The notes: a model not told the origin generated them from the sequence alone. A stretch of 64,000 nt of DNA from Gemmatimonadota bacterium (GCA_027623325.1 JAQBXY010000013.1:1-64000), one strand, 5' to 3'. Positions 1 through 64,000 are shown, counted from the stretch's first letter. Numbers and translations are program-made.

Positions 1-831
1 TCTGGCCTCTATGAGAGTTCACCCGGGCCGATTCGAATCGAACTCGTCGAACCGAGCCGACAGATCGAGATCCGGATTCCGGTGCACGAGCCCGAACGAC
101 GTGCTCTGGCGAGAGCTGTCGAGGTGTGGCTGGAAGCGGGGGTCGGTTTCGCGAATCCGGGTTCTCCGGCGGATGTGGCAGGTCTGGAGGCCGGTGACCG
201 CGTGGTCGCGGTGGACGGGGCGCCGACGCTGAATTGGTGGACGTTCGTAGAGCAGATCGCGAGCCGCCCGGGTGAGCGGGTGGAACTCACCATCGATCGC
301 GGCGGCAGCGAATTGGTCCGGGCCGTCACGCTCGACTCGGAAGAAGAGAGCCGAGCCGATGGGACCGTCGGTGTGGTGGGTCGCGTTGGGATCCAGGCGC
401 CGGGGATCGAGCTGGTCTACGAGGACGTGCCGTTCACGGCTGCGGTTCGCGTCGGCTATCGGGAGACCGTGGCTGTGACGGGACTGATCGCGGGCTTCTT
501 GAAGGACCTGGTCACGGGCGGAATCTCACCTCGATCGGTGGGCAGCATCGTGACGATCGGCGCGGCTTCCGGTCAGGCGGCCGCCGCCGGGCTCGACACG
601 TTCCTCCGCTTCATGGCGCTGTTCAGCGTCAACCTCGCGATTCTCAACCTTCTCCCGATCCCAGTCCTGGACGGAGGCCACCTCGTGTTCCTGACCATCG
701 AAGCGGTGCGCGGCGGTCGTGGGCTGACCATCGAGCAGCGGCTGAAGTGGAGCAACGTCGGGTTCATCGTCATCGTAGGAATCATGCTTTGGGCGCTGTC
801 CAACGACTTCCTGAGGCTACTCGGCATCTAG
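1..831 (+). CDS. rseP: RseP-family site-2 intramembrane metalloprotease, C-terminal part
   Basis: The frame is open from the first base, so only the last 276 residues are present and the HExxH zinc motif must lie upstream of the window. What remains is a PDZ domain (about residues 45-105, with GSPADVAGLEAGDRVVAV), a hydrophobic stretch, the second family motif NLLPIPVLDGGH (about 216-227) whose LDG Asp is a zinc ligand, and a last membrane helix near the C-terminus. Family members cut membrane-embedded substrates such as anti-sigma factors and act in the cytoplasmic membrane. The gene ends facing the WalJ gene, with 39 nt between them. Family is secure; substrate unknown. A GTG at 82 is in frame but would begin inside the fold, so it is not the real start. 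Confidence 0.88.
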   Translation, partial: SGLYESSPGPIRIELVEPSRQIEIRIPVHEPERRALARAVEVWLEAGVGFANPGSPADVAGLEAGDRVVAVDGAPTLNWWTFVEQIASRPGERVELTIDRGGSELVRAVTLDSEEESRADGTVGVVGRVGIQAPGIELVYEDVPFTAAVRVGYRETVAVTGLIAGFLKDLVTGGISPRSVGSIVTIGAASGQAAAAGLDTFLRFMALFSVNLAILNLLPIPVLDGGHLVFLTIEAVRGGRGLTIEQRLKWSNVGFIVIVGIMLWALSNDFLRLLGI

Positions 832-870
832 CCGCTTCGATCTTTCGCAGACGTGGCTGGCGAGACTCCG

Positions 871-1692
871 CTACAGCAGGCTGAGCTGGGCCGGACCGGC
901 TCGATACCGGAGGTCCTCGACGTCGAGGAGTGGGGTCGGGCGGTGCTGGGGAGCCACCTCGAGGTGACCTACCCAGCCGGCCTGACGGAGGGCATCCCCG
1001 ACGACTTGTTCGGCCAGCGCCGGGTGGTTGCATTCCTTCGAGAGGTGGGCCAACACGACCCCGGCGAGTCGCGGGTGCAACAGTTCTTTCGCGAGCCGGG
1101 CTGCCGCTTGATTCGAAAGGTGCCCGTGACTCGATGAGATGCGCCGCTTCACGGACGATGGGTACGGGCTCATGTGGAGCATGACCTCGTCGTGGTTGGC
1201 TTCGAGCACGAGCAGATCACAGTCACGGAGCGCGTGTCGGATCTGAGCGGTAGGCCTGCCAAGATCCGTGGCGATGCCTGCGCGAAGTCCCGTGCACTCA
1301 TCGATGAGCGTAAGTCCGACTGGATCCACGGCATCGTGCACGGTGAGGAACGGCTCCACTCGGATGTCGCCCACGAGAAAGGCGCGGCTAGGGTAGTACT
1401 CGATGACCGTCTCGGTGCCTTGCAGGAGTTTCGAGCAGGCGGCGTGTGTCGCGGCGGTCATGAACAGGGGAGTACCGTATCGCCGAGCGAAGACCCCGAC
1501 CCCCGCCGTATGGTCGCCATGCTCGTGAGTGACCACGATTCCCGCGATCGATTCTGGGTCGACGGACAGGACGGCGAGCCGTTCCGCGAGGGAACGACCG
1601 CTGAAGCCGGCGTCGATGAGGACTCGGGTATTGCCGGCCGCAACGAACACCGAGTTTCCCCCGCTGCCGCTTCCGAGCACGGATAGCTTCAT
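871..1692 (-). CDS. walJ: MBL-fold metallohydrolase, YycJ/WalJ type
   Basis: 273-residue metallo-beta-lactamase-fold protein. It begins with the family hallmark LGSGSGGNS (6-14), has the metal motif HEHGDH at 56-61, an ATDLG segment that supplies the bridging Asp, the YycJ-type signature SHGHLSN near 190, and a C-terminal AHLSKECNHP block. B. subtilis YycJ/WalJ is a cytoplasmic nuclease-like enzyme linked to cell-wall and DNA metabolism; here the exact substrate is inference. It is the last gene of a minus-strand run (response regulator, manC, glmU-like, walJ), 19 nt behind its upstream neighbour. Confidence 0.82.
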   Translation of the reverse strand: MKLSVLGSGSGGNSVFVAAGNTRVLIDAGFSGRSLAERLAVLSVDPESIAGIVVTHEHGDHTAGVGVFARRYGTPLFMTAATHAACSKLLQGTETVIEYYPSRAFLVGDIRVEPFLTVHDAVDPVGLTLIDECTGLRAGIATDLGRPTAQIRHALRDCDLLVLEANHDEVMLHMSPYPSSVKRRISSSHGHLSNQAAARLAKELLHPRLAGVVLAHLSKECNHPALAEQVVGDALRQAGWVGHLEVAPQHRPTPLLDVEDLRYRAGPAQLSLL

Positions 1693-1711
1693 CGGGTCGG
1701 GGTCGGTCGCG

Positions 1712-2929
1712 TCACCCCGCGCGCCGGCCTGCCGTGGCGTGCCAGGCGTCCCGAAGAATCTTGGCGACCCCTGGAGTCAGCGACTGTCCGCGCCGGGCCA
1801 TGACCCGCGCAGTCGTGTCCAGAAATTGGTCGAGTCGGTGGTCACGAAGGTCGGGTCCCACACCCCAGCTGAACGGAGGTACGACCGTCGGCGGCATCGA
1901 GCCACCGAAGATGTTGCTTCCCGTCCCGATCACCGTGCCGGTGTTGATGTGTGTTCCGATGCCAGACTTCACGTGATCGCCGAGGAAGCAACCGACCTTG
2001 AGGAGCCCGGTGTCCCGTTCCCCTTCGGGAGTCCAGACCCGGACCGGCCGGTAGTTGTTCTTGAGATCCGAGTTGGTCGTGTAGGCGCCGAGGTTGACCC
2101 ACCGACCGACAAGCGCGTGACCGAGGTGGCCATCGTGCGCCTTGTTCACATAGCCGAGGAGTACGCTGTGGGCCACCTCACCTCGGACCAGGCATACGGG
2201 CCCGAGAGAGGACGATCCCACCGCACCTCCCAGGATCGTCGAGCCGGCTCCGACAAAGAGCGGACCCGTCAGTCGTGCTGGCCCCTCCACTCGAGCTCCT
2301 TCCGCGAGTCGGATGGGGCCATGCCGTACATCCACGTGGACTCCGGGCTCGATCGTCGCCCCGTCCGCCAGCGACACCACGCCGGTGCCGACCCGATGAA
2401 GCGCCTGAACTCCCGAATCCTGGCCCCAAAGACTCTCGATGTCCGTTTCGATGCGCTGGTCGTTGTGAGCGATGAGGTCCCAGGGGTGCCCAAGAATCTG
2501 TCCGGTGATTGCAAAGGGCGGCCCGCTGTCGAGGTCAGCCCCCGGCTCGCGTAACCACAGCTCAGAGGGCAGGGGTGCCCCGTCGGGGAGGACCCATCCA
2601 GCCGGCTCCCCTCCGACGAAGATCCGAGAGCGATCCGAGGGGAGTTCGATGGTCTGGAAGTCCGGCACCGTCCGGCTCGACAGAAGAACCCTCAGCCCAG
2701 TGGTGCCTACCTCCTCGAGTCCGATCGTGGGCGCAGCTCCCGGCTCGTCGAATCCCATCAGCGCCGTCCGACTGACGTTGCCGACGCAGTTCGTACCGAA
2801 CACTCGCTCCGCTCGTTCGCGGAGCGTCATGCAGCCGAAGAGGAGCTCGCCGACGGGTCGCGTCAGTGTGAACGGGGCCCAGCGGCGGGCCCGGCGGTCG
2901 TCGAACAAGAACAGGCGTGGTGCGTTCAC
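1712..2929 (-). CDS. Alternative GlmU-like sugar-phosphate nucleotidyltransferase/acyltransferase
   Basis: 405 residues matching in layout the GlmU-like family of Bacteroidetes and relatives: an N-terminal nucleotidyltransferase-like half that opens with RLFLFDDRRARRWAPFTLTR rather than the classical GlmU LAAGxGTRM loop, and a C-terminal left-handed beta-helix of hexapeptide repeats (about 195-370; for example GARVEGPARLTGPLFVGAGS). It probably forms UDP-GlcNAc, or another NDP-sugar, for cell-wall or surface glycan synthesis. The start overlaps the manC stop by 4 nt (ATGA), so the two are co-transcribed and likely translationally coupled. Coupling to ManC suggests a sugar-nucleotide module. 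Whether it is the sole GlmU of this organism cannot be seen here. Confidence 0.78.
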   Translation of the reverse strand: MNAPRLFLFDDRRARRWAPFTLTRPVGELLFGCMTLRERAERVFGTNCVGNVSRTALMGFDEPGAAPTIGLEEVGTTGLRVLLSSRTVPDFQTIELPSDRSRIFVGGEPAGWVLPDGAPLPSELWLREPGADLDSGPPFAITGQILGHPWDLIAHNDQRIETDIESLWGQDSGVQALHRVGTGVVSLADGATIEPGVHVDVRHGPIRLAEGARVEGPARLTGPLFVGAGSTILGGAVGSSSLGPVCLVRGEVAHSVLLGYVNKAHDGHLGHALVGRWVNLGAYTTNSDLKNNYRPVRVWTPEGERDTGLLKVGCFLGDHVKSGIGTHINTGTVIGTGSNIFGGSMPPTVVPPFSWGVGPDLRDHRLDQFLDTTARVMARRGQSLTPGVAKILRDAWHATAGRRAG

Positions 2930-3999
2930 GGTGTCTCACTAGCGCGCAGGTCCGCGAGCAGCGTCTTGAGGTCTGCCGCTCGACTGCGGGGGATGATCAT
3001 CGTGGTCTGCCCCGTCTGCACCACGATGAGGTCATCCGCCCCGAGGAGAACCACGGAGCCATGCTCGGCATAGATGATGTTACCCGCGCCTTCCACCGTG
3101 CGCCCAGGACCCAGCACGACATTGCCGGACGCGTCCCCGGTCCGGGTCCTCGCGAGCGCTTCCCAGCTGCCGACGTCGTCCCACGAGAAGCCGGCTTCGA
3201 CAATACCCACACGCCCGCTCCTCTCCATCACTTCTCGATCGATCACGCTCACGGGAACCGAATCGAAGAAGGCCTCATCGCCCTGTTCGATGAGCGGGAG
3301 ACACCGTGCGAGTTCGGGCGCGTGCCGCTCGATCTCTTCGAGCAGGACCGAAGCCTTCCAAATGAAGATGCCGGTGTTCCACAGATAGCCCTCATCGACG
3401 TAGCGCTTCGCGGTGTCGTGGTCCGGCTTTTCGTGAAACGCCTGTACGCGGAAGGCCTCTGCTGTTCCCGCCGGCGCGAGCCGTGCCCCGGGCTCTACAT
3501 GCCCATAGCCCGTCTCGATTCGGTTCGGACGAACGCCGATGCTGAGGAGCAGTTCGTCACGTCGGGCCACCTCGACCGCAGTTGTGACCGTCTGCTGAAA
3601 CGCCTCCAACGGACGGATCAGGTGATCTGCGTGCAGCGAGACCATCACCGCGTCCGGATCGAGACGGGCCAGCTTCCAGGCAGCCCACGCCAAGACGGGA
3701 GCGGTGCCACGGGCCCGGGGCTCTACCCAGTAGCTGGAATCCGGAAAGTCGCCGAGGACGGAGCGGAATGGTTCGACCAGGTGGGCGCCCGCCAATACCC
3801 GAATCTGCGAGTCGGGAACCAACGCTCGCGCTCGTTCGACGGTGTCGACGATCAGCGGTCGCTCGCTGGCCAGCGGAAGCAGCTGTTTAGGGCGTTCCGG
3901 CGTGCTCGCGGGCCAGAAGCGTGAGCCGATTCCTCCGGCGAGCACGGCGACCCAAACGGAGGGGTCAGCCTCGGCCGAGGATCTCTTCGATTCGGGCAA
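2926..3999 (-). CDS. manC: Mannose-1-phosphate guanylyltransferase
   Basis: Converts mannose-1-phosphate and GTP to GDP-mannose. The N-terminus carries the nucleotidyltransferase loop AGGIGSRFWPASTPERPKQL (21-40), including the GGxGxRxxP and PKQ motifs. SLHADHL near residue 120, and FHEKPD near 185, match the ManC active site, and the length (357) is that of single-domain ManC without the phosphomannose isomerase domain. The start overlaps the end of the response-regulator gene by 35 nt; no valid downstream start exists before the VWVAVLAGG strand, so the overlap is probably real. Product likely feeds glycan or lipid glycosylation. Confidence 0.9.
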   Translation of the reverse strand: MPESKRSSAEADPSVWVAVLAGGIGSRFWPASTPERPKQLLPLASERPLIVDTVERARALVPDSQIRVLAGAHLVEPFRSVLGDFPDSSYWVEPRARGTAPVLAWAAWKLARLDPDAVMVSLHADHLIRPLEAFQQTVTTAVEVARRDELLLSIGVRPNRIETGYGHVEPGARLAPAGTAEAFRVQAFHEKPDHDTAKRYVDEGYLWNTGIFIWKASVLLEEIERHAPELARCLPLIEQGDEAFFDSVPVSVIDREVMERSGRVGIVEAGFSWDDVGSWEALARTRTGDASGNVVLGPGRTVEGAGNIIYAEHGSVVLLGADDLIVVQTGQTTMIIPRSRAADLKTLLADLRASETP

Positions 4000-4360
4000 T
4001 GAGCTTCTTCGGACTGAAAGGCTTCGTCAAGAAATCGTTGGCACCACCGGCGAGCGCGGCGTCGCGATCGGTGTCCTGTCCCTTCGCCGTGAGAATGATC
4101 ACCGGTGTCGCAGCAAGAGCTTTGTCCGACCGGATCTTCGCAAGGATCTCAAGTCCGTTGGCTCCCGGCATCATGAGGTCGAGGATCACCAGGTCGGCAC
4201 CTGCGACCCCCAGTTCTCCGAGTCCTTCAGCGCCATCGGACGCCATCACGACGTCGTAGCCCTGCCCGCCGAGAATGGCGCTGAGCACTCGCCGGATGTG
4301 CGGCTCGTCGTCCACCACCAGAATGCGGCCAGCCCTTGGATTTGATGGCACTTCAGGCAC
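3965..4360 (-). CDS. Stand-alone response regulator receiver (REC) protein
   Basis: 131 residues consisting of one receiver domain and no output domain. Acidic pocket D17/D18 (VVDDEP), phospho-acceptor D61 (VILDLMMPG), T91 and K113 (TKPF) are all present, so phosphorylation should be possible. Single-domain REC proteins act through protein contacts or in phosphorelays. It leads the run manC, glmU-like, walJ. The nearest histidine kinase in the window is at 6431-7615 on the opposite strand; a partnership is only a guess. Confidence 0.9.
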   Translation of the reverse strand: MPEVPSNPRAGRILVVDDEPHIRRVLSAILGGQGYDVVMASDGAEGLGELGVAGADLVILDLMMPGANGLEILAKIRSDKALAATPVIILTAKGQDTDRDAALAGGANDFLTKPFSPKKLIARIEEILGRG

Positions 4361-4436
4361 CGCATCACCTCATTCAGTAGGGCCTGGCACGATGCGGCCG
4401 GAGTTCAGCCCCACGAGCATGGGGAGAAGGGCGGGG

Positions 4437-4465
4437 AACCTACCGGTCATGTGGGGTAAAGTCAA
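4437..4465 (-). promoter_or_regulatory. Candidate promoter for the response regulator-manC run
   Basis: On the minus strand TTGACT (4460-4465) is followed after 17 nt by TAGGTT (4437-4442). The -35 box is close to consensus and the -10 box weak. It lies about 75 nt upstream of the response regulator start, in the 195-nt divergent gap 4361-4555. On the plus strand the gap holds only a weak TTGACC (4488-4493) with no convincing -10 for the lipoprotein gene. No other structure is seen in the gap. Confidence 0.3.
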
Positions 4466-4555
4466 GGAAACACGGGCCTTTTCGGGGTTGACCGACCTCA
4501 CGCCCTCGGACAACTTCCGGTCGCTCCACACCTCGAGATCCAGGATCAGTCCAGA

Positions 4556-5140
4556 GTGATGCATGCCCCCGAAGAAACGCGCGCCCGTTGGCCCGGGGCT
4601 GTCGCCCTGGTCGTAGCCCTACTCATGGGCAGCGCAGCATGCGACTCCGATCCGTTTTCATTCGACTGGAGCGACGCCCCTGACACGGTGCTGCTCTATT
4701 CGCTCGCGCGGCCCGAACTGAACCTCGTGTCGGCGTTCAACTTCTTTCAGCGGCTCCCGGTTCGGATCGAGGCAGCAGCAGCTACCGGTACGTGGGACGC
4801 CGCCGTCGATACGGAGAACGGTCAGATCGTCCTGGTTCCGCCCGGGGCCTTCGGTCTGCCGTCGGCTGCTCGGATCGCGGTGCTCGACGGAATGAGCCTC
4901 GATGACGTGACGAAGGCTCCCACGGACACGCTTGTCTATATCGCCGACGAGCGGGTGCCGGTTCGCACGGGTAGTGTCTACATCGTGAAGACCAACCGAC
5001 AGCGCGGGTCGTTCGGTTCTACCTGCGTGTATTATGCCAAGCTTGAGCCCGTCACGATCGATGTGCCCGGAGGCACCTTCACATTTCGGTACGTCATCAA
5101 CCCGATCTGCAACAGCCAAGATCTGGTTCCGCCGAACTGA
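4556..5140 (+). CDS. Putative lipoprotein of unknown function
   Basis: 194 residues with a signal peptide ending in a lipobox-like LLMGSAAC (about 22-29), then an acidic start to the mature protein. The body is beta-rich, with two later cysteines (TCVYYAK and NPICNS) that could form a disulfide. No known domain is recognised. The stop overlaps the serS start (TGATG), so the two are probably translated from one mRNA; this says little about function because serS is housekeeping. Confidence 0.7.
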   Translation: MMHAPEETRARWPGAVALVVALLMGSAACDSDPFSFDWSDAPDTVLLYSLARPELNLVSAFNFFQRLPVRIEAAAATGTWDAAVDTENGQIVLVPPGAFGLPSAARIAVLDGMSLDDVTKAPTDTLVYIADERVPVRTGSVYIVKTNRQRGSFGSTCVYYAKLEPVTIDVPGGTFTFRYVINPICNSQDLVPPN

Positions 5141-6420
5141 TGCTCGACATTCGCTGGCTACGTGCGGAGCCCGAGGTCGTACGGGGGGCTCTGGCCAAGC
5201 GCGCCCCTGAACTCCCCGCACTCGTCGACCGTATCATCCAACGGGACGAGGAGCGGCGTGAAGCCGTGGGGCAGGTCAACGATCTGAAGGCGGAACGGAA
5301 CGTCGTTTCGAAGCGGGTCGGCGAACTGAAGCAGCGCGGTGAGGATGCGGACGAACTCATAGAGAGCACTCGAGCCGTGGGTGTGCAGATCGCGGAGCTC
5401 GACGAAGTGGTGCGGGCGGCCGACGAGGAGATCCGGGAAACCCTGCTTGCAATTCCGAACGCCCCGCTCGCGAATGTTCCAGTCGGAGGCGAAGAGCAGA
5501 ATGAAGTGCTTTCGACCTGGGGTGAGCCGCGCACGTTTGAGTTCACTCCGCTTCCACACTGGGAAATCGGGGAGGCGCTTGGGATCCTCGACCTCGCGCG
5601 GGGCTCCAAGATCAGCGGATCGGGCTTTCCAGTCCTCATCGGTGCGGGCGCGCGCCTGCAGCGTGGCCTGATCAACTATTTCCTGGATGTACATACGACC
5701 GAGCACGGGTACACCGAGGTCCGTGTCCCGTACTTGGTGAACTCGGAGTCGATGACGGGCACGGGCCAGCTCCCCAAGTTCTCGGACGAGTCGTACCAGA
5801 CCGAACGAGACGAGCTGTGGTTGCTTCCGACCGCAGAGGTGCCGGTGACCAACCTCCATCGCGACGAGATCCTGACTCTGGAGGAGATGCCGGTCCGCTA
5901 TACGGCCTACTCCCCCTGCTTCCGTCGCGAGGCCGGCGCCGCCGGCAAGGATACGCGGGGACTTCTGCGCGTCCATCAATTCGACAAGGTGGAACTGGTG
6001 CGCTATGAGACTCCCGAGCGAGGGCTCGAGGCTCTCGAGGAGCTGACGCGTCACGCGGAAGTGCTGCTCGAACGCCTCGACCTTCCCTATCGCCGAGTCC
6101 TCCTGGCGACCGGTGATCTCGGACAGAGCGCGGCCCTGACCTACGACCTCGAAGTGTGGGCCCCCGGTGTCGACCGATGGCTCGAGGTCTCCAGCTGCAC
6201 GACGTTCACGGACTATCAGGCCCGGAGGGCGAACGTTCGATTCCGACGGGCCCAATCGGAGAAGCCGGAATACGTCCACACGCTCAACGGCTCGGCGCTC
6301 GCGCTGCCCAGAGTCGTGGCCGCCCTGCTCGAGAACCACCAGGAGGCGGACGGGACGGTCTCGCTTCCCGATGTGCTGAAGCCGTACGTTGGGAGTGAGC
6401 GGCTCACCCCACACGGCTGA
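5140..6420 (+). CDS. serS: Seryl-tRNA synthetase
   Basis: 426 residues, normal length. The N-terminal coiled-coil arm that grips tRNA-Ser spans about 25-105 (RIIQRDEERREAVGQVNDLK onward). Class II catalytic signatures follow: TAEVPVTNLHRDE (motif region near 230), motif 2 CFRREAGAAGKDTRGLLR near 260, and motif 3 NGSALALPRVVAALLENHQ near 385. Cytoplasmic, charges serine (and selenocysteine precursor) tRNA. It starts one base inside the preceding lipoprotein stop and ends 10 nt before the histidine kinase start. Confidence 0.97.
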   Translation: MLDIRWLRAEPEVVRGALAKRAPELPALVDRIIQRDEERREAVGQVNDLKAERNVVSKRVGELKQRGEDADELIESTRAVGVQIAELDEVVRAADEEIRETLLAIPNAPLANVPVGGEEQNEVLSTWGEPRTFEFTPLPHWEIGEALGILDLARGSKISGSGFPVLIGAGARLQRGLINYFLDVHTTEHGYTEVRVPYLVNSESMTGTGQLPKFSDESYQTERDELWLLPTAEVPVTNLHRDEILTLEEMPVRYTAYSPCFRREAGAAGKDTRGLLRVHQFDKVELVRYETPERGLEALEELTRHAEVLLERLDLPYRRVLLATGDLGQSAALTYDLEVWAPGVDRWLEVSSCTTFTDYQARRANVRFRRAQSEKPEYVHTLNGSALALPRVVAALLENHQEADGTVSLPDVLKPYVGSERLTPHG

Positions 6421-6430
6421 TCCAGACTTC

Positions 6431-7615
6431 ATGATCCGCATCAAGTGGCCCGTCGCACTCGCGACGTTGTTCGTGCTACTGCTCGGGTGGTACCTCCTGT
6501 ACACACAGCAGGTGTTGCAGCGGGTCCAGGAGAACTCCGAGCTCCTGTCACGGATCTATACGGAGGTCCAAGAGGGGCTCGTCTCGCGGGATCCTACGAG
6601 CGAGACACAGGCGCTCCTGCAACTTCAGAGAATCGTAACCGGCGCCGGCGTCCCCCTCGTTGTTATGGGTCCCGGTGATACCGTGCTGACGCACATCAAC
6701 CTCCCTTTCGAGGTTGATGATCAGACGGTCGAAGGCCAGCAGCGGATTCGAGCGTATGTGCGACGTCTCGACGAAAGGCACCCGCCGGTCGGGGACCTGA
6801 CGGGACTTCAGCATATTCACTACGGCGATTCCGCGGACGTCCGGTCGTTGAGACTGATCCCGATTCTTCAGGCCACCGGACTCTTGCTGACGGTGTTCAT
6901 CGGCTTCCTCGTGATTCGGTACCAACGCCGTGCAGAGGGAGAAAAGGCGTGGACCGCGATGGCGCGGGAACTAGCGCATCAGCTCGGAACGCCGCTCTCG
7001 TCGTTGGCCGGGTGGCTCGAGGTTCTCAGACTCCCGGATGCGGAGCGTCCCGGCGACCTCAGCGACTATGAGATCGCCAGTTCGATCGGTGAGGACCTCG
7101 AACGCCTCGAGCGCATCAGCCATCGCTTCGAGCTCATCGGGACCGATCCCGAACTCGAGAGCCTTTCGGTGCGACAGGTCGTGGGCGACCTGGAGGAATA
7201 TCTCGCCGCCCGAATCCCGCGGCTCGCGCGGAAGGGCGTCGATCTGCTCGTTGATATCCCGCACGGACTACCACGGGTAAAAGGTAACGAGGTTCTTCTC
7301 ATCTGGGCCTTGGAAAACGTGGTCAAGAACGCGCTGGATGCCCTGGCCGGTCGGGGCGGAAAGATCACGATCTACGCGCGAGAGGTTGGCGGGAACTGGG
7401 TCAGCCTGCGCATTCGCGATACCGGCCCAGGGGTCGATCCCGAGATTCGCGACAAGATTTTCGAACCTGGGGTGACTTCGAAGGTCGGTGGCTGGGGCGT
7501 GGGCCTCGCTCTGTCCCGGCGAATTGTCGAAGGGGTTCATAAGGGAAAGATCGAGCTTCTCGAAACCGTTGAAGGCACGACCTTCCAGATTCGACTACCG
7601 GCGGCTGATGCCTGA
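6431..7615 (+). CDS. Membrane sensor histidine kinase
   Basis: 394 residues from the ATG at 6431; a frame extension to 6389 would run into serS and is not needed. Two membrane helices (about 8-24 and 142-162) flank a small extracytoplasmic sensor region of about 115 residues; a short linker follows without a clear HAMP domain. The H-box is ELAHQLGTPLSSL with H183; N-box NVVKNALDAL (N296-N300), G1 DTGPGV (330-335) and G2 GWGVGLAL (354-361) are intact. No response regulator gene adjoins it. The stop overlaps the uvrD start by 8 nt. Confidence 0.9.
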   Translation: MIRIKWPVALATLFVLLLGWYLLYTQQVLQRVQENSELLSRIYTEVQEGLVSRDPTSETQALLQLQRIVTGAGVPLVVMGPGDTVLTHINLPFEVDDQTVEGQQRIRAYVRRLDERHPPVGDLTGLQHIHYGDSADVRSLRLIPILQATGLLLTVFIGFLVIRYQRRAEGEKAWTAMARELAHQLGTPLSSLAGWLEVLRLPDAERPGDLSDYEIASSIGEDLERLERISHRFELIGTDPELESLSVRQVVGDLEEYLAARIPRLARKGVDLLVDIPHGLPRVKGNEVLLIWALENVVKNALDALAGRGGKITIYAREVGGNWVSLRIRDTGPGVDPEIRDKIFEPGVTSKVGGWGVGLALSRRIVEGVHKGKIELLETVEGTTFQIRLPAADA

Positions 7616-9878
7616 AACGAAGACCACGACTCATCTCGAAGGACTGAATCCCGAACAGCTGGCGGCGGCCGCACACTTCGAAGGGCCGATACTGGTCCTC
7701 GCAGGCGCGGGGTCAGGTAAGACGCGGGTGCTTACTGCGCGCGTGTGCAACCTGATTCACCACCACGGGGTCCCCCCGGACCGCATTCTTGCCGTGACCT
7801 TCACGAACAAGGCCTCGGGTGAGATGCGTGACCGGATTTCGCGGCTGCTTGGGACGACGCCCTCCGGAATGTGGGTGGGTACGTTCCACGCAATCGGCGC
7901 ACGGCTGCTACGTCGCCACGCGGACAGCCTGGGGTGGGACCGCACGTTCAGTATTTTCGACGCAGACCAGTCGCTACGTCTCGTGAAGAGCGTTCAGGAA
8001 TCGGTCGGTCTCGATCCCAAGCGATGGAGCCCGAAGGCTATTCGCAACGAAATCAGCAACGCGAAGAACCAACTCATCGATGCGGCGGCCTTCACACGGG
8101 ACAATGAGGGTACGTTCGACCTCTTCGTGCGGAACGTCGCGCGTGTGTACCCCGAGTACCAACGAGCCCTCGAGCATCAGAACGCCTTCGACTTCGATGA
8201 CTTGCTGGCCAAGCCGGTCGAGCTACTCCAGTCGAGTCCTGAGCTGTTGGAGCGCTATCGCGAGCGCTTCGCGTTCGTCCTCGTCGACGAGTACCAGGAC
8301 ACGAACCGTGCCCAATTTCGGTTTGTCGAACTTCTTGCCGGAAACCACCACAATCTCATGGTGGTGGGGGACGATGATCAGTCGATCTATGGTTGGCGTG
8401 GTGCGGACATCAAGAACATCCTCGACTTCGAAGACTCGTTCCCCGACGCGCGTACGGTGCGTCTCGAACGCAACTATCGGTCGACACAGAATATTCTGTC
8501 TGCCGCGAATCATGTGATTGCGGAGAACGTGAACCGGAAGGGCAAGACGCTGCGGACCGAACGGGTCGGAGGGGAAAGCATCACGATCCTCGAGGCGTTC
8601 GACGAGGGGGACGAGGCGCGCTGGATCGTCCAGGAAATCGAGACCCGCATGGAGGCGACGCCGGGCCTTTCTTACTCCTCGGTCGCGGTACTGTACCGGA
8701 CGAACGCACAGGCTCGCGCTCTCGAAGACGCCTTTCGCCGAGGGGGACTCCCCTATCAAGTCGTCGGCAGCGTTCGATTCTACGAACGGCGCGAGATTCA
8801 GGATGTGTTGGCCTATTTGCGGCTCATCTCGAATCCCCGCGATGAGGTGGCCTTTGGTCGGGTCGTGAACTACCCGCGGCGAGGGGTTGGTCTCACGAGT
8901 CAGGAGCACCTGATTCGATGGGCCGAGGCACAGGGTCTCGGGCTCCTCGAGGCGGCTCAACGGGCGGACGAGGCGCCCGACATCCGGGCTGCGGGGGCGA
9001 AGGGACTCGCACGATTCGCCGAGCTGATTCAACGCTTCAGTGTTCGAGCGACGCAGGCGCGGGTGGGAGAGCTCCTCGAGGAGTTGATCGAAGATCTGGA
9101 TCTCGTGAGACACCTGCATGAGGAGGGGCCCGAGGGCGAAGACCGGGCCCGTAATGTCGCAGAGTTGATCGCGGGGGCCGTTGATTTTGATGCCTCGCTC
9201 GTCACGAGCGTCGACGAAGACGATGTGGATACCTTCACGGAACTGGACATCTTCCTTCAGCAGGTGGCGCTCGTGGCCGATGTGGACCGCCTCGATCCCA
9301 ACGCTGACACCGCGACGTTGATGACGCTGCACAATGCCAAGGGTCTCGAATTCCCCGTCGTGTTCATCGCAGGAATGGAAGAGGGTCTCTTCCCGCTGGC
9401 GCGCGCATACGATGCGCCGGAGACGCTCGAAGAAGAACGGAGACTCTTCTACGTGGGCATCACTCGTGCCGAGGATAAGCTGTCGATCAGCTGGGCGCGG
9501 CAGAGGAGGCGGGCCGGCGACTTCACCTACAACACGTTGTCGTCCTTCGTGGACGCCGTGCCCGACGCACTCCTCGAGGGTCGCAGGACCGATCGACTAA
9601 CGCTGGTCAGCCAATCGACGCCGCATCGAAGGCAGCCTCGCGCGTACGAATCCTTCACCGAGGATTACGAGTCCGAGCCGGAAACAGATCACGGAATGAA
9701 CCAGGATCGACCGCGATTTGTGAAGGGCGAACGGGTCGTCCATCAGACGTTCGGCTCCGGTGCAGTGGTCGAGATTTCGGGGTTTGGCCGCGACCTGAAG
9801 GTCACGGTCGACTTCGATACGGTCGGAAGGAAGAAACTCCTCCTGAGATATGCGTCATTGGAAAAGGACTGGCCATGA
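7608..9878 (+). CDS. pcrA: UvrD/PcrA-type superfamily 1A DNA helicase
   Basis: 756 residues from ATG 7608, which gives a normal N-terminus (LEGLNPEQLAAAAH). Motif I AGAGSGKT (32-39), motif II DEYQDTN, motif III GDDDQSIYGWRGAD, motif IV ERNYRST, motif V TLHNAKGLEFPVVF and motif VI YVGITRAEDKL are all present. The C-terminus has the Tudor-like RNA-polymerase/DNA contact domain (GERVVHQTFGSGAVVEI). A 3'-5' helicase in nucleotide excision repair, mismatch repair and removal of blocked replication or transcription complexes. UvrD and PcrA names cannot be separated by sequence alone. Confidence 0.95.
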   Translation: MPETKTTTHLEGLNPEQLAAAAHFEGPILVLAGAGSGKTRVLTARVCNLIHHHGVPPDRILAVTFTNKASGEMRDRISRLLGTTPSGMWVGTFHAIGARLLRRHADSLGWDRTFSIFDADQSLRLVKSVQESVGLDPKRWSPKAIRNEISNAKNQLIDAAAFTRDNEGTFDLFVRNVARVYPEYQRALEHQNAFDFDDLLAKPVELLQSSPELLERYRERFAFVLVDEYQDTNRAQFRFVELLAGNHHNLMVVGDDDQSIYGWRGADIKNILDFEDSFPDARTVRLERNYRSTQNILSAANHVIAENVNRKGKTLRTERVGGESITILEAFDEGDEARWIVQEIETRMEATPGLSYSSVAVLYRTNAQARALEDAFRRGGLPYQVVGSVRFYERREIQDVLAYLRLISNPRDEVAFGRVVNYPRRGVGLTSQEHLIRWAEAQGLGLLEAAQRADEAPDIRAAGAKGLARFAELIQRFSVRATQARVGELLEELIEDLDLVRHLHEEGPEGEDRARNVAELIAGAVDFDASLVTSVDEDDVDTFTELDIFLQQVALVADVDRLDPNADTATLMTLHNAKGLEFPVVFIAGMEEGLFPLARAYDAPETLEEERRLFYVGITRAEDKLSISWARQRRRAGDFTYNTLSSFVDAVPDALLEGRRTDRLTLVSQSTPHRRQPRAYESFTEDYESEPETDHGMNQDRPRFVKGERVVHQTFGSGAVVEISGFGRDLKVTVDFDTVGRKKLLLRYASLEKDWP

Positions 9879-10191
9879 GCGTCGACCGTGACGAGGTAGC
9901 TCGCATCGCGGCGCTGGCGCGGTTGCGCCTTCAGGATGGCGAGGCAGAGCGACTGACGGACGAGATGAACCGGATCCTGGCCCACGCTGTGCGTCTCCGG
10001 GGGCTCCCTCCGGTCGGATCCCAGGCTATCCCTCCGGCCGGACACGCGACCGACAACGGAACGCGGGCCGCGGAGGCGGAGGAGGCTGATCCGCTCTCGG
10101 CCGGCATCGAGGACTTCGCGCCTCGGTCCGAGGGTGGGTTCCTGGTCGTGCCGCCTCCGTCGGGTGTCGGGCCCTCCGCCGATCCGGAGGC

Positions 10192-10195
<4 letters not shown>
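9875..10195 (+). CDS. gatC: Asp-tRNA(Asn)/Glu-tRNA(Gln) amidotransferase subunit C
   Basis: 106 residues. The first 40 match GatC (VDRDEVARIAALARLRL, then an amphipathic helix ending in EMNRILAH). GatC wraps around GatA and stabilises the GatCAB complex. It overlaps uvrD and gatA by 4 nt each, so gatCAB is translated as a coupled unit. The C-terminal 30 residues (PLSAGIEDFAPRSEGGF and onward) fit the usual D-x-APxxxxGxFxVP tail. Confidence 0.9.
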
Positions 10196-11549
<1,354 letters not shown>

Positions 11550-11553
<4 letters not shown>

Positions 11554-12977
11554 ACTGGGAGGCCGTCATCGGGATTGAGGTTCACGCCCAACTCCGTACC
11601 GCGCGAAAGCTGTTCTGCGGGGATCGAGTCGGGTTCGGCGAGGCGCCAAACGTCGACGTATGTCCGGTTTGCCTCGGATTGCCTGGGGGCCTGCCGACGC
11701 TGAACCCCGAGGCGGTCCGGTTGGCAGTGCGAACCGCCGTGGCGTTCGAATGTACCGTGAACCCGGTCAGTATCTGGGCGCGCAAGAACTACTTCTATCC
11801 TGACCTTCCGAAGGGCTACCAGATAACGCAGTTCGAGAAGCCGCTCGCCGTGAACGGGCGCGTCGTCTATGACGGTTCAGTCGGGGAGTCCGTCGTCCGC
11901 ATCCGCCGTATTCACATGGAAGAAGACGCTGGCAAGTCCGTGCACGACCGAGTTCCGGGAGCGACTGCGGTCGACCTGAACCGCGCCGGGACGCCGCTCG
12001 TGGAGATCGTCACCGAACCCGACCTGCATCACCCGGGTGATGTTCGCGCCTTCCTCACGGCCCTTCGGCACATTCTCGAATTCGCCGATGTCAGTGACTG
12101 CAACATGGAAGAGGGGAGCCTTCGCGCAGACGCGAACGTGTCGATCCGTCCAAGGGGTGCAACGCATCTCGGCACCAAGACCGAGATCAAGAACGTGAAT
12201 TCTTTCTCAGGAATCGAAAAGGCTCTCGAGATCGAGATCGCTCGTCAAATCGAGGTATTGGAGAGCGGGAAGACTGTCCATCAAGAGACCCTTCTGTGGG
12301 ACGACCACCGCGGCACGGTCCGTCCCATGCGATCGAAGGAGGACAGTCACGACTATCGCTATTTCCCTGACCCTGATCTGCCCCCTCTGCTCGTTTCCGA
12401 CGCGGAGGTCGCGGAAGTCGCAGCTGGCATGCCGGAGCTGCCGAGAGCGTTGCGCGCCCGGCTCGAGGCGGTGTACGGCTTATCGGGTTACGACGCCGGC
12501 GTGCTTTCCCAGACCCCCCAGGGGGCGGTCTACTTCGAGGCGGTCGCTCGGCGGGCGGACGATGCCAAGGCTGCTGCCAACTGGGTGATGGGTCCGGCCC
12601 AAGCGCTCATGAACGCGCGGGGCGAGTCGTTTGCCACCTTCGCGCTTTCAACCGAAGCGCTTGCTGAGGTGATCGGGCTCGTCACCGACGGCACCGTCTC
12701 CGAGGGAGTCGGGAAAGCCGTTCTCCAGATCGTCGCCGACGAAGGGGGGGCGCCAGGGCAGATCGTGGAGGATCGAGGCCTCCGGCAGGTGCGGGATGCC
12801 GCGGTCCTCGAAGGCTGGGTGGATGAGGTCATCACGGAATTCTCTGACGAGGCCCGGCGATATCGCGACGGCGAAGTGAGGCTGCTCGGCTTCCTCGTCG
12901 GAAAGGTCATGCGCCAATCCGATGGCACCGCGGATCCACACCAGGTGAACGAGCTTCTGCGCGGCCGACTCGGCTAG
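11550..12977 (+). CDS. gatB: Asp-tRNA(Asn)/Glu-tRNA(Gln) amidotransferase subunit B
   Basis: 475 residues from ATG 11550, which overlaps the gatA stop by 4 nt (ATGA). N-terminal kinase-like domain opens with WEAVIGIEVHAQLRTARKLF and holds VCPVCLGLPGGLPTLN (37-52); the HMEEDAGKS and DLNRAGTPLVEIVTEPD motifs follow. The C-terminal helical/YqeY tail ends with GKVMRQSDGTADPHQVNELL. The kinase domain phosphorylates the mischarged aminoacyl-tRNA before amidation. C23, C38 and C41 remain from the four-Cys metal site of some GatBs, with D25 where the fourth Cys would sit, so zinc binding is doubtful. It faces the phospholipase-like gene, 39 nt apart. Confidence 0.96.
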
Positions 12978-13016
12978 CAGCCCAAGGCAGAAGTAGAGCG
13001 GACCCCGTGGGGCAGC

Positions 13017-14030
13017 CTAGGGAGACCCCGGAGACGGAAGGGTGCGACCCGCAGCGATCTTCGAACTGATGCCGGCGGCGAACTCCGGATCGGTTACCTG
13101 CGGCCAGTAGACCATCGGGCCCGACGGAAACGGGAAGAAGGCGTCCGCCATTTCCGCCAGTACTTCAGGGTGGTCGGCGGTGTGATCCGACAGGGCGCGG
13201 GGGCGCACCTTCTTCGCCAACCTGAGGTTGACTTCGCCGACCGGATCGAAGTCGGCGGCTGGAGACGCGCCCTCGTGCCGGAGGTACCCGACCATGTACT
13301 CGAACGCGAGTTCGAAGTACCTGTCGACGATCGGGTTGGGAAGGTCGAATCGAGAGTTGGCCAGCACCTGGGAAAAGACCTTCTTCCAGCGCTCGTGACC
13401 CTGGAATTGGATCATGCCGCGGAAGATTCGGCGATTCGTCTGGAAGCTGAAGACCGTGCGACTCAGTACGCCATCGAAGAGTGCGTCGGCTTCGCCATGG
13501 TCGTGGTCCATGACGACATGCCGTGCCAGAGAGAGGAAGTCCTCGCCGACATGCATGTCCATGCGATGCTCCCAATAGGTGTGACCCAGCGCTTGAGTCG
13601 TGCTTGTGAGCAAGAGCTGTCGGGGCACGAACACGTTGTGCGCGATCGTATCCGCCGCGAGATGGGCGAGGTAGCCGTATCCGACAGCTGTGAGGCGCTC
13701 CGACCCGGCGCTCGCCAGAATCTCCCGGCCAACCTTCCAGCTGTGGCAGTGTCGTCCCTCGGGGACGTACTTCTTCGCGAACGAGATGTCGGCGGCGACC
13801 GAACCGTACAGAAAGTGCAGCGGGTAGCGTTCCAGGATGGCCCGTACGGCCGGGGGAACGAGGTAGAGTGACGCGAGGAGCGTCTCACCGAGTGCTACAT
13901 GCGTAGCGGGGCCCCACGCAGCGACCGGCTCGGCGACCAGGAACAACCATCCGATGGCCATGAGTATCGCAGGCCCGAAGGGCGTGCTTTGACCCCCGGC
14001 GCTTTCAGTCACCTCCGCCGGCCGTCGCAT
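13017..14030 (-). CDS. Secreted zinc-dependent phospholipase C-like protein
   Basis: About 337 residues from ATG 14030; a later ATG at 13958 also gives a good signal peptide, so the start is uncertain. The signal sequence (MAIGWLFLVAEPVAA) is followed directly by W at position 39 and GPATH. In the PC-PLC family the first mature residue is a Trp whose backbone coordinates zinc, and the cleavage site fits that exactly. Further probable zinc ligands are in GYLAHLAADTIAHN and HTYWEHRMDMH. Likely an exported hydrolase; substrate unknown. It is the last gene of the PTS IIA/PII-like/antiporter run and overlaps its upstream neighbour by about 26 nt. Confidence 0.75.
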   Translation of the reverse strand: MRRPAEVTESAGGQSTPFGPAILMAIGWLFLVAEPVAAWGPATHVALGETLLASLYLVPPAVRAILERYPLHFLYGSVAADISFAKKYVPEGRHCHSWKVGREILASAGSERLTAVGYGYLAHLAADTIAHNVFVPRQLLLTSTTQALGHTYWEHRMDMHVGEDFLSLARHVVMDHDHGEADALFDGVLSRTVFSFQTNRRIFRGMIQFQGHERWKKVFSQVLANSRFDLPNPIVDRYFELAFEYMVGYLRHEGASPAADFDPVGEVNLRLAKKVRPRALSDHTADHPEVLAEMADAFFPFPSGPMVYWPQVTDPEFAAGISSKIAAGRTLPSPGSP

Positions 14031-14544
14031 CCTCGTCCTCCGAGTCCTGCTCTGTGGGAGCGACCTTCGGTCGGTGCGCCGGCGCCACGCTTCCACCCGA
14101 GATCGTGCGCGCGCCCTCTCGAACGCCACGTACGGCGGAGGCCGTGTCGAGGAAGATGTCCTCTGCCTCTCCCTGTACGACCTCCATCAGTGCGTTGAAG
14201 TCCTCGATTCGTTCCTCCATGCGGTCCGACGCAAGGTGCAGGCGCTCGGTCAGAGCGGTAACAGACGCATTGAGTTGCTCCACATCGCTACGGACGGCCT
14301 GGGTGATGAACTCGAGGTTGTCCGATATTGCCCGCGCACGATCCGATACCGGGCCGAGATTCTGGTGCATCGAGATCCGGATTTCCCGTAGCAGCCGATT
14401 CACACGCAAGATCAGCAGCGCGGCGAGGACCGCGACCACGAGGACCGCGGCTGCCATCACGATACCCGAGACATCGGATACGATCGAAAGCGTGTCGCGC
14501 GGCGACACCACCTGGAGCAGGCCGAATAGGGAAGAGGTCACCAT
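14005..14544 (-). CDS. DUF948-like single-pass membrane protein
   Basis: 179 residues: one membrane helix (about 26-47, SGIVMAAAVLVVAVLAALLI), then a long amphipathic helical region (about 48-140) of the DUF948 type (LLREIRISMHQNLGPVSDRA; DVEQLNASVTALTERLHLAS), ending in an acidic, disordered tail. Such proteins are thought to be membrane-anchored coiled coils; no enzymatic motif is present. It follows the antiporter gene by 26 nt and precedes the Zn-PLC-like gene. Confidence 0.7.
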   Translation of the reverse strand: MVTSSLFGLLQVVSPRDTLSIVSDVSGIVMAAAVLVVAVLAALLILRVNRLLREIRISMHQNLGPVSDRARAISDNLEFITQAVRSDVEQLNASVTALTERLHLASDRMEERIEDFNALMEVVQGEAEDIFLDTASAVRGVREGARTISGGSVAPAHRPKVAPTEQDSEDEDATAGGGD

Positions 14545-14570
14545 AACAGAAGTCTAATGGGCGAACCGGC

Positions 14571-15848
14571 TTACGTCTTGATGCGCGGGCCCTTCGGCGC
14601 TCTCGAAGCGTGACGCAACGCGGCTCGCTTCGCCCGTCCGCCGTCACCTGCCGCAAGCGCTGCGACCACCTCCGGCGAAATCTCTCCAGCCCTCGTCAAG
14701 AGCGACAGAATGGGGACCGGTCCACCGAGTTCAGAAAGGACGACTCCAAGTACCACGATCGAAAAGAGAACCATCTCGGCTTCGTAGCCGCGAACCATGA
14801 TATCCGGATACATGAGGACGCCCGAGACCGCCATTGCGATGGAGATGCCGCCCTGAGGGATGAGCCCCAGGCCGAGTCGCTTCGGGACCTCGAAGGGGAA
14901 GCGCACAGCGCCGACCATCATACGCGTCGCGACGACCTTCGCGACCACCCGGAGCCCTGCGTACCCGACCGCCGCCGGAAGCACCCACCACGCCGGAATG
15001 CGCAGCAGCGCACCCGCGAGAAGGAGGAAGGTGACGTATACCATCTTCTCCCAGCGCACGAGAATCGGAAGAGTTCGCCTGCCCGCCCGCCCGCGATTGG
15101 CGACGAACGCGCCCATCGTCACGGAAACAAAGAGGGGGGACAGTCCCCACTGCAGCGCGGCGCCCGCGGCGAATGCGCAGATCCCCAGCAGGTACAGGAC
15201 AAGCTCCTCACTCGTGGGCTTCAGCCGGGCCAACCACAGGAAGACGAAACCACAGATCAGCCCCAGCCCCACCGCCGCAGCGACCCAGGCCACCTGGTCG
15301 AGCCCACCGACGCTCGTCCCAAACGTGGCCGGCCGGTACACCGAGTTCAGGATCTGGAGTGCGACGATGCCGACGATCGCGTCGATCGACCCGACGAAGA
15401 ACAGCAGATCCCGGACGGGCCCTTTCACCAGGAAGTTCGACGAGATCATGCCGATACCGGCCGGCGTCGTGATGGCCGCCGTGCACGCGGCCCCCAGGAT
15501 CAGAAGAGGCATGACGTCGTCGTCGAGCCCGAGGGCTCGAGCCAAGCCAAACGTCACGCCCGAGAAGAGCAGCAATGTCAGCGCGGCTTGACCCAGTGCT
15601 AGTGCGTAGTGGGCACCAGAGAAGTGGCGAAGACTCTCGATCTCCATCTGCAGGCCAAAGTGGAAACCAACCCATCCGAGCCCCAGGGCCAGGAAAGGGA
15701 AGAGTCCGTCGGTCGTCTCTGGCGTGAGCAGACCGAGCACCGAGGGGCCCAAGAGGAAGCCCACGAAAAGAAAGTGCGTGCCGGTCCTGAAGAGCAGGCG
15801 CGGGCCCGGGGGGGCCGCCTCCGTCGAAAAGGAGATCCGCGCACCCAA
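14571..15848 (-). CDS. CPA2/Kef-type monovalent cation:proton antiporter
   Basis: Polytopic membrane protein of at least 425 residues with about 11-12 hydrophobic segments typical of NhaA/Kef folds (GLGWVGFHFGLQMEI; GAACTAAITTPAGIGMIS; IPQGGISIAMAVSG). No TrkA-N or USP domain follows. The start is uncertain. TTG 15848 is the first conventional start, but the frame is open further upstream and encodes SLIPTLVVIVVALL, an obvious membrane helix, before reaching a stop inside the neighbouring gene. A CTG at 15893 preceded by GGGAGGGG is a candidate true start. Encoded with a PII-like and a PTS IIA protein, which suggests that ion exchange is tied to metabolic state. Confidence 0.82.
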   Translation of the reverse strand: MGARISFSTEAAPPGPRLLFRTGTHFLFVGFLLGPSVLGLLTPETTDGLFPFLALGLGWVGFHFGLQMEIESLRHFSGAHYALALGQAALTLLLFSGVTFGLARALGLDDDVMPLLILGAACTAAITTPAGIGMISSNFLVKGPVRDLLFFVGSIDAIVGIVALQILNSVYRPATFGTSVGGLDQVAWVAAAVGLGLICGFVFLWLARLKPTSEELVLYLLGICAFAAGAALQWGLSPLFVSVTMGAFVANRGRAGRRTLPILVRWEKMVYVTFLLLAGALLRIPAWWVLPAAVGYAGLRVVAKVVATRMMVGAVRFPFEVPKRLGLGLIPQGGISIAMAVSGVLMYPDIMVRGYEAEMVLFSIVVLGVVLSELGGPVPILSLLTRAGEISPEVVAALAAGDGGRAKRAALRHASRAPKGPRIKT

Positions 15849-15925
15849 CAGAGCGACGACGATGACGACCAGCGTGGGTATGAGGCTGTCCAGGACCCCT
15901 CCCGAGGATCTTGGCGGATGTGGAA

Positions 15926-16297
15926 TTACATCGGGTTGGCTTCGTCACCCAGCTCGGGTGCCAACCCGTACACCGCATCGACCGGAATGGTGAACGCGAT
16001 GCCCGTCGCGGGTGAGTCGAGGTCACCACAGACCTCCTGGAGCAATTGGATCGCTCCCGCGACCTGGTGGTCGTGAACCACGCTCAGGATCAATCGATTC
16101 TGTGGTCGAGAGCCGCTGATCAGCGTCTGAAGCCCTGCAAAGATCGGGATGTCATGCGAGAGAATGTGCCCCATACCTTCGCTGTTCAAAACGGTTGCAC
16201 CCGTAATACCCCGCTCGAGAAATCCGGCCAAGGCGTCGTCCAGCTTCTCCGGATCGTTGATGACGGCCACAAGTAGCCGCATGGATGGCTTCGTCAC
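15926..16297 (-). CDS. PII-like (nitrogen-regulatory-protein fold) protein
   Basis: 123 residues. The start MRLLVAVINDPEKLDDALA, the GITGATVLNSEGMGH strand-loop, and the closing GIAFTIPVDAVYGL follow the ferredoxin-like pattern of PII proteins. The central part (about 48-66, SHDIPIFAGLQTLISGSRP) is much shorter than a classical T-loop and lacks the uridylylated Tyr motif, so it belongs with PII-like proteins rather than GlnB/GlnK. These bind nucleotides or bicarbonate-type signals and gate transporters. GTG start overlaps the PTS IIA stop by 4 nt; the antiporter follows downstream. A regulatory link to that antiporter is inferred. Confidence 0.72.
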   Translation of the reverse strand: MTKPSMRLLVAVINDPEKLDDALAGFLERGITGATVLNSEGMGHILSHDIPIFAGLQTLISGSRPQNRLILSVVHDHQVAGAIQLLQEVCGDLDSPATGIAFTIPVDAVYGLAPELGDEANPM

Positions 16298-16755
16298 GAG
16301 TAGTGCGCGTCCAGGGTTCCGAGCGCGTCGACGATCGCCTGGTCGCCCTCGGCTGCAATGAGGGTGGGGATGAAGGTCTTGTCTCGACCGAGGCGACAGA
16401 TGCGCGCCAACAGTTTGATGTGCGCCCGCTCGTGCCCGGGCGGGGAAAGCAGGACCAGAAACACGCTCACTGCTTCGACCTCCGGCGGGCCGAACCCGAC
16501 GGGTTCTTCCGCGAGCGCGATCCCGATGACCGGTTTCGCGAGACCCGCCACGGTGGCGTGCGGAATGGCCAGACCCGGTCCGAGTACCGTGGATTGTTGG
16601 CGTTCTCGCTCGAGGAGCCGGGCGTGGATGAGGTCGGCCTGCCCGATGCCGGCGGCTGCGGCCCGGTCGGATACTTCACGGAGCACGCCGTCGGCATCGC
16701 GCGCCGTGAGTCGACCGACCACGAAGTCCGGACTCAAGTAATCGCTGATACGCAT
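16294..16755 (-). CDS. PTS EIIA domain protein (fructose/nitrogen type)
   Basis: 153 residues from ATG 16755 (MRISDYLSPDFVVGRL); longer in-frame extensions run into the promoter and look non-coding. One PTS_EIIA type 2 domain with the phosphorylatable H66 in LGPGLAIPHATV, preceded by ARLLERERQQST and ending with DKTFIPTLIAAEGDQAIVDAL. No IIB, IIC, HPr or EI gene adjoins it, so a regulatory, PtsN-like role is more likely than sugar uptake. First gene of the run to the PII-like protein, antiporter, DUF948 and Zn-PLC genes. Confidence 0.87.
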   Translation of the reverse strand: MRISDYLSPDFVVGRLTARDADGVLREVSDRAAAAGIGQADLIHARLLERERQQSTVLGPGLAIPHATVAGLAKPVIGIALAEEPVGFGPPEVEAVSVFLVLLSPPGHERAHIKLLARICRLGRDKTFIPTLIAAEGDQAIVDALGTLDAHYS

Positions 16756-16798
16756 GGGATCGTGGGGAAGGGGCGCGAGTGCGCGGCGTCGGACCGCG

Positions 16799-16827
16799 AT
16801 TGTAGACGAGGCCGGCGGGAGGGGCAA
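16799..16827 (-). promoter_or_regulatory. Promoter of the PTS IIA-antiporter operon
   Basis: On the minus strand TTGCCC (16822-16827) is separated by 17 nt from TACAAT (16799-16804), a 5/6 match to the sigma-70 -10 box. Initiation near 16792 would leave a leader of about 37 nt before the ATG at 16755. Confidence 0.5.
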
Positions 16828-16851
16828 GAACGTACGGCACGCATCCTGCAA

Positions 16852-16881
16852 TTGCTGGCACCGGAAGCAGAACGGTATGTT
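16852..16881 (+). promoter_or_regulatory. Candidate promoter of murA
   Basis: TTGCTG (16852-16857), 18-nt spacer, TATGTT (16876-16881). Start of transcription near 16888 would give a leader of about 36 nt before ATG 16924. It lies back to back with the PTS IIA promoter in the 168-nt divergent gap 16756-16923; the -35 boxes are 24 nt apart. No operator-like repeat is evident. Confidence 0.38.
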
Positions 16882-16923
16882 TCCGCGTCGATTCCCCCTT
16901 TCTCACCACGATTCGCGGAGACC

Positions 16924-18198
16924 ATGGGAACTTTCCTGGTCGAGGGCGGGCACCGGCTCGAAGGCCGAATTCGCCCGGCTGGAAACAAGAACGCTGCACT
17001 CCCTTGCCTCGCTGCCACCGTCTTGGCGAGCGAACCGGTTGTTCTCGAAAACGTCCCTCGCATCCGCGATGTGGAGACCTTTCTCGAGATCGTGGACTCG
17101 CTGGGAGCTTCGGTGTCCTGGTCGGGGGCCAATGAGGTTACGGTCGATGCCAGCGGGATTCGGACGGACACGGTCGACGGTGACCTCGCCAGCCGAATTC
17201 GGGCCTCGGTCCTTCTTGCCGGCCCACTCTTAGCTCGCTTCGGGCATGTCGAGTTGCCACCCCCTGGTGGAGATGTGATCGGGCGGAGGCGAATGGACAC
17301 ACACTTTCTTGCCTTCGAAGCCCTGGGCGCCACGCTGGCACTGAACGGGGGCTTCACGATCCGAGCCGACCGCCTCGTCGGGGCCAACATCTTCCTCGAC
17401 GAGCCATCGGTAACAGGAACGGAGAACGCGGTGATGGCCGCGGTCAGGGCCGAGGGCTCCACCACGATTCGGAATGCGGCCGCCGAGCCCCATGTTCAGG
17501 ATCTATGCGCCCTCCTCAACGCCATGGGTGCAAGAATCAGTGGGGTCGGCACTCACATGCTGCGCATCGAGGGCGTCAAGGAGCTCTCGGGAGCTCGGTT
17601 CCGAATTGGTGCGGATCATATTGAAACGGGATCCTTCATCGGTCTGGCGGCCGTGACGAGGAGCGATCTCACGATCGAGGACGCTCCCTTGGAGCACCTC
17701 GATTCGACGCTCCTGGGATTCCGACGACTGGGGATTCGTTGCGACGTTCGGGGGGCCGACCTCTTCGTCCACGGTGCGGAGGAGCACCACGTCCGCCGGG
17801 ACGCGTTCGGAGCCGTGCCCAAAGTCGACGACGGTCCCTGGCCGGCCTTTCCGGCCGACCTGACATCGATCGCACTGGTCGCGGCCACCCAATGCCACGG
17901 TACTGTGCTCATTCACGAGAAGATGTTCGAGTCCCGTATGTACTTTACTGACAAGCTTGTAGGGCTCGGAGCTTCAATCATTTTGTGTGATCCGCACCGC
18001 GCGGTGGTGGTCGGACCGAGCCCGCTCCAGGGTGGTGTGGTCGAGAGTCCCGATATCCGAGCTGGGATGGCCTTGTTGATTGCCGCGCTCGGGGCGGAGG
18101 GTACGAGCGAGATCCATAACATTCGACAAATCGAACGCGGGTACGAGAGGATCGACGAGCGACTGATTGCACTCGGAGCGAAGATCACTCGAGGGTAG
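16924..18198 (+). CDS. murA: UDP-N-acetylglucosamine 1-carboxyvinyltransferase, Asp-type active site
   Basis: 424 residues from ATG 16924; the upstream frame is open but is non-coding promoter and PTS antisense. First committed step of peptidoglycan synthesis: transfers enolpyruvate from PEP to UDP-GlcNAc. RPAGNKNAALPCLAA holds the K22-N23 pair; FPADLTSIALVAATQ carries the catalytic Asp region; RQIERGYERIDERL closes the fold. The active-site loop reads PPGGDVIGRRRMDTH: the catalytic Cys of E. coli MurA (Cys115) is replaced by D117. Natural Cys-to-Asp MurAs (Mycobacterium, Chlamydia) work but are not alkylated by fosfomycin, so intrinsic resistance is expected. Confidence 0.94.
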   Translation: MGTFLVEGGHRLEGRIRPAGNKNAALPCLAATVLASEPVVLENVPRIRDVETFLEIVDSLGASVSWSGANEVTVDASGIRTDTVDGDLASRIRASVLLAGPLLARFGHVELPPPGGDVIGRRRMDTHFLAFEALGATLALNGGFTIRADRLVGANIFLDEPSVTGTENAVMAAVRAEGSTTIRNAAAEPHVQDLCALLNAMGARISGVGTHMLRIEGVKELSGARFRIGADHIETGSFIGLAAVTRSDLTIEDAPLEHLDSTLLGFRRLGIRCDVRGADLFVHGAEEHHVRRDAFGAVPKVDDGPWPAFPADLTSIALVAATQCHGTVLIHEKMFESRMYFTDKLVGLGASIILCDPHRAVVVGPSPLQGGVVESPDIRAGMALLIAALGAEGTSEIHNIRQIERGYERIDERLIALGAKITRG

Positions 18199-18274
18199 CA
18201 GCCGCTGAACCGGATCGATCGAGTTCGTCGTAAGGAGAGTTGGACCAAGGAATCTATCGACGGGATGACGATCA

Positions 18275-18688
18275 ATGACCGAAGACAAGGGAGCCAGGGA
18301 AGAGGATGGGGCCGAAGCCAAGTCGCGTCGCGACAAGGTGGGCGACGGCTTCAAGCAGGGACTTGGAGTCCTGTCGGCATTCCGGGATGCCCTCGAAGAG
18401 ACGATCCAGGAAGCGCGCGATCGCGGCGACCTGTCGTCAGACAGAGCTAAAGAGGTGGTGAAGGAGGCCCTCGAGCGTGCACAGGCGGCCGCCGGCGGCG
18501 CCCGAGATCGATTGGACTTCGCTCACCAGGCTGACCTGGACGCACTCCGTTCGACTTTTGACTCGATTCGTAGCCGGGTCAGTGACCTCGAACAAAGCGT
18601 TTTCGGTGCCTCCAAAGGCGATGCAGCTGAAGCCGCGGACTCGAGTCGAACCGGAAGTGATGACGCGGAGACCGACCCGAAGCCCTGA
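18275..18688 (+). CDS. Small charged helical protein, unknown function
   Basis: 137 residues, soluble, almost entirely helical by composition, with an N-terminal charged segment (MTEDKGAREEDGAEAKSRRD), a central helix pair (about 25-110; DALEETIQEARDRGDLSSDR and SDLEQSVFGASKG) and a disordered acidic tail. The arrangement recalls phasin-like or polyhydroxyalkanoate-granule proteins, but no signature is firm. It sits between murA and the rimP promoter; the initiation region has no strong ribosome binding site, so the start is uncertain. Confidence 0.5.
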   Translation: MTEDKGAREEDGAEAKSRRDKVGDGFKQGLGVLSAFRDALEETIQEARDRGDLSSDRAKEVVKEALERAQAAAGGARDRLDFAHQADLDALRSTFDSIRSRVSDLEQSVFGASKGDAAEAADSSRTGSDDAETDPKP

Positions 18689-18706
18689 GTGGACCACCCG
18701 ACCGTC

Positions 18707-18750
18707 AGAGGCCCGGTCCGCACGGGGAGTTGAGTGCGTTCCGGGCCTCT
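18707..18750 (+). terminator. Long-loop hairpin after the small helical protein gene
   Basis: Perfect 10-bp inverted repeat AGAGGCCCGG (18707-18716) / CCGGGCCTCT (18741-18750) with a 24-nt loop and a weak T-rich tail. It may end transcription from upstream, but it physically overlaps the rimP promoter: the -35 box lies in the loop and the 3' arm in the spacer. Confidence 0.35.
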
Positions 18751-18758
18751 TCTATATT
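18730..18758 (+). promoter_or_regulatory. Promoter of the rimP-nusA-infB operon
   Basis: TTGAGT (18730-18735), exactly 17 nt, TATATT (18753-18758): the best sigma-70-like match in the window and clear against the G+C-rich surroundings. Initiation near 18765 leaves a leader of about 130 nt before the rimP ATG at 18894. Confidence 0.6.
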
Positions 18759-18798
18759 GATCGTCCGTCATAGCCGCGGTTCGGGGCGTTTTTTCGAA

Positions 18799-18827
18799 GT
18801 GGGGGAGTTGGTCGCCCCCGCTTTTTT
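18799..18827 (+). terminator. Intrinsic terminator in the rimP leader (possible attenuator)
   Basis: Stem GTGGGGG (18799-18805) / CCCCCGC (18815-18821), with one T.G pair and a 9-nt loop, followed at once by six Ts (18822-18827). A further six-T run lies just before it (18789-18794). The hairpin is downstream of the operon promoter and upstream of rimP, so it must be read through for expression. Confidence 0.55.
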
Positions 18828-18839
18828 GTTCGGTGTGGA

Positions 18840-18871
18840 CTGGGGTTCGTCGCTTCTGCGGCGCACCCCAG
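18840..18871 (+). promoter_or_regulatory. Leader hairpin upstream of the rimP ribosome binding site
   Basis: CTGGGGT (18840-18846) pairs with ACCCCAG (18865-18871), with an inner GTCGC/GCGGC stem closing a TTCT loop. It lies between the leader terminator and the Shine-Dalgarno sequence GGAGGGG (18882-18888). No T-run follows, so it is more likely a pause, protein-binding or RNA-stability element than a terminator. Confidence 0.4.
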
Positions 18872-18893
18872 ATTGTTGATTGGAGGGGTCGAA

Positions 18894-19385
18894 ATGGGAG
18901 CTGTGCCGGAGATCGAGGCCGAGCTTGAGCACCGGGTCGAGGACCTGGGATACGAGCTCGTCGAACTCCAGTGGGGAGGAAGCGGCAGGCGGCCGACGCT
19001 CATTTTGCGTGTCGATCACCTGGAATCGACTCCAGGGCAGGGCATTACGGTGGATGACTGCGCCAAGGTCAGTAGGGCGCTCGAAGCATGGCTGGACGAG
19101 CGAGAGGACCTGTCGGATCGATACGTCCTCGAGGTGTCGTCTCCCGGTGTGGAACGGCCGCTCGTCCGGGATCGAGATTTTGAGCGGTTTCGAGGCAAGG
19201 TGGTCGCCGTGTCCGGGAAGAAGGCGTTGCGGAACGGAGTGACCCGATTGGAGGGGGAGCTCGTGGGGTTGGGAAAGTCGGATACAGGTTCGGGGGCCGT
19301 CGTACTCAGCCTCCCGGACGGTGAGGAAGTGAGCATTCCGAGATCGGACATTCGGAAGGTGCAGCTAGTGTTCACGTGGAAGTGA
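18894..19385 (+). CDS. rimP: Ribosome maturation factor RimP
   Basis: 163 residues from ATG 18894, chosen because GGAGGGG lies 6 nt upstream; a TTG at 18873 would put the start inside the leader. N-terminal alpha/beta domain contains LEHRVEDLGYELVELQW, the DDCAKVSRALEAWLD helix and YVLEVSSPGVERPL, the RimP signature; the C-terminal SH3-like domain ends at VQLVFTWK. It helps assemble the 30S subunit. First gene of the conserved operon, 10 nt before nusA. Confidence 0.95.
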   Translation: MGAVPEIEAELEHRVEDLGYELVELQWGGSGRRPTLILRVDHLESTPGQGITVDDCAKVSRALEAWLDEREDLSDRYVLEVSSPGVERPLVRDRDFERFRGKVVAVSGKKALRNGVTRLEGELVGLGKSDTGSGAVVLSLPDGEEVSIPRSDIRKVQLVFTWK

Positions 19386-19395
19386 GGAGATAGAG

Positions 19396-20793
19396 ATGGC
19401 GAACGCGGCCCAGATCGTAGCGGCCTTCAGAGACGTTGCGGCGACAAAGAATCTGTCCGAAGAGGAGATGACCGACCTGGTGAAGGACGGACTCCTCGCC
19501 GGATTGGCTCGCATCTACGGTGCCGCCGTGCAGGCCGAGATCGATATCGACGAGGCAACGGGCGACTTCGACATCGTGGTTCTCCGACGCGTCGTGGAGG
19601 AAGTCGAGGACTCTGCGTCCGAGATTTCGCTCGAGGAGGCTCGGTGGGACGACGACACCTTCGAGGTCGGCGATGTCATGGAGGTCCCGGTCCAATTCAC
19701 CGATTTCGGGCGCAACGCGGTCATGGCCGTAAAGCAGCGCATCGTGCAGCGAGTTCGGGAGAATGAGCGCGACCGAATCCGCGACGAGTTCGCCGATCAG
19801 ATCGGCGAGCTTTTGACCGGCGAGCTGCAGCAGATCGAGCGCGGCAAGCTGGTTGTCATGCTGAACCGCGCCCGGGACGCGGAAGCGATCATTCCCTGGA
19901 AGGATCAGAACCCACGGGAACGCTTCCGCCAGGGCGATCCGATCCGCGCCGTCCTCAAGAAGGTCGAGGAGACGCCGAAAGGGCCGCGCCTCATTCTCTC
20001 GCGTGGCGACCCTTTGTTCGTGGTCGCCCTATTCAAGCTCGAGGTGCCGGAGATCCATCAGGGTATCGTCGAGATTCGGGAAATTTCCCGTGAAGTGGGC
20101 GGGCGTACGAAGATCGCCGTGTACAGCCGCGATGAGTCCATCGACCCGGTGGGCGCCTGCGTGGGGCTCAAGGGCTCGAGGGTTCAGGCTGTTGTGAACG
20201 AACTCGGTGGTGAACGCATCGATATCGTGCCCTGGCATCCCGATACGGACGTGTTCGCGCGCCGCGCACTCGCTCCAGCGAGGGTATCCAAAGTCATCAG
20301 TGACCCGGAACGGCAGGTGATCACGGCGATCGTCGACGAGGATCAGCTCTCGTTGGCCATCGGTCGAAACGGTCAGAATGTCCGACTGGCTTCCCAGCTG
20401 ATCGGTTGGCAGATCGACCTCTACGGCTCGCGTGAGTGGCTCGAGCGTGGAGGAGATCGTTCCCTGTTCCAGGACGCGCCCGTCGAGGATCAATACGAAA
20501 CAGCGGATTTTCCGTTGTCGGAGCTGGATTTGCGGGCTCCCATACTGGCGGCTCTATCTACCGTCGGATATGATACCTTTCTTCAGATCATTGACTTGGA
20601 GCGCCGGGATTTCCTTCAAATCGAGGGTCTTGGCGAGGAGGATGCGGACCGTCTGCTCGAGCTCATTGACGAGTTGACGGTTGTGGAAGGTGATTCCAAT
20701 TCGATGGATGACTCCGATGAGGACGTCGAGGCGGTGGTTTCCGCCGGAACGGATGACACGGAGTCCGACGCTGATGGAGAGTCGGGGACCTAG
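19396..20793 (+). CDS. nusA: Transcription elongation/termination factor NusA
   Basis: 465 residues: N-terminal RNA-polymerase-binding domain (1-125), S1 domain (about 130-200), KH1 with VGLKGSRVQAVVNELGGERI (near 256) and KH2 with LAIGRNGQNVRLASQLIGWQ (near 320), then one helix-hairpin-helix module (about 375-430) and an acidic, Asp/Glu-rich tail. Binds the flap of RNA polymerase, modulates pausing, hairpin termination and antitermination. Because NusA acts at hairpin terminators, the terminator in this operon's own leader is a natural place for feedback. Its 3' end overlaps the ylxQ start by 20 nt. Confidence 0.96.
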   Translation: MANAAQIVAAFRDVAATKNLSEEEMTDLVKDGLLAGLARIYGAAVQAEIDIDEATGDFDIVVLRRVVEEVEDSASEISLEEARWDDDTFEVGDVMEVPVQFTDFGRNAVMAVKQRIVQRVRENERDRIRDEFADQIGELLTGELQQIERGKLVVMLNRARDAEAIIPWKDQNPRERFRQGDPIRAVLKKVEETPKGPRLILSRGDPLFVVALFKLEVPEIHQGIVEIREISREVGGRTKIAVYSRDESIDPVGACVGLKGSRVQAVVNELGGERIDIVPWHPDTDVFARRALAPARVSKVISDPERQVITAIVDEDQLSLAIGRNGQNVRLASQLIGWQIDLYGSREWLERGGDRSLFQDAPVEDQYETADFPLSELDLRAPILAALSTVGYDTFLQIIDLERRDFLQIEGLGEEDADRLLELIDELTVVEGDSNSMDDSDEDVEAVVSAGTDDTESDADGESGT

Positions 20794-21121
20794 GGTCTTC
20801 CGGCTTTTGGGCCTGGCTCGCCGGGCCGGCGGAGTCGCTCCGGGAACGGACGCGGTCCGCCGGGCAATCCGGGAGGGCGAGGCCCAGTTGATTTTGATGG
20901 CTGGGGACGCCTCGAGCGTTCAGTTGGATAAAATCCGGTCGACATTACATGACCGGCCGATCCCCCAGGTCATCCTGGGGGATCGAAATACATTGGGTGC
21001 AGCCGTTGGTCTCGCCCCGCTGTCGGCGGTCGCGGTAACCAATCGCTCGCTCGCAACTCAACTCATCGCCGAGCTCAGACCTTCGGACGATGAGGGTGGT
21101 ATCGACGCGGTGGAGGCGTGA
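20774..21121 (+). CDS. ylxQ: L7Ae-family ribosomal protein-like RNA-binding protein
   Basis: 115 residues from ATG 20774. A short N-terminus leads into FRLLGLARRAGGVAPGTDAV and a Rossmann-like L7Ae core (LILMAGDASSVQLDKI; PLSAVAVTNRSLATQLIAEL). L7Ae-type proteins bind kink-turn RNA; bacterial YlxQ function is poorly known. The usual YlxR (DUF448) gene that normally sits between nusA and ylxQ is absent: only an overlap exists here. Confidence 0.82.
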   Translation: MESRGPRVFRLLGLARRAGGVAPGTDAVRRAIREGEAQLILMAGDASSVQLDKIRSTLHDRPIPQVILGDRNTLGAAVGLAPLSAVAVTNRSLATQLIAELRPSDDEGGIDAVEA

Positions 21122-21128
21122 CCAGAGC

Positions 21129-23762
21129 ATGCAGGTAACAGAACTAGCGGACGACCTGAGGGTTGAGGCCGATGCGCTGATCGCGCTTCTCAGGCACATG
21201 GGAATTCCCGTGGGCGATGAAGAGGCGTCGATCACTGAGGGACAGGTGTCCAAGGTCCTCGCAAAGATGGAACGCGAGCGGCGTTCAGGGCACAAGGATC
21301 CAGGTGAAGCCATCCGAGCCGCGTTAGAGGACGCCGCGCCGACTTCGAGTCGCCGCCGCCGCCGCCGCGTCGAGGAGGATGAAACCGAGTCGGTGGAAAC
21401 CGAGTCAGCTGCTCCGGAAGACGCCGAAACCGATGCGGTCGCTGAGGACGAAGCGGAGAGCGACGAGGATGAGGTCGTCACGGCGGAGTCGCAGGATGAT
21501 GACGATTCGGAAGCTGACGAGGCCCCTGAGTCTCTTGATGTCGCGTCGGATCCGGAGGACGAGGTCGAGGTAGTCGACGACGCGCCAGAAGCTGCGGCCG
21601 ACGAGAGCGACGACGAGGAGTCGGAGGCGTCGTCGGACGAAGAGGACGAAGACAGCCGACCACGCCTCGCTCCCGCTCGAGCAGGGGCTCCCGATGCCCC
21701 GGTTCGCACGATTCGCAGGCCTGCGCCGGCCCCCGCAGCGAGCGCGGGCCCCGGTGGGCAGGTACGGGTTTCGGCCGAGGGCTACACGGCCGACGGTCGA
21801 CGGCATTCGAAAGAGAAGAAGGGGAAGAAGCGCGCAGGCGTCGACCAAGATGCCGTGCAGTCGAACATCCATCGCGTCATGGCGGAGCTGAAGGGTGGGG
21901 GTGGCAAGAAGCGTCGCAAGAAGGGGCAGCGCCTCAGCGTCGAAGAGCAGGAGGCGCAAGAGCAGGAGACGGCCCAGGAGGTGGAGCGCGAGCGCACCAC
22001 GGTGCGCGTCAATGAGTTCCTCACCGTCGCCGAACTCGGGGAATTGATGGACGTGACGTCCACCGAGATTATCGGCTCAGCATTCAAGAACCTCGGTCTG
22101 CTTCTTACCATCAATCAGCGTCTCGATTTCGATCAGATCGAGATGGTGCTCGATGAGTTCAACTTCACCGCCGTGCGGGAAGAGGCCTACGGCGCTGAGC
22201 CGGAGCTCGAGGACGTCGCCGACGCGCCCGAAACCCTGAAGACGCGGTGGCCCGTCGTCACCGTGATGGGGCACGTCGATCACGGAAAGACCCTGCTTCT
22301 GGACAAGATCCGGAGCACCAACGTGGTGGCCGGGGAAGCCGGCGGAATCACGCAGCACATCGGTGCCTACCACGTGGAGCGAGAGGGGGGCCGCAATATC
22401 ACGTTCCTCGATACGCCGGGGCATGCGGCCTTCACCGCGATGCGAGCCCGCGGTGCCGACGTGACGGATATCGTGATTCTGATCGTGGCAGCGGACGACT
22501 CGGTCATGCCCCAGACGATCGAGGCGATCAGCCACGCCAAGAACGCTGGTGTACCGCTGATCGTCGCGATCAACAAGGTCGATCTGCCCGCGGCCGATCC
22601 TGGCCGAGTCAAACAGCAGCTACTCCAACACAGCGTGAACGTCGAGGACTTCGGCGGCGATGTGCTCGCCGTCGAGATTTCCGCAAAGACGGGCCAGGGG
22701 ATCGACGACCTGCTCGATAAGGTCTTGCTGCAAGCCGAGATGCTGGAACTCAAAGCGAACCCGGATCGTCCGGCGTTGGGAACCGTGATCGAAGCACAGT
22801 TGGACGTCGGTAAGGGTCCTGTCGTGTCCGTCTTGGTGCAGAAGGGCACGCTGCGGGTCGGCGACTCGTTCATCTGCGGCCGTTTCGACGGACGGGTACG
22901 TGCACTTCTGGACGAGCGCGGCCACGCCATCAAGGAAGCGGGGCCCGCGACTCCCGCGCAGGTGCTCGGGGCGGGTGGCGTCCCTCAAGCGGGCGACATG
23001 TTCCAGGTCATGGATGCGGATGCCGCCTCCGAGATCGCTACGAACCGTCAACGCCTGGATCGGGAGAAGCAGCTCCGCATCCGCGAGCGTGGAGTCAAGC
23101 TGGGAGACTTTGGAGCGCTGGTCGCGGCCGGTCAGGTCTCGGGCTTGCCCCTCGTCATCAAGGGCGATGTGGATGGCTCCGTACAGGCGTTGTCCGATGC
23201 GCTAGAGCAATTGCGCACGAAAGAGGTACGGGTCGAGATCGTCCACCGGGGCGTGGGGGCGATCAACGAATCAGATGTGCTCCTCGCGCAAACCGCCGGG
23301 GCGGTGATCATCGGCTTCCGCGTGCGGCCACAGACGGCCGCCCGCCTCGCCGCCGAGCGTGAGGACGTGGACATACGCTCGTACGAGGTCATCTACGAAG
23401 CCGTGGACGACGTGACGTTGGCCCTCGAAGGCATGCTTGCTCCCGAGAAGCGGGAGACGGTCGAGGGGACAGCGCAGGTCCGAGAGGTCTTCCGAGTCTC
23501 GAAGGTCGGCACGATCGCGGGCTGTTACATCGTCGAAGGACGTATTGATCGAAAGGGTCACGCGCGCGTGATTCGCGACGGGATCGTAGCCTACGACGGA
23601 GCGATTTCCTCGCTGAAGCGATTCAAGGACGACGTAAAAGAGGTCCGGGAAAGCTTCGAGTGCGGCATCGGCATCCACAACTACAACGACTTGAAGGTCG
23701 GCGACGTGATCGAGTGTTATACGGTCGAGGAGTTCGCACGAACCCTGGCCAGTTCGGCCTGA
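21129..23762 (+). CDS. infB: Translation initiation factor IF-2
   Basis: 877 residues from ATG 21129, 7 nt after ylxQ. IF2_N helix bundle at 1-55 (QVTELADDLRVEADALIALL), then a long acidic, Glu/Asp/Ser-rich linker (about 75-190), a basic stretch with KEKKGKKRAG and KKRRKKGQR, a second IF2_N module (about 295-345), and the GTPase domain: G1 GHVDHGKT (about 381), G3 DTPGHAAF, G4 NKVD. The C-terminal domains that bind fMet-tRNA are complete (ending DVIECYTVEEFARTL). It places initiator tRNA on the 30S subunit. Confidence 0.97.
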   Translation: MQVTELADDLRVEADALIALLRHMGIPVGDEEASITEGQVSKVLAKMERERRSGHKDPGEAIRAALEDAAPTSSRRRRRRVEEDETESVETESAAPEDAETDAVAEDEAESDEDEVVTAESQDDDDSEADEAPESLDVASDPEDEVEVVDDAPEAAADESDDEESEASSDEEDEDSRPRLAPARAGAPDAPVRTIRRPAPAPAASAGPGGQVRVSAEGYTADGRRHSKEKKGKKRAGVDQDAVQSNIHRVMAELKGGGGKKRRKKGQRLSVEEQEAQEQETAQEVERERTTVRVNEFLTVAELGELMDVTSTEIIGSAFKNLGLLLTINQRLDFDQIEMVLDEFNFTAVREEAYGAEPELEDVADAPETLKTRWPVVTVMGHVDHGKTLLLDKIRSTNVVAGEAGGITQHIGAYHVEREGGRNITFLDTPGHAAFTAMRARGADVTDIVILIVAADDSVMPQTIEAISHAKNAGVPLIVAINKVDLPAADPGRVKQQLLQHSVNVEDFGGDVLAVEISAKTGQGIDDLLDKVLLQAEMLELKANPDRPALGTVIEAQLDVGKGPVVSVLVQKGTLRVGDSFICGRFDGRVRALLDERGHAIKEAGPATPAQVLGAGGVPQAGDMFQVMDADAASEIATNRQRLDREKQLRIRERGVKLGDFGALVAAGQVSGLPLVIKGDVDGSVQALSDALEQLRTKEVRVEIVHRGVGAINESDVLLAQTAGAVIIGFRVRPQTAARLAAEREDVDIRSYEVIYEAVDDVTLALEGMLAPEKRETVEGTAQVREVFRVSKVGTIAGCYIVEGRIDRKGHARVIRDGIVAYDGAISSLKRFKDDVKEVRESFECGIGIHNYNDLKVGDVIECYTVEEFARTLASSA

Positions 23763-23786
23763 TCGACCTGAGAGGTCGCCCGGCGC

Positions 23787-24068
23787 GTGGTCGTCGCAAC
23801 GCAGACGTGGGAGTTGGCGCTCCCTGGGTGCACCTCCCTAAAGGAGAAGCGATCCGTGGTGCGCTCGCTCCGCGATCGGCTGCAGAAGAGGTTCAACGTA
23901 TCGGTCGCCGAGACGGGGCTGCAGGACGTGCACAGCCGTGCCGAGATCACGATCGCGCTGGTCGCGACCGACGGGCGGATGGCGGAGTCCGTATTGGACA
24001 AGACCGACCGGTTCGTCGAGGAGCACGGTGGAGCGCGGATCACTCGTGTGAGTCGCGAACAGTGGTGA
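23787..24068 (+). CDS. ylxP: DUF503 family protein (YlxP)
   Basis: 93 residues from GTG 23787. Typical DUF503: ALPGCTSLKEKRSVVRSLRD, then FNVSVAETGLQDVHSRAEI and a C-terminal helix. A small ferredoxin-like-fold protein nearly always found between infB and rbfA; molecular role unknown, probably in ribosome biogenesis by context. Confidence 0.85.
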   Translation: MVVATQTWELALPGCTSLKEKRSVVRSLRDRLQKRFNVSVAETGLQDVHSRAEITIALVATDGRMAESVLDKTDRFVEEHGGARITRVSREQW

Positions 24069-24108
24069 TGAAGTCGCCGACCATTGCTGACCGACAGGGA
24101 GCCGCCTC

Positions 24109-24516
24109 GTGAGCAAACGCCTCGCTCGTCTGAACGAGCAGCTGAAGCGCGAGCTCTCAGAGTTGATTCGCACACGCGTCCGCGACCCGAGGGTGGGCTT
24201 GGTTACGATCACAGGTGTGGATGTGGCTGCGGACCTCGGTTCGGCCAAGATCTACGTCCGGGAGATCGGTGGTTCTGATCCGACCGAAACACTCGCGGGG
24301 CTCGAGGCGGCCGCGCCGTTCCTGCGAACAACGCTGGGTCGCACTCTTCGGGTCCGCCGTATTCCCGAACTCAGATTTCGCGAGGATCGTTCCTACCTCG
24401 GAGCGCAACGCATCGAGGAGATGCTCTCGGAGGTGCTCCCTCCCGGATCGGAGCCCCCCCCCGAGGAGTCCATCGATCACCCAGAGCCGCCGCCGGAAGA
24501 CGGGGGCGCCGCGTGA
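24109..24516 (+). CDS. rbfA: 30S ribosome-binding factor RbfA
   Basis: 135 residues from GTG 24109. KH-like fold with RLARLNEQLKRELSELI, RDPRVGLVTITGVDVAADLG and the RVRRIPELRFREDRS strand; a Pro/Glu-rich disordered tail follows. Needed for late 16S rRNA processing and cold adaptation. Overlaps truB by 4 nt. Confidence 0.93.
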   Translation: MSKRLARLNEQLKRELSELIRTRVRDPRVGLVTITGVDVAADLGSAKIYVREIGGSDPTETLAGLEAAAPFLRTTLGRTLRVRRIPELRFREDRSYLGAQRIEEMLSEVLPPGSEPPPEESIDHPEPPPEDGGAA

Positions 24517-25394
24517 CAGACGGCGCCGGCGACTTCGTGGTCCCGGTCGACAAGCCGGAGGGTCCCACCTCACACGACGTAGTCGCCATGGCTCGACGGG
24601 GTCTGGGGACGCGGCGCATCGGACACACGGGCACGCTCGATCCGTTTGCTTCGGGACTCCTGCTCCTGTGTGTGGGCTGGACCACGCGCCTGGCCGAGTA
24701 TCTGACGGGACTCGACAAGACGTATGAGGCGGTGGCCAGACTGGGCGTTACGACGGACACGCTTGACCGCGATGGCGTGGTCCTGAGCGAGTCGGACGCT
24801 TGGCGACAGCTCGAGGAGTCGGAGATCATGAGGGCACTGAGCGACTTCGCGGGTTCGATCGACCAGGTCCCTCCCCAGTTCTCCGCCAAGAAGCTGGAGG
24901 GAGAAGCCATGCATCGACGGGCCCGTCGGGGGGAGCACGTCGAACTCGCTCCGGTTTCGGTTACGGTGCATGACGTTCAAGTCACGGCTGTGCAGTTGCC
25001 GGAGGTTCGCTTTTCCATGCGCTGTTCTAGCGGCACGTATGTACGAGCGATCGCGCGGGATCTCGGAGAATCGCTGGGCGTCGGCGCGCACCTCACCTCG
25101 CTGCGACGCACGTCGGTCGGCTCGTTCACGGTCAACGACGCGATCGCGGTAGACGCCCTGAAGGACACGGAGGAGGTCGCGCGGGTGGCCGTCGAACCCG
25201 CCGCGGCCCTGGCACACCTCCCGCTGGTCGAGATCGACGGAGAGGTCGCTCGAAGGTTGTTGCACGGGCAGAAGGTGAGGCTGAGCAACGATGGCTCGGC
25301 AGCTCCGGTCGCCGTGACGCATGAGGGCGCCCTATTCGCAATCGGCGAGATGCGCGACGGTGTGCTGATTCCCCGAAAGGTATTCGCGAGTTGA
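24513..25394 (+). CDS. truB: tRNA pseudouridine(55) synthase
   Basis: 293 residues. VDKPEGPTSHDVV, then the catalytic HTGTLDPFASGLL with nucleophile D43, the KTYEAVARLGVTTDTLDRDG segment and the CSSGTYVRAIARDLGE block. Forms pseudouridine 55 in the T-loop of tRNAs. A short C-terminal PUA-like region is present. Start and stop overlap rbfA and ribF by 4 nt each. Confidence 0.95.
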   Translation: MTDGAGDFVVPVDKPEGPTSHDVVAMARRGLGTRRIGHTGTLDPFASGLLLLCVGWTTRLAEYLTGLDKTYEAVARLGVTTDTLDRDGVVLSESDAWRQLEESEIMRALSDFAGSIDQVPPQFSAKKLEGEAMHRRARRGEHVELAPVSVTVHDVQVTAVQLPEVRFSMRCSSGTYVRAIARDLGESLGVGAHLTSLRRTSVGSFTVNDAIAVDALKDTEEVARVAVEPAAALAHLPLVEIDGEVARRLLHGQKVRLSNDGSAAPVAVTHEGALFAIGEMRDGVLIPRKVFAS

Positions 25395-26326
25395 CCGGGT
25401 CCGTGCAGTGGGCCTATCCGCCGGGCGTCCCCAACGATCGAGGAACCGTAGCGACCGTCGGGACCTTCGACGGCATACACCTAGGCCATTGGACCGTGTT
25501 GCAAGAGATCCGTACGCGCGCCGAGGCTGCGGGCCGGAGGAGCCTGCTTGTGACGTTCGACCCTCACCCACTTCGCCTCGTCCGCCCGGAACACGCCCCG
25601 TTGCTGCTGACGACCCCGGTCGAGAAGAAAGAGATCCTCGCCGAGAGCGGGCTGGACTACGCAGTGTTCCTATCGTTCACGACGGCCCTGTCGAGGTACG
25701 AACCGCGCCGGTTCGTCGAAGAGATCCTCGTGGAGCGCCTCGGCGTCGAGGAGTTGGTGATCGGCTACGATCATGGATTCGGCCGTGACCGGGCAGGGGA
25801 TCCCGAGACCCTCGCCCGGATTGGACGGGATCTCGGCTTCGCCGTGGACGTTGTCTCGCCGGTGACCGCGGCCGGATCGGCGGTCTCTTCGTCGCGGATC
25901 AGGGCTCTCTTGCTAGCCGGAGACATGCGGTCCGCGCAGGAGTGCCTGGGTCGGCCGTACTCGGTGCGAGGTGTGGTCGTGCGCGGCGAAGGGCGTGGGC
26001 GAGGTCTCGGCTTTCCCACCGCGAACTTGCGGGTTGCCGAGCGCGACAAGTTGGTACCGCCCCAGGGCATTTACGCGGTCCGCGCGGTGCTGCGATCCGG
26101 GACGTACTCCGGCGCCCTGCACCTCGGCCCGCGACCCACATTCAAGGGGTCGCCGCCGACGATCGAGGTCCACTTGCTGGATTTCGACGCCGACATCTAT
26201 GGGGAGGAGATACGGATCGACTTCGTCGAATACCTTCGAGCGATCGAACCGTTTACGACGGTGGCGGCTCTGGTCGAGCAGATCCGTCGCGACGTCGACC
26301 GTGCACGTAGCGCACTCGACCAGTAG
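25391..26326 (+). CDS. ribF: Bifunctional riboflavin kinase/FAD synthetase
   Basis: 311 residues. N-terminal FAD synthetase domain with VGTFDGIHLGHW (about 22-33) and TFDPHPLRLVRPE; the SSSRIRALLLAGDM segment (about 163-176) ends it. C-terminal riboflavin kinase domain has GRGLGFPTANLRV and GVLHLGPRPTF-like GALHLGPRPTFKGSPPTIEV. Converts riboflavin to FMN then FAD. Its TAG is followed 48 nt later by the rpsO leader hairpin. Confidence 0.95.
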   Translation: MTGSVQWAYPPGVPNDRGTVATVGTFDGIHLGHWTVLQEIRTRAEAAGRRSLLVTFDPHPLRLVRPEHAPLLLTTPVEKKEILAESGLDYAVFLSFTTALSRYEPRRFVEEILVERLGVEELVIGYDHGFGRDRAGDPETLARIGRDLGFAVDVVSPVTAAGSAVSSSRIRALLLAGDMRSAQECLGRPYSVRGVVVRGEGRGRGLGFPTANLRVAERDKLVPPQGIYAVRAVLRSGTYSGALHLGPRPTFKGSPPTIEVHLLDFDADIYGEEIRIDFVEYLRAIEPFTTVAALVEQIRRDVDRARSALDQ

Positions 26327-26360
26327 ACGAATGTGCGCGGTTTATCTAGTTTTTTAGGCT

Positions 26361-26395
26361 GATAATCGAAAGCACGTCCGACGGTCGGGCGTTTT
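26361..26395 (+). terminator. GATAAT box and hairpin between ribF and rpsO
   Basis: A GATAAT hexamer (26361-26366) without a good -35 box precedes a hairpin CGTCCGA (26375-26381) / TCGGGCG (26385-26391) with a 3-nt loop and TTTT (26392-26395). It may be a terminator for the upstream operon or a 5' leader structure of rpsO, whose mRNA is autoregulated by S15 in several bacteria. Confidence 0.38.
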
Positions 26396-26442
26396 GCTCT
26401 CGCTTCCCTTGCAGCAATGACTCTCGAGGAGGCACGACGCCG

Positions 26443-26703
26443 ATGGCGATCGTCAAAGAAGACATCATCAAGAAATACCAGCTCCACGAATCTGATCGTG
26501 GCAGCGCTCCGGTCCAGGTCGCGATTCTCACCGCGCGCATCAACTACCTCCGGACCCACTTCGACGCGCACAAGAAGGACCATCACTCCCGTCAGGGATT
26601 GCTCAAGATGGTCGGGCGGCGTCGGCGTCTTCTGGAATACGTCAAAGGCAACGACATCGAGCAGTATCGCGAGCTCATCAAAGATCTCGGGCTGCGCCAT
26701 TAG
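26443..26703 (+). CDS. rpsO: 30S ribosomal protein S15
   Basis: 86 residues, normal length. [20 protein letters not shown] and the [20 protein letters not shown] signature that contacts 16S rRNA helices 20-22 are intact. A GAGGAGG-type ribosome binding site lies just upstream of ATG 26443. Order rpsO-pnp is widely conserved. Confidence 0.97.
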
Positions 26704-26976
26704 AAGAAGTGGCGGCCAAGGTTGCCCGACAAGAACGCGGCCCTACGCCGCATCGCAGGACCCGGCGCGGCCGCCAATCGGGCGACCACACCGGCTTTTC
26801 AGCCGAAGGCGTGTGTGCCTCGGGTGGGAGACGGCCTACAACATTGCCGCAGCAAAACGGGCCCACGCATGCGCGTGCCCCCGGGCGGCGGTCGCTCTCT
26901 CCTCCGGAAACCGCATCACTTCGGCCCTTATCCGAGTTCGGCAATGAGCCGAACCAACCGAAGTGAGTGATACAAG
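26704..26976 (+). other. 273-nt rpsO-pnp intergenic region with hairpins
   Basis: The longest non-coding gap in the window. It contains an imperfect self-complementary segment around 26859-26880 (GGGCCCACGC / GCGCGTGCCC) and a perfect 7-bp stem GTTCGGC (26936-26942) / GCCGAAC (26948-26954) with loop AATGA, 22 nt before the pnp start. In E. coli the same interval carries an RNase III-processed stem through which PNPase controls its own mRNA. Short open frames here have no recognisable product and overlap one another in all frames. Confidence 0.45.
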
Positions 26977-29124
26977 ATGATTCAAAGAATGGAGCGCCAG
27001 TTCGCTGGCCGCACACTTACGCTCGAGATCGGTCGTATGGCCAAACTCGCGCAGGGGTCGTGCCTGGTTCAGTACGGCGACACCGTTGTCCTCTGCGCCG
27101 TGACGGTGGATGACAAAGCCACACACCTACCGTTTTTCCCGCTGACGATCGAGTATCGGGAGAAGTCTTACGCCGCCGGAAAAATTCCCGGCGGATTTTT
27201 CAAGCGGGAAGGTCGCCCGGGTGAGAAGGAAATTCTCTCCGCTCGACAAATCGATCGGCCGATTCGGCCCCTCTTCCCCGACGGCTTCAAGAATGAGACG
27301 CAGGTCGCTTGCTTCATTCTGTCCGCGGACCAGGAAAACGATGCGGACGTCCTCGCACTGATCGGGACCTCGGTCGCGCTGAACATGTCGAAGGTGCCCT
27401 TCAACACACCGGTCGCATCGGTGAGAGTTGGACGCATTCAGGGCAACTGGGTGATCAACCCTACCTTCCAGCAGCTGGCCTACTCGGACGTCGATATCGT
27501 GGTCGCCGGTTCGGCCCACGCCATTACGATGGTCGAGGGCGGCGCGCTCGAAGTACCCGAGGCCGAAATCCTCGAAGCGCTCACGATCGCTCAAGAGGCG
27601 ATTCGTGAACTGTGCGTGTTCCAGACGGAATTCCTGGAGGGGCATACCGTTCCCGACATGGAGTGGACCGCGATCCAGCCCGATGCCGACCTGAAGGCGA
27701 AGGTCGACTCCGTGGCCGCGGTTCGCGTCGCCGAGGCGTTGAACCTCGGTGACAAGCAGGAGCGCAATCAGGCGATGGCGGCCGTGACGGAACACGTCAT
27801 CGCCGAGCTGACCGAGGAAGACGCGCAGTACGCCGAGCACGCCAAGGACATCGGCGAGATCCTCCGTTCCATCGAGAAGAAGACGATGCGTCGTCAGATC
27901 CTGGACAAGGGGGAGAGGGCCGACGGACGAGGCCTCGACGACATTCGTCAGATTACTTCCGAAGTCGGTGTACTGCCACGAACGCACGGTTCGGCGTTGT
28001 TTACTCGAGGGCAGACCCAGGCGTTGGCCGTCGTGACGTTGGGCACGTCGCGCGACGAGCAGCGCATCGACTCGATCGATTCTCGCGAAGAGATCACGAA
28101 GTCGTTCATGCTCCACTACAACTTCCCGCCGTTCTCGGTCGGTGAGGCTCGTCCGTTCCGAGGGACGTCGCGCCGCGAGGTCGGTCACGGAAACCTGGCC
28201 GAGCGGGCCATACAGCCCCTTCTGCCTGCCTACGACGACTTTCCATACACGATTCGTATCGTGTCGGACGTGCTCGAGTCCAACGGGTCGTCCTCCATGG
28301 CGACGGTCTGCGGATCATCGCTCGCGCTCATGGACGCCGGTGTCCCGATCAAGTCCGCTTGTGCGGGCGTAGCCATGGGGCTGATCAAGGAGGGCTCCGA
28401 TGTGGCAATCCTCACCGACATTCTCGGTCTCGAGGATGCACTCGGCGACATGGATTTCAAGGTCGCGGGGACCCGCGCCGGTGTGACCTCGATCCAGATG
28501 GACATCAAGATCGAGGGGCTCACGGTCGAGATCCTGACCGAGGCGCTGGAGCGAGCCCACAAGGGCCGTCTGCACATCCTCGACCAGATGGAGAAGGCGC
28601 TCGCAGGACCGCGAGACGATCTGTCCGCCTACGCGCCCCGCATCGTGTCCATTCAGATCAACCCCGAGAAGATCGGTGAGATCATTGGGCCGAAGGGCAA
28701 GACGATTCGCGCGATCCAGGAAGAGTCAGGCGCCAAGATCGACATCGACGACTCCGGTATCGTGAAGATCGCGGCTGTTTCCGCTGAAGCCGGCGCGCGA
28801 GCACGCGAAATGATCGAGGCGATCGTCAAGGATCCCGAAGTGGGCCGGATCTACGAAGGTCCGGTCAAGAACACGACCACCTTCGGGGCCTTCGTCGAGA
28901 TCATGCCGGGCACCGAAGGCCTCTGCCACATCTCCGAGCTGCAGGAAGCACGTACGGAGAACACGGAGGACGTCGTCAAGAAGGGCGACATCGTTCGCGT
29001 GAAGCTTCTCTCGATCGACGAGAAGGGCCGACTCCGCCTCTCTCGCAAGGCCGCGATGGCTGAAGATGCGCAGGCCGCGGATGGTGGAGCCTCGGCCGGT
29101 GCCGAGGACGGTTCCGAAGACTAG
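26977..29124 (+). CDS. pnp: Polyribonucleotide nucleotidyltransferase (PNPase)
   Basis: 715 residues: two RNase PH-like domains (1-210 and about 315-540) joined by the all-helical linker, KH domain (KIGEIIGPKGKTIRAIQEES, near 565) and S1 domain (GRIYEGPVKNTTTFGAFVEI, near 623). The second core holds KVAGTRAGVTSIQMDIKI, which carries the catalytic Asp residues. 3'-5' phosphorolytic RNA decay, part of the degradosome where present. An alternative ATG at 26989 would shorten it by four residues. Confidence 0.97.
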   Translation: MIQRMERQFAGRTLTLEIGRMAKLAQGSCLVQYGDTVVLCAVTVDDKATHLPFFPLTIEYREKSYAAGKIPGGFFKREGRPGEKEILSARQIDRPIRPLFPDGFKNETQVACFILSADQENDADVLALIGTSVALNMSKVPFNTPVASVRVGRIQGNWVINPTFQQLAYSDVDIVVAGSAHAITMVEGGALEVPEAEILEALTIAQEAIRELCVFQTEFLEGHTVPDMEWTAIQPDADLKAKVDSVAAVRVAEALNLGDKQERNQAMAAVTEHVIAELTEEDAQYAEHAKDIGEILRSIEKKTMRRQILDKGERADGRGLDDIRQITSEVGVLPRTHGSALFTRGQTQALAVVTLGTSRDEQRIDSIDSREEITKSFMLHYNFPPFSVGEARPFRGTSRREVGHGNLAERAIQPLLPAYDDFPYTIRIVSDVLESNGSSSMATVCGSSLALMDAGVPIKSACAGVAMGLIKEGSDVAILTDILGLEDALGDMDFKVAGTRAGVTSIQMDIKIEGLTVEILTEALERAHKGRLHILDQMEKALAGPRDDLSAYAPRIVSIQINPEKIGEIIGPKGKTIRAIQEESGAKIDIDDSGIVKIAAVSAEAGARAREMIEAIVKDPEVGRIYEGPVKNTTTFGAFVEIMPGTEGLCHISELQEARTENTEDVVKKGDIVRVKLLSIDEKGRLRLSRKAAMAEDAQAADGGASAGAEDGSED

Positions 29125-29151
29125 ACCAGGGCGATGAACGAAGCACGAGGG

Positions 29152-29187
29152 CGGAGAGGGCACGGGCGGGCGCCTGTGCCCTCTCCG
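29152..29187 (+). terminator. Strong hairpin between pnp and the M16 peptidase gene
   Basis: Perfect 12-bp stem CGGAGAGGGCAC (29152-29163) / GTGCCCTCTCCG (29176-29187) followed by ATTTCCCC. The short T-run makes it a partial intrinsic terminator or a 3'-end stabiliser for the pnp mRNA. Its presence argues that the peptidase starts downstream, at 29236. Confidence 0.45.
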
Positions 29188-29235
29188 ATTTCCCCGACGG
29201 CGGAACCGGCCTCGGCGTCGGCCACGACCGACGCG

Positions 29236-30471
29236 ATGGTGGAGTCCCGGCTCGACAACGGCATCCGGGTTCTGAGTGAGAAGATCCCTGGGGTCCGTTC
29301 GGCGGCCGTCGGTGTTTGGATCCGTCAGGGTGCGGCGCACGAGACCGCAGTCCAAACGGGTGTAAGCCATTTGCTCGAACACATGGTGTTCAAAGGCACC
29401 GCCAAACGCTCGGCGCTCGAAATTGCCGACGCGCTCGAGGGACTGGGTGGCTCACTCGACGCGTACACCAGCCGGGAGCACACCTCCTACCAGGCGCGGG
29501 TGCTCGACGAACACCTTCCCGAAGCCCTCGATGTGCTTGCGGACTTGGTTCTGGCTCCCCGACTCGATGATGCGGATCTCGCCCTCGAGCGTGAAGTGGT
29601 TCTGGAAGAGATCGCACAAGTCGAGGACACCCCGGATGATCTGGTTTTCGAGCTGCACGGCCATCGGCTCTGGGGTGAGCACTCCTACGGGCGCTCGATC
29701 TTGGGAACCAACGACTCCGTCACGAGCATGCCCCGAGACACGCTCCGGGCGATCCACTCGGATCGTTATGTAGGAGACAATCTCGTGGTCGCGGCGGCCG
29801 GCAACGTCGATCACGACGACTTCGTGGACCGTGTGGAGGGGCTGTTCGGAGGGCTCGGGCGTGGTGCCCGCGCCGCCGTGGTTTCGGCCCCTCCGGAGAC
29901 GACGACCGGTGTGGAAATCGTGGAACGACCCACGGCGCAAACCCACATCGTGTTCGGGACTGCAGCTCCTGGTCACTCCCACGAAGATCGTTATGCGCTG
30001 ATCTTGCTTTCATCCGCGCTCGGGGGGGGCATGAGTTCCCGGCTCTTTCAGCGCGTGCGAGAGGAACTGGGTCTCTGTTACTCCGTCTTTACCTATCAGA
30101 ATTTTTTCGGCGTCGCCGGAGTAACCGGCGTCTACGTGGGCACGCGCCCCGGCACGGCGGAACAGGCTGCGGCGGCGGTGCGGGAAGAAATGACGCGAGT
30201 CGCGACGGAGGGCCTTTCGGCGTCGGACCTCGACCGAATCAAGCGCCAGCTAAAAGGCCAGGTGATGCTGTCGCTCGAGTCCACGGGCTCTCGGCTGTAC
30301 CGGCTCGCTTCGTTCGCGCTCCACGAGGAGCCGTTCCGTGGGCTCGATGACGTCCTCGAGCGCATTGATTCGGTCTCGGAAGCCGACATTAGACGGGTGG
30401 GGGAGCGCTTTTTCGATCCGACCCGACACCTTGAGTTGAGACTCGGGCCCGCGGACAGTCGCGACGCCTAG
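29236..30471 (+). CDS. M16 family zinc metallopeptidase (processing-peptidase type)
   Basis: 411 residues from ATG 29236. An upstream ATG at 29134 is in frame, but it would translate through the 12-bp hairpin into a low-complexity Ala/Pro segment. Inverse zinc motif HLLEH (45-49) with the downstream Glu in LEREVVLEEIAQVEDTPD. The C-terminal half has the inactive M16 domain with SSALGGGMSSRLFQRVREEL. Family cleaves peptides inside a clamshell chamber; B. subtilis YmxG/MlpA also lies just after pnp. Cytoplasmic, no signal peptide. Targets unknown. Confidence 0.88.
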   Translation: MVESRLDNGIRVLSEKIPGVRSAAVGVWIRQGAAHETAVQTGVSHLLEHMVFKGTAKRSALEIADALEGLGGSLDAYTSREHTSYQARVLDEHLPEALDVLADLVLAPRLDDADLALEREVVLEEIAQVEDTPDDLVFELHGHRLWGEHSYGRSILGTNDSVTSMPRDTLRAIHSDRYVGDNLVVAAAGNVDHDDFVDRVEGLFGGLGRGARAAVVSAPPETTTGVEIVERPTAQTHIVFGTAAPGHSHEDRYALILLSSALGGGMSSRLFQRVREELGLCYSVFTYQNFFGVAGVTGVYVGTRPGTAEQAAAAVREEMTRVATEGLSASDLDRIKRQLKGQVMLSLESTGSRLYRLASFALHEEPFRGLDDVLERIDSVSEADIRRVGERFFDPTRHLELRLGPADSRDA

Positions 30472-30510
30472 GTTCGACCCTGTTTGCCAAATCCAACACG
30501 AGAGACTGAG

Positions 30511-31641
30511 ATGCTGATTGGCGTACCGAAGGAGATCAAGCCCGACGAGTATCGGGTCGCCCTGACCCCGGCGGGGGCAGAGATGCTCGCCCATGCCGGT
30601 CACCAGGTCTTCGTGGAGCAGGGGGCGGGTCTCGGGAGCGGGTTCACAGACGACTACTACGAGAATGCAGGCGCCACCATGCTCGGGACTGCCGCCGAAG
30701 TTTGGGCGAAGGCCGAGATGATCATGAAGGTGAAGGAGCCAATCAGCCCTGAGTGGCCGCACATGCGAAAGGGACAGGTGATCTTCACCTACTTCCACTT
30801 CGCAGCCGCCGAGGACCTGACGAAGGCCGTGATCGCTTCGGGCGCCATCGCCATCGCATATGAAACGGTCGAGTTGCCGTCCGGTGAGCTGCCACTTCTC
30901 ACTCCGATGAGTGAAGTAGCGGGACGGATGGCCGTCCAGGAAGGCGCCAAGTACCTCGAGAAGCCACAGGGTGGGCTCGGAGTGCTTCTCGGTGGCGTGC
31001 CCGGGGTGAAGCCTGGCAAAGTCCTGATCCTCGGTGGCGGCGTCGTGGGCACGAACGCCGCAAAGATGGCCGCGGGAATCGGTGCGCGCGTCGCCATCAT
31101 GGACATCAGCCTCGAGCGTCTGCGGTACCTCGATGATGTGATGCCGGCGAACGTGCATACGCTCTTCAGCACGCGATATGCGATCCGCAAGCAGGTCGAG
31201 GACGCAGATCTGATCATCGGTGCCGTTCTGATTCCGGGTGCCAAGGCGCCGAGTCTGATCACGCGCGAGGACCTGAGCCTGATGCGTGAGGGAACAGTGA
31301 TCGTCGACGTTGCGGTGGATCAGGGCGGCTGCGTGGAGACCATCAAGCCCACGACGCACAAGGACCCCGTGTACACGGTCGATGGCGTGATCCACTACGC
31401 TGTTGCGAATATGCCGGGGGGTGTGCCGCGAACGAGCACGTTAGCGCTCACCAACGCCACGCTGCCGTACGCGGTGGCGCTTGCCGGCAAGGGCTGGAAG
31501 AGGGCGTGCGCGGACAACGCGGCTCTCAAGTACGGAGTGAATGTCGTGGATGGTCACGTTACGTACCGTGGGGTGGCTGACGCCTTCGGGATGGACTTCC
31601 GGCAGGTGGACGACTTCCTGTCCGGATCAGCGGACGCATAA
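30511..31641 (+). CDS. ald: Alanine dehydrogenase
   Basis: 376 residues from ATG 30511. Substrate residues R15, K75 and H96 are in place ([27 protein letters not shown]), and the NAD-binding loop [18 protein letters not shown] lies near 175. [12 protein letters not shown] holds the second catalytic Asp. Reversible oxidative deamination of alanine to pyruvate and ammonia. dut begins 1 nt after its stop. Confidence 0.96.
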
Positions 31642-31642
31642 G

Positions 31643-32083
31643 GTGGAGGTCCGGTTCACGAGGCTGCGTTCGAATCCCGACCTGCCGCTGCCCGAGCGCG
31701 CGACAGCGCTTGCGGCAGGGTACGATGTGCGTTCGGCGGAGGATACCGTCGTCTTGCACCCGGGTGAGATTCGCCTCGTGAACACGGGCCTTCTTATGGA
31801 GCTTCCCGAAGGTGTGGAGTGCCAGGTTCGTCCTCGGTCTGGACTGGCGCTGAAGCACGGTATCACGCTTCCGAATAGTCCGGGGACGATCGACCCGGAC
31901 TATCGGGGAGAGGTCCGGGTGATTATGCAGAACCTGGGAACCGAGCCCGTGACCCTCGAGCGCGGGGAACGAATCGCGCAGTTGGTGTTCGCACGATTCG
32001 AAACGCCCGATGTGATCGAAGTACATGAGGTTTCGTCGACCGAACGGGGCGATGGGGGGTTCGGTAGCACAGGGAAAGGCTGA
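31643..32083 (+). CDS. dut: dUTP diphosphatase
   Basis: 146 residues from GTG 31643, just after the ald stop. Trimeric dUTPase motifs: AGYDVRSAE (motif 1), [12 protein letters not shown] (2), [11 protein letters not shown] (3), GERIAQLVF (4) and [10 protein letters not shown] (5). Removes dUTP and supplies dUMP for thymidylate synthesis. Pairing with ald has no obvious functional meaning. Confidence 0.94.
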
Positions 32084-32188
32084 TCCGAACACGATACTAG
32101 CACCCGGGTCGAGGTAAACGTATGTTCATTCCGCCCTGCCCGAGAGCCAAGATGGCCCCGCTGAACGCCTTAGGCCGCCCTTAGCGCA

Positions 32189-33241
32189 TTGACGTTGCTC
32201 ACTGATCTCACGAATTGGCTGAATTCCGGTAGCCTGATTCCCGTTAACGACATCGCTGTCGACCTAGGAACGGCGAACACGCTCGTCTACGTGAAGGGCG
32301 AAGGGATCGTTCTGAACGAGCCATCCGTGGTGGCCGTCGAGCGCGGGAGCCGCCGGATCAAGGGAATCGGCCTCGAGGCGAAGCGGATGCTCGGCCGGAC
32401 CCCGGAGGGCATCGAGGCGATCCGTCCGCTCAAGGACGGGGTGATCGCCGACGTGGACGTCACGGAGATGATGCTGCGTCACTTCCTGAAGCAGGTCACG
32501 TCGAAACGTATCTTTCGGATCAAGCCGAGGGTCGTCGTCGGAGTCCCATCGGGCATCACCGAGTTGGAACGGCGCGCCGTTCGGTCGTCGGCAATGTCAG
32601 CGGGCGCCAAAGCCGTCTACATGGTGGACGAACCGATGGCCGCGGCGATCGGGGTGGGCCTTCCCGTGGAGACCCCGACGGGGAACATGGTGATCGACAT
32701 CGGTGGCGGAACCACCGAGATCGCGGTCATCGCGCTCTCGGGGATCGTTTCCAACACCTCGATCCGAGTGGGTGGTGATGAACTCGACGCGGCGATCGTG
32801 ACCTTTCTGCGCAAGAACTACAACCTGCTCATCGGCGAACCGACGGCCGAGGCCATCAAGATCCAGATCGGATCGGCCTTCGACTTCGGTGAAGAGCGGG
32901 AAATGGACGTGAAGGGTAGGGATCTGGTATCGGGTATTCCCAAGACGGTGACCGTTCATTCCCAGGAGGTCCGGGAGTGCATCCAGGAGCCGATTCAGGC
33001 GATCGTCGAGGCGGTGCGCCGGGCGCTGGAGATTACGCCTCCGGAGCTGTCGTCCGATATCGTCGATCGAGGGATCGTCATGACAGGTGGGGGTGCGCTC
33101 ATCCGCGGACTCGACCGACTGTTGAAGCACGAGACGAATCTCCCGATCCATGTGGACGAGGAACCGCTCACGTGTGTCGTTCGCGGTGCCGGTCGGATTC
33201 TTGACGACCTAGTGAAATACCGCTCTGTCCTAGTCCAGTAG
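32189..33241 (+). CDS. mreB: Rod shape-determining actin homologue MreB
   Basis: 350 residues. The start is TTG 32189: an in-frame stop lies shortly upstream and the first ATG would remove the ATP-binding loop. Phosphate 1 [13 protein letters not shown] (near 24), [12 protein letters not shown] (phosphate 2) and the adenosine motif [14 protein letters not shown] are intact. Forms membrane-attached filaments that steer lateral wall synthesis. The N-terminal amphipathic stretch [12 protein letters not shown] could anchor it. Start of the elongasome cluster; the 105-nt gap before it shows no clear promoter. Confidence 0.96.
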
Positions 33242-33253
33242 GCGGTTAGCAGG

Positions 33254-34144
33254 TTGCCCACGTACGGCAACGAGCCCGAGACCAACGGTCGCCAGCGAGA
33301 CTTCGTCGTCGCAGGGATCATTTTGGTTTTGGCGCTGTTCACCTCCTACCTTTCCGAAGCGAGCCAACAGAGGGTTTCTGCAGCATTGCAGGTCAGTGTC
33401 TTGCGCCCCTTCATCGCGACGCAGGCTCGGCTGGCGGACTCCCGGCTCCGAGCCACCCAGATCGACTCCCTGACCGCGGAGCTCGACGCGTTGTCGGCGA
33501 TGATGTCGACACACGCCGCACTCGTCGATGAGAACCGTACCCTCCGTGATCTGATGGACCTCGGGGCTCGCGCCGGTACCAATTATCAGCCGGCGACGGT
33601 ACTCCGGCCGGGGACCGCAGGTTCGGAGAGCATGTTTCTCGTGGACGTCGGCTCGGACCACGGGATCCAGCGCGGCTCGCCTGTTGTGAGCCCGCAGGGG
33701 CTCGTCGGCGTGATTCGTGAGGTGCGCCCGGGGAGTTCCGTAGGAATGGACTGGAGTCACCCTGAATTCCGTGCGAGCGCGATGCTCGCCGACGGCACGA
33801 CCTACGGGATGGTGGAGAATCGCCGGGGGCGTTTCCGCGAGGAGGACCGCCTGGTCTTGAACGGGGTCGCCTACAACGAGCCGGTGGGCCCGGGAATCGT
33901 TGTCGTGACGAGTGGACTCGGTGACGTCTTTCCCCGCGGAATACCCATCGGTCGGATCGACGGGCTCGCCTCTACCCAGGGGAGTTGGCTGAAGATCTAC
34001 TGGCTGGAGCCGATGGTACATCCGGGTTCGGCGACCCACGTGTTGGTCCTCACGAGCGAAGTGAGTCCCGACGTCTCGGACGTCTGGCCAAGCGATTCGA
34101 TACGGACGGGGGAAGAAGCGGCACGCGGGGGGCCGGGCTCTTGA
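33254..34144 (+). CDS. mreC: Rod shape-determining protein MreC
   Basis: 296 residues from TTG 33254. One membrane helix (about 17-34), a coiled coil (about 55-100, ending ENRTLRDLMDLGARAG) and the MreC beta-barrel domains (VDVGSDHGIQRGSPVVSPQG; VTSGLGDVFPRGIPIGRI). Periplasmic scaffold between MreB/D and the PBP2-RodA synthase. Thirteen nt after mreB and overlapping mreD. Confidence 0.93.
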   Translation: MPTYGNEPETNGRQRDFVVAGIILVLALFTSYLSEASQQRVSAALQVSVLRPFIATQARLADSRLRATQIDSLTAELDALSAMMSTHAALVDENRTLRDLMDLGARAGTNYQPATVLRPGTAGSESMFLVDVGSDHGIQRGSPVVSPQGLVGVIREVRPGSSVGMDWSHPEFRASAMLADGTTYGMVENRRGRFREEDRLVLNGVAYNEPVGPGIVVVTSGLGDVFPRGIPIGRIDGLASTQGSWLKIYWLEPMVHPGSATHVLVLTSEVSPDVSDVWPSDSIRTGEEAARGGPGS

Positions 34145-34623
34145 GTACTCGAGTGAGGCTGCGCGTATGGGTGCTGATCGCCCTCCTCTTCGTGCTGCAC
34201 TTCATGTTGCATGTCGGCTTCGGCTTCGCGGACGGCGCTCCCGACCTGCTGACGGTCTCCCTTCTGCTTGCTGCCCGAGAAATTGGCTTCGGACGAGCTG
34301 CTGCGGTGGGATTGATCTTCGGCCTTCTCGAGGACGCACTCACCGTCTTGGCCTTCGGGGCCAACAGCATCGCAATGACCCTTACCGCGATCGGTGGGGC
34401 GTTTACCCGGGATCTCTTCGTCGGCGATTCGCGGGTGTTCCTCGTGTCCTATCTTGTCATCGGAAAGTGGGCGCGAGACCTGGTTCACTGGATCGCGGTC
34501 GGTGAGGGTCTGAGACAGCCGTTCGTGGACCAAGTGCTGATTCAGGGAGCGATCGGGGCGGGGTACGCCGCTCTGGTCGGCATCGTGCTCGCAGGGCTGA
34601 CCGGCCTGGGAAGAGAAGCGTGA
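34141..34623 (+). CDS. mreD: Rod shape-determining protein MreD
   Basis: 160 residues from TTG 34141, overlapping the mreC stop by 4 nt. About five membrane helices (VWVLIALLFVLHFMLHVGF; GFGRAAAVGLIFGLLEDALT), with the MreD-type GLLEDALTVLAFGANS loop. Integral membrane member of the elongasome. All three mre genes use TTG starts. Overlaps mrdA by 4 nt. Confidence 0.88.
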   Translation: MSTRVRLRVWVLIALLFVLHFMLHVGFGFADGAPDLLTVSLLLAAREIGFGRAAAVGLIFGLLEDALTVLAFGANSIAMTLTAIGGAFTRDLFVGDSRVFLVSYLVIGKWARDLVHWIAVGEGLRQPFVDQVLIQGAIGAGYAALVGIVLAGLTGLGREA

Positions 34624-36500
34624 ACATTCACCACCCGCACGAGCGACAGCGTCGAGCGTTAGGGGCCTACCTGACCGTCGCGTTGTTCATGGGCACGTTG
34701 GTGTTCGGGTTCTTCCGCATTCAAGTGCTGCGCTCGAGTACCTGGGAGCTCAGGGCGGTCTCGAACCGGATCCGCACTCTGCCGATTCCCGCGCCGCGCG
34801 GTACGATCTACGACCGAAATGGGAAGATCCTAGCCGATAACGTACCGGGCTACTCCGTGACGATTCTGCCCGCGCCGGTCGACTCGGTGCGCGCCACGCT
34901 GACGCGGATGGCCGAGCACATGGACCTGTCCGATGCACGGATCGAGCAGGTGATTCGTCGGCTCCGACAGTACGGACGAGAGGTCGTCGTCGACTCCGAC
35001 GCGCCGTTCGAGGCGGTGTCCGCGCTCGAGGAACGCAGGGCGGACTTTCCCGGCGTGTACGTCGAAATGAGACCGCGGAGACGGTACCTGTTGAACGATG
35101 CTGCGGGGCACCTCATGGGCTACGTCGGAGAGATCACCGCCGAAGAGCTAGGATCGGCGGCCTTCCCGTCGCCGCGGTACGACGAGGGCATGATCGTTGG
35201 GAAGATCGGAATCGAACGACAGTACGAGGCGGTTCTTCAGGGGATTGACGGACTTCGTTACGTGGAGTTCGACGCGCGAGGACGCATCGTCGGGGACTTC
35301 ACCGGCGCCGAGATGAATCCCGCCCAGTCGGGTGGGGACATTCACCTCAATATTGACCTCGATCTTCAGCGGTGGGTTCATGAGATCTTCCCGGACACAC
35401 TCTCCGGCGCGATCGTCGCGCTCGACCCCGCGGACGGAGGTGTACTCGCACTTTATTCAGCTCCCGGGTACGACCCGAACCTCTTCGTGGGAGGAATCGA
35501 GAACGCTGACTGGGATGGACTCAACACCGACGAACGCAAGCCGCTCTTCGATCGATCGGTCCTAGGCTTATACGCGCCGGCCTCGACGTGGAAGCTGGCC
35601 GCTGCCGGAATCGCGCTCGACCTCGGAGTCGTCGTCCCGGATGAGGTCATGCCCGAACCATGTACAGGGTCGTGGTTCTTCGGCAACCGATCGTGGCGCT
35701 GCTGGAACCCTGAGGGACACGGCTACAACACGCTTGCGGAGGCCATCGGGAATTCCTGCGACGTCTACTTCTATCAACTCGGATTGCGAGTTGGATTGGC
35801 GTCCCTCCTCGAGAGGGCTACGGACATCGGATTCAGCCGTCGTTGTGGCATCGACCTGCCCCAGGAGAGTCAGGGGATCTTCCCGGATCAGTTGTCCTGG
35901 TTCCAGCGCGAGTTTGGATATCGCCCCACTGAAGGTGAGGCGCTGAACCTGGCTATCGGCCAGGGCCCGAACTCACAGACGCCCCTAAAGATGGCTCAAT
36001 TCTATGTTGCGCTTGCCCGAGACGGATCCGCCCCGGCGCCTGCGATCGCCAAGGAGGCGCCCTTGAGAGAGGGCTGGAGCCTCAACTTGCAGGCCGACCA
36101 CATGGATGCGCTGCGCGAGGGACTCCGGCGTGTCACGGCGCGCGGCGGAACCGCCCACTTCGGCACGGCCCTCGAATACTGGGATGTCTTCGGAAAGACG
36201 GGCACGGGCCAGAACCCGCTCAGCGTGCGGGGACTCGCAGAAGACCACGCGTGGTTCGCCGGTTTGGCTGGGCCTCCCGGGGAGCTACCGGAGATCGTGG
36301 TCGTCGCCGTGGTGGAATACGGGGCGAGCGGATCGGCGGTCGCGGCCCCCCTCGTAGCCAAAACGGCCGACTACTACTTACGCCGCAAGTACGACATCCC
36401 GGTCGACAGCGTGCAGACCTACTTGGAGCATATCCGGAGGGGTCCGGTGCCTGCGTGGTATCCTCGGCGCTTCCCGATGACCACATCCGGCGGCCGATGA
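34620..36500 (+). CDS. mrdA: Penicillin-binding protein 2 (elongation transpeptidase)
   Basis: 626 residues: cytoplasmic tail, one membrane helix (about 14-34), pedestal/dimerisation domain (PAPRGTIYDRNGKILADN), transpeptidase domain with S322-T-W-K325, S379-C-D381 and K526-T-G528. Cross-links peptidoglycan during cell elongation, in complex with RodA. The third residue in STWK and the SCD box vary among PBP2s and do not imply loss of activity. ATGA overlap with rodA. Confidence 0.95.
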   Translation: MNIHHPHERQRRALGAYLTVALFMGTLVFGFFRIQVLRSSTWELRAVSNRIRTLPIPAPRGTIYDRNGKILADNVPGYSVTILPAPVDSVRATLTRMAEHMDLSDARIEQVIRRLRQYGREVVVDSDAPFEAVSALEERRADFPGVYVEMRPRRRYLLNDAAGHLMGYVGEITAEELGSAAFPSPRYDEGMIVGKIGIERQYEAVLQGIDGLRYVEFDARGRIVGDFTGAEMNPAQSGGDIHLNIDLDLQRWVHEIFPDTLSGAIVALDPADGGVLALYSAPGYDPNLFVGGIENADWDGLNTDERKPLFDRSVLGLYAPASTWKLAAAGIALDLGVVVPDEVMPEPCTGSWFFGNRSWRCWNPEGHGYNTLAEAIGNSCDVYFYQLGLRVGLASLLERATDIGFSRRCGIDLPQESQGIFPDQLSWFQREFGYRPTEGEALNLAIGQGPNSQTPLKMAQFYVALARDGSAPAPAIAKEAPLREGWSLNLQADHMDALREGLRRVTARGGTAHFGTALEYWDVFGKTGTGQNPLSVRGLAEDHAWFAGLAGPPGELPEIVVVAVVEYGASGSAVAAPLVAKTADYYLRRKYDIPVDSVQTYLEHIRRGPVPAWYPRRFPMTTSGGR

Positions 36501-37732
36501 TCGGACCGCTGCACAGGTGGTCGATCGACCCGAAGCTGGTTCTTGCCGTGTGTGCGCTCACGATCTTCGGCATCGCGATGATCTATTCGGCAGGGGTCGT
36601 ATATGTGCCGAGCGAGGTAACGACCCGGGCTTGGCTTCGTCAGACCGCTTGGTTCGGGCTCGCACTCGTGGCTTTCACGGGTGCCTCCAGGGTCCCGCTC
36701 CGATGGATCGAGTGGCTTGCGATTCCGGCGTACACGATGAGCATGGTCCTTCTGGCTGTGACGCTCGTCATCGGCACCGGGCGGGGCACGGCAGCTGGTG
36801 TGAAGAGCTTCATCGATCTCGGACCCGTCAGTTTTCAGCCTTCGGAGATCGCCAAGATCGCGACGATCCTCGCACTGGCTCGCCTCCTGTCGCAGCGGAA
36901 CGCCGGGCTCACGACGCTTCGCGATTTGCTCGCTCCGGCGATGCTCGTCGCGCTCCCCCTCGCTCTCGTGCTTCGCCAACCCGACCTCGGCACCGCGATG
37001 GCGTTCGTCGGGATCTTGTTCGCGATGCTGTACTGGGCCGCGACCCCGGTGGCGTTGCTGTTGTTGGTTGCCAGCCCGGTTGTCGGGCTCTTTATGTCCT
37101 ACAACACCACGGTCTGGTCGTGGTACATCATGGGCGTGATCGCCTTCCTGTACCTCTACCGATACCGGCTCTTTCTCTTCGAATCAGTCGCGGTGGTACT
37201 CGCGAATTTCGCGACCGCGACGATCTCGCGGCCGCTGTGGAACTCGCTAGCGGGATATCAGCAGAATCGGATTCTCGTGTTCCTCGATCCCGAAGTCGAT
37301 CCGCGTGGCGCGGGCTACCATATCATTCAGTCGAAGGTCGCAGTGGGGAGTGGCGGATTCGGCGGGCAGGGCTTCACGCTCGGAAGTCAGAAGCGTTTCG
37401 ACTTCCTCCCGGAGCAGCATACCGACTTCATATTTAGCGTCGTCGGTGAGGAGTTGGGCTTCATAGGAACAGGGCTGGCCATCCTCTGTTTCGCCTATGT
37501 ATTGGCGCGCCTCGTGCGCATGGCCGAGCACGCGACAGATCCCTTTGCCGGCCTGGTGCTCCTCGGTATCTTCGGGTCCTGGTTGGTCCACATTTTCGTG
37601 AACGTTGGCATGACCATTGGAGTCGTGCCGATCACCGGGATCCCGCTTCCGTTCGTAAGTTATGGCGGGACCTTCTTGTTCATGTCTTGGGTCGCCGTGG
37701 CGATTGCCGTGCGCGTGGCCCACGAACGATGA
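36497..37732 (+). CDS. rodA: Lipid II polymerase RodA (SEDS family)
   Basis: 411 residues from ATG 36497. Ten or so membrane helices; SEDS landmarks IDLGPVSFQPSEIAKI, RQPDLGTAM (catalytic Asp region), SKVAVGSGGFGGQGF, FDFLPEQHTDFIFSVVGEE and PLPFVSYGG all present. Polymerises lipid II into glycan strands with PBP2. Last gene of mreBCD-mrdA-rodA; accD follows 32 nt later. Confidence 0.96.
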   Translation: MIGPLHRWSIDPKLVLAVCALTIFGIAMIYSAGVVYVPSEVTTRAWLRQTAWFGLALVAFTGASRVPLRWIEWLAIPAYTMSMVLLAVTLVIGTGRGTAAGVKSFIDLGPVSFQPSEIAKIATILALARLLSQRNAGLTTLRDLLAPAMLVALPLALVLRQPDLGTAMAFVGILFAMLYWAATPVALLLLVASPVVGLFMSYNTTVWSWYIMGVIAFLYLYRYRLFLFESVAVVLANFATATISRPLWNSLAGYQQNRILVFLDPEVDPRGAGYHIIQSKVAVGSGGFGGQGFTLGSQKRFDFLPEQHTDFIFSVVGEELGFIGTGLAILCFAYVLARLVRMAEHATDPFAGLVLLGIFGSWLVHIFVNVGMTIGVVPITGIPLPFVSYGGTFLFMSWVAVAIAVRVAHER

Positions 37733-37764
37733 CGGACCGGTGTTTCTGCTGATATAGGAGTCCC

Positions 37765-38613
37765 ATGGCCTGGTTCCGGAAGGACAAGCAACCGCTCAAG
37801 GCACAGGACCGACGCGACGTACCGACCGACGTCTTCGACAAGTGCAAAGGCTGCGGGGAGATCCTCTATCGGGAGAGACTCGCGCAGAACCTCAACGTTT
37901 GCCCGACGTGCGGCTATCACCTCCGGGTCTCGGCGGATGCGTATGTCAGCCTCCTCCTGGACAGCGGGACCTTCAAGGAACTCGATGCGCACCTGAGGGC
38001 CGCGGATCCTCTGAACTTTACCGACCTCAAGCCCTACCCGGCGCGTATCGCAGCAGCCGAGGCGAAGGGCAAGAATGAGGGGGTCATAACCGGAACCGGC
38101 GAACTCGATGGGATCGAGGTCGCGTTGGCCGTGATGGACTTCGACTTCATCGGTGGCTCGATGGGTTCGGTCGTCGGTGAGAAGATTGCGCGAGTGGCAC
38201 ACGTGGCCCTGAAGTTCGAACGGCCCTTGCTCATCGTGAGCGCTTCGGGCGGGGCTCGCATGCAGGAAGGGATCTTCTCTCTGATGCAGATGGCCAAGAC
38301 GTCGACGGTCCTGGCGAGAATCCACGAGGCCGGACTCCCGTTCATATCGATCTTGACCCACCCGACCACCGGGGGTGTAACCGCGTCGTTTGCGATGTTG
38401 GGGGACGTGAACATCGCCGAGCCGGGAGCGCTGATCGGCTTCGCCGGCCCGCGGGTGATCGAAGAGACCATCAAACAGGAACTCCCGAAGGGCTTTCAGC
38501 GGGCTGAGTTCCTTCAAGACCACGGAATGGTCGACCAGGTCGTCGACCGCCGTGAGCTCAAAGGGCTCATCGCGCGACTTCTACGGCATCAGTACGCGGG
38601 TTGGAAGGACTGA
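37765..38613 (+). CDS. accD: Acetyl-CoA carboxylase carboxyltransferase subunit beta
   Basis: 282 residues. N-terminal zinc ribbon with C27, C30, C46 and C49 (FDKCKGCGE; NVCPTCGYH), then the crotonase-fold carboxyltransferase core (FDFIGGSMGSVVGEKI; SASGGARMQEGIFSLMQMAK; HPTTGGVTASFA). With AccA it makes malonyl-CoA for fatty acid synthesis. folC overlaps its end by 13 nt, a common accD-folC order. Confidence 0.96.
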   Translation: MAWFRKDKQPLKAQDRRDVPTDVFDKCKGCGEILYRERLAQNLNVCPTCGYHLRVSADAYVSLLLDSGTFKELDAHLRAADPLNFTDLKPYPARIAAAEAKGKNEGVITGTGELDGIEVALAVMDFDFIGGSMGSVVGEKIARVAHVALKFERPLLIVSASGGARMQEGIFSLMQMAKTSTVLARIHEAGLPFISILTHPTTGGVTASFAMLGDVNIAEPGALIGFAGPRVIEETIKQELPKGFQRAEFLQDHGMVDQVVDRRELKGLIARLLRHQYAGWKD

Positions 38614-39941
38614 CCGACCGTCCGGCTTTCACCCCGGACCGGCTCGATCGGCCTTTTGCCGACCCGCTCGCAGGCCGGCTTTTCCCCCCCTTACGCGCGG
38701 GGATTGACTGGGGACTGGAGCGCACCGAACGGGCGCTCGCTGAACTCGGCGATCCGCACCGTGCCTACGCCACGCTGCATGTCGGCGGGACGAACGGGAA
38801 AGGGTCGGTCACGTCGACCGTGGCTTCGATCATGCGACACAGCGGACGCGGCGCTGCCTGTTACACCTCCCCCCACCTGTGTTCGTTTCGAGAGCGTATC
38901 CTCATCGACGGCCTCCCGTTTTCGGAAGACCGGCTGCTGGAATACGCCGGGCAGGTCGTGGAGCCCGTAGTTCGTTTCGGACTCACCTTCTTCGAGGCCA
39001 TCACGGTACTGGCGCTCCATGCGTTTGCCCATGAAGGCGTCGAGGTGGCCGTGATGGAGGTCGGCCTTGGCGGTCGACTCGACGCGACGAATGTGATTCG
39101 ACCCGAGGTCTCCGCGGTCACCAACGTCGCGATGGACCATGCCGACTACCTCGGAGACACCCTGGCAAAGATCGCGCGTGAAAAAGGGGGAATCATGAAG
39201 GTGGGTGTCCCTTTCGTAACGGCCGAGGAGTCACCCGAGATCCTCGGGATCTTCCAAGACATGGCTGCGACGGTCGGGGCCCCGTTCGGGAACGTAGTCC
39301 CGAGCGGGCTGGGCCCCGTGGACGTTGCGGCGGACCACACCAGCCTGGTGCTGTCCACGCGGAGTTGGGGGGAGCTGGAACTGCGGACTCCTCTGGTCGG
39401 TCACCATCAGGCGACGAATGCCGCGCTCGCGGTCGAAATGCTCGAGTGGTTGCGGCCCGAACTCAAGCCTGAAGCGTCGGCGATCGTCCGCGGCGTGGCG
39501 TCGGTGGACTATCACGGACGGGATGAGGTGGTGCGCCTCGAGGGTCGTACTTGGCTGTTCGACGTCGCCCACAATACGGCAGGCATCCTCTCCCTGGTCG
39601 ATACGATCGATCGCCTCGACTTGCCCCGACCGATGGTGGCCCTGGTGGGGGTCCTGGGTGACAAGGATTGGAAGAGCATGCTTCCGCAACTCCTTTCGCG
39701 CGTGGATCAGGCGATCCTGACTCAGCCGCCTTCCGCGCCGCCCGAGCGTCGCTGGGATCCCGACTCCGCGGCCGAGCAGATCGAATCTAAGACGGGGGTA
39801 AGGGTGGTAGAGGACTTCGTGGATGCCGTTTCGGAGGCGAGAGACCGGGCCGGCAACGGTACGGTGGTCGTGACCGGGTCGGTCCACACCGTCGGATGTG
39901 CCATGAGCTTGCTGGGCCTCGACCCGCTGGGGAGACTCTGA
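38601..39941 (+). CDS. folC: Folylpolyglutamate synthase/dihydrofolate synthase
   Basis: 446 residues from TTG 38601 inside the accD end. P-loop HVGGTNGKGSVTS (60-72), TSPHLCSFRERI, EVGLGGRLDATNVI and NVAMDHADYLGDTL are Mur-ligase-like FolC signatures; C-terminal domain has LFDVAHNTAGI. Adds glutamate to (dihydro)folate. Unusually the C-terminal VVVTGSVHTVGCAMSLLG fits FolC end motifs well, so the gene is complete. Confidence 0.92.
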   Translation: MEGLTDRPAFTPDRLDRPFADPLAGRLFPPLRAGIDWGLERTERALAELGDPHRAYATLHVGGTNGKGSVTSTVASIMRHSGRGAACYTSPHLCSFRERILIDGLPFSEDRLLEYAGQVVEPVVRFGLTFFEAITVLALHAFAHEGVEVAVMEVGLGGRLDATNVIRPEVSAVTNVAMDHADYLGDTLAKIAREKGGIMKVGVPFVTAEESPEILGIFQDMAATVGAPFGNVVPSGLGPVDVAADHTSLVLSTRSWGELELRTPLVGHHQATNAALAVEMLEWLRPELKPEASAIVRGVASVDYHGRDEVVRLEGRTWLFDVAHNTAGILSLVDTIDRLDLPRPMVALVGVLGDKDWKSMLPQLLSRVDQAILTQPPSAPPERRWDPDSAAEQIESKTGVRVVEDFVDAVSEARDRAGNGTVVVTGSVHTVGCAMSLLGLDPLGRL

Positions 39942-39986
39942 ACGAGTAGGGAGGACCGCGAAGGGGGGGCTCGCGAGTCCGTTCGG

Positions 39987-40014
39987 TTGAACTCTCCCCT
40001 CCGGGAGCTAGATT
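39987..40014 (+). promoter_or_regulatory. Promoter of hisS, predicted leaderless
   Basis: TTGAAC (39987-39992), 16-nt spacer, TAGATT (40009-40014). Transcription would begin around 40021, only about 4 nt before ATG 40025, and no Shine-Dalgarno sequence precedes the ATG. The -10 box and following CCG are identical to those of the promoter at 63096-63124. Confidence 0.5.
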
Positions 40015-40024
40015 CCGCGCCACA

Positions 40025-41308
40025 ATGGCAACCTCCGAATTTGCGAGGCTTCCGGGATTCAGGGACTTCCCGCCGGAGGACTTCGCACTCCGCTCTCACA
40101 TCCAGGAATCGTGGCGCCGCGTCTCTCGGCGGTACGGCTTCTTGGAGTACGATGGTCCCCCGCTGGAACCGCTCGGGCTGTACGTCGAGAAGAGCGGTGA
40201 GGAGATCGTCGCGCAGCTCTACCACTTTACCGACAAAGGTGACCGTGAGGTGGCGATGCGGCCCGAGATGACGCCCTCGCTCGCTCGCATCCTCGGCGAA
40301 CGTAGCCGGGGTCTGAGCAAGCCCATCCGATGGTTCGCCATGCCACAGCTCTTCCGGTACGAGCGGCAGCAGCGCGGGCGCCTGCGCGAGCACTATCAGT
40401 GGAACGTGGACCTCGTCGGTGAGGCAGGGGTGTCGGCCGATTCGGAGATCGTCGCCATCGCCATCGACGGACTGCGCGCGCTGGGCCTCACTTCAGAGGA
40501 CTTCGCCGCGCGGGTGTCGGATCGCCGTCTCTTGGTGGCGTTGCTCCGAGTGATCGGCGTCGAGGAAGCCCGCCTCCCGGCGGCCTTTGTCGTCATCGAC
40601 AAGATCGAGAGGATGCCCCCCGAAAAGGCCGTCAAGACGCTGCGGACCGAAGTAGGGCTCGATGAGGAGCAGGTCTCGACGTTGATGGGGCTGCTCGACT
40701 CGACTTCCCTGGACGCCCTCGCGGAGGGCTTCGGAGGCGACCGCGGGGTGGCCCCTGAACTGGACCGACTCCGCGAGTACTTCGCGTCGCTCGAGGCCAT
40801 GGGACTCGCGGACTTCGTGCAGCTGGATCTGCGTATCGTCCGCGGACTCGCCTATTACACGGGGATCGTTTTCGAACTCTTCGACCGCCGCGGGGAGCTG
40901 CGGGCCATTTGTGGAGGAGGGCGTTACGATCGCTTGCTGGAGTTGGTCGGTGGGGAGCCCCTCCCAGCCGTCGGGTTCGGCATGGGTGATGTCGTGTTAG
41001 GGGAACTCCTCCATGACCGAGGCTTGGTTCCAGCCTATTCGAGGGATCTCGACTATTTCATCGTGCCCGTCACGCCCGCCCTGAAGAACGAGTCGCTTCG
41101 TATCGCTCAAGCGCTGCGGGAGCGGGGCCATAGTGTCGCCTATGCGCTCAAGGAACAGGCCGTGGCCAAACAGATGAAGGCCGCGACCCGTGAGGGCGCT
41201 CGTACGGTCCTGGTCGTCGGACCGGAGGAAATCGAGCGGGGATGCGTCGTTGCCCGAGACATGGCGTCCGGGGAGGAACGCGAAGTGCCGTTGAGTGACT
41301 TCGGGTGA
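40025..41308 (+). CDS. hisS: Histidyl-tRNA synthetase, eukaryote-like subtype
   Basis: 427 residues. Motif 1 region GFRDFPPEDFALRSHIQESW, MRPEMTPSLARIL, motif 2 FRYERQQRGRLREHYQWNVD, the HisRS-specific RIVRGLAYYTGIVFE and CGGGRYDRLLELVG, then a C-terminal anticodon-binding domain (AIKEQ-like ALKEQAVAKQMKAATREGA). The KPIRWFAMPQLFRYE context resembles the eukaryotic/alphaproteobacterial HisRS group rather than the common bacterial one. HisZ is unlikely because both catalytic signatures and the anticodon domain are retained. First gene of the hisS-proS-lysA-guaA run. Confidence 0.9.
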   Translation: MATSEFARLPGFRDFPPEDFALRSHIQESWRRVSRRYGFLEYDGPPLEPLGLYVEKSGEEIVAQLYHFTDKGDREVAMRPEMTPSLARILGERSRGLSKPIRWFAMPQLFRYERQQRGRLREHYQWNVDLVGEAGVSADSEIVAIAIDGLRALGLTSEDFAARVSDRRLLVALLRVIGVEEARLPAAFVVIDKIERMPPEKAVKTLRTEVGLDEEQVSTLMGLLDSTSLDALAEGFGGDRGVAPELDRLREYFASLEAMGLADFVQLDLRIVRGLAYYTGIVFELFDRRGELRAICGGGRYDRLLELVGGEPLPAVGFGMGDVVLGELLHDRGLVPAYSRDLDYFIVPVTPALKNESLRIAQALRERGHSVAYALKEQAVAKQMKAATREGARTVLVVGPEEIERGCVVARDMASGEEREVPLSDFG

Positions 41309-41646
41309 GCCGCGGAGAGCGCACCCGGCCTACCGCAGACACCCCGAGTCGGGCAGATCGAGAAGCTGCTGAGGCTGCGCTCCTGGTGATCCGCCGCGCG
41401 ATCCGCCGCCTGGACCTTCTCGAATGGGTGATCTTCCTCGTCGGGGCTGTGCTCGCGGGTTTGGGTGGCGCCTTGATCGCGTGGGTTCTGGCGCCGATGG
41501 TGAGCTGGGGCTTCCGTCCCATCTGGATCGGTGTGTCCTTCCTGCTCTTCGTGCTACCGGGCACCGCTGCGATCATCAGAATACGACGGGACGCGCGTAC
41601 ATACGCGGACCGAGCTGAAGGCAAACGGATGAGAGACGATGGCTGA
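41305..41646 (+). CDS. Small two-helix membrane protein, unknown
   Basis: 113 residues from GTG 41305, overlapping hisS by 4 nt. A charged N-terminus (about 1-38) is followed by two membrane helices (about 40-64 and 70-90) and a basic C-terminus. No recognised domain. It overlaps the proS start by 8 nt, so it is almost certainly translated within the synthetase operon; a role in this context is not evident. Confidence 0.65.
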   Translation: MSRGERTRPTADTPSRADREAAEAALLVIRRAIRRLDLLEWVIFLVGAVLAGLGGALIAWVLAPMVSWGFRPIWIGVSFLLFVLPGTAAIIRIRRDARTYADRAEGKRMRDDG

Positions 41647-43099
41647 CGACAAGAAGTTGACCCGACGAGACGAGGACTTCGCGGCTTGGTACAACGAAGT
41701 CGTGCTCCGATCTGAATTGGCAGACTATTCGCCCGTGAAGGGCAGCATGGTCATTCGCCCCTGGGGCTACGGCATCTGGGAGAACATGCAACGGGCTCTC
41801 GACGACATGTTCAAGGAAACCGGGCACGAGAACGCCTATTTCCCACTCCTCATCCCGATGAGCTTCATTGAACGGGAGAAGGAGCACATCGAGGGGTTCG
41901 CCCCCGAGCTGGCCGTGGTCACACAGGCCGGCGGAAAGGTGCTCGAGGAGCCCTATGTGATTCGGCCGACCTCAGAGACGATCATCTACTCGATGTACGC
42001 GAAGTGGGTGCAGAGTTATCGGGACCTCCCGGTTCTGATGAATCAGTGGGCCAACGTGGTGCGATGGGAGATGCGCACGCGTCTGTTCTTGCGGACGTCG
42101 GAGTTCCTCTGGCAAGAGGGTCACACCGCCCACGCCACCGCGGAGGAAGCGGAGGAAGAGACGCTTCTCATCCTCGGGATCTATCGGAAGTTCATGGAGG
42201 ACTGGATCGGGATGCCTCCGATCACGGGGCTCAAGTCGGAGTCCGAGAAGTTCGCGGGTGCCGTGCGGAGTTACTGCTGCGAAGCCCTGATGCAAGACAA
42301 CAAGGCTCTGCAGGCGGGCACTTCACACTTTCTCGGCCAGAATTTCGCGAAACAGTTCGACCTCAAGTTCCAGACCGAGGCCGGCGAGGAGGAATATGCC
42401 TGGAATACGTCGTGGGGCGTTTCCACCCGACTCGTGGGTGGGATGGTCATGACGCACGGCGACGACGACGGGCTTGTCGTGCCGCCCCGCTTGGCACCCG
42501 TTCAGGTCGTGATCGTACCGATCTTGCGCGGCGATGAAACGGGACCCTTGCGCGACAAGGTGGATGAGGTCGCGGCCCGTCTGAAGGCGGCGGGTGTGCG
42601 GGTGAAGATCGACGCCCGGGAGAATCTCTCGCCCGGCGCGAAATACTATGAATGGGAACGAAAGGGTGTCCCGTTCCGGCTCGAGATCGGACCCAGAGAT
42701 CTCGAGAGCGGTCAGGTAGCCCTCGCCCGTCGACTCACCCCCGAGGGGGAGAAACGAAAGCTCTTCCTTCCCGAGGGGCAGGCAATTGCTGAACTCCCAG
42801 CCCGACTCGAGTCGTTTCAGACCGAGTTGAAGCTTGCCGCCCTCGCTCGTCGGGAGGCGAATACGGTGAGGGGGGTCAAGAGCGTCGACGCACTACAGGA
42901 AGCGTTCGATGGAGGGGCTGGTTTCGTCTACACCGGGTGGAACGGCGACGCGGCGGTAGAGGAGACCATCAAGGAGCGCATGAAGGCCACCATCCGAGCC
43001 CTACCGGGAGAGGAATTCCGGTCCGGCGAGACACCCGACACCTGTGTGTCCGGGAACGGCAGTTCCGTTGCGGAGGTGGCTTGGGCGCGAGCCTATTGA
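41639..43099 (+). CDS. proS: Prolyl-tRNA synthetase, archaeal/eukaryal-type (short form)
   Basis: 486 residues without the INS editing domain found in the E. coli-type enzyme. Signatures FAAWYNEVVLRSELADYSPV, GSMVIRPWGYGIWENMQ, RPTSETIIYSMYAKW, motif 2 RWEMRTRLFLRTSEFLWQEG and THGDDDGLVVPPRLAP are those of the eukaryote-like class. A C-terminal domain follows the anticodon-binding domain. Charges tRNA-Pro in the cytoplasm. Lack of the INS domain means Ala-tRNA-Pro proofreading must come from another factor, if any. Confidence 0.95.
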   Translation: MADDKKLTRRDEDFAAWYNEVVLRSELADYSPVKGSMVIRPWGYGIWENMQRALDDMFKETGHENAYFPLLIPMSFIEREKEHIEGFAPELAVVTQAGGKVLEEPYVIRPTSETIIYSMYAKWVQSYRDLPVLMNQWANVVRWEMRTRLFLRTSEFLWQEGHTAHATAEEAEEETLLILGIYRKFMEDWIGMPPITGLKSESEKFAGAVRSYCCEALMQDNKALQAGTSHFLGQNFAKQFDLKFQTEAGEEEYAWNTSWGVSTRLVGGMVMTHGDDDGLVVPPRLAPVQVVIVPILRGDETGPLRDKVDEVAARLKAAGVRVKIDARENLSPGAKYYEWERKGVPFRLEIGPRDLESGQVALARRLTPEGEKRKLFLPEGQAIAELPARLESFQTELKLAALARREANTVRGVKSVDALQEAFDGGAGFVYTGWNGDAAVEETIKERMKATIRALPGEEFRSGETPDTCVSGNGSSVAEVAWARAY

Positions 43100-44343
43100 C
43101 CGGGCCATTTCCCCGAGTTGAGGGGGAGCTCCACTGCGGCCAGGTCGCCGCCGAAGAGTTGGCGGTGCGCTACGGCACGCCACTCTACGTCTACGATGTG
43201 GGCTGGATCCGGGCGCAGGCGGAGGCCTTTCGCTCCGCCTTCGCCGGTGTGGACCATCTCCTCGCCTATTCCGTGAAGGCGAACGGGAATCTTTCGATTC
43301 TCCGGGCGTTGAACAATCTGGGATGCGGGGCGGATATCACGAGCGGCGGGGAGTTGTTCCGGGCCCGGCGGGCTGGGATTCCTCCGGAGCGGATCGTCTT
43401 CGCCGGCGTCGGGAAGACTCGCGAGGAGATCGCGGCTGCACTGAAAGAAGACATCCTCGCCTTCAACGTCGAGAGCCGATCTGAACTGGAGCGCCTCGAG
43501 GAAATCGCGCGTGAGATGGGCGTCCGAGCTCGATTCGGCGTGCGGGTGAATCCCGATGTCCACGCGCTCACTCCGCACGCGTACACGCGGACGGGCCACT
43601 CTCAGACCAAATTCGGCGTGCCCTGGTCCGAGACGCGCGACCTGTACGAATGGGCTCTCGGGCGTGAGCATCTGCAGGCGGTCGGAATCGACGTACACAT
43701 CGGCTCACAGATCGTCGACCCGGCCCCCTATGCCCAAGCCCTGGATCGAGTCCTTGATTTGGCCAGCGAGCTTCGCAGCGAGGGTGTGCCGCTGGACTTC
43801 ATCGACATCGGCGGTGGCTACGGGATCAGTTATGGCGGCGAGCCAGCCATGGATGTGAGGCAGCTGGCTGGGGAGATCGTGCCCCGCGTGTCCGAGGCCG
43901 GTCTTCGTCTGATCCTCGAGCCCGGTCGCGCCCTGGTCGGTGAAGCCGGGATCCTGCTGACGCGGGTCCAATACGTGAAACGGAATGGCGAAAAGACGTT
44001 CGTCGTTGTCGACGGGGGCATGAGCGAATTGATCCGCCCCAGTCACTATGGTGGGTATCATGAGATCGAGGGTGTGGGCGTCACGGCCGGCCGTTCTGTG
44101 GAACGCGTCGACGTCGTGGGACCGATCTGCGAGACAGGCGATTTCTTCGCGCTCGACCGCGACATGCCGCTTCCGAAGCAGGGTGAGTTGCTGGCGGTTC
44201 GGACGGTCGGCGCCTACGGCTTCTCCATGGCATCCAATTACAATGGTCGTCTGCGACCGGCCGAAGCGCTCGTGGATGGCACCGACTCCCGGCTCATACG
44301 TCGTCGGGAAACCTTTGAAGATCTGATTCGCGGGGAAGAATGA
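43081..44343 (+). CDS. lysA: Diaminopimelate decarboxylase
   Basis: 420 residues from TTG 43081, supported by GGAGG at 43072-43076; TTG 43096 is an alternative and the longer open frame back to 42937 is proS antiphase sequence. PLP lysine K67 in [15 protein letters not shown] and [14 protein letters not shown] for phosphate binding, [12 protein letters not shown] and the [11 protein letters not shown] substrate loop. Last step of lysine synthesis from meso-DAP. Overlaps proS by 19 nt and guaA by 4 nt. Confidence 0.94.
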
Positions 44344-45890
44344 GTCACGAACACGATCGCGTCCTGATTCTGGACTTCGGATCCCAGTTTACTCAGTTGA
44401 TCGCGCGGCGAATTCGCGAGGAGAGCGTCTACTGCGAGATCCATCCGCCGACGCGAACCCTGGAGTGGATTCGGGACTGGGCCCCCGCGGCGATCATACT
44501 CTCCGGTGGTCCGAACTCGGTCTATGACGAAGGCGTACCGGACTTCGATCCCGAGCTGTTGAAGTCAGGTATTCCCATTCTCGGCATCTGTTACGGAATG
44601 CAGTTGATCGCTCAGATGGAGGGATCGAAGGTCCTCCACGGGCACCGTGAGTATGGCCGGGCGGAACTGACCGTTCAGGAAGCCACCGGGCTCTTCGCCG
44701 GCTTCGACGAGGGAGGTCAAACCACGGTATGGTGCTCCCACGGCGACCACGTCGACGATCCGCCGGAAGGATATGAGCGCCTGGCGTCGACCCATACGCT
44801 TCCGACGGCGGCGTTCCGGGCGCGCGACCGAAAGATCTACGGCGTCCAGTTTCACCCCGAGGTCGCGCACACGAAGCGGGGGGACGAGATCCTCTCGAAC
44901 TTTCTCTTCGAGGTCGCGGGTTGCCGACCCACATGGACGCCAGATGCATTCGTCGAGGATACCATCGAGAAGATTCGTGCGCAGATCGGGGACCGCGCAG
45001 CGATCTGTGGCCTCTCGGGAGGCGTCGACTCGTCGGTGGCGGCGTTGCTCGTGCATCGCGCGATCGGCGACCGTCTCACGTGCATCTTTGTCGACCACGG
45101 CCTCCTTCGCAAAGGCGAGCGCCAGCAGGTCGAGACGATGTTCCGCTCCCACTACGACATGAAGCTCGTCGTCGAGGATGCATCGGAGCTCTTCCTGGCC
45201 GACCTGGCGGGGATCAGCGATCCGGAGGCCAAACGCAAGGCGATCGGAAAGCGCTTCATCGAAGTGTTCGAAGCCACGGCCGAACGTGAGGGCACCGGGG
45301 CCGAATTTCTGGTCCAGGGCACACTGTATCCCGACGTGATCGAGTCGGTGTCGGCGGGCGGGCCGTCCGTGATGATCAAGTCTCATCACAACGTCGGAGG
45401 CCTGCCCGAGGACATGCCCTTCGAGCTCGTCGAACCGCTGCGGGAGCTGTTCAAGGACGAGGTGCGGGCAGTGGGTCGAGAACTCGGGCTGCCACAGCAG
45501 TTCGTGGGCCGCCATCCCTTTCCCGGTCCCGGACTCGCGATCCGTGTCCTCGGAGACATCACGAAGGAACGCCTCGCGGTGCTCCGAGAAGCCGACGCGA
45601 TCTACCTCGACGAGATTCGGGCCGCTGGCTTGTACGATTCGATCTGGCAGGCCTTCGCCGTACTGCTGCCGGTGCAGTCCGTCGGGGTGATGGGAGACGC
45701 CCGTACCTATGAGAACGTACTCGCACTCCGAGCGGTGACCTCGCGTGACGGCATGACCGCGGACTGGTTCCACTTTCCACACGAAGTGCTCGGAACGATC
45801 TCGACGCGGATCATCAACGAGGTCCGCGGCGTGAATCGGGTCACCTACGACATCAGCTCGAAGCCTCCCGCGACCATCGAATGGGAGTGA
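44340..45890 (+). CDS. guaA: GMP synthase (glutamine-hydrolysing)
   Basis: 516 residues. GATase domain with nucleophile C84 ([10 protein letters not shown]) and the His-Glu pair in [13 protein letters not shown] pyrophosphatase domain with the PP-loop [13 protein letters not shown]-terminal dimerisation domain with [17 protein letters not shown] and the closing KPPATIEWE. Converts XMP to GMP. Its stop abuts, base to base, the stop of the convergent RidA gene. Confidence 0.97.
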
Positions 45891-46280
45891 CTAGGTCGAC
45901 ACCACTGCGTCGGCCTCGATCTCGATCAACATGTCGGGGTGAATCAAGCGGCTCACCTCGACCATCGTCGTCGTGGGCGGATGCTCACCGAACACCTCGT
46001 GGTGAGCGCGACCGAAGTCGGCCCAGAGCCCGATATCGGTGACGAACATGCGCGTGCGGGTCACGTGCTGGACGCCCGCTCCGAGTCCGGCGAGCGCGTC
46101 TCGCACGATCTCGAGGCAGCGGATCGTTTGTGCGTAGGCGTCACCCGGCTGGTGCACGGTCCCGTCCGGGTTGACCGCTGCGGTGCCCGTTACGAAGATC
46201 TGTCCGCCCGCGCGAAGGGCTCTGCAATAGCCGACTTCGTTCTCCCAGGGAGCGCCACTGAATACGCGTTGGAACGACAC
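45891..46280 (-). CDS. RidA/YjgF family protein
   Basis: 129 residues from GTG 46280, preferred because GGAG lies 6 nt upstream; a TTG at 46286 would leave no spacing. Short chorismate-mutase-like fold with ENEVGYCRALRAGGQIFVTG, the conserved RTRMFVTDI, and PPTTTMVEVSRLIHPDMLIE. RidA hydrolyses reactive enamine/imine intermediates made by PLP enzymes such as threonine dehydratase, whose remnant lies 1.5 kb away. The equivalent of the canonical R105 is RT-R-M-F at about 82-85, plausible but not certain. Convergent with guaA with no gap. Confidence 0.85.
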   Translation of the reverse strand: MSFQRVFSGAPWENEVGYCRALRAGGQIFVTGTAAVNPDGTVHQPGDAYAQTIRCLEIVRDALAGLGAGVQHVTRTRMFVTDIGLWADFGRAHHEVFGEHPPTTTMVEVSRLIHPDMLIEIEADAVVST

Positions 46281-46342
46281 TTGCAACTCCGGGTGTCAAA
46301 TGAATCTGCGGGACGATACCACGAACCTCATGGAGGACTCCA

Positions 46343-46939
46343 GTGCTCCGCACTTTGGCCGTCGCGACTCTTATTGCCCTATCCCCAGTGATGGCCTCCG
46401 CCCAGATCCTTTGGGACGCCCCTCCGCTCGTGAGTCACGTGGCTCCATCGGGACTGAGCCTCTTCCTGGTGAGTCCCCAGGGGGGGGATCTGGGTGGTCT
46501 CGTGACCTTCCGTCACGAAGCGGGTCCCGTAGGGCTGGGGTACCGCTTCGCGATCTCCGACGAGAACGGAAGTTCGGATGTGGCGTTTGCCGGTGGTGTC
46601 GACATCTCAGGATTCCTCGCGCGGGCCGTGGAAGGGTCTGAGGTCGACGTAATGTGGTGGTCCGGCGCCGGCATCGGCGTGGGGCAGGAGTCGGTCGTGT
46701 CGATTCCCGTCGGGGCACTGATTGGCTGGAGCGGGCAGGGCGGGGACGTCATCCTCAGCCCCTATGGTGGGGGGCACATCACGCTCGACGTCTCGACCGT
46801 CGACCAGGATAACGTCCGGCTCGGTGGCTCGTTCGACCTTGGCCTGGACGTGGTGCTTTCGTCCGGGTGGCTCGTGCGTTTCGGGGGGAGCATCGGCGAT
46901 CGCGATGCCCTTGCCCTCGGAGTGAAGATCGGGAGCTAG
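46343..46939 (+). CDS. Exported beta-rich protein, possible outer membrane barrel
   Basis: 198 residues from GTG 46343, with GGAGG seven nt upstream. Signal peptide MLRTLAVATLIALSPVMASA with cleavage at ASA-Q. The mature part consists of Gly-rich alternating strands (GPVGLGYRFAIS; GDVILSPYGGGHITLDVST) ending in LALGVKIGS, consistent with a small beta-barrel, although the terminal residue is Ser and not an aromatic. Function unknown. Confidence 0.65.
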   Translation: MLRTLAVATLIALSPVMASAQILWDAPPLVSHVAPSGLSLFLVSPQGGDLGGLVTFRHEAGPVGLGYRFAISDENGSSDVAFAGGVDISGFLARAVEGSEVDVMWWSGAGIGVGQESVVSIPVGALIGWSGQGGDVILSPYGGGHITLDVSTVDQDNVRLGGSFDLGLDVVLSSGWLVRFGGSIGDRDALALGVKIGS

Positions 46940-46972
46940 GAAGACTCTGCGCGAGCGGGGTGGCGAGACTCC

Positions 46973-47335
46973 CTACCGGCTCACTTCGGGAGGGCGGTCC
47001 ATTCTCAGTTCGACCTCGTTCCACACGTCGCGCATGAACTCCAGATCGGATGCATGAACGTCGGCGAAGTAGGTCAAATCGAACGCAGTAACGGAGTGTC
47101 GGGCCAAAATGGCTTCACGGTCGGCTGCAGCCAGCCGCTGACTATCCGTGTCGAGAGCCGCCACACGCAGGTCCACATACGTCTGAATGAAGACCTCCTG
47201 CTCTATCGGGTCACCGCCGGGAGGTGTCCTCCCGCAGCTGATCACGGTGACGAGTAGCATCAAGGTGAGCGTTCCGGTGGCGCGTGGGGTGCGCCTCGGA
47301 GGGCGAGCGATCGAGGGGTAGGCGTACGACGACAT
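46973..47335 (-). CDS. Small putative lipoprotein
   Basis: About 120 residues from ATG 47335. A basic N-terminus (PPRRTPRATG) leads to a hydrophobic segment and lipobox LVTVISC. The mature protein is helical (QEVFIQTYVDLRVAALDTDS; DLEFMRDVWNEVELRM), somewhat like DUF4296 lipoproteins. A shorter start at ATG 47260 would keep the lipobox but lose most of the n-region. Divergent from the M48 fragment; the 180-nt gap between them has no clear promoter pair. Confidence 0.55.
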   Translation of the reverse strand: MSSYAYPSIARPPRRTPRATGTLTLMLLVTVISCGRTPPGGDPIEQEVFIQTYVDLRVAALDTDSQRLAAADREAILARHSVTAFDLTYFADVHASDLEFMRDVWNEVELRMDRPPEVSR

Positions 47336-47515
47336 CAGTGTGGTTGGGTCGGGGGAAGTTGCTTTGGTATCCCTGTGGTCCATCCCAGGGTCCGTCGGCA
47401 CGGAGCAGGGCTCCCGATCGGCATCTTGCTACACTACCGTATGGACGTGCCGCGAGGCGAGGGGGCGGGGGCCTCACCCGCGGCGAATGCCCATCCCCCA
47501 AGAGGTTGGTGTTCG

Positions 47516-47739
47516 ATGCGTATCGGAGCCGTCGTTCAGGGAGGTCTCCTCCTATCACTCGTAGCCTGCGCGGTGAATCCCGCGACGGGACGGCGCGAGA
47601 TCGCCCTCGTCGGCGAGCAACAGGAAATCCAGATGGGTTGCGATGCGGACGGGCAGGTCACCGGCTCGCTGGGTCTCGTGGATAACCCTGCGCTCCAGTC
47701 CTACGTATCGGGCATCGGCACGCGCTTGGCGGCGGTGCG
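47516..47739 (+). pseudogene. M48 family metalloprotease, 5' fragment only
   Basis: From ATG 47516 (AGAGG upstream) the frame encodes a lipoprotein signal (LLLSLVAC) and the typical N-terminus of secreted M48 peptidases: AVNPATGRREIALVGEQQEI, then TGSLGLVDNPALQSYVSGIG. Similarity stops after about 73 residues near 47736; the HExxH zinc site is missing. The frame runs on to 47941 but in the wrong phase over threonine dehydratase sequence. Either a real deletion scar or an assembly join; the sequence alone cannot decide. Confidence 0.7.
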
Positions 47740-48351
47740 GAGCTCTTTCCGACGATGTACAACGCCGTTCGTGGGCTCGATCTCCCGGTCGGCGGAGATA
47801 CGATCGCCGATGGCATCGCGGTCAAGACGCCGGGCAGGATCACGCGGCCCATCGTGGAGCGTCTGGTCGATGACCTTGTTCTCGTCAGCGAGCCCGCGAT
47901 CGAATGGGCAGTACAGTCGATGCTGTCGGATGCCAAACTGACGGTGGAGGGGGCGGGTGCCGCCCCCCTCGGGGCCCTGCGGGAGAACCCGGAGCGGTTT
48001 GCGGGGAAGCGAGTGGGTCTCGTCGCGTGCGGAGGCAATATCGACCCCCGAATTCTCGCATCGGTCTTGATGAGGGGAATGTCGCGTGCGGGTCAGTTGG
48101 CCCGGCTGCGGATCTCCATCACGGATCGTGCTGGGACGCTCTCTCGCGTGTCACGTCAGATCGGTGAGGCCGGGGGCAACATCGTAGAGATCTACCACCA
48201 AAGGATGTTCTACGACGTTCCCGTGCGGCGTGCAGAGCTCGACGTGGTCGTCGAGACCCGGGATCCGGGCCACGGTGACGAGATCATTCGTCGACTCGCC
48301 GAAGCGGGCTTTCCGACCCGCCGGCTCCAGGAGGATCGGAGCGGTGCCTGA
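47740..48351 (+). pseudogene. ilvA: Threonine dehydratase, 3' fragment with ACT domain
   Basis: Starting at GAG 47740 the frame reads ELFPTMYNAVRG and continues with GGDTIADGIAVKTPGRIT, EGAGAAPLGAL and the GGNIDP motif of the fold-type II PLP enzyme, then a complete ACT domain (RISITDRAGTLSRVSRQIGE; RRAELDVVVETRDPGH). The first 200 or so residues, including the PLP lysine, are absent. An in-frame stop at 47683 lies upstream of the junction. An ATG at 47755 could start a 198-residue product, but without the PLP lysine it cannot be an active dehydratase. Confidence 0.75.
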
Positions 48352-48374
48352 GTAGGATGTCCGGGTCGAAGTTG

Positions 48375-48459
48375 GCCCGGATCTTGAGTTAAACATGGGT
48401 AGAGCGGGTAGAAATCTGCCGTTATGGCAGATCCATGAGTTCGACTCTCGATCCGGGTA
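48375..48459 (+). other. tRNA-like element in the clpB leader
   Basis: Ends GCCCGGA (48375-48381) and TCCGGGT (48452-48458) pair like an acceptor stem. Inside are a D-loop-like GGTAGAGC, a perfect hairpin ATCTGCC (48414-48420) / GGCAGAT (48426-48432), and a T-arm-like GAG-TTCGACT-CTC. The region before the central hairpin is about 14 nt too long for a tRNA and the hairpin loop lacks U33, so it is not a normal tRNA gene; a degenerate tRNA or a structured leader is likelier. It ends 8 nt before the clpB ATG. Confidence 0.35.
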
Positions 48460-48466
48460 GGCAACG

Positions 48467-51118
48467 ATGGTGAACGCAGACAAACTGACGGTCAAAGCGG
48501 CGGAGGCATTACAGTTCGCTGCCACCGAGGCCCGGCGACGGGGCAATGCGGAGATCCATGGCGTACACCTTCTTCAGGGACTCTTGAACCAGGAAGAAGG
48601 AATCGTCGTCCCGATTCTGCAGAAGCTCGAAGTCCCGGTCGATCTCGTGCGTGCCCGGACGACGGAAGCCCTTGATTCGATGGCCCGCGTGGAGGGGGGC
48701 TCGGATCAGAACCTCTCCCGAGACCTGAGGAAAGCTCTCGATGGGGCGACGGACCTCGCGCAGGAGCTGGGCGACGACTTCGTTTCGACGGAACATCTCC
48801 TTCTCGGGCTGACGGGCGAAAAGAACGATGCCGGCCGCATCCTTCGCGATGCAGGGGCCAACCTCTCTGAGGTCCGCGCCGCACTCGAGGCCGTGCGTGG
48901 GTCCCATCGGGTGACGGGGGACTCACCCGAGGAGAGCTATCGGGCTCTTGAGCGTTTCTCGCGCGACCTCACAGAGCAGGCCAGGCGCGGCAAGCTCGAC
49001 CCGGTCATCGGTCGCGATGAGGAGATACGGCGGGTCATCAAGGTCCTGGCTCGACGCACGAAGAACAATCCGGTCCTCATCGGAGAGCCGGGAGTGGGGA
49101 AGACGGCGATCGTCGAAGGGCTGGCGCAGCGCATGGTCGCCGGTGACGTACCGACCTCTCTCGCGAATAAGAAGCTTCTCGAACTCGACATCGGCGCGAT
49201 GTTGGCTGGGGCGAAGTACCGCGGGGAGTTCGAGGAGCGGATGAAGGCGGTGCTCAAGGAGATCACTGCAGGGGAGGGACGGTACGTCATCTTCATAGAC
49301 GAGCTGCATACGATCGTCGGAGCCGGGGCAGCGGGAGGTTCCGTCGACGCCGGCAACATGCTCAAGCCTGCCCTCGCTCGGGGCGAATTGCGGATGGTGG
49401 GGGCGACGACTCTCGACGAGTACCGCGAGCACATCGAGAAGGACCCAGCCCTCGAGCGGCGTTTTCAGCCGGTCTTCGTCGCACCTCCCTCGGTCGAAGA
49501 CACCATCGCCATCCTTCGAGGACTCAAGGAGCGATACGAGGTTCACCATGGCGTAAGAATCACGGACGATGCTGTGATCGCCGCCGCGAAGTTGTCGGAT
49601 CGCTACATCGGCGGACGGTTCCTGCCGGACAAGGCGATCGATCTCATCGATGAAGCGTCGAGTCGTTTGCGCATCGAGATCGACTCCCTTCCACAGGTGA
49701 TCGACGAGGTCGAGCGGCGCATCGTCCAGCTCGAAATCGAACGTCAGGCGCTGTTGACCGAGACGGATGGCGCGGCGGGAGAGCGACGACGCTCCATCGA
49801 GAGTGAATTGGCCGAGTCGCGAGAAAAGAGCCAGGGAATGAAGGCTCGCTGGCAGGCCGAGAAGGATGTGATCGGTGAAATCCAGGCGCTCCGCAGTCAA
49901 GTCGACACCCTGCGGGCGGAGGCGGAGCGCGCCACCCGCACGGGCGAGCTCAATCGAGCGGCGGAGATCAACTACGGCGAGATACCGAAGGCGGAGGCAG
50001 GGATCGACGCTGCCGTGACGCGCCTCTCGGAACTCCAGAGGGATCACAAGTTCCTCAAGGAAGAAGTCGACGCCGACGACATCGCCACCGTCGTCGGGGA
50101 GTGGACCGGGATTCCTGTCACGCGGCTGCTGGCGTCCGACCGGCAGCGGCTCATGCGGCTCGAGCAACATCTCGGAGAGCGTGTCGTGGGGCAGGAGGAA
50201 GCCCTCGCGGTCGTCTCGAATGCAGTGCGCCGTGCGCGTGCCGGGCTCCAGGACCCCGATCGCCCTGTGGGGTCGTTCATCTTCCTGGGACCGACCGGGG
50301 TCGGCAAGACCGAAACGGCCAGAGCATTGGCCGAGTTCATTTTCGACGACGCCCGAGCACTCGCACGGATCGACATGTCTGAGTACATGGAGAAGCACGC
50401 GGTCGCGCGGCTGATCGGTGCTCCCCCCGGCTACATCGGATACGAGGAGGGAGGTCAGTTGACCGAGGCGGTGCGCCGGCGCCCGCACGCCGTGGTGCTC
50501 TTCGACGAGATCGAAAAGGCGCACCAGGACGTCTTCAACGTGCTCCTTCAGATTCTAGACGACGGACGACTCACCGATGGGCAGGGACGCACCGTCGACT
50601 TTCGGCATGTGATCATTCTCATGACGTCGAATATCGGGAGCCAGGACATTCTGGATGCTGGCGTCGAAGGAGATTGGGCGGAGGTCGAAGACCAGGTGAG
50701 GGCCCGGCTACAGGCTCACTTTCGTCCGGAGTTCCTGAACCGCGTGGACGACGTGGTGGTCTTCCGGCCTCTCGACCGGAGCGAACTGAGTCGGATTGTG
50801 GAAATCCAACTCAAGCGCGTGGAGGCCCTCGCCGAAGTGCATGGCATCGTCCTCGACGTGTCGGCGGAAGCCAAGGCGTTCATCGCTGCGGAGGGCTACG
50901 ACCCCGTGTTCGGAGCTCGCCCCCTCAAGCGTGCGATTCAACGGACCCTTCAGGATCCCCTCGCTCTACTCTTGCTCGACCAGGAGGTCGCCCAGGGCAC
51001 CACGATCCGGGTCACTCCGGAGCCGAGCGGTGCAGGACTGAGCTTCGAAGTGGTGGCGCCGACGCATGCGAGGTCTGGGGAGACTCGCGAGGAGGCCTAC
51101 TCGGCGGGGGAGTCATGA
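48467..51118 (+). CDS. clpB: ATP-dependent disaggregase ClpB
   Basis: 883 residues: N-terminal Clp_N domain (1-150), AAA1 with GEPGVGKT (about 206-213), the ClpB-specific coiled-coil M-domain (about 405-525; [19 protein letters not shown]), AAA2 with GPTGVGKT (about 608), and the C-terminal D2-small domain. The presence of the M-domain and absence of the ClpP-binding loop separate it from ClpA/ClpC. With DnaK it resolves protein aggregates after heat stress. CTTGAGT at 48383-48389 equals one arm of the HspR-type HAIR operator, but the second arm is missing. Confidence 0.96.
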
Positions 51119-51203
51119 CGGTGGGCGCAAGCGGGCCTTTCACCGATGCGGCGAATTGCCGAGATTCGGACGACGCCACCCGGACGATGTGAGGATTGCC
51201 GTG

Positions 51204-51710
51204 ATGAATGGATACCGGAAGCTAGGATTGATCGCGATCGCCCTGGGAGCGTCCACCGCATGCACGACCGTCGTCGTGGAGGCGCCGGGGGCTGCCGTCG
51301 GCGCTCAGCTTTCCGTCGAGCGATTCCTGCAGGCGGCCAACGACCACGACGTCATCGCAATGGGGAGGATCTTTGGCACGCCCCAAGGAGCAGCGATGGA
51401 CACCGGGGGGACGTTTGGATGCGCCTTCAAGAAGATCGGCTCCTGGTTCGGCGGCCAGTCGTGCGTGCGCAAACAGGACGTGGAGATCCGCATGGATGCG
51501 ATCGCCTCGATTCTGGAGCATGAGGATTATCAGGTGGTTCGAGAACAGCGAGTCGCCGGACGGGATACGCCCACGACCCGGGTGCTCGTGAATATGACGA
51601 CCCGGGATGGGAGCGTCATAAACGACGTCCCCTTCGTGGTGGTACAGGCCAGTCACGGTCGTTGGCTCGTGCAGGAAATCGACCTCCAGCGGGTGATGGC
51701 TGCCCGCTAG
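51204..51710 (+). CDS. Putative lipoprotein with NTF2-like region
   Basis: 168 residues from ATG 51204. Signal peptide and lipobox-like ALGASTAC (13-20). The mature part (QLSVERFLQAANDHDVIAMG and VPFVVVQASHGRWLVQEIDL) has the helix-then-sheet order of SnoaL/NTF2-like small domains, with two cysteines (GCAFKK; SCVRKQ). Function unknown. The convergent epimerase gene ends 14 nt downstream. Confidence 0.65.
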   Translation: MNGYRKLGLIAIALGASTACTTVVVEAPGAAVGAQLSVERFLQAANDHDVIAMGRIFGTPQGAAMDTGGTFGCAFKKIGSWFGGQSCVRKQDVEIRMDAIASILEHEDYQVVREQRVAGRDTPTTRVLVNMTTRDGSVINDVPFVVVQASHGRWLVQEIDLQRVMAAR

Positions 51711-51724
51711 GACCTCAGGGGGTA

Positions 51725-52147
51725 CTATTTGTGCAGGGGTTCCCTGGGGTGCTGGACCAGCTCGATGAGGACCCCACCGGTACTCGACGGGTGAACGAAC
51801 GCGACCCGATGCCCGCGGGCTCCCGATCGGGGCACGGGGTCGATGAGCGTGAGACCGGCGGCTTCGAGGCGCGCCAATTCCGCTTCGATGTCAACGGTTC
51901 GAAACGCTACGTGGTGCAGGGCCTGGCCGCGGCGCTGTAGGAAGCGGCCCACGGTGGTATCGGGGCCGAGCGGCTCGAGAAGTTCGAGGGACCCCGCGAA
52001 TGCTACGCGGACCCCTTGAGCTTCGAGAGTCTCGGGTGGGGAACAGGCTTCCCCCGCCATGAGTTCGAAGAGTCGAGCTGTCCCTTCAAGGGAGTGGACG
52101 GCGATACCCACGTGGTCGAGTGGGAGGTGAGCCGTGACGGAATACAT
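51725..52147 (-). CDS. mce: Methylmalonyl-CoA epimerase (VOC family)
   Basis: 140 residues from ATG 52147; an upstream in-frame GTG extension to 52195 overlaps the promoter. Two VOC beta-alpha-beta-beta-beta modules with metal ligands in LDHVGIAV (H12), LHHVAFRT and VLIELVQ. It interconverts (R)- and (S)-methylmalonyl-CoA in the propionate pathway. No mutase gene is in the window, so the assignment rests on family signature GARGHRVAFVHPSSTGGVL, which is typical of this epimerase. Confidence 0.85.
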   Translation of the reverse strand: MYSVTAHLPLDHVGIAVHSLEGTARLFELMAGEACSPPETLEAQGVRVAFAGSLELLEPLGPDTTVGRFLQRRGQALHHVAFRTVDIEAELARLEAAGLTLIDPVPRSGARGHRVAFVHPSSTGGVLIELVQHPREPLHK

Positions 52148-52193
52148 TATGTATGGCCTGTGCCGGGACGATCGGTGCGGGGGGGAATGAACC

Positions 52194-52222
52194 ATCGTAG
52201 GGTCGACCCCGGTACGCTACAA
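52194..52222 (-). promoter_or_regulatory. Candidate promoter of the epimerase gene
   Basis: On the minus strand TTGTAG (52217-52222), 17 nt, TACGAT (52194-52199), about 45 nt upstream of ATG 52147. The -35 box overlaps the trxA Shine-Dalgarno region. No convincing promoter for trxA itself is visible in the 85-nt gap. Confidence 0.3.
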
Positions 52223-52232
52223 GGAGAGCCGA

Positions 52233-52568
52233 ATGGCATTGAGTGAAGCGGTAACCGAAATCACAGATGGTAATTTCGCCGACGAGGTCGGTAGCGGCGA
52301 GAGTCTTTATATGGTGGACTTTTGGGCGACCTGGTGTCGTCCATGTCTGATGATCGCCCCGATCGTCGAGCAATTGGCGACGGAGTACGCGGACAAGGGC
52401 CTCAAGGTCGGGAAGCTTGACGTCGACATGAACCCGCAGACCGCGGTGCGGTATTCGGTCCGTTCGATTCCTGCGGTGCTGTTCTTCAAGAACGGTGAGC
52501 TCATCGACCAGGTGATCGGCGCCGGGCCGAAGGCGGTTTTCGAAGAGAAGGTGCTGGCTCACCTCTAG
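52233..52568 (+). CDS. trxA: Thioredoxin with WCRPC active site
   Basis: 111 residues with AAGGAGAG just upstream of the ATG. Thioredoxin fold: VDFWATWCRPCLMIAPIVEQ (29-47), KLDVDMNPQTA, and cis-Pro in SIPAVLFF. The active site is W34-C35-R36-P37-C38; the usual Gly is Arg. That changes the charge next to the reactive Cys and may shift redox potential. Cytoplasmic, no signal peptide. Confidence 0.94.
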   Translation: MALSEAVTEITDGNFADEVGSGESLYMVDFWATWCRPCLMIAPIVEQLATEYADKGLKVGKLDVDMNPQTAVRYSVRSIPAVLFFKNGELIDQVIGAGPKAVFEEKVLAHL

Positions 52569-52590
52569 CACTCGTGCGCTATCTTCACGG

Positions 52591-53439
52591 GTGGCCACGC
52601 TTTATCTCGTAAGCACTCCGATCGGAAACCTCGGCGATCTGTCGCTACGCGCGGCAGATACGCTGAGGTCCGTGCATCGTATCCTCGCTGAAGATACGCG
52701 CCGAACGAGGGTACTTGCGGACCATGTGGAGGCGCGGACTCCTCTGGTGTCCCTGCACGCCCACAATGAGCGGGAGCGAATCGACCGAATCCTGGCCTGG
52801 TTGGATGCGGGTGAGGATCTGGCGCTGGTTTCGGACGCCGGGACTCCACTTGTTTCCGATCCGGGCGGGCGGGTCGTCACTGCCGTAACCGAGGGGGGCC
52901 ACGCGGTGGTTCCCATTCCCGGCCCGAGCGCTGTCCTCGCGGCGTTAGTCGCGTCGGGTCTCCCGACCGATCGTTTCGCCTTCCTGGGTTTTCCGGAGCG
53001 GAAGGGCAAGGCGAGGCGCGCGCTCATTCAACGAGTGATGGGGTCGGAGGAGACCGTCGTGCTGTTCGAGTCACCCCGGAGGCTCCTTTCCTTGCTCGAC
53101 GATTTGACTGCCGCGTGCGGAGCCACGCGACGCGCTGCGGTGGGCCGCGAGCTGACCAAGCTCCATGAGGAATTTCGGCGCGGAACCCTCGAGGAACTCG
53201 CTGGCTATTACCGTGAGCGGGCGCCTCGCGGTGAGGTCACGATCGTCGTCGGACCCATGGATGAGGGTGATGAGACCGGTGACGAACAGGCTCGAGCGAT
53301 TCGTCTTGCCGGCGACTTGTTACGAGAGGGAATGAAGCCCTCGGCGGTCGCCCGCGAGATCACGAAACGCCTCGACCTGGCGCGAAACGACGCGTACCGT
53401 ATCGTGCACGACCTCGAAGGGAATGCGACGAACGAATGA
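52591..53439 (+). CDS. rsmI: 16S rRNA (cytidine(1402)-2'-O)-methyltransferase
   Basis: 282 residues from GTG 52591. TLYLVSTPIGNLGDLSLRA, LAEDTRRTRVL, the glycine-rich VSDAGTPLVSDPG (SAM site) and IPGPSAVLAALVASGLP are RsmI hallmarks. Methylates C1402 of 16S rRNA. Overlaps the DUF4159 gene by 4 nt, so it heads the envelope operon at least transcriptionally. Confidence 0.95.
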   Translation: MATLYLVSTPIGNLGDLSLRAADTLRSVHRILAEDTRRTRVLADHVEARTPLVSLHAHNERERIDRILAWLDAGEDLALVSDAGTPLVSDPGGRVVTAVTEGGHAVVPIPGPSAVLAALVASGLPTDRFAFLGFPERKGKARRALIQRVMGSEETVVLFESPRRLLSLLDDLTAACGATRRAAVGRELTKLHEEFRRGTLEELAGYYRERAPRGEVTIVVGPMDEGDETGDEQARAIRLAGDLLREGMKPSAVAREITKRLDLARNDAYRIVHDLEGNATNE

Positions 53440-54104
53440 ACTGGATTCTTGTGGCGATTCTGGCCGTGTCGGGCCCATCCACCGCGCTGGTCGCAGAGGG
53501 TGATTCCATCACCGTTGCGCGTCTCCAGTACGACGGGGGCGGCGACTGGTACGCCAATCCGTCTTCTTTACCCAATCTGCTTGCGGCAGTCCGAGATCGC
53601 ACCGGAATTCAGGTCGCTCGGCGAGAAGTGAATGTGACCCCGCTCGATCCGGCGCTTCGCGACTACCCGTACCTGTACATGACGGGCCATGGGAACGTGA
53701 CGTTCACGCCGGCGGAGCGGATCGCGTTGCGCAACTACCTGCTCGCGGGTGGATTCCTGCACGCAGACGACAACTATGGACTCGACGAGTCGTTCCGCGC
53801 AGAAATGGTGCAGATGTTCCCCGAAGTGGGGCTGACCGAGATCCCTTCGGAGCATCCCGTGTTTCACACCTTCTACGATCTACCCGACGGTCTGCCCAAG
53901 ATTCACGAGCACGACGGCAAGCCCCCGCAGGCACTTGGGATCTTCCACGAGGGACGCCTGGTCGTGTTCTACTCGTACGAGTCGGACCTCGGAGATGGAT
54001 GGGAGGACGAGGCCGTTCATGAGGACCCGCCCGAGACGCGCGAAGAAGCGTTCCGCATGGGCGTGAACCTCTTTCTCTATGTGCTCGGACAGGTAGCGTC
54101 GTGA
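53436..54104 (+). CDS. DUF4159 domain exported protein
   Basis: 222 residues with a short signal peptide (MNWILVAILAVSGPSTALVA). DUF4159 core: ITVARLQYDGGGDWYANPSS, YLYMTGHGNVTFTPAERIAL, LRNYLLAGGFLHADDNYGLD and SEHPVFHTFYDLPDG; the domain has a class I glutamine-amidotransferase-like fold, here without the Cys nucleophile. Often encoded beside MoxR/DUF58/Bat genes. Overlaps the DUF4175 gene by 4 nt. Confidence 0.85.
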   Translation: MNWILVAILAVSGPSTALVAEGDSITVARLQYDGGGDWYANPSSLPNLLAAVRDRTGIQVARREVNVTPLDPALRDYPYLYMTGHGNVTFTPAERIALRNYLLAGGFLHADDNYGLDESFRAEMVQMFPEVGLTEIPSEHPVFHTFYDLPDGLPKIHEHDGKPPQALGIFHEGRLVVFYSYESDLGDGWEDEAVHEDPPETREEAFRMGVNLFLYVLGQVAS

Positions 54105-57100
54105 GCCCGGCCGACCGCCACCTCGAGGCGCGCGTGGCGGATGTTCGCCGGCATCTGGGTCGCCGGGCGGGCGCGGCTGCGGCGCTATGGCTCGGCGCGG
54201 GCCTGTGCCTCCTCGTCATCCTCGGATGGCTCCTCTCGGGCGGCGGAGGCTGGAGGCAGGGCTCCGACGTGCCCGCGGCGCTCGACCTGTTCGCGGGACT
54301 CGCGATCGTCGGAGGCGCGTGGCTGTTTCGGGAGCGCGCGGTGGGTTGGTTCGACGAGGTACCGCTGTCGGGAGCGATCGAGCGGGCGACGAGTATTCGG
54401 CCTGGGATCCTTCGGGGGGCACTCGAGCTTTCCAGGAAGATTCCCCACGGGGTGTCGGGGACGTTGGCGAACAAGGCGGTCCTCGGGGCGGCGCGTCAGC
54501 TCGACGGACATACCGACGAGGTCCTCTCGGGTTCACTCGGGGCCGCCGTGGTCCTTTGGACCCGGCGCGGCTTGAGTGCTGCGACAGTCCTGGTCCTGAT
54601 TCTGGTGGGGCTGACGGTCTTGTCGCCGGCTCGCACGCTGGGCACGCTCTCGGCTCTGGCGTCGCCGTTTGCGACGATGATCGACCCAGTTCTACCCCCG
54701 CTGGTTCTCCTGCCCGGCGATGTCGAGGTGCTTCGGGGTACTGATGTGCAGATCGAGATTTCGGCGGCAGGGCGCCTAGGGGTGGAATTCGCGTGGCAGG
54801 CCGCGGGTGACGTGGCGCGTTCGGAGCGACTGGACGTGGTCGACGACCGGGCCACCTACACCTTTCGGACGGTGTCCGCGCCCATCGAATACCGAGCGCT
54901 CGACGATGCGGGGAATGAGTCGGCAACGTACCGCATCGTGCCCATCGACCCCCTCTTCGTGAGTGACCTCGTTCTGAGCGTGACGTACCCTCCGCACACC
55001 GGCCTCCAGGCAGACGAATACCGAGGGGATCCCCCTCCGCTTCGTCTACCCGCAGGCTCGACGCTTCTGTTCGAGGGACTCACCAGCAGGCCGCTCACCT
55101 CGCTGCGGCTTGCCGATTCCGTGGGCACAGCGCTCTCGTTCGAGGTGGACGACCGCACGTTCCAGGCGCGCTGGGTGCCCCGTGTCAGCGGGGTATTCGA
55201 GTGGGACTTCAGAGACGAACTGGGTGCTCCGGCCGAGATTCAACCGGAGCCGCTCGAGATCACTGTGATTGCGGACATGATGCCGGCCATCGCGATCCCC
55301 ATGCCCGGACGCGATACGATCCTTCCGCTCAATCTCAGGCAGCCGCTCGTCATTGAGGCTGCCGACGACTACGGACTTCGACGAGTCGAGTTGGTCGCGT
55401 ATCGGGTCACCTCGTTCGGAGAACGGAAGGACCCTGTGGCTCAGGGTTTCGACGTCGGAGGGCAGCGAGCGATCCTCGCCCGCCCGCTTCTCGATCTGAG
55501 CGGGTGGGGGCTGTTGCCCGGGGATACGGTCCACTACTACGCCCGCGCCATCGACAACAGCCCGCCCGGACAGGAATCCCTGTCGGGCGAATACGTCTTG
55601 CGCATGCCCGACGCCGCAGAAATGCGCCGGGAGGCGGAGAACGCGCTCGAGGGTGTGGCGGAACGACTCGAAGAACTCGCCGCGGAGGCGGCTCGGCAGG
55701 CGGAGGAGAATCGAGACCAGGCGCTTGAATCGACGTCGCCCGGGGATGAGCAGGCCGGGGGTGGTGATCAGGAGCAAGCCGATTTTGAGGAACGAGAGGA
55801 GCTGCAACGTGCGCTCGAGGACCAGGCGCAGATGTCTGAGGAGGTCGACTCGCTTCGCCAGGAGATGGAAGCGCTCGAACGGATGATGGAGGAAGCGGGT
55901 CAGGCGGACCCGGAGCTTCGGCGGCAACTCGAGGAACTTCAGGAACTGCTCAATGAGATGACCGGGAGCGACCTCAAGCAGAGAATGGATGAACTCGCGG
56001 ATGCGCTCCAACAGGAAAACATGGAGCAGGCCAATCAGTCGCTCGCCGAGATGGCGGCGGAGCAGGAGGAGTTCCGCAAGCGCCTGGAAGAGTCGATCGA
56101 GCGCTTCAAACAGGCTGCTCTCGAGCAGGATTTCCGGGCGACGACCAGCGAGGCTGAAGAGCTGGCTCGACAGGAGCAGGCCTTGGCCGACGCCCTGAAA
56201 GAGGAGGACAGTCCTGAGTTGCGAGTGCAACAACAGCAGGACCTGGCGGAGCAGGCCGAACAGCTCGAGGCCCGGATGGAGGCGCTGCAAGATCGACTGA
56301 ACGAGATGGGGGAAGAGGACGCCGCGAAGGGCGTCGAGCGTGCGAAGGAAAGCGCTTCCGAGGCGCGCCAGCAGATGCAGGAAGCTCAGCAGAAGGCGCA
56401 GGAGGGCGACTCCCAACAGGCAGGCGAGGAAGCGCAGGAAGCGGCCGATCAGATGGAGCAAGCGGCTCAAGAGATGGAAGAGGCCATGCAGGAAATGGCA
56501 CAGCAGCAAATGGAGGCTCAGAAGCAGGCTCTCTTGCGGACGGCCGACGACGCGCTGGCGCTCGCTCGTCGTCAGGGCGATCTACGCGAGCAGATGCGCG
56601 GCGCCAGCCAGGAGCAACTCGCTCAGATGCGAGCGGATGAGGCCTCGCTGCTTCAGGGCGTGCAGAACATTGCCGAGAACCTCCAACTCGCCACGGAAGG
56701 CGCGATGGGGCAGAACCAGGAATTGTCCGCCCAGATGGGACGGACCATGGAGTCGCTCCAAAACACCATCGAGGCGATGGAGAACCGACGCGGTGCGACG
56801 CCGTCACCGTCCGTCCAGGCCGAGCAGTCGATCGGGGATCTCAATCAGCTTGCGCTGATGGCGATCGCGGGCGCGGACCAGATGGGAGAGCAGGGCCAGG
56901 GCCAGGGCGGGGAAGACATGGCCGAACAGCTCGAGCAGTTGGCCCAGCAGCAGGGTGAGTTGATGAATCAGAGCACCCAGCTGATGCCGATGCAGCTCGG
57001 TGAGCAGGCGATGTCCCAGCAGATGCAAGAGATGTCGCAAGGTCAGGAGTCGGTCGCGAGCGACCTGGGGGACCTCGCGGACGAGCCCGGGGCGGAAGAG

Positions 57101-57457
57101 TCCCTAGGGGATCTGCAGGAACTGGCTCAGGAAGCTCAATTCCTGGCACAGGAGATGGCTCAGGGTCGGCTCACGCCGGAAATGCTCCAGAGGCAGGAGC
57201 GCCTCTTTCACCGGCTTCTCGATGCCGGTCGGTCCCTGGAGCGGGAGGAATTCTCCGAGGAACGAGAGTCGGAGGAGCCTGGCGCGTTCCAGCGTGGACA
57301 GGTCGTGCCGCTTACGGCCGGCCAGTTGGGCGTGATGCCCTATGAGCTTCCGGACGGCGACCAGCTTCAGAGCTTGAGTCCCGCCGTGAGGCAGCTCGTT
57401 CTCGAGTACTTCGAGCGCCTGAACCGAGCTCCAGTCGGCCCGGGAGGTTCACTATGA
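54101..57457 (+). CDS. Large DUF4175-type membrane protein with Gln/Glu coiled coil
   Basis: 1118 residues. Three membrane helices (about 26-46, 58-76 and 148-170); an extracytoplasmic Ig-like, BatD-resembling region (about 190-500; VLRGTDVQIEISAAG, LVLSVTYPPHTGL, IEAADDYGLRRVELVAYRV); a very long Gln/Glu/Met-rich coiled coil (about 505-1005); and a C-terminal helical domain ending LVLEYFERLNRAPV. It lies between DUF4159 and a TPR-like protein, all overlapping by 4 nt. Probably a structural envelope component; no enzymatic motif. Confidence 0.8.
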   Translation: MSPADRHLEARVADVRRHLGRRAGAAAALWLGAGLCLLVILGWLLSGGGGWRQGSDVPAALDLFAGLAIVGGAWLFRERAVGWFDEVPLSGAIERATSIRPGILRGALELSRKIPHGVSGTLANKAVLGAARQLDGHTDEVLSGSLGAAVVLWTRRGLSAATVLVLILVGLTVLSPARTLGTLSALASPFATMIDPVLPPLVLLPGDVEVLRGTDVQIEISAAGRLGVEFAWQAAGDVARSERLDVVDDRATYTFRTVSAPIEYRALDDAGNESATYRIVPIDPLFVSDLVLSVTYPPHTGLQADEYRGDPPPLRLPAGSTLLFEGLTSRPLTSLRLADSVGTALSFEVDDRTFQARWVPRVSGVFEWDFRDELGAPAEIQPEPLEITVIADMMPAIAIPMPGRDTILPLNLRQPLVIEAADDYGLRRVELVAYRVTSFGERKDPVAQGFDVGGQRAILARPLLDLSGWGLLPGDTVHYYARAIDNSPPGQESLSGEYVLRMPDAAEMRREAENALEGVAERLEELAAEAARQAEENRDQALESTSPGDEQAGGGDQEQADFEEREELQRALEDQAQMSEEVDSLRQEMEALERMMEEAGQADPELRRQLEELQELLNEMTGSDLKQRMDELADALQQENMEQANQSLAEMAAEQEEFRKRLEESIERFKQAALEQDFRATTSEAEELARQEQALADALKEEDSPELRVQQQQDLAEQAEQLEARMEALQDRLNEMGEEDAAKGVERAKESASEARQQMQEAQQKAQEGDSQQAGEEAQEAADQMEQAAQEMEEAMQEMAQQQMEAQKQALLRTADDALALARRQGDLREQMRGASQEQLAQMRADEASLLQGVQNIAENLQLATEGAMGQNQELSAQMGRTMESLQNTIEAMENRRGATPSPSVQAEQSIGDLNQLALMAIAGADQMGEQGQGQGGEDMAEQLEQLAQQQGELMNQSTQLMPMQLGEQAMSQQMQEMSQGQESVASDLGDLADEPGAEESLGDLQELAQEAQFLAQEMAQGRLTPEMLQRQERLFHRLLDAGRSLEREEFSEERESEEPGAFQRGQVVPLTAGQLGVMPYELPDGDQLQSLSPAVRQLVLEYFERLNRAPVGPGGSL
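55606..57150 (+). repeat. Gln/Glu/Met-rich low-complexity coiled-coil segment
   Basis: Inside the DUF4175 gene about 500 codons encode near-continuous heptad-like helix with very high Gln, Glu, Ala and Met content (for example QMQEAQQKAQEGDSQQAGEE). The underlying DNA shows a purine-rich GAG/CAG/ATG-biased composition unlike its neighbours, without exact tandem repeats. Confidence 0.7.
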
Positions 57458-59229
57458 TGGCGCGTCGCGGCCGATGGCTGTGGGCCGGCGTGCTTCTCCT
57501 CGCGGCCTTTGGCGCCGGGCATGGATCACTCGAAGCGCAGATCCGGATGCGCAACTCCGAGGCGCAGCAGCTTCGAGAAGCCGCAGCTCGCGAGTCGCGA
57601 GGGGACTTCGATGGGGCCGCCCAGATTCTGCGGGGCCTGCTCGAGAACGACGCGTCGTCTCAGGGCGGACTCTTCGCTCTGGAACGTGTGCTCCGCGCTC
57701 AAGGGACACTCCCGACGATCCTGCCGGAGGTCGACGCGTTTCTGAGGGAAGACCCGGCATCGTCCGGCGTCCGCTCGTTGAAACTGCGCGTATTGTTCGA
57801 AGCTGATTCGCTCGGAGCGCTTCGCGACGAGGCCACCCGATGGATCGAAGCCGACTCCGCGAGCGACGTCCCGTATCGGGAGATTGGGCGCGTCTACGAG
57901 CGGGCGTTTGGCAGTGGGGCCGCTCTCGAACTCCTTCGTGAAGGGCGAATTCAGATCGGCTCGGAGTCTGCGCTCGCGCTCGAAATTGGCGACCTGCTCG
58001 CAGGAAGTGGTCGCTTGGATGAGGCTGCTGCCGAATGGACTCTGGCGGTCGGAGACGATGGTGCTCAGGTGTCCACGATTACTCGCCGCCTCCAGGGCCT
58101 GACGAATGGTGTGGAGGAGACGGGCCTACGGGTCGTAGCGCTGCTCGCCGACTCTGACCTCCTACCGCGTCGCCGAGCTGGCGTCCGGGTCGCGCTCGAC
58201 CTCGGGCTCGAGCGTGCCGCCTTGCCGCTGGTACAGGACGTTGCTTCACGACTGGACGGACGCGCCCGGTCCACCTTCCTGTCCGACACCGCGCGGCGCG
58301 CTCGCGACAGCAACCTGGTGGACGTGGCGGCGTGGGCGTACGACGAACTCGGTGAGGAGGCGGGTACGCCTGCGGAGCGAAGGCAGTTCGATCAGAGAAT
58401 TATCGATGTCTCGCTCGCGGCGGGTGATACGGCCAGTGCACTCGAGGCGCAGAGGCGGGTCGCCGAGTCCTTCTCTCCCGGGTCGGTAGATCGACGCCGA
58501 GCCACCGCGCAGGTCATTCGTTTGGAGGGGACTCGTTCAGAACCGGACATTCTGCGGGCGCTCCTCGTAGAGTTTCGTGAGGGTTTTCCGAACGCCCCAG
58601 AACTCGACGATCTAGCGGCCACGGTGGCCGGAGCGTTGCAGACGCGGGGCGATCCCGTCGGAGCTGCGGCAGTCCTCGAAGGCATTCGAGGCCCGAAGAG
58701 TTCGCTCGAGCGCGCGTACCTCCTCCTGGCGGCCGGTGATGTCGAACAGGGGCGCTCTGCGCTGCTGCTCGCGCTGACCGGGCTGCCGCCTGCGGAAGCC
58801 ACGCCTGTTATTCAGTTCGCCGGCCTGCTCGGCCGGGCTTCGCCCGCTGGAGCGGACGCTCTGGCCGCCGCCGGGGTTGCCGCGCATGGCGGACGGGCGG
58901 CGGAGGCCGCAGAGATCCTCTCCGATGCGGCGGGTACGCTCGAGTCGGAGGAGCAGGCTCCCACACTCGCGGAAGCCGCCCGCATGGCCAGTTCCGGCGG
59001 TGAGGAAGAGATCGCGGCCCGAATTCGAGAACGTATCGTGACGAATTACGGGGACACTCCCGAGATGGGGGAAGCGTCGCTCGCACTGGCTCGCTACTAC
59101 GGCCGCACATCGAACGGTGTCGACGAGGCGATCCGCTTGCTCGAGGAGTTGATCACGCGACGACCCAACGCGGCAGTAGTTCCCGACGCGCGGGTCGAAC
59201 TTCAGAAGCTCCGGAGTAGGGGACGATGA
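57454..59229 (+). CDS. Exported TPR-like repeat protein
   Basis: 591 residues with a signal peptide (WLWAGVLLLAAFGAGHGSLE). The mature protein is a solenoid of paired helices with TPR-like spacing (AAARESRGDFDGAAQILRGL; EIGDLLAGSGRLDEAAAEW; SLALARYYGRTSNGVDEAI). Likely a periplasmic scaffold for partner proteins. Starts with tandem ATGs overlapping the DUF4175 stop. Confidence 0.78.
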   Translation: MMARRGRWLWAGVLLLAAFGAGHGSLEAQIRMRNSEAQQLREAAARESRGDFDGAAQILRGLLENDASSQGGLFALERVLRAQGTLPTILPEVDAFLREDPASSGVRSLKLRVLFEADSLGALRDEATRWIEADSASDVPYREIGRVYERAFGSGAALELLREGRIQIGSESALALEIGDLLAGSGRLDEAAAEWTLAVGDDGAQVSTITRRLQGLTNGVEETGLRVVALLADSDLLPRRRAGVRVALDLGLERAALPLVQDVASRLDGRARSTFLSDTARRARDSNLVDVAAWAYDELGEEAGTPAERRQFDQRIIDVSLAAGDTASALEAQRRVAESFSPGSVDRRRATAQVIRLEGTRSEPDILRALLVEFREGFPNAPELDDLAATVAGALQTRGDPVGAAAVLEGIRGPKSSLERAYLLLAAGDVEQGRSALLLALTGLPPAEATPVIQFAGLLGRASPAGADALAAAGVAAHGGRAAEAAEILSDAAGTLESEEQAPTLAEAARMASSGGEEEIAARIRERIVTNYGDTPEMGEASLALARYYGRTSNGVDEAIRLLEELITRRPNAAVVPDARVELQKLRSRGR

Positions 59230-60482
59230 TGACCGCACGCTCGTGGCTCATGACTGCGTGCCTCTTGCTTGTGCCGATCACGGCGCAGGCCCAGTGGCTG
59301 CTCGTCCCCATGGATCGAGATCAGGACAATCATCTGAAGGCCTACGGGCTCACCTATTGGGTGCTCGAGCAGCAAGAGAAGGCCGAGTGGCTGCTCAACT
59401 ACCGGGGTGGCTCCTTCCTGTTGCCGGACCGGCCCGATGTGCGTCGGGAGGCTGCTCTTCGGGGCGTCAGCCTGCAGCCGATGGATGCGTCTGCCGAGGC
59501 CCGGATGCGTGCAACGGTGCAGGCATCGAACATGGAGGCGGTTCCGCTCGAACGTGCTCCGAAGGTTGCCATCTACACCCCACCGAATTCGACTCCGTGG
59601 GACGATGCGGTCACGATGGTCCTCGAGTATGCAGGGATCCCGTACGAGACGATCTGGGATAACGACGTGCTTCAGGACAACCTCTCGGACTACGAGTGGA
59701 TTCACCTGCATCACGAAGATTTCACCGGGCAGTACTCGAAATTCTTCCTGACCTACTCGGGTGCACCCTGGCTCCAGGACGAGGTCGCGAGAAACCAAGA
59801 GGTCGCCCGGAGCGGTGGGTTCGCGAATGTGCCCGAGTTGAAGAAGCACGTCGCGGACGCAATCCGGACGTATGTGGAGGATGGGGGCTTCCTGTTCGCC
59901 ATGTGCTCGGCCACCGAGACCCTGGAATTGGCCCTCGCCGCCCAGGATGTTGATATCGCCGCAGCGTACTCCGACGGGACCCCCCCCGACGCGAACGCCT
60001 CGAGCAAGCTCAACTGGGAGCGCACCATGGCGTTCGTGGACGGGCAGGTGCAGATCGCGCCCTCGGTCAATTCGTTCTCGGACATCGATGGGCATCAAGT
60101 GAACACGCCCTGGCGCAGAGAATTGGGCGTGTACACGCTCTTCGATTTCTCGGCGAAGTTCGACCCGGTTCCCGCCATGCTGACTCAGAATCACGAGTCG
60201 GTAATTCCCGATTTCTATGGATTGACGACCTCCTTTCGTGAGGATCGCCTCAAGTCCGGGGCGATCGTCCTCGCTCAGGAGGCCGGCTCGGCGAAGTACA
60301 TCCATGGTAACTTGGGCGAAGGGACGTGGACCTACTTCGGGGGTCACGACCCGGAGGACGCGGAACACCAGATCGGGGACCCGCAGACCGACCTCGCTCT
60401 GCACCCGAATTCCCCCGGGTATCGCCTCATTCTGAACAACGTCCTCTTCCCGGCCGCGAAGAAGCAGAAGCTGAAGACTTGA
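59226..60482 (+). CDS. Exported GATase1-like protein
   Basis: 418 residues, signal peptide with cleavage near ITAQA-Q (about 23). Body resembles exported proteins of Bacteroidetes/Gemmatimonadota that databases often call asparagine synthetase B: LKAYGLTYWVLEQQEKAEWL, NYRGGSFLLPDRPDVR, APKVAIYTPPNSTPWDDAVT, and VEDGGFLFAMCSATETLELA with C at the amidotransferase nucleophile elbow. An ATP-dependent synthetase domain is absent, so that name is misleading. Overlaps neighbours by 4 nt. Confidence 0.72.
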   Translation: MMTARSWLMTACLLLVPITAQAQWLLVPMDRDQDNHLKAYGLTYWVLEQQEKAEWLLNYRGGSFLLPDRPDVRREAALRGVSLQPMDASAEARMRATVQASNMEAVPLERAPKVAIYTPPNSTPWDDAVTMVLEYAGIPYETIWDNDVLQDNLSDYEWIHLHHEDFTGQYSKFFLTYSGAPWLQDEVARNQEVARSGGFANVPELKKHVADAIRTYVEDGGFLFAMCSATETLELALAAQDVDIAAAYSDGTPPDANASSKLNWERTMAFVDGQVQIAPSVNSFSDIDGHQVNTPWRRELGVYTLFDFSAKFDPVPAMLTQNHESVIPDFYGLTTSFREDRLKSGAIVLAQEAGSAKYIHGNLGEGTWTYFGGHDPEDAEHQIGDPQTDLALHPNSPGYRLILNNVLFPAAKKQKLKT

Positions 60483-63088
60483 GTCGGGGCATTCCGGACG
60501 GGTTCCCGATCACGCTCCCCAAGGAGGCGTTGGCGGGCTTCGACGGATTGGAGCCTGACGAGGAAATCGTCACGGCGTCGGCGGGCAGGCCTCCGCCCAC
60601 GCCGCTCACGCTCTCCCCGGACGCCGCTCAGCGACTTCGACACGAGATCGAGCGAGCGGGAGGAAGGGAGGTCTGCTTCCTCGCCTCCGTGGATGAACGT
60701 CGCGTCGTGCGAGACCCGCGCGCCGTATCGAGAGGCAACTTCGAGGCCGTCCTGGTCGCGGCGCGCGATGCTCCGGAAGGGGGCGTCATGCTGCACAACC
60801 ACCCCTCCGGAGTTCTCGAACCGTCTGACGCGGACATGCGGGTCGCCGCCCGCCTCTACGAGCAGGGCCTGGGCACGGCGGTCATCGACAACACCGCTGA
60901 GCGGATGTACGTCGTCGTCGAGCCTCCTCGAGCGAGAGAGCGGGTGCTGTTGGACGGTGCTGCACTCGGGGCGCTCCTCGGCCCGGGCGGTGCTCTGTCG
61001 GAGCTCTTCGATGGCTACGAAGACCGACCCGGGCAACGCGCGATGCTCGAAGCGGTCACGGAGCGCTTCAACGACGGCGGCATCGCGCTGGTCGAGGCCG
61101 GCACCGGAACCGGGAAGTCCCTCGCATACCTCCTGCCCGCCGTCCGATGGGCTCAGGAGAACGGGGAACGCGCGGTCATCTCGACCAACACGATCAACCT
61201 CCAGGAGCAGCTGGCCGACAAGGACCTCCCCTTGGTCCGGGCCCTCGTCGGCGACTTCAAATGGGCCCTGGTGAAGGGTAGGGGCAATTACATCTCCATC
61301 CGCCGAGCGCTTCTCGCTGCGGAGACACAGACGAGCATCTTCGAAGAAGACCGGTCAGCGGAGATGCGCGGACTTCTCGAGTGGATCGAGACGACCGAAG
61401 ACGGCTCGTTGTCCGACCTCACGTTCTCGCCTGCTGACGAGACGTGGGAGGAGGTACGGAGCGATCCCGACATCTGTCTGCGGGCTCGCTGTCCGCACTT
61501 TCAGGAGTGCTTCTATCAGCGGTCGCGTCGGAGGGCAGCTTCGGCCGAGGTGCTTGTTGTAAATCACCATTTGCTGTTTACGGACCTCGCTGTGCGGCGG
61601 GCGACGCAGAACTACACACAGTCTGCGGTCCTGCCTGCCTATCACCGTGTCGTTCTCGACGAAGCCCACAACATCGAGGATGCCGCGACTTCACACCTCG
61701 GGGTGGAGATCACGCGGCGCGGGCTCTATCGCGCGATGTCACGGCTGGATCGGCGGGGGCGTGGCATCCTTACCGCGATCCATGAGGCGGTCGGTTCGTC
61801 CGAGAACGGATCCGAGCTGCGGGAGCGGGTCGAGAACCGAGTACGGCCTGCGCTATCGAAGGTGCGTTCCGAGGTGGAGGGTCTGGTCGAGCGACTGGAG
61901 CCGTTTGCGCCCGACGGGGAGGGTCCCGTGCGCCTGGGTGAGTCCGGGGGGCCGGAACCCGCCGCGAATGAAGATGTCGCCGAACGGCTGCGGGCTACGC
62001 TGTCCGGGCTCGGGACGCTCGAGCGGGAGCTCTCCGAGCTGCGGGCCCGCCTCGAGATCGTAGAGGAAGTGGCGGAACGCCTTGAGGCGCGACTTCTCGA
62101 CCTCCGCTCGGTGGAGCGACGACTGGCCGCTTCCGCGCACGCGCTACGCCTGGTCCTCGCACCGGGTGACGAGGCGGAAGCCTTCGTTCGGTGGATGGAA
62201 TCGCGAGGACGCGGGAGCCGCAGCAACCTCGTGATGGCGGCGGCCCCGATCGAATTGGGCGGCTTGTTGCGAGAGTCTCTGTTCACTCGCGCCGAGACGA
62301 CGATCCTCACCTCAGCCACGCTGACCACTCGCAATAGCTTCGAGTTTCTTCGTGGCCGGCTCGGGCTTTCTTCGTCCGAACTCGATCTCGAGGAGAGCGA
62401 GGTCGAAGTCTCCGAGCGGATGGTACCGTCTCCCTTCGACTTTGCGACTCAGGTCATGCTCGGCGTGCCGACCGATCTACCGGCGGCAGGCGGCGACGGC
62501 GCTTTTCACGAAGCAACGGCTCAGGTGCTCGAGACGTTCGCCGAGATTACCGACGGCGGCATCTTTGCGCTCTTCACCTCCCACGGGGCCCTACGGCGCG
62601 TCGCACAGACGCTTCGCGAGCGCAGAGTCGACGCCCGTTGGCCACTCTTCGTACAGGGAGAGGATGACCGCCACCGTCTCCTCGAGGGCTTCGTGAGGGA
62701 GGGTAGGGGCGTGCTCTTGGGGACCTCGTCCTTCTGGGAGGGAGTGGACGTGCCGGGGCATCCGCTTCGGGGGCTCCTCATTCAAAAACTGCCGTTCCGA
62801 GTGCCGAGCGAGCCCATCACGGCTGCCCGCATGGAGTCGCTGGAACGGCTGGGGCATGATCCCTTCCAACACTTCATGCTCCCGCATGCTGCGCTGCGGC
62901 TGAAGCAGGGTTTCGGGCGCCTGATCCGGTCCCGTTCGGACCGTGGAGCCGTCCTGATTCTCGATGATCGGATCATCACGAAGAGATACGGTCGGTACCT
63001 GCGCGACTCCCTGCCCGATGCGCCCTTGGTGAAGGGCGCGTGGAGTGACGTGGAGCGGAGTGTCCGTGCCTTCTACAGCCCCTCATGA
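60479..63088 (+). CDS. JAMM/RadC-like domain fused to a DinG/XPD-type helicase
   Basis: 869 residues from TTG 60479, overlapping the previous stop by 4 nt. Residues about 40-150 form a JAB/MPN domain with complete JAMM motif H106-N-H108-PSGVLEP-S116-D-A-D119 and an upstream Glu (about 89), as in RadC. The rest is a superfamily 2 DinG/XPD helicase: Walker A EAGTGTGKS (206-214), DEAH (394-397), TSATLTT, and the C-terminal motifs GTSSFWEGVDVPG and QGFGRLIRSRSDRG. Of the four iron-sulphur Cys, C333, C338 and C344 are present; the first, usually in NYxC, is S273. Probably DNA repair; the function of the metalloprotease-like domain is unknown. Confidence 0.88.
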   Translation: MSRGIPDGFPITLPKEALAGFDGLEPDEEIVTASAGRPPPTPLTLSPDAAQRLRHEIERAGGREVCFLASVDERRVVRDPRAVSRGNFEAVLVAARDAPEGGVMLHNHPSGVLEPSDADMRVAARLYEQGLGTAVIDNTAERMYVVVEPPRARERVLLDGAALGALLGPGGALSELFDGYEDRPGQRAMLEAVTERFNDGGIALVEAGTGTGKSLAYLLPAVRWAQENGERAVISTNTINLQEQLADKDLPLVRALVGDFKWALVKGRGNYISIRRALLAAETQTSIFEEDRSAEMRGLLEWIETTEDGSLSDLTFSPADETWEEVRSDPDICLRARCPHFQECFYQRSRRRAASAEVLVVNHHLLFTDLAVRRATQNYTQSAVLPAYHRVVLDEAHNIEDAATSHLGVEITRRGLYRAMSRLDRRGRGILTAIHEAVGSSENGSELRERVENRVRPALSKVRSEVEGLVERLEPFAPDGEGPVRLGESGGPEPAANEDVAERLRATLSGLGTLERELSELRARLEIVEEVAERLEARLLDLRSVERRLAASAHALRLVLAPGDEAEAFVRWMESRGRGSRSNLVMAAAPIELGGLLRESLFTRAETTILTSATLTTRNSFEFLRGRLGLSSSELDLEESEVEVSERMVPSPFDFATQVMLGVPTDLPAAGGDGAFHEATAQVLETFAEITDGGIFALFTSHGALRRVAQTLRERRVDARWPLFVQGEDDRHRLLEGFVREGRGVLLGTSSFWEGVDVPGHPLRGLLIQKLPFRVPSEPITAARMESLERLGHDPFQHFMLPHAALRLKQGFGRLIRSRSDRGAVLILDDRIITKRYGRYLRDSLPDAPLVKGAWSDVERSVRAFYSPS

Positions 63089-63095
63089 CGACCCC

Positions 63096-63124
63096 TTGGA
63101 AGGGGGGCTGAGGCTCCCTAGATT
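63096..63124 (+). promoter_or_regulatory. Promoter of the small membrane protein gene
   Basis: TTGGAA (63096-63101), 17 nt, TAGATT (63119-63124). It shares TAGATTCCG with the hisS promoter. Initiation near 63131 gives a leader of about 50 nt. Confidence 0.48.
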
Positions 63125-63180
63125 CCGAGTGCGCGGGCGCGAGGATGTCCGCGGAAGTTCCTCGAACAGTGGGAAATTCG

Positions 63181-63381
63181 ATGAAGCGGATCATCGGAAT
63201 GGGCATCGGCGTCGTGTATCTCGGGATCGCCTACGGGGCGTACACGCGCGCTGCTGCGGGATGGGACACGGGGTACGGCGACGTCGGCCTCTGGTGGACG
63301 GTGATCGCGATCATCCTCACCATCGCGGCGGGTGGAGCGTTGATCGGGACGTGGATTCATACCCAACAGACCGATCGGTGA
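63181..63381 (+). CDS. Small two-helix membrane protein, unknown
   Basis: 66 residues from ATG 63181; a longer frame to 63145 exists, without a better binding site. Two membrane helices (about 5-22, GMGIGVVYLGIAYGAYT, and 35-54, WTVIAIILTIAAGGALIGTW) with a short Gly/Asp loop. No family recognised. It has its own promoter and is followed by a terminator. Confidence 0.6.
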   Translation: MKRIIGMGIGVVYLGIAYGAYTRAAAGWDTGYGDVGLWWTVIAIILTIAAGGALIGTWIHTQQTDR

Positions 63382-63422
63382 AGCTCTCGTAGCACTGCTC
63401 GACTGACATCGTGTAACGACCA

Positions 63423-63462
63423 GAGGCCGTCCGGAGATCGTTCGGGCGGCCTCATGCGTTTT
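63423..63462 (+). terminator. Intrinsic terminator after the small membrane protein
   Basis: Stem GAGGCCGTCCG (63423-63433) / CGGGCGGCCTC (63443-63453), 11 bp with one T.G pair and a 9-nt loop, followed by ATGCGTTTT. It ends just 29 nt before the FAH-family ATG, leaving no room for a promoter between them. Confidence 0.6.
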
Positions 63463-63490
63463 CTCTGACTCTCACTTGCGGGGCATTCCG

Positions 63491-64000
63491 ATGACCAGAA
63501 TTCAACCTTCGAAGATCGTATGTGTCGGCCGCAACTACGCGAAACACGCGGCGGAACTTGGTAACGATGTGCCGGTCGAGCCTCTCATCTTCCTCAAACC
63601 CCCCTCGTCGCTCGTCTTCGAAGGAGACGACATCGTCTTGCCGCAAGGCGCGGGGCGGGTGGATTTCGAGGGCGAGATCGGTGTGATCATCGGCAGGCGG
63701 GCTCGAAACGTCGCCGCCGCGGATGCCTGGGACTGCGTGGAGGCGCTGATCGCGGTCAATGACGTGACTGCGCGCGATCTGCAGCGTACCGACGGACAGT
63801 GGACACGGGCCAAGGGCTTCGACTCGTTCTGTCCCGTGGGCACGCCGATCCCGTTGGCCGAGGTAGATCGCTCGGCTCTCGGAGTGAGGACCCGCGTGAA
63901 TGGTGAAGTCCGTCAGGACGGCCCGGCATCGGACATGGTGTTCGACATTCCGGCGATCATTGCCCACATCAGCTCCATCATGACGCTCGAACCCGGAGAC
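63491..64000 (+). CDS. Fumarylacetoacetate hydrolase-family protein, N-terminal part
   Basis: Open from ATG 63491 to the window end (170 codons, no stop). [29 protein letters not shown], the metal ligands in [23 protein letters not shown] and [13 protein letters not shown] place it in the FAH family (fumarylpyruvate hydrolase/2-hydroxyhepta-2,4-diene-1,7-dioate isomerase-like). It acts on 2,4-dioxo or enol acids; the substrate cannot be told from sequence. A purine-rich site upstream is weak (GCGGGGC). Confidence 0.88.

Follow-up and report, generated by a model that had tools for sequence, protein, structure and literature searches.

A RadC-like DinG in Gemmatimonadota: a RadC-clade JAMM domain fused to a DinG/YoaA-type helicase, with intact, eroded and deleted forms

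The DinG helicases of Escherichia coli and Staphylococcus aureus move 5′→3′ on single-stranded DNA at forks, flaps and R-loops. In S. aureus DinG (ExoDinG; 8ZEF/9II8), the N-terminal slot in front of the motor is taken by a DEDD exonuclease domain, which is active. Fusions of a RadC-type JAB domain to DinG/RAD3-like helicases are already in print as well. The relevant part of Iyer et al. (2017; PMC5512222) treats them as context for mobile-element RadC, argues that a ubiquitin-tail groove is missing from RadC domains and, pointing to fusions that include DinG, proposes a role in nucleic-acid processing; that part contains neither a survey of Gemmatimonadota nor a decay series. A 2012 article (PMC3482391) likewise puts forward a nuclease role for RadC-type JAB domains. 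More recently, a ‘RadC-like DinG’ subgroup was defined and the Desulfuromonas soudanensis protein modelled with zinc (Cheng 2025; PMC11981726); the paper states that there has so far been no research on RadC-like DinG, and its main text mentions neither Gemmatimonadota nor pseudo-JAMM members. The stretch of DNA analysed in the present study, referred to as the window, comprises 64,000 nucleotides from Gemmatimonadota bacterium (GCA_027623325.1 JAQBXY010000013.1:1-64000) and encodes such a fusion. The first-pass annotation had considered it the strongest candidate for an undescribed system, a view that these two papers overturn, and had described DinG proteins as usually stand-alone or combined with an exonuclease, which leaves out the RadC-like and EndoDinG subgroups. 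Since the fusion class is already in print, its novelty is low; what is new here is the series of intact, eroded and deleted forms, together with the phylum-wide synteny of the locus.

The fusion gene (60479..63088; all features described here lie on the plus strand) is a single open reading frame that starts with TTG and translates into one polypeptide of 869 amino acids, a delimitation backed by fused relatives and by the phylum survey. The protein begins with an N-terminal tail (residues 1-39; 60479..60595), which is predicted to be disordered (pLDDT <50) and varies in length, with gaps in the alignment. This is followed by a RadC-clade JAMM/MPN domain (residues 42-150; 60602..60928), a linker forming two short helices in the full-length model (residues 151-178; 60929..61012) and a DinG/YoaA-type SF2 helicase (residues 179-869; 61013..63085), recognised by Pfam, NCBIfam and a model match to 6FWS. 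The end of the linker is still identifiable even where the JAMM domain is gone, as in L040. We regard the protein as almost certainly a RadC-like DinG. With the D. soudanensis example it shares the N-terminal RadC-like E, H, H, D (here E64, H106, H108 and D119), a YoaA-like helicase whose MD1 and MD2 motors carry the ATP- and DNA-binding motifs (Pfam, NCBIfam, model) and an FeS domain; members of the subgroup have four or three FeS cysteines, and the putative ligand positions of the window protein are Ser273, C333, C338 and C344. It differs from the subgroup (PMC11981726) in that the first FeS cysteine is replaced by serine. The subgroup also occurs in genomes lacking a HolC homologue, and HolC (PF04364) was likewise absent from the window's genome (G000) and seven others, with E. 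coli as a positive control. The helicase core is common to E. coli YoaA and DinG, to which the window protein adds the JAMM domain in genomes without HolC; ExoDinG likewise has its N-terminal slot filled by an enzyme, a DEDD exonuclease in place of JAMM.

In the helicase part, the Pfam domains DEAD, DEAD_2 and Helicase_C_2 (E 2.2e-43) span residues 184-847, with Helicase_C_2 (62531..63019) also recovered in the profile search of the genome, where the fusion protein is the sole Helicase_C_2 protein and thus the only DinG. The Walker A motif GTGTGKS (residues 208-214; 61100..61120) is invariant or nearly so in the alignment, which also identifies the Walker B motif DEAH (residues 394-397; 61658..61669). 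The first FeS position, Ser273 (61295..61297), is serine throughout the proteins sampled from the window's order and cysteine in families f4, f5 and f6, while alignments place the other three cysteines, C333, C338 and C344, at 61475..61510. The earlier description as a full DinG/XPD helicase therefore holds for the helicase motifs, which are complete, but not for the FeS ligands, of which only three of four are cysteines. The best NCBIfam matches were YoaA and DinG models, none of which reached its cut-off; assignment to the YoaA equivalog (NF053712) was rejected, as the score of 535.3 bits lies below the curated cut-off of 680 bits.

The JAMM domain is detected by Pfam RadC (PF04002) over residues 48-129 with an E-value of 2.5e-7, above the cut-off. 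Its motif, HNHPSGVLEPSDAD (residues 106-119; 60794..60835), contains H106, H108, S116 and D119 at JAMM spacing, also in the alignment, so that the signature read ahead of the DinG helicase in the first-pass annotation is confirmed. The glutamate that the annotation had placed near residue 89 is not: column 89 varies among the 46 proteins with an intact site (D in 12, S in 8, E in 7, other residues in the remainder), whereas E64 (60668..60670), which lies on the first core strand in the context GGREVCFL, is found in 46/46 intact-site proteins and in 0/4 degenerate ones. To judge by the alignment, E64 is the probable catalytic glutamate. The ExnHS/THx7SxxD motif of JAMM/MPN+ proteins is thereby in register (E64, H106, H108, S116, D119), with an asparagine between the two histidines, as in RadC, where the JAMM motif has serine or threonine. 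A profile of 25 JAMM sequences matched 2QLC with an E-value of 1.4e-6, and a profile–profile comparison with the stand-alone RadC of the phylum gave a probability of 97.3%, which together assign the fused domain to the RadC clade. Stand-alone RadC (PF04002; 2QLC) has the same HNHPSG...PS..D motif and fold, but the fused domain is more divergent: within the window's genome, PF04002 matched stand-alone RadC at 1.8e-39 and the fused domain at only 6.5e-8. By these comparisons the fused domain is a divergent branch of the RadC clade, with an intact five-residue zinc site that is predicted to be catalytic.

The AlphaFold2 model of the JAMM part (residues 1-185, 16 sequences) has a mean pLDDT of 68, with values of about 74-88 for residues 41-110, and shows the order of elements of a JAMM domain. 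Its top Foldseek match was Chlorobium RadC 2QLC (E 8e-3), further matches being MPN proteins of the EMC, proteasome and signalosome and also some ADF/cofilin chains. The rows returned by VIA-align were nearly all JAMM/MPN chains (CSN5, PfJAMM1, Rpn11, BRCC36), with Z of 5.4-7.1, rmsd of 3.1-4.3 and 96-115 aligned residues; a Z of 6-7 is middling taken alone and agrees with the motif and profile evidence. A JAMM/MPN fold is thus predicted at modest model confidence, and the structural comparison sides with the first-pass reading of this part. The full-length model (pLDDT 81.8, pTM 0.77) matched E. coli DinG 6FWR with an E-value of 7.5e-45 and 6FWS with Z 39.2 and rmsd 6.0 over 631 residues, and its helicase part also matched S. 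aureus ExoDinG with bound single-stranded DNA.

The fusion is a real, single, inherited gene, and its recurrence goes well past what chance would give. A scan of named genome contigs yielded close relatives only, at 16 loci, none with a stop within the match and 15 of them spanning the JAMM part. All but one carry the label of Gemmatimonadota or its subgroups; the exception, L004, is labelled ‘Planctomycetota’, probably wrongly, because it is 77% identical and syntenic. With the JAMM-part profile, the fusion was found in 154/200 sampled genomes of the phylum, covering 68/92 genera, so that the architecture recurs across Gemmatimonadota, and the concern that the first 180 residues might be a separate gene joined by a missed stop or frameshift falls away. 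Fused frames in the survey are nearly all about 770-1360 codons long, and the four shorter ones among the matches listed (343-394 codons) are all situated close to where their contig breaks off beyond the helicase, at a distance of no more than about 700 bases. The stand-alone RadC of the window's genome lies on another contig. A search for DinG in six genomes lacking the JAMM part found none in four of them and a JAMM-free DinG in G021; in the sixth, G084, the N-terminal part of DinG is unreadable.

The TTG start of the fusion gene shares the sequence TTGA with the stop of an upstream gene (59226..60482) encoding a 418-amino-acid protein with a signal-peptide-like start, and the same two-gene overlap occurs in the relatives L005, L007 and L014. 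Downstream lies a gene of the fumarylacetoacetate-hydrolase (FAH) family (63476..64000), which runs past the end of the window; a DUF4175-like protein and a TPR protein are also encoded at the locus. Both flanking genes are syntenic across the phylum, being kept in most relatives with enough sequence and in distant families, which points to an old, vertically inherited chromosomal locus rather than a mobile or defence cassette. An origin from a phage or plasmid was rejected: the viral contigs searched contain no fused relative, the phage-record matches listed cover the helicase only, and the sole plasmid-record match to the JAMM part among the matches listed is a chromosome-like Fusobacterium replicon of 2.1 Mb. 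A role in defence was rejected too, as PADLOC matches cover the helicase alone and a CRISPR context is absent; the type IV CRISPR DinG (Csf4/CasDinG) profile of PADLOC scored well, but the locus is not CRISPR-Cas type IV.

All five JAMM residues are kept in 46/49 Gemmatimonadota proteins carrying the domain, a figure to be read as such and not as 100%, since the intact class is defined by these very residues. In G110, G122 and G132, whose genomes measure 1.8-2.0 Mb, three or four of the five residues are lost together, and intermediates missing one or two were not found among the 49 proteins. In these three genomes, the helicase retains its Walker A lysine, its DEAH glutamate and its FeS ligands, and the degenerate proteins (L036, L037, L038) keep the domain with its site destroyed. 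On the helicase tree, the G132 protein is sister to the intact L019 while those of G110 and G122 form a pair, which argues for at least two separate decay events; the deep placement of the pair is unsure. JAMM divergence relative to the helicase gave mean residuals of -3.2 to -4.5 SD in degenerate proteins and of about -1.2 to +0.9 SD in intact ones: after site loss, divergence of the domain is more rapid. Outside the phylum, a protein of Fusobacterium vincentii (L030; NZ_CP084075) shares this architecture but reads R, T, S and E where the motif should be and lacks the glutamate; its hhalign score of 34.0 over 131 columns against the JAMM profile, with 200 shuffles at or below 16.2, marks its homology as secure. 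In G021, the JAMM domain is lost and the helicase kept, with a recognisable piece of the linker left. The 46/49 intact sites, together with these cases of decay and loss, suggest that the catalytic-type site is usually selected for, yet that the helicase can dispense with it. Stand-alone RadC is absent from G110, G122 and G132 alongside the decay of the fused site; as a correlate of decay, however, its loss was rejected, because G034, G096 and G085 lack it and have the fused domain at strong scores (the site being read directly in G034), and because small genome size is a confounder.

Based on these observations, we propose a hypothetical mechanism in which (i) the helicase would load on single-stranded DNA and move 5′→3′ at stalled forks, flaps, R-loops and G-quadruplexes, like characterised DinG; (ii) the JAMM domain may fill the N-terminal slot where ExoDinG has an exonuclease and EndoDinG an endonuclease; (iii) it might serve there as an accessory zinc hydrolase whose substrate is the nucleic acid, or a nucleic-acid-linked group, exposed by the motor; and (iv) this catalytic step would usually be kept but dispensable, four relatives being without the site and one without the domain. 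A zinc hydrolase acting on nucleic acid is favoured by the position of the JAMM domain in the slot of the nucleases of other DinG subgroups, and we give a fork and R-loop helicase with such an accessory activity a tentative probability of roughly 45%. The JAMM hydrolases characterised so far act as peptidases or isopeptidases, and we know of no JAMM-family nuclease demonstrated biochemically. The mean pLDDT of 68 and the middling Z likewise run contrary to the proposed nucleic-acid mechanism, and the decay of the site in some lineages would be just as compatible with a domain that binds or has a structural role.

Such a role, in which the domain would be a docking or regulatory module whose zinc aids folding, with catalysis secondary or absent, seems to us unlikely, at perhaps better than one chance in four. 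The MPN-minus subunits of eukaryotes are docking or regulatory modules, and docking is supported in part by the pseudo-JAMM series, as the site-less domain is kept in L036, L037, L038 and L030. Conservation of all five residues in 46/49 proteins argues against it, however, since E64 and S116 would be superfluous in a purely structural zinc site, and so does the faster divergence of the domain after site loss.

The main catalytic rival of the nucleic-acid hydrolase is a protease for DNA–protein adducts, in which the JAMM domain would cleave proteins standing in the way of the helicase at their peptide or isopeptide bonds, as a bacterial counterpart of SPRTN-type repair. We hold it to be somewhat more doubtful still. 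It agrees with the bonds cut by known JAMM hydrolases, whose site and fold are those found here, and ThiS/MoaD-type ubiquitin-like proteins are present in 14/14 genomes examined. These proteins do not track the JAMM site, however, because they are equally present where it has decayed (G110, G122, G132) or the domain is lost (G021). The Pup/UBact ligase (PF03136) was found in 0/200 genomes of the phylum, with a positive control in Corynebacterium glutamicum, and a Pup/UBact substrate or deconjugation activity in Gemmatimonadota was accordingly rejected; both results weaken any tag-based version of the protease. Removal of, or binding to, a protein adduct had been put forward in the first-pass annotation; for removal we found nothing in support, given the lack of such ligases and the argued absence of the ubiquitin-tail groove from RadC-clade domains (PMC5512222). 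An adduct-repair partner gene was not found next to the fusion either: one adjoining gene encodes an envelope-type protein and the other a metabolic hydrolase, with no pointer to DNA repair. A tag-free variant, in which a 5′→3′ FeS helicase would feed obstacles into a JAMM metalloprotease to clear adducts at forks and R-loops and would be conserved widely through the phylum but switched off repeatedly, as pseudo-JAMM, in reduced genomes, is improbable. That two genes were misread as one, or misassembled, is next to impossible: DinG and RadC are usually separate proteins, but the fused frame runs without stops through many independent assemblies and 154 genomes, and the linker is conserved in the alignment.

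In summary, the fusion ties RadC, which is very common in bacteria but has no agreed function, to a known type of helicase, and the series of intact, eroded and deleted forms offers ready-made natural alleles for the contribution of the JAMM domain. If the domain is a protease, it would open a direct bacterial route into adduct repair. If it is a nuclease, it would be, as far as is known, the first enzyme of the JAMM family with nucleic acid as its substrate.

The JAMM site of the RadC-like DinG protein (JAMM-DinG), in which an N-terminal JAMM domain precedes a DinG/YoaA-type helicase, is eroded in three Gemmatimonadota species with reduced genomes of 1.8–2.0 Mb (L036, G110:C3; L037, G122:C9; L038, G132:C11), and stand-alone RadC gave no match in these same three genomes. 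In another genome (L040, G021:C37), the JAMM domain is gone from DinG and part of the linker is kept, with the FAH-family hydrolase neighbour still encoded downstream. A DinG of Fusobacterium vincentii (L030:5977-8445) carries at its N-terminus a pseudo-JAMM domain, with R, T, S and E at the motif positions, followed by an FeS helicase with four cysteines. The replicon encoding it, NZ_CP084075.1, is recorded as a plasmid of 2.1 Mb and is probably a chromosome.

The upstream neighbour of JAMM-DinG, syntenic phylum-wide, encodes a 418-aa protein (window 59226-60482) with a signal-peptide-like start; it belongs to no family in Pfam or NCBIfam and presumably resembles secreted Bacteroidota proteins called ‘asparagine synthetase B’. 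The gene block also encodes an 1118-aa protein (window 54101-57457) that matches DUF4175 weakly and contains very long coiled-coil-like stretches rich in glutamine and glutamate. The window’s three-gene block (418-aa protein, JAMM-DinG and FAH-family hydrolase) is present on a contig labelled Planctomycetota (L004, SMVQ01000194.1); because the two blocks are 74–85% identical, the bin or the label of this contig is probably wrong.

In the helicase, the first FeS ligand (window 61295-61297) is Ser across the window’s order, whereas other families within the phylum have Cys there; this Cys/Ser difference is clade-wide.
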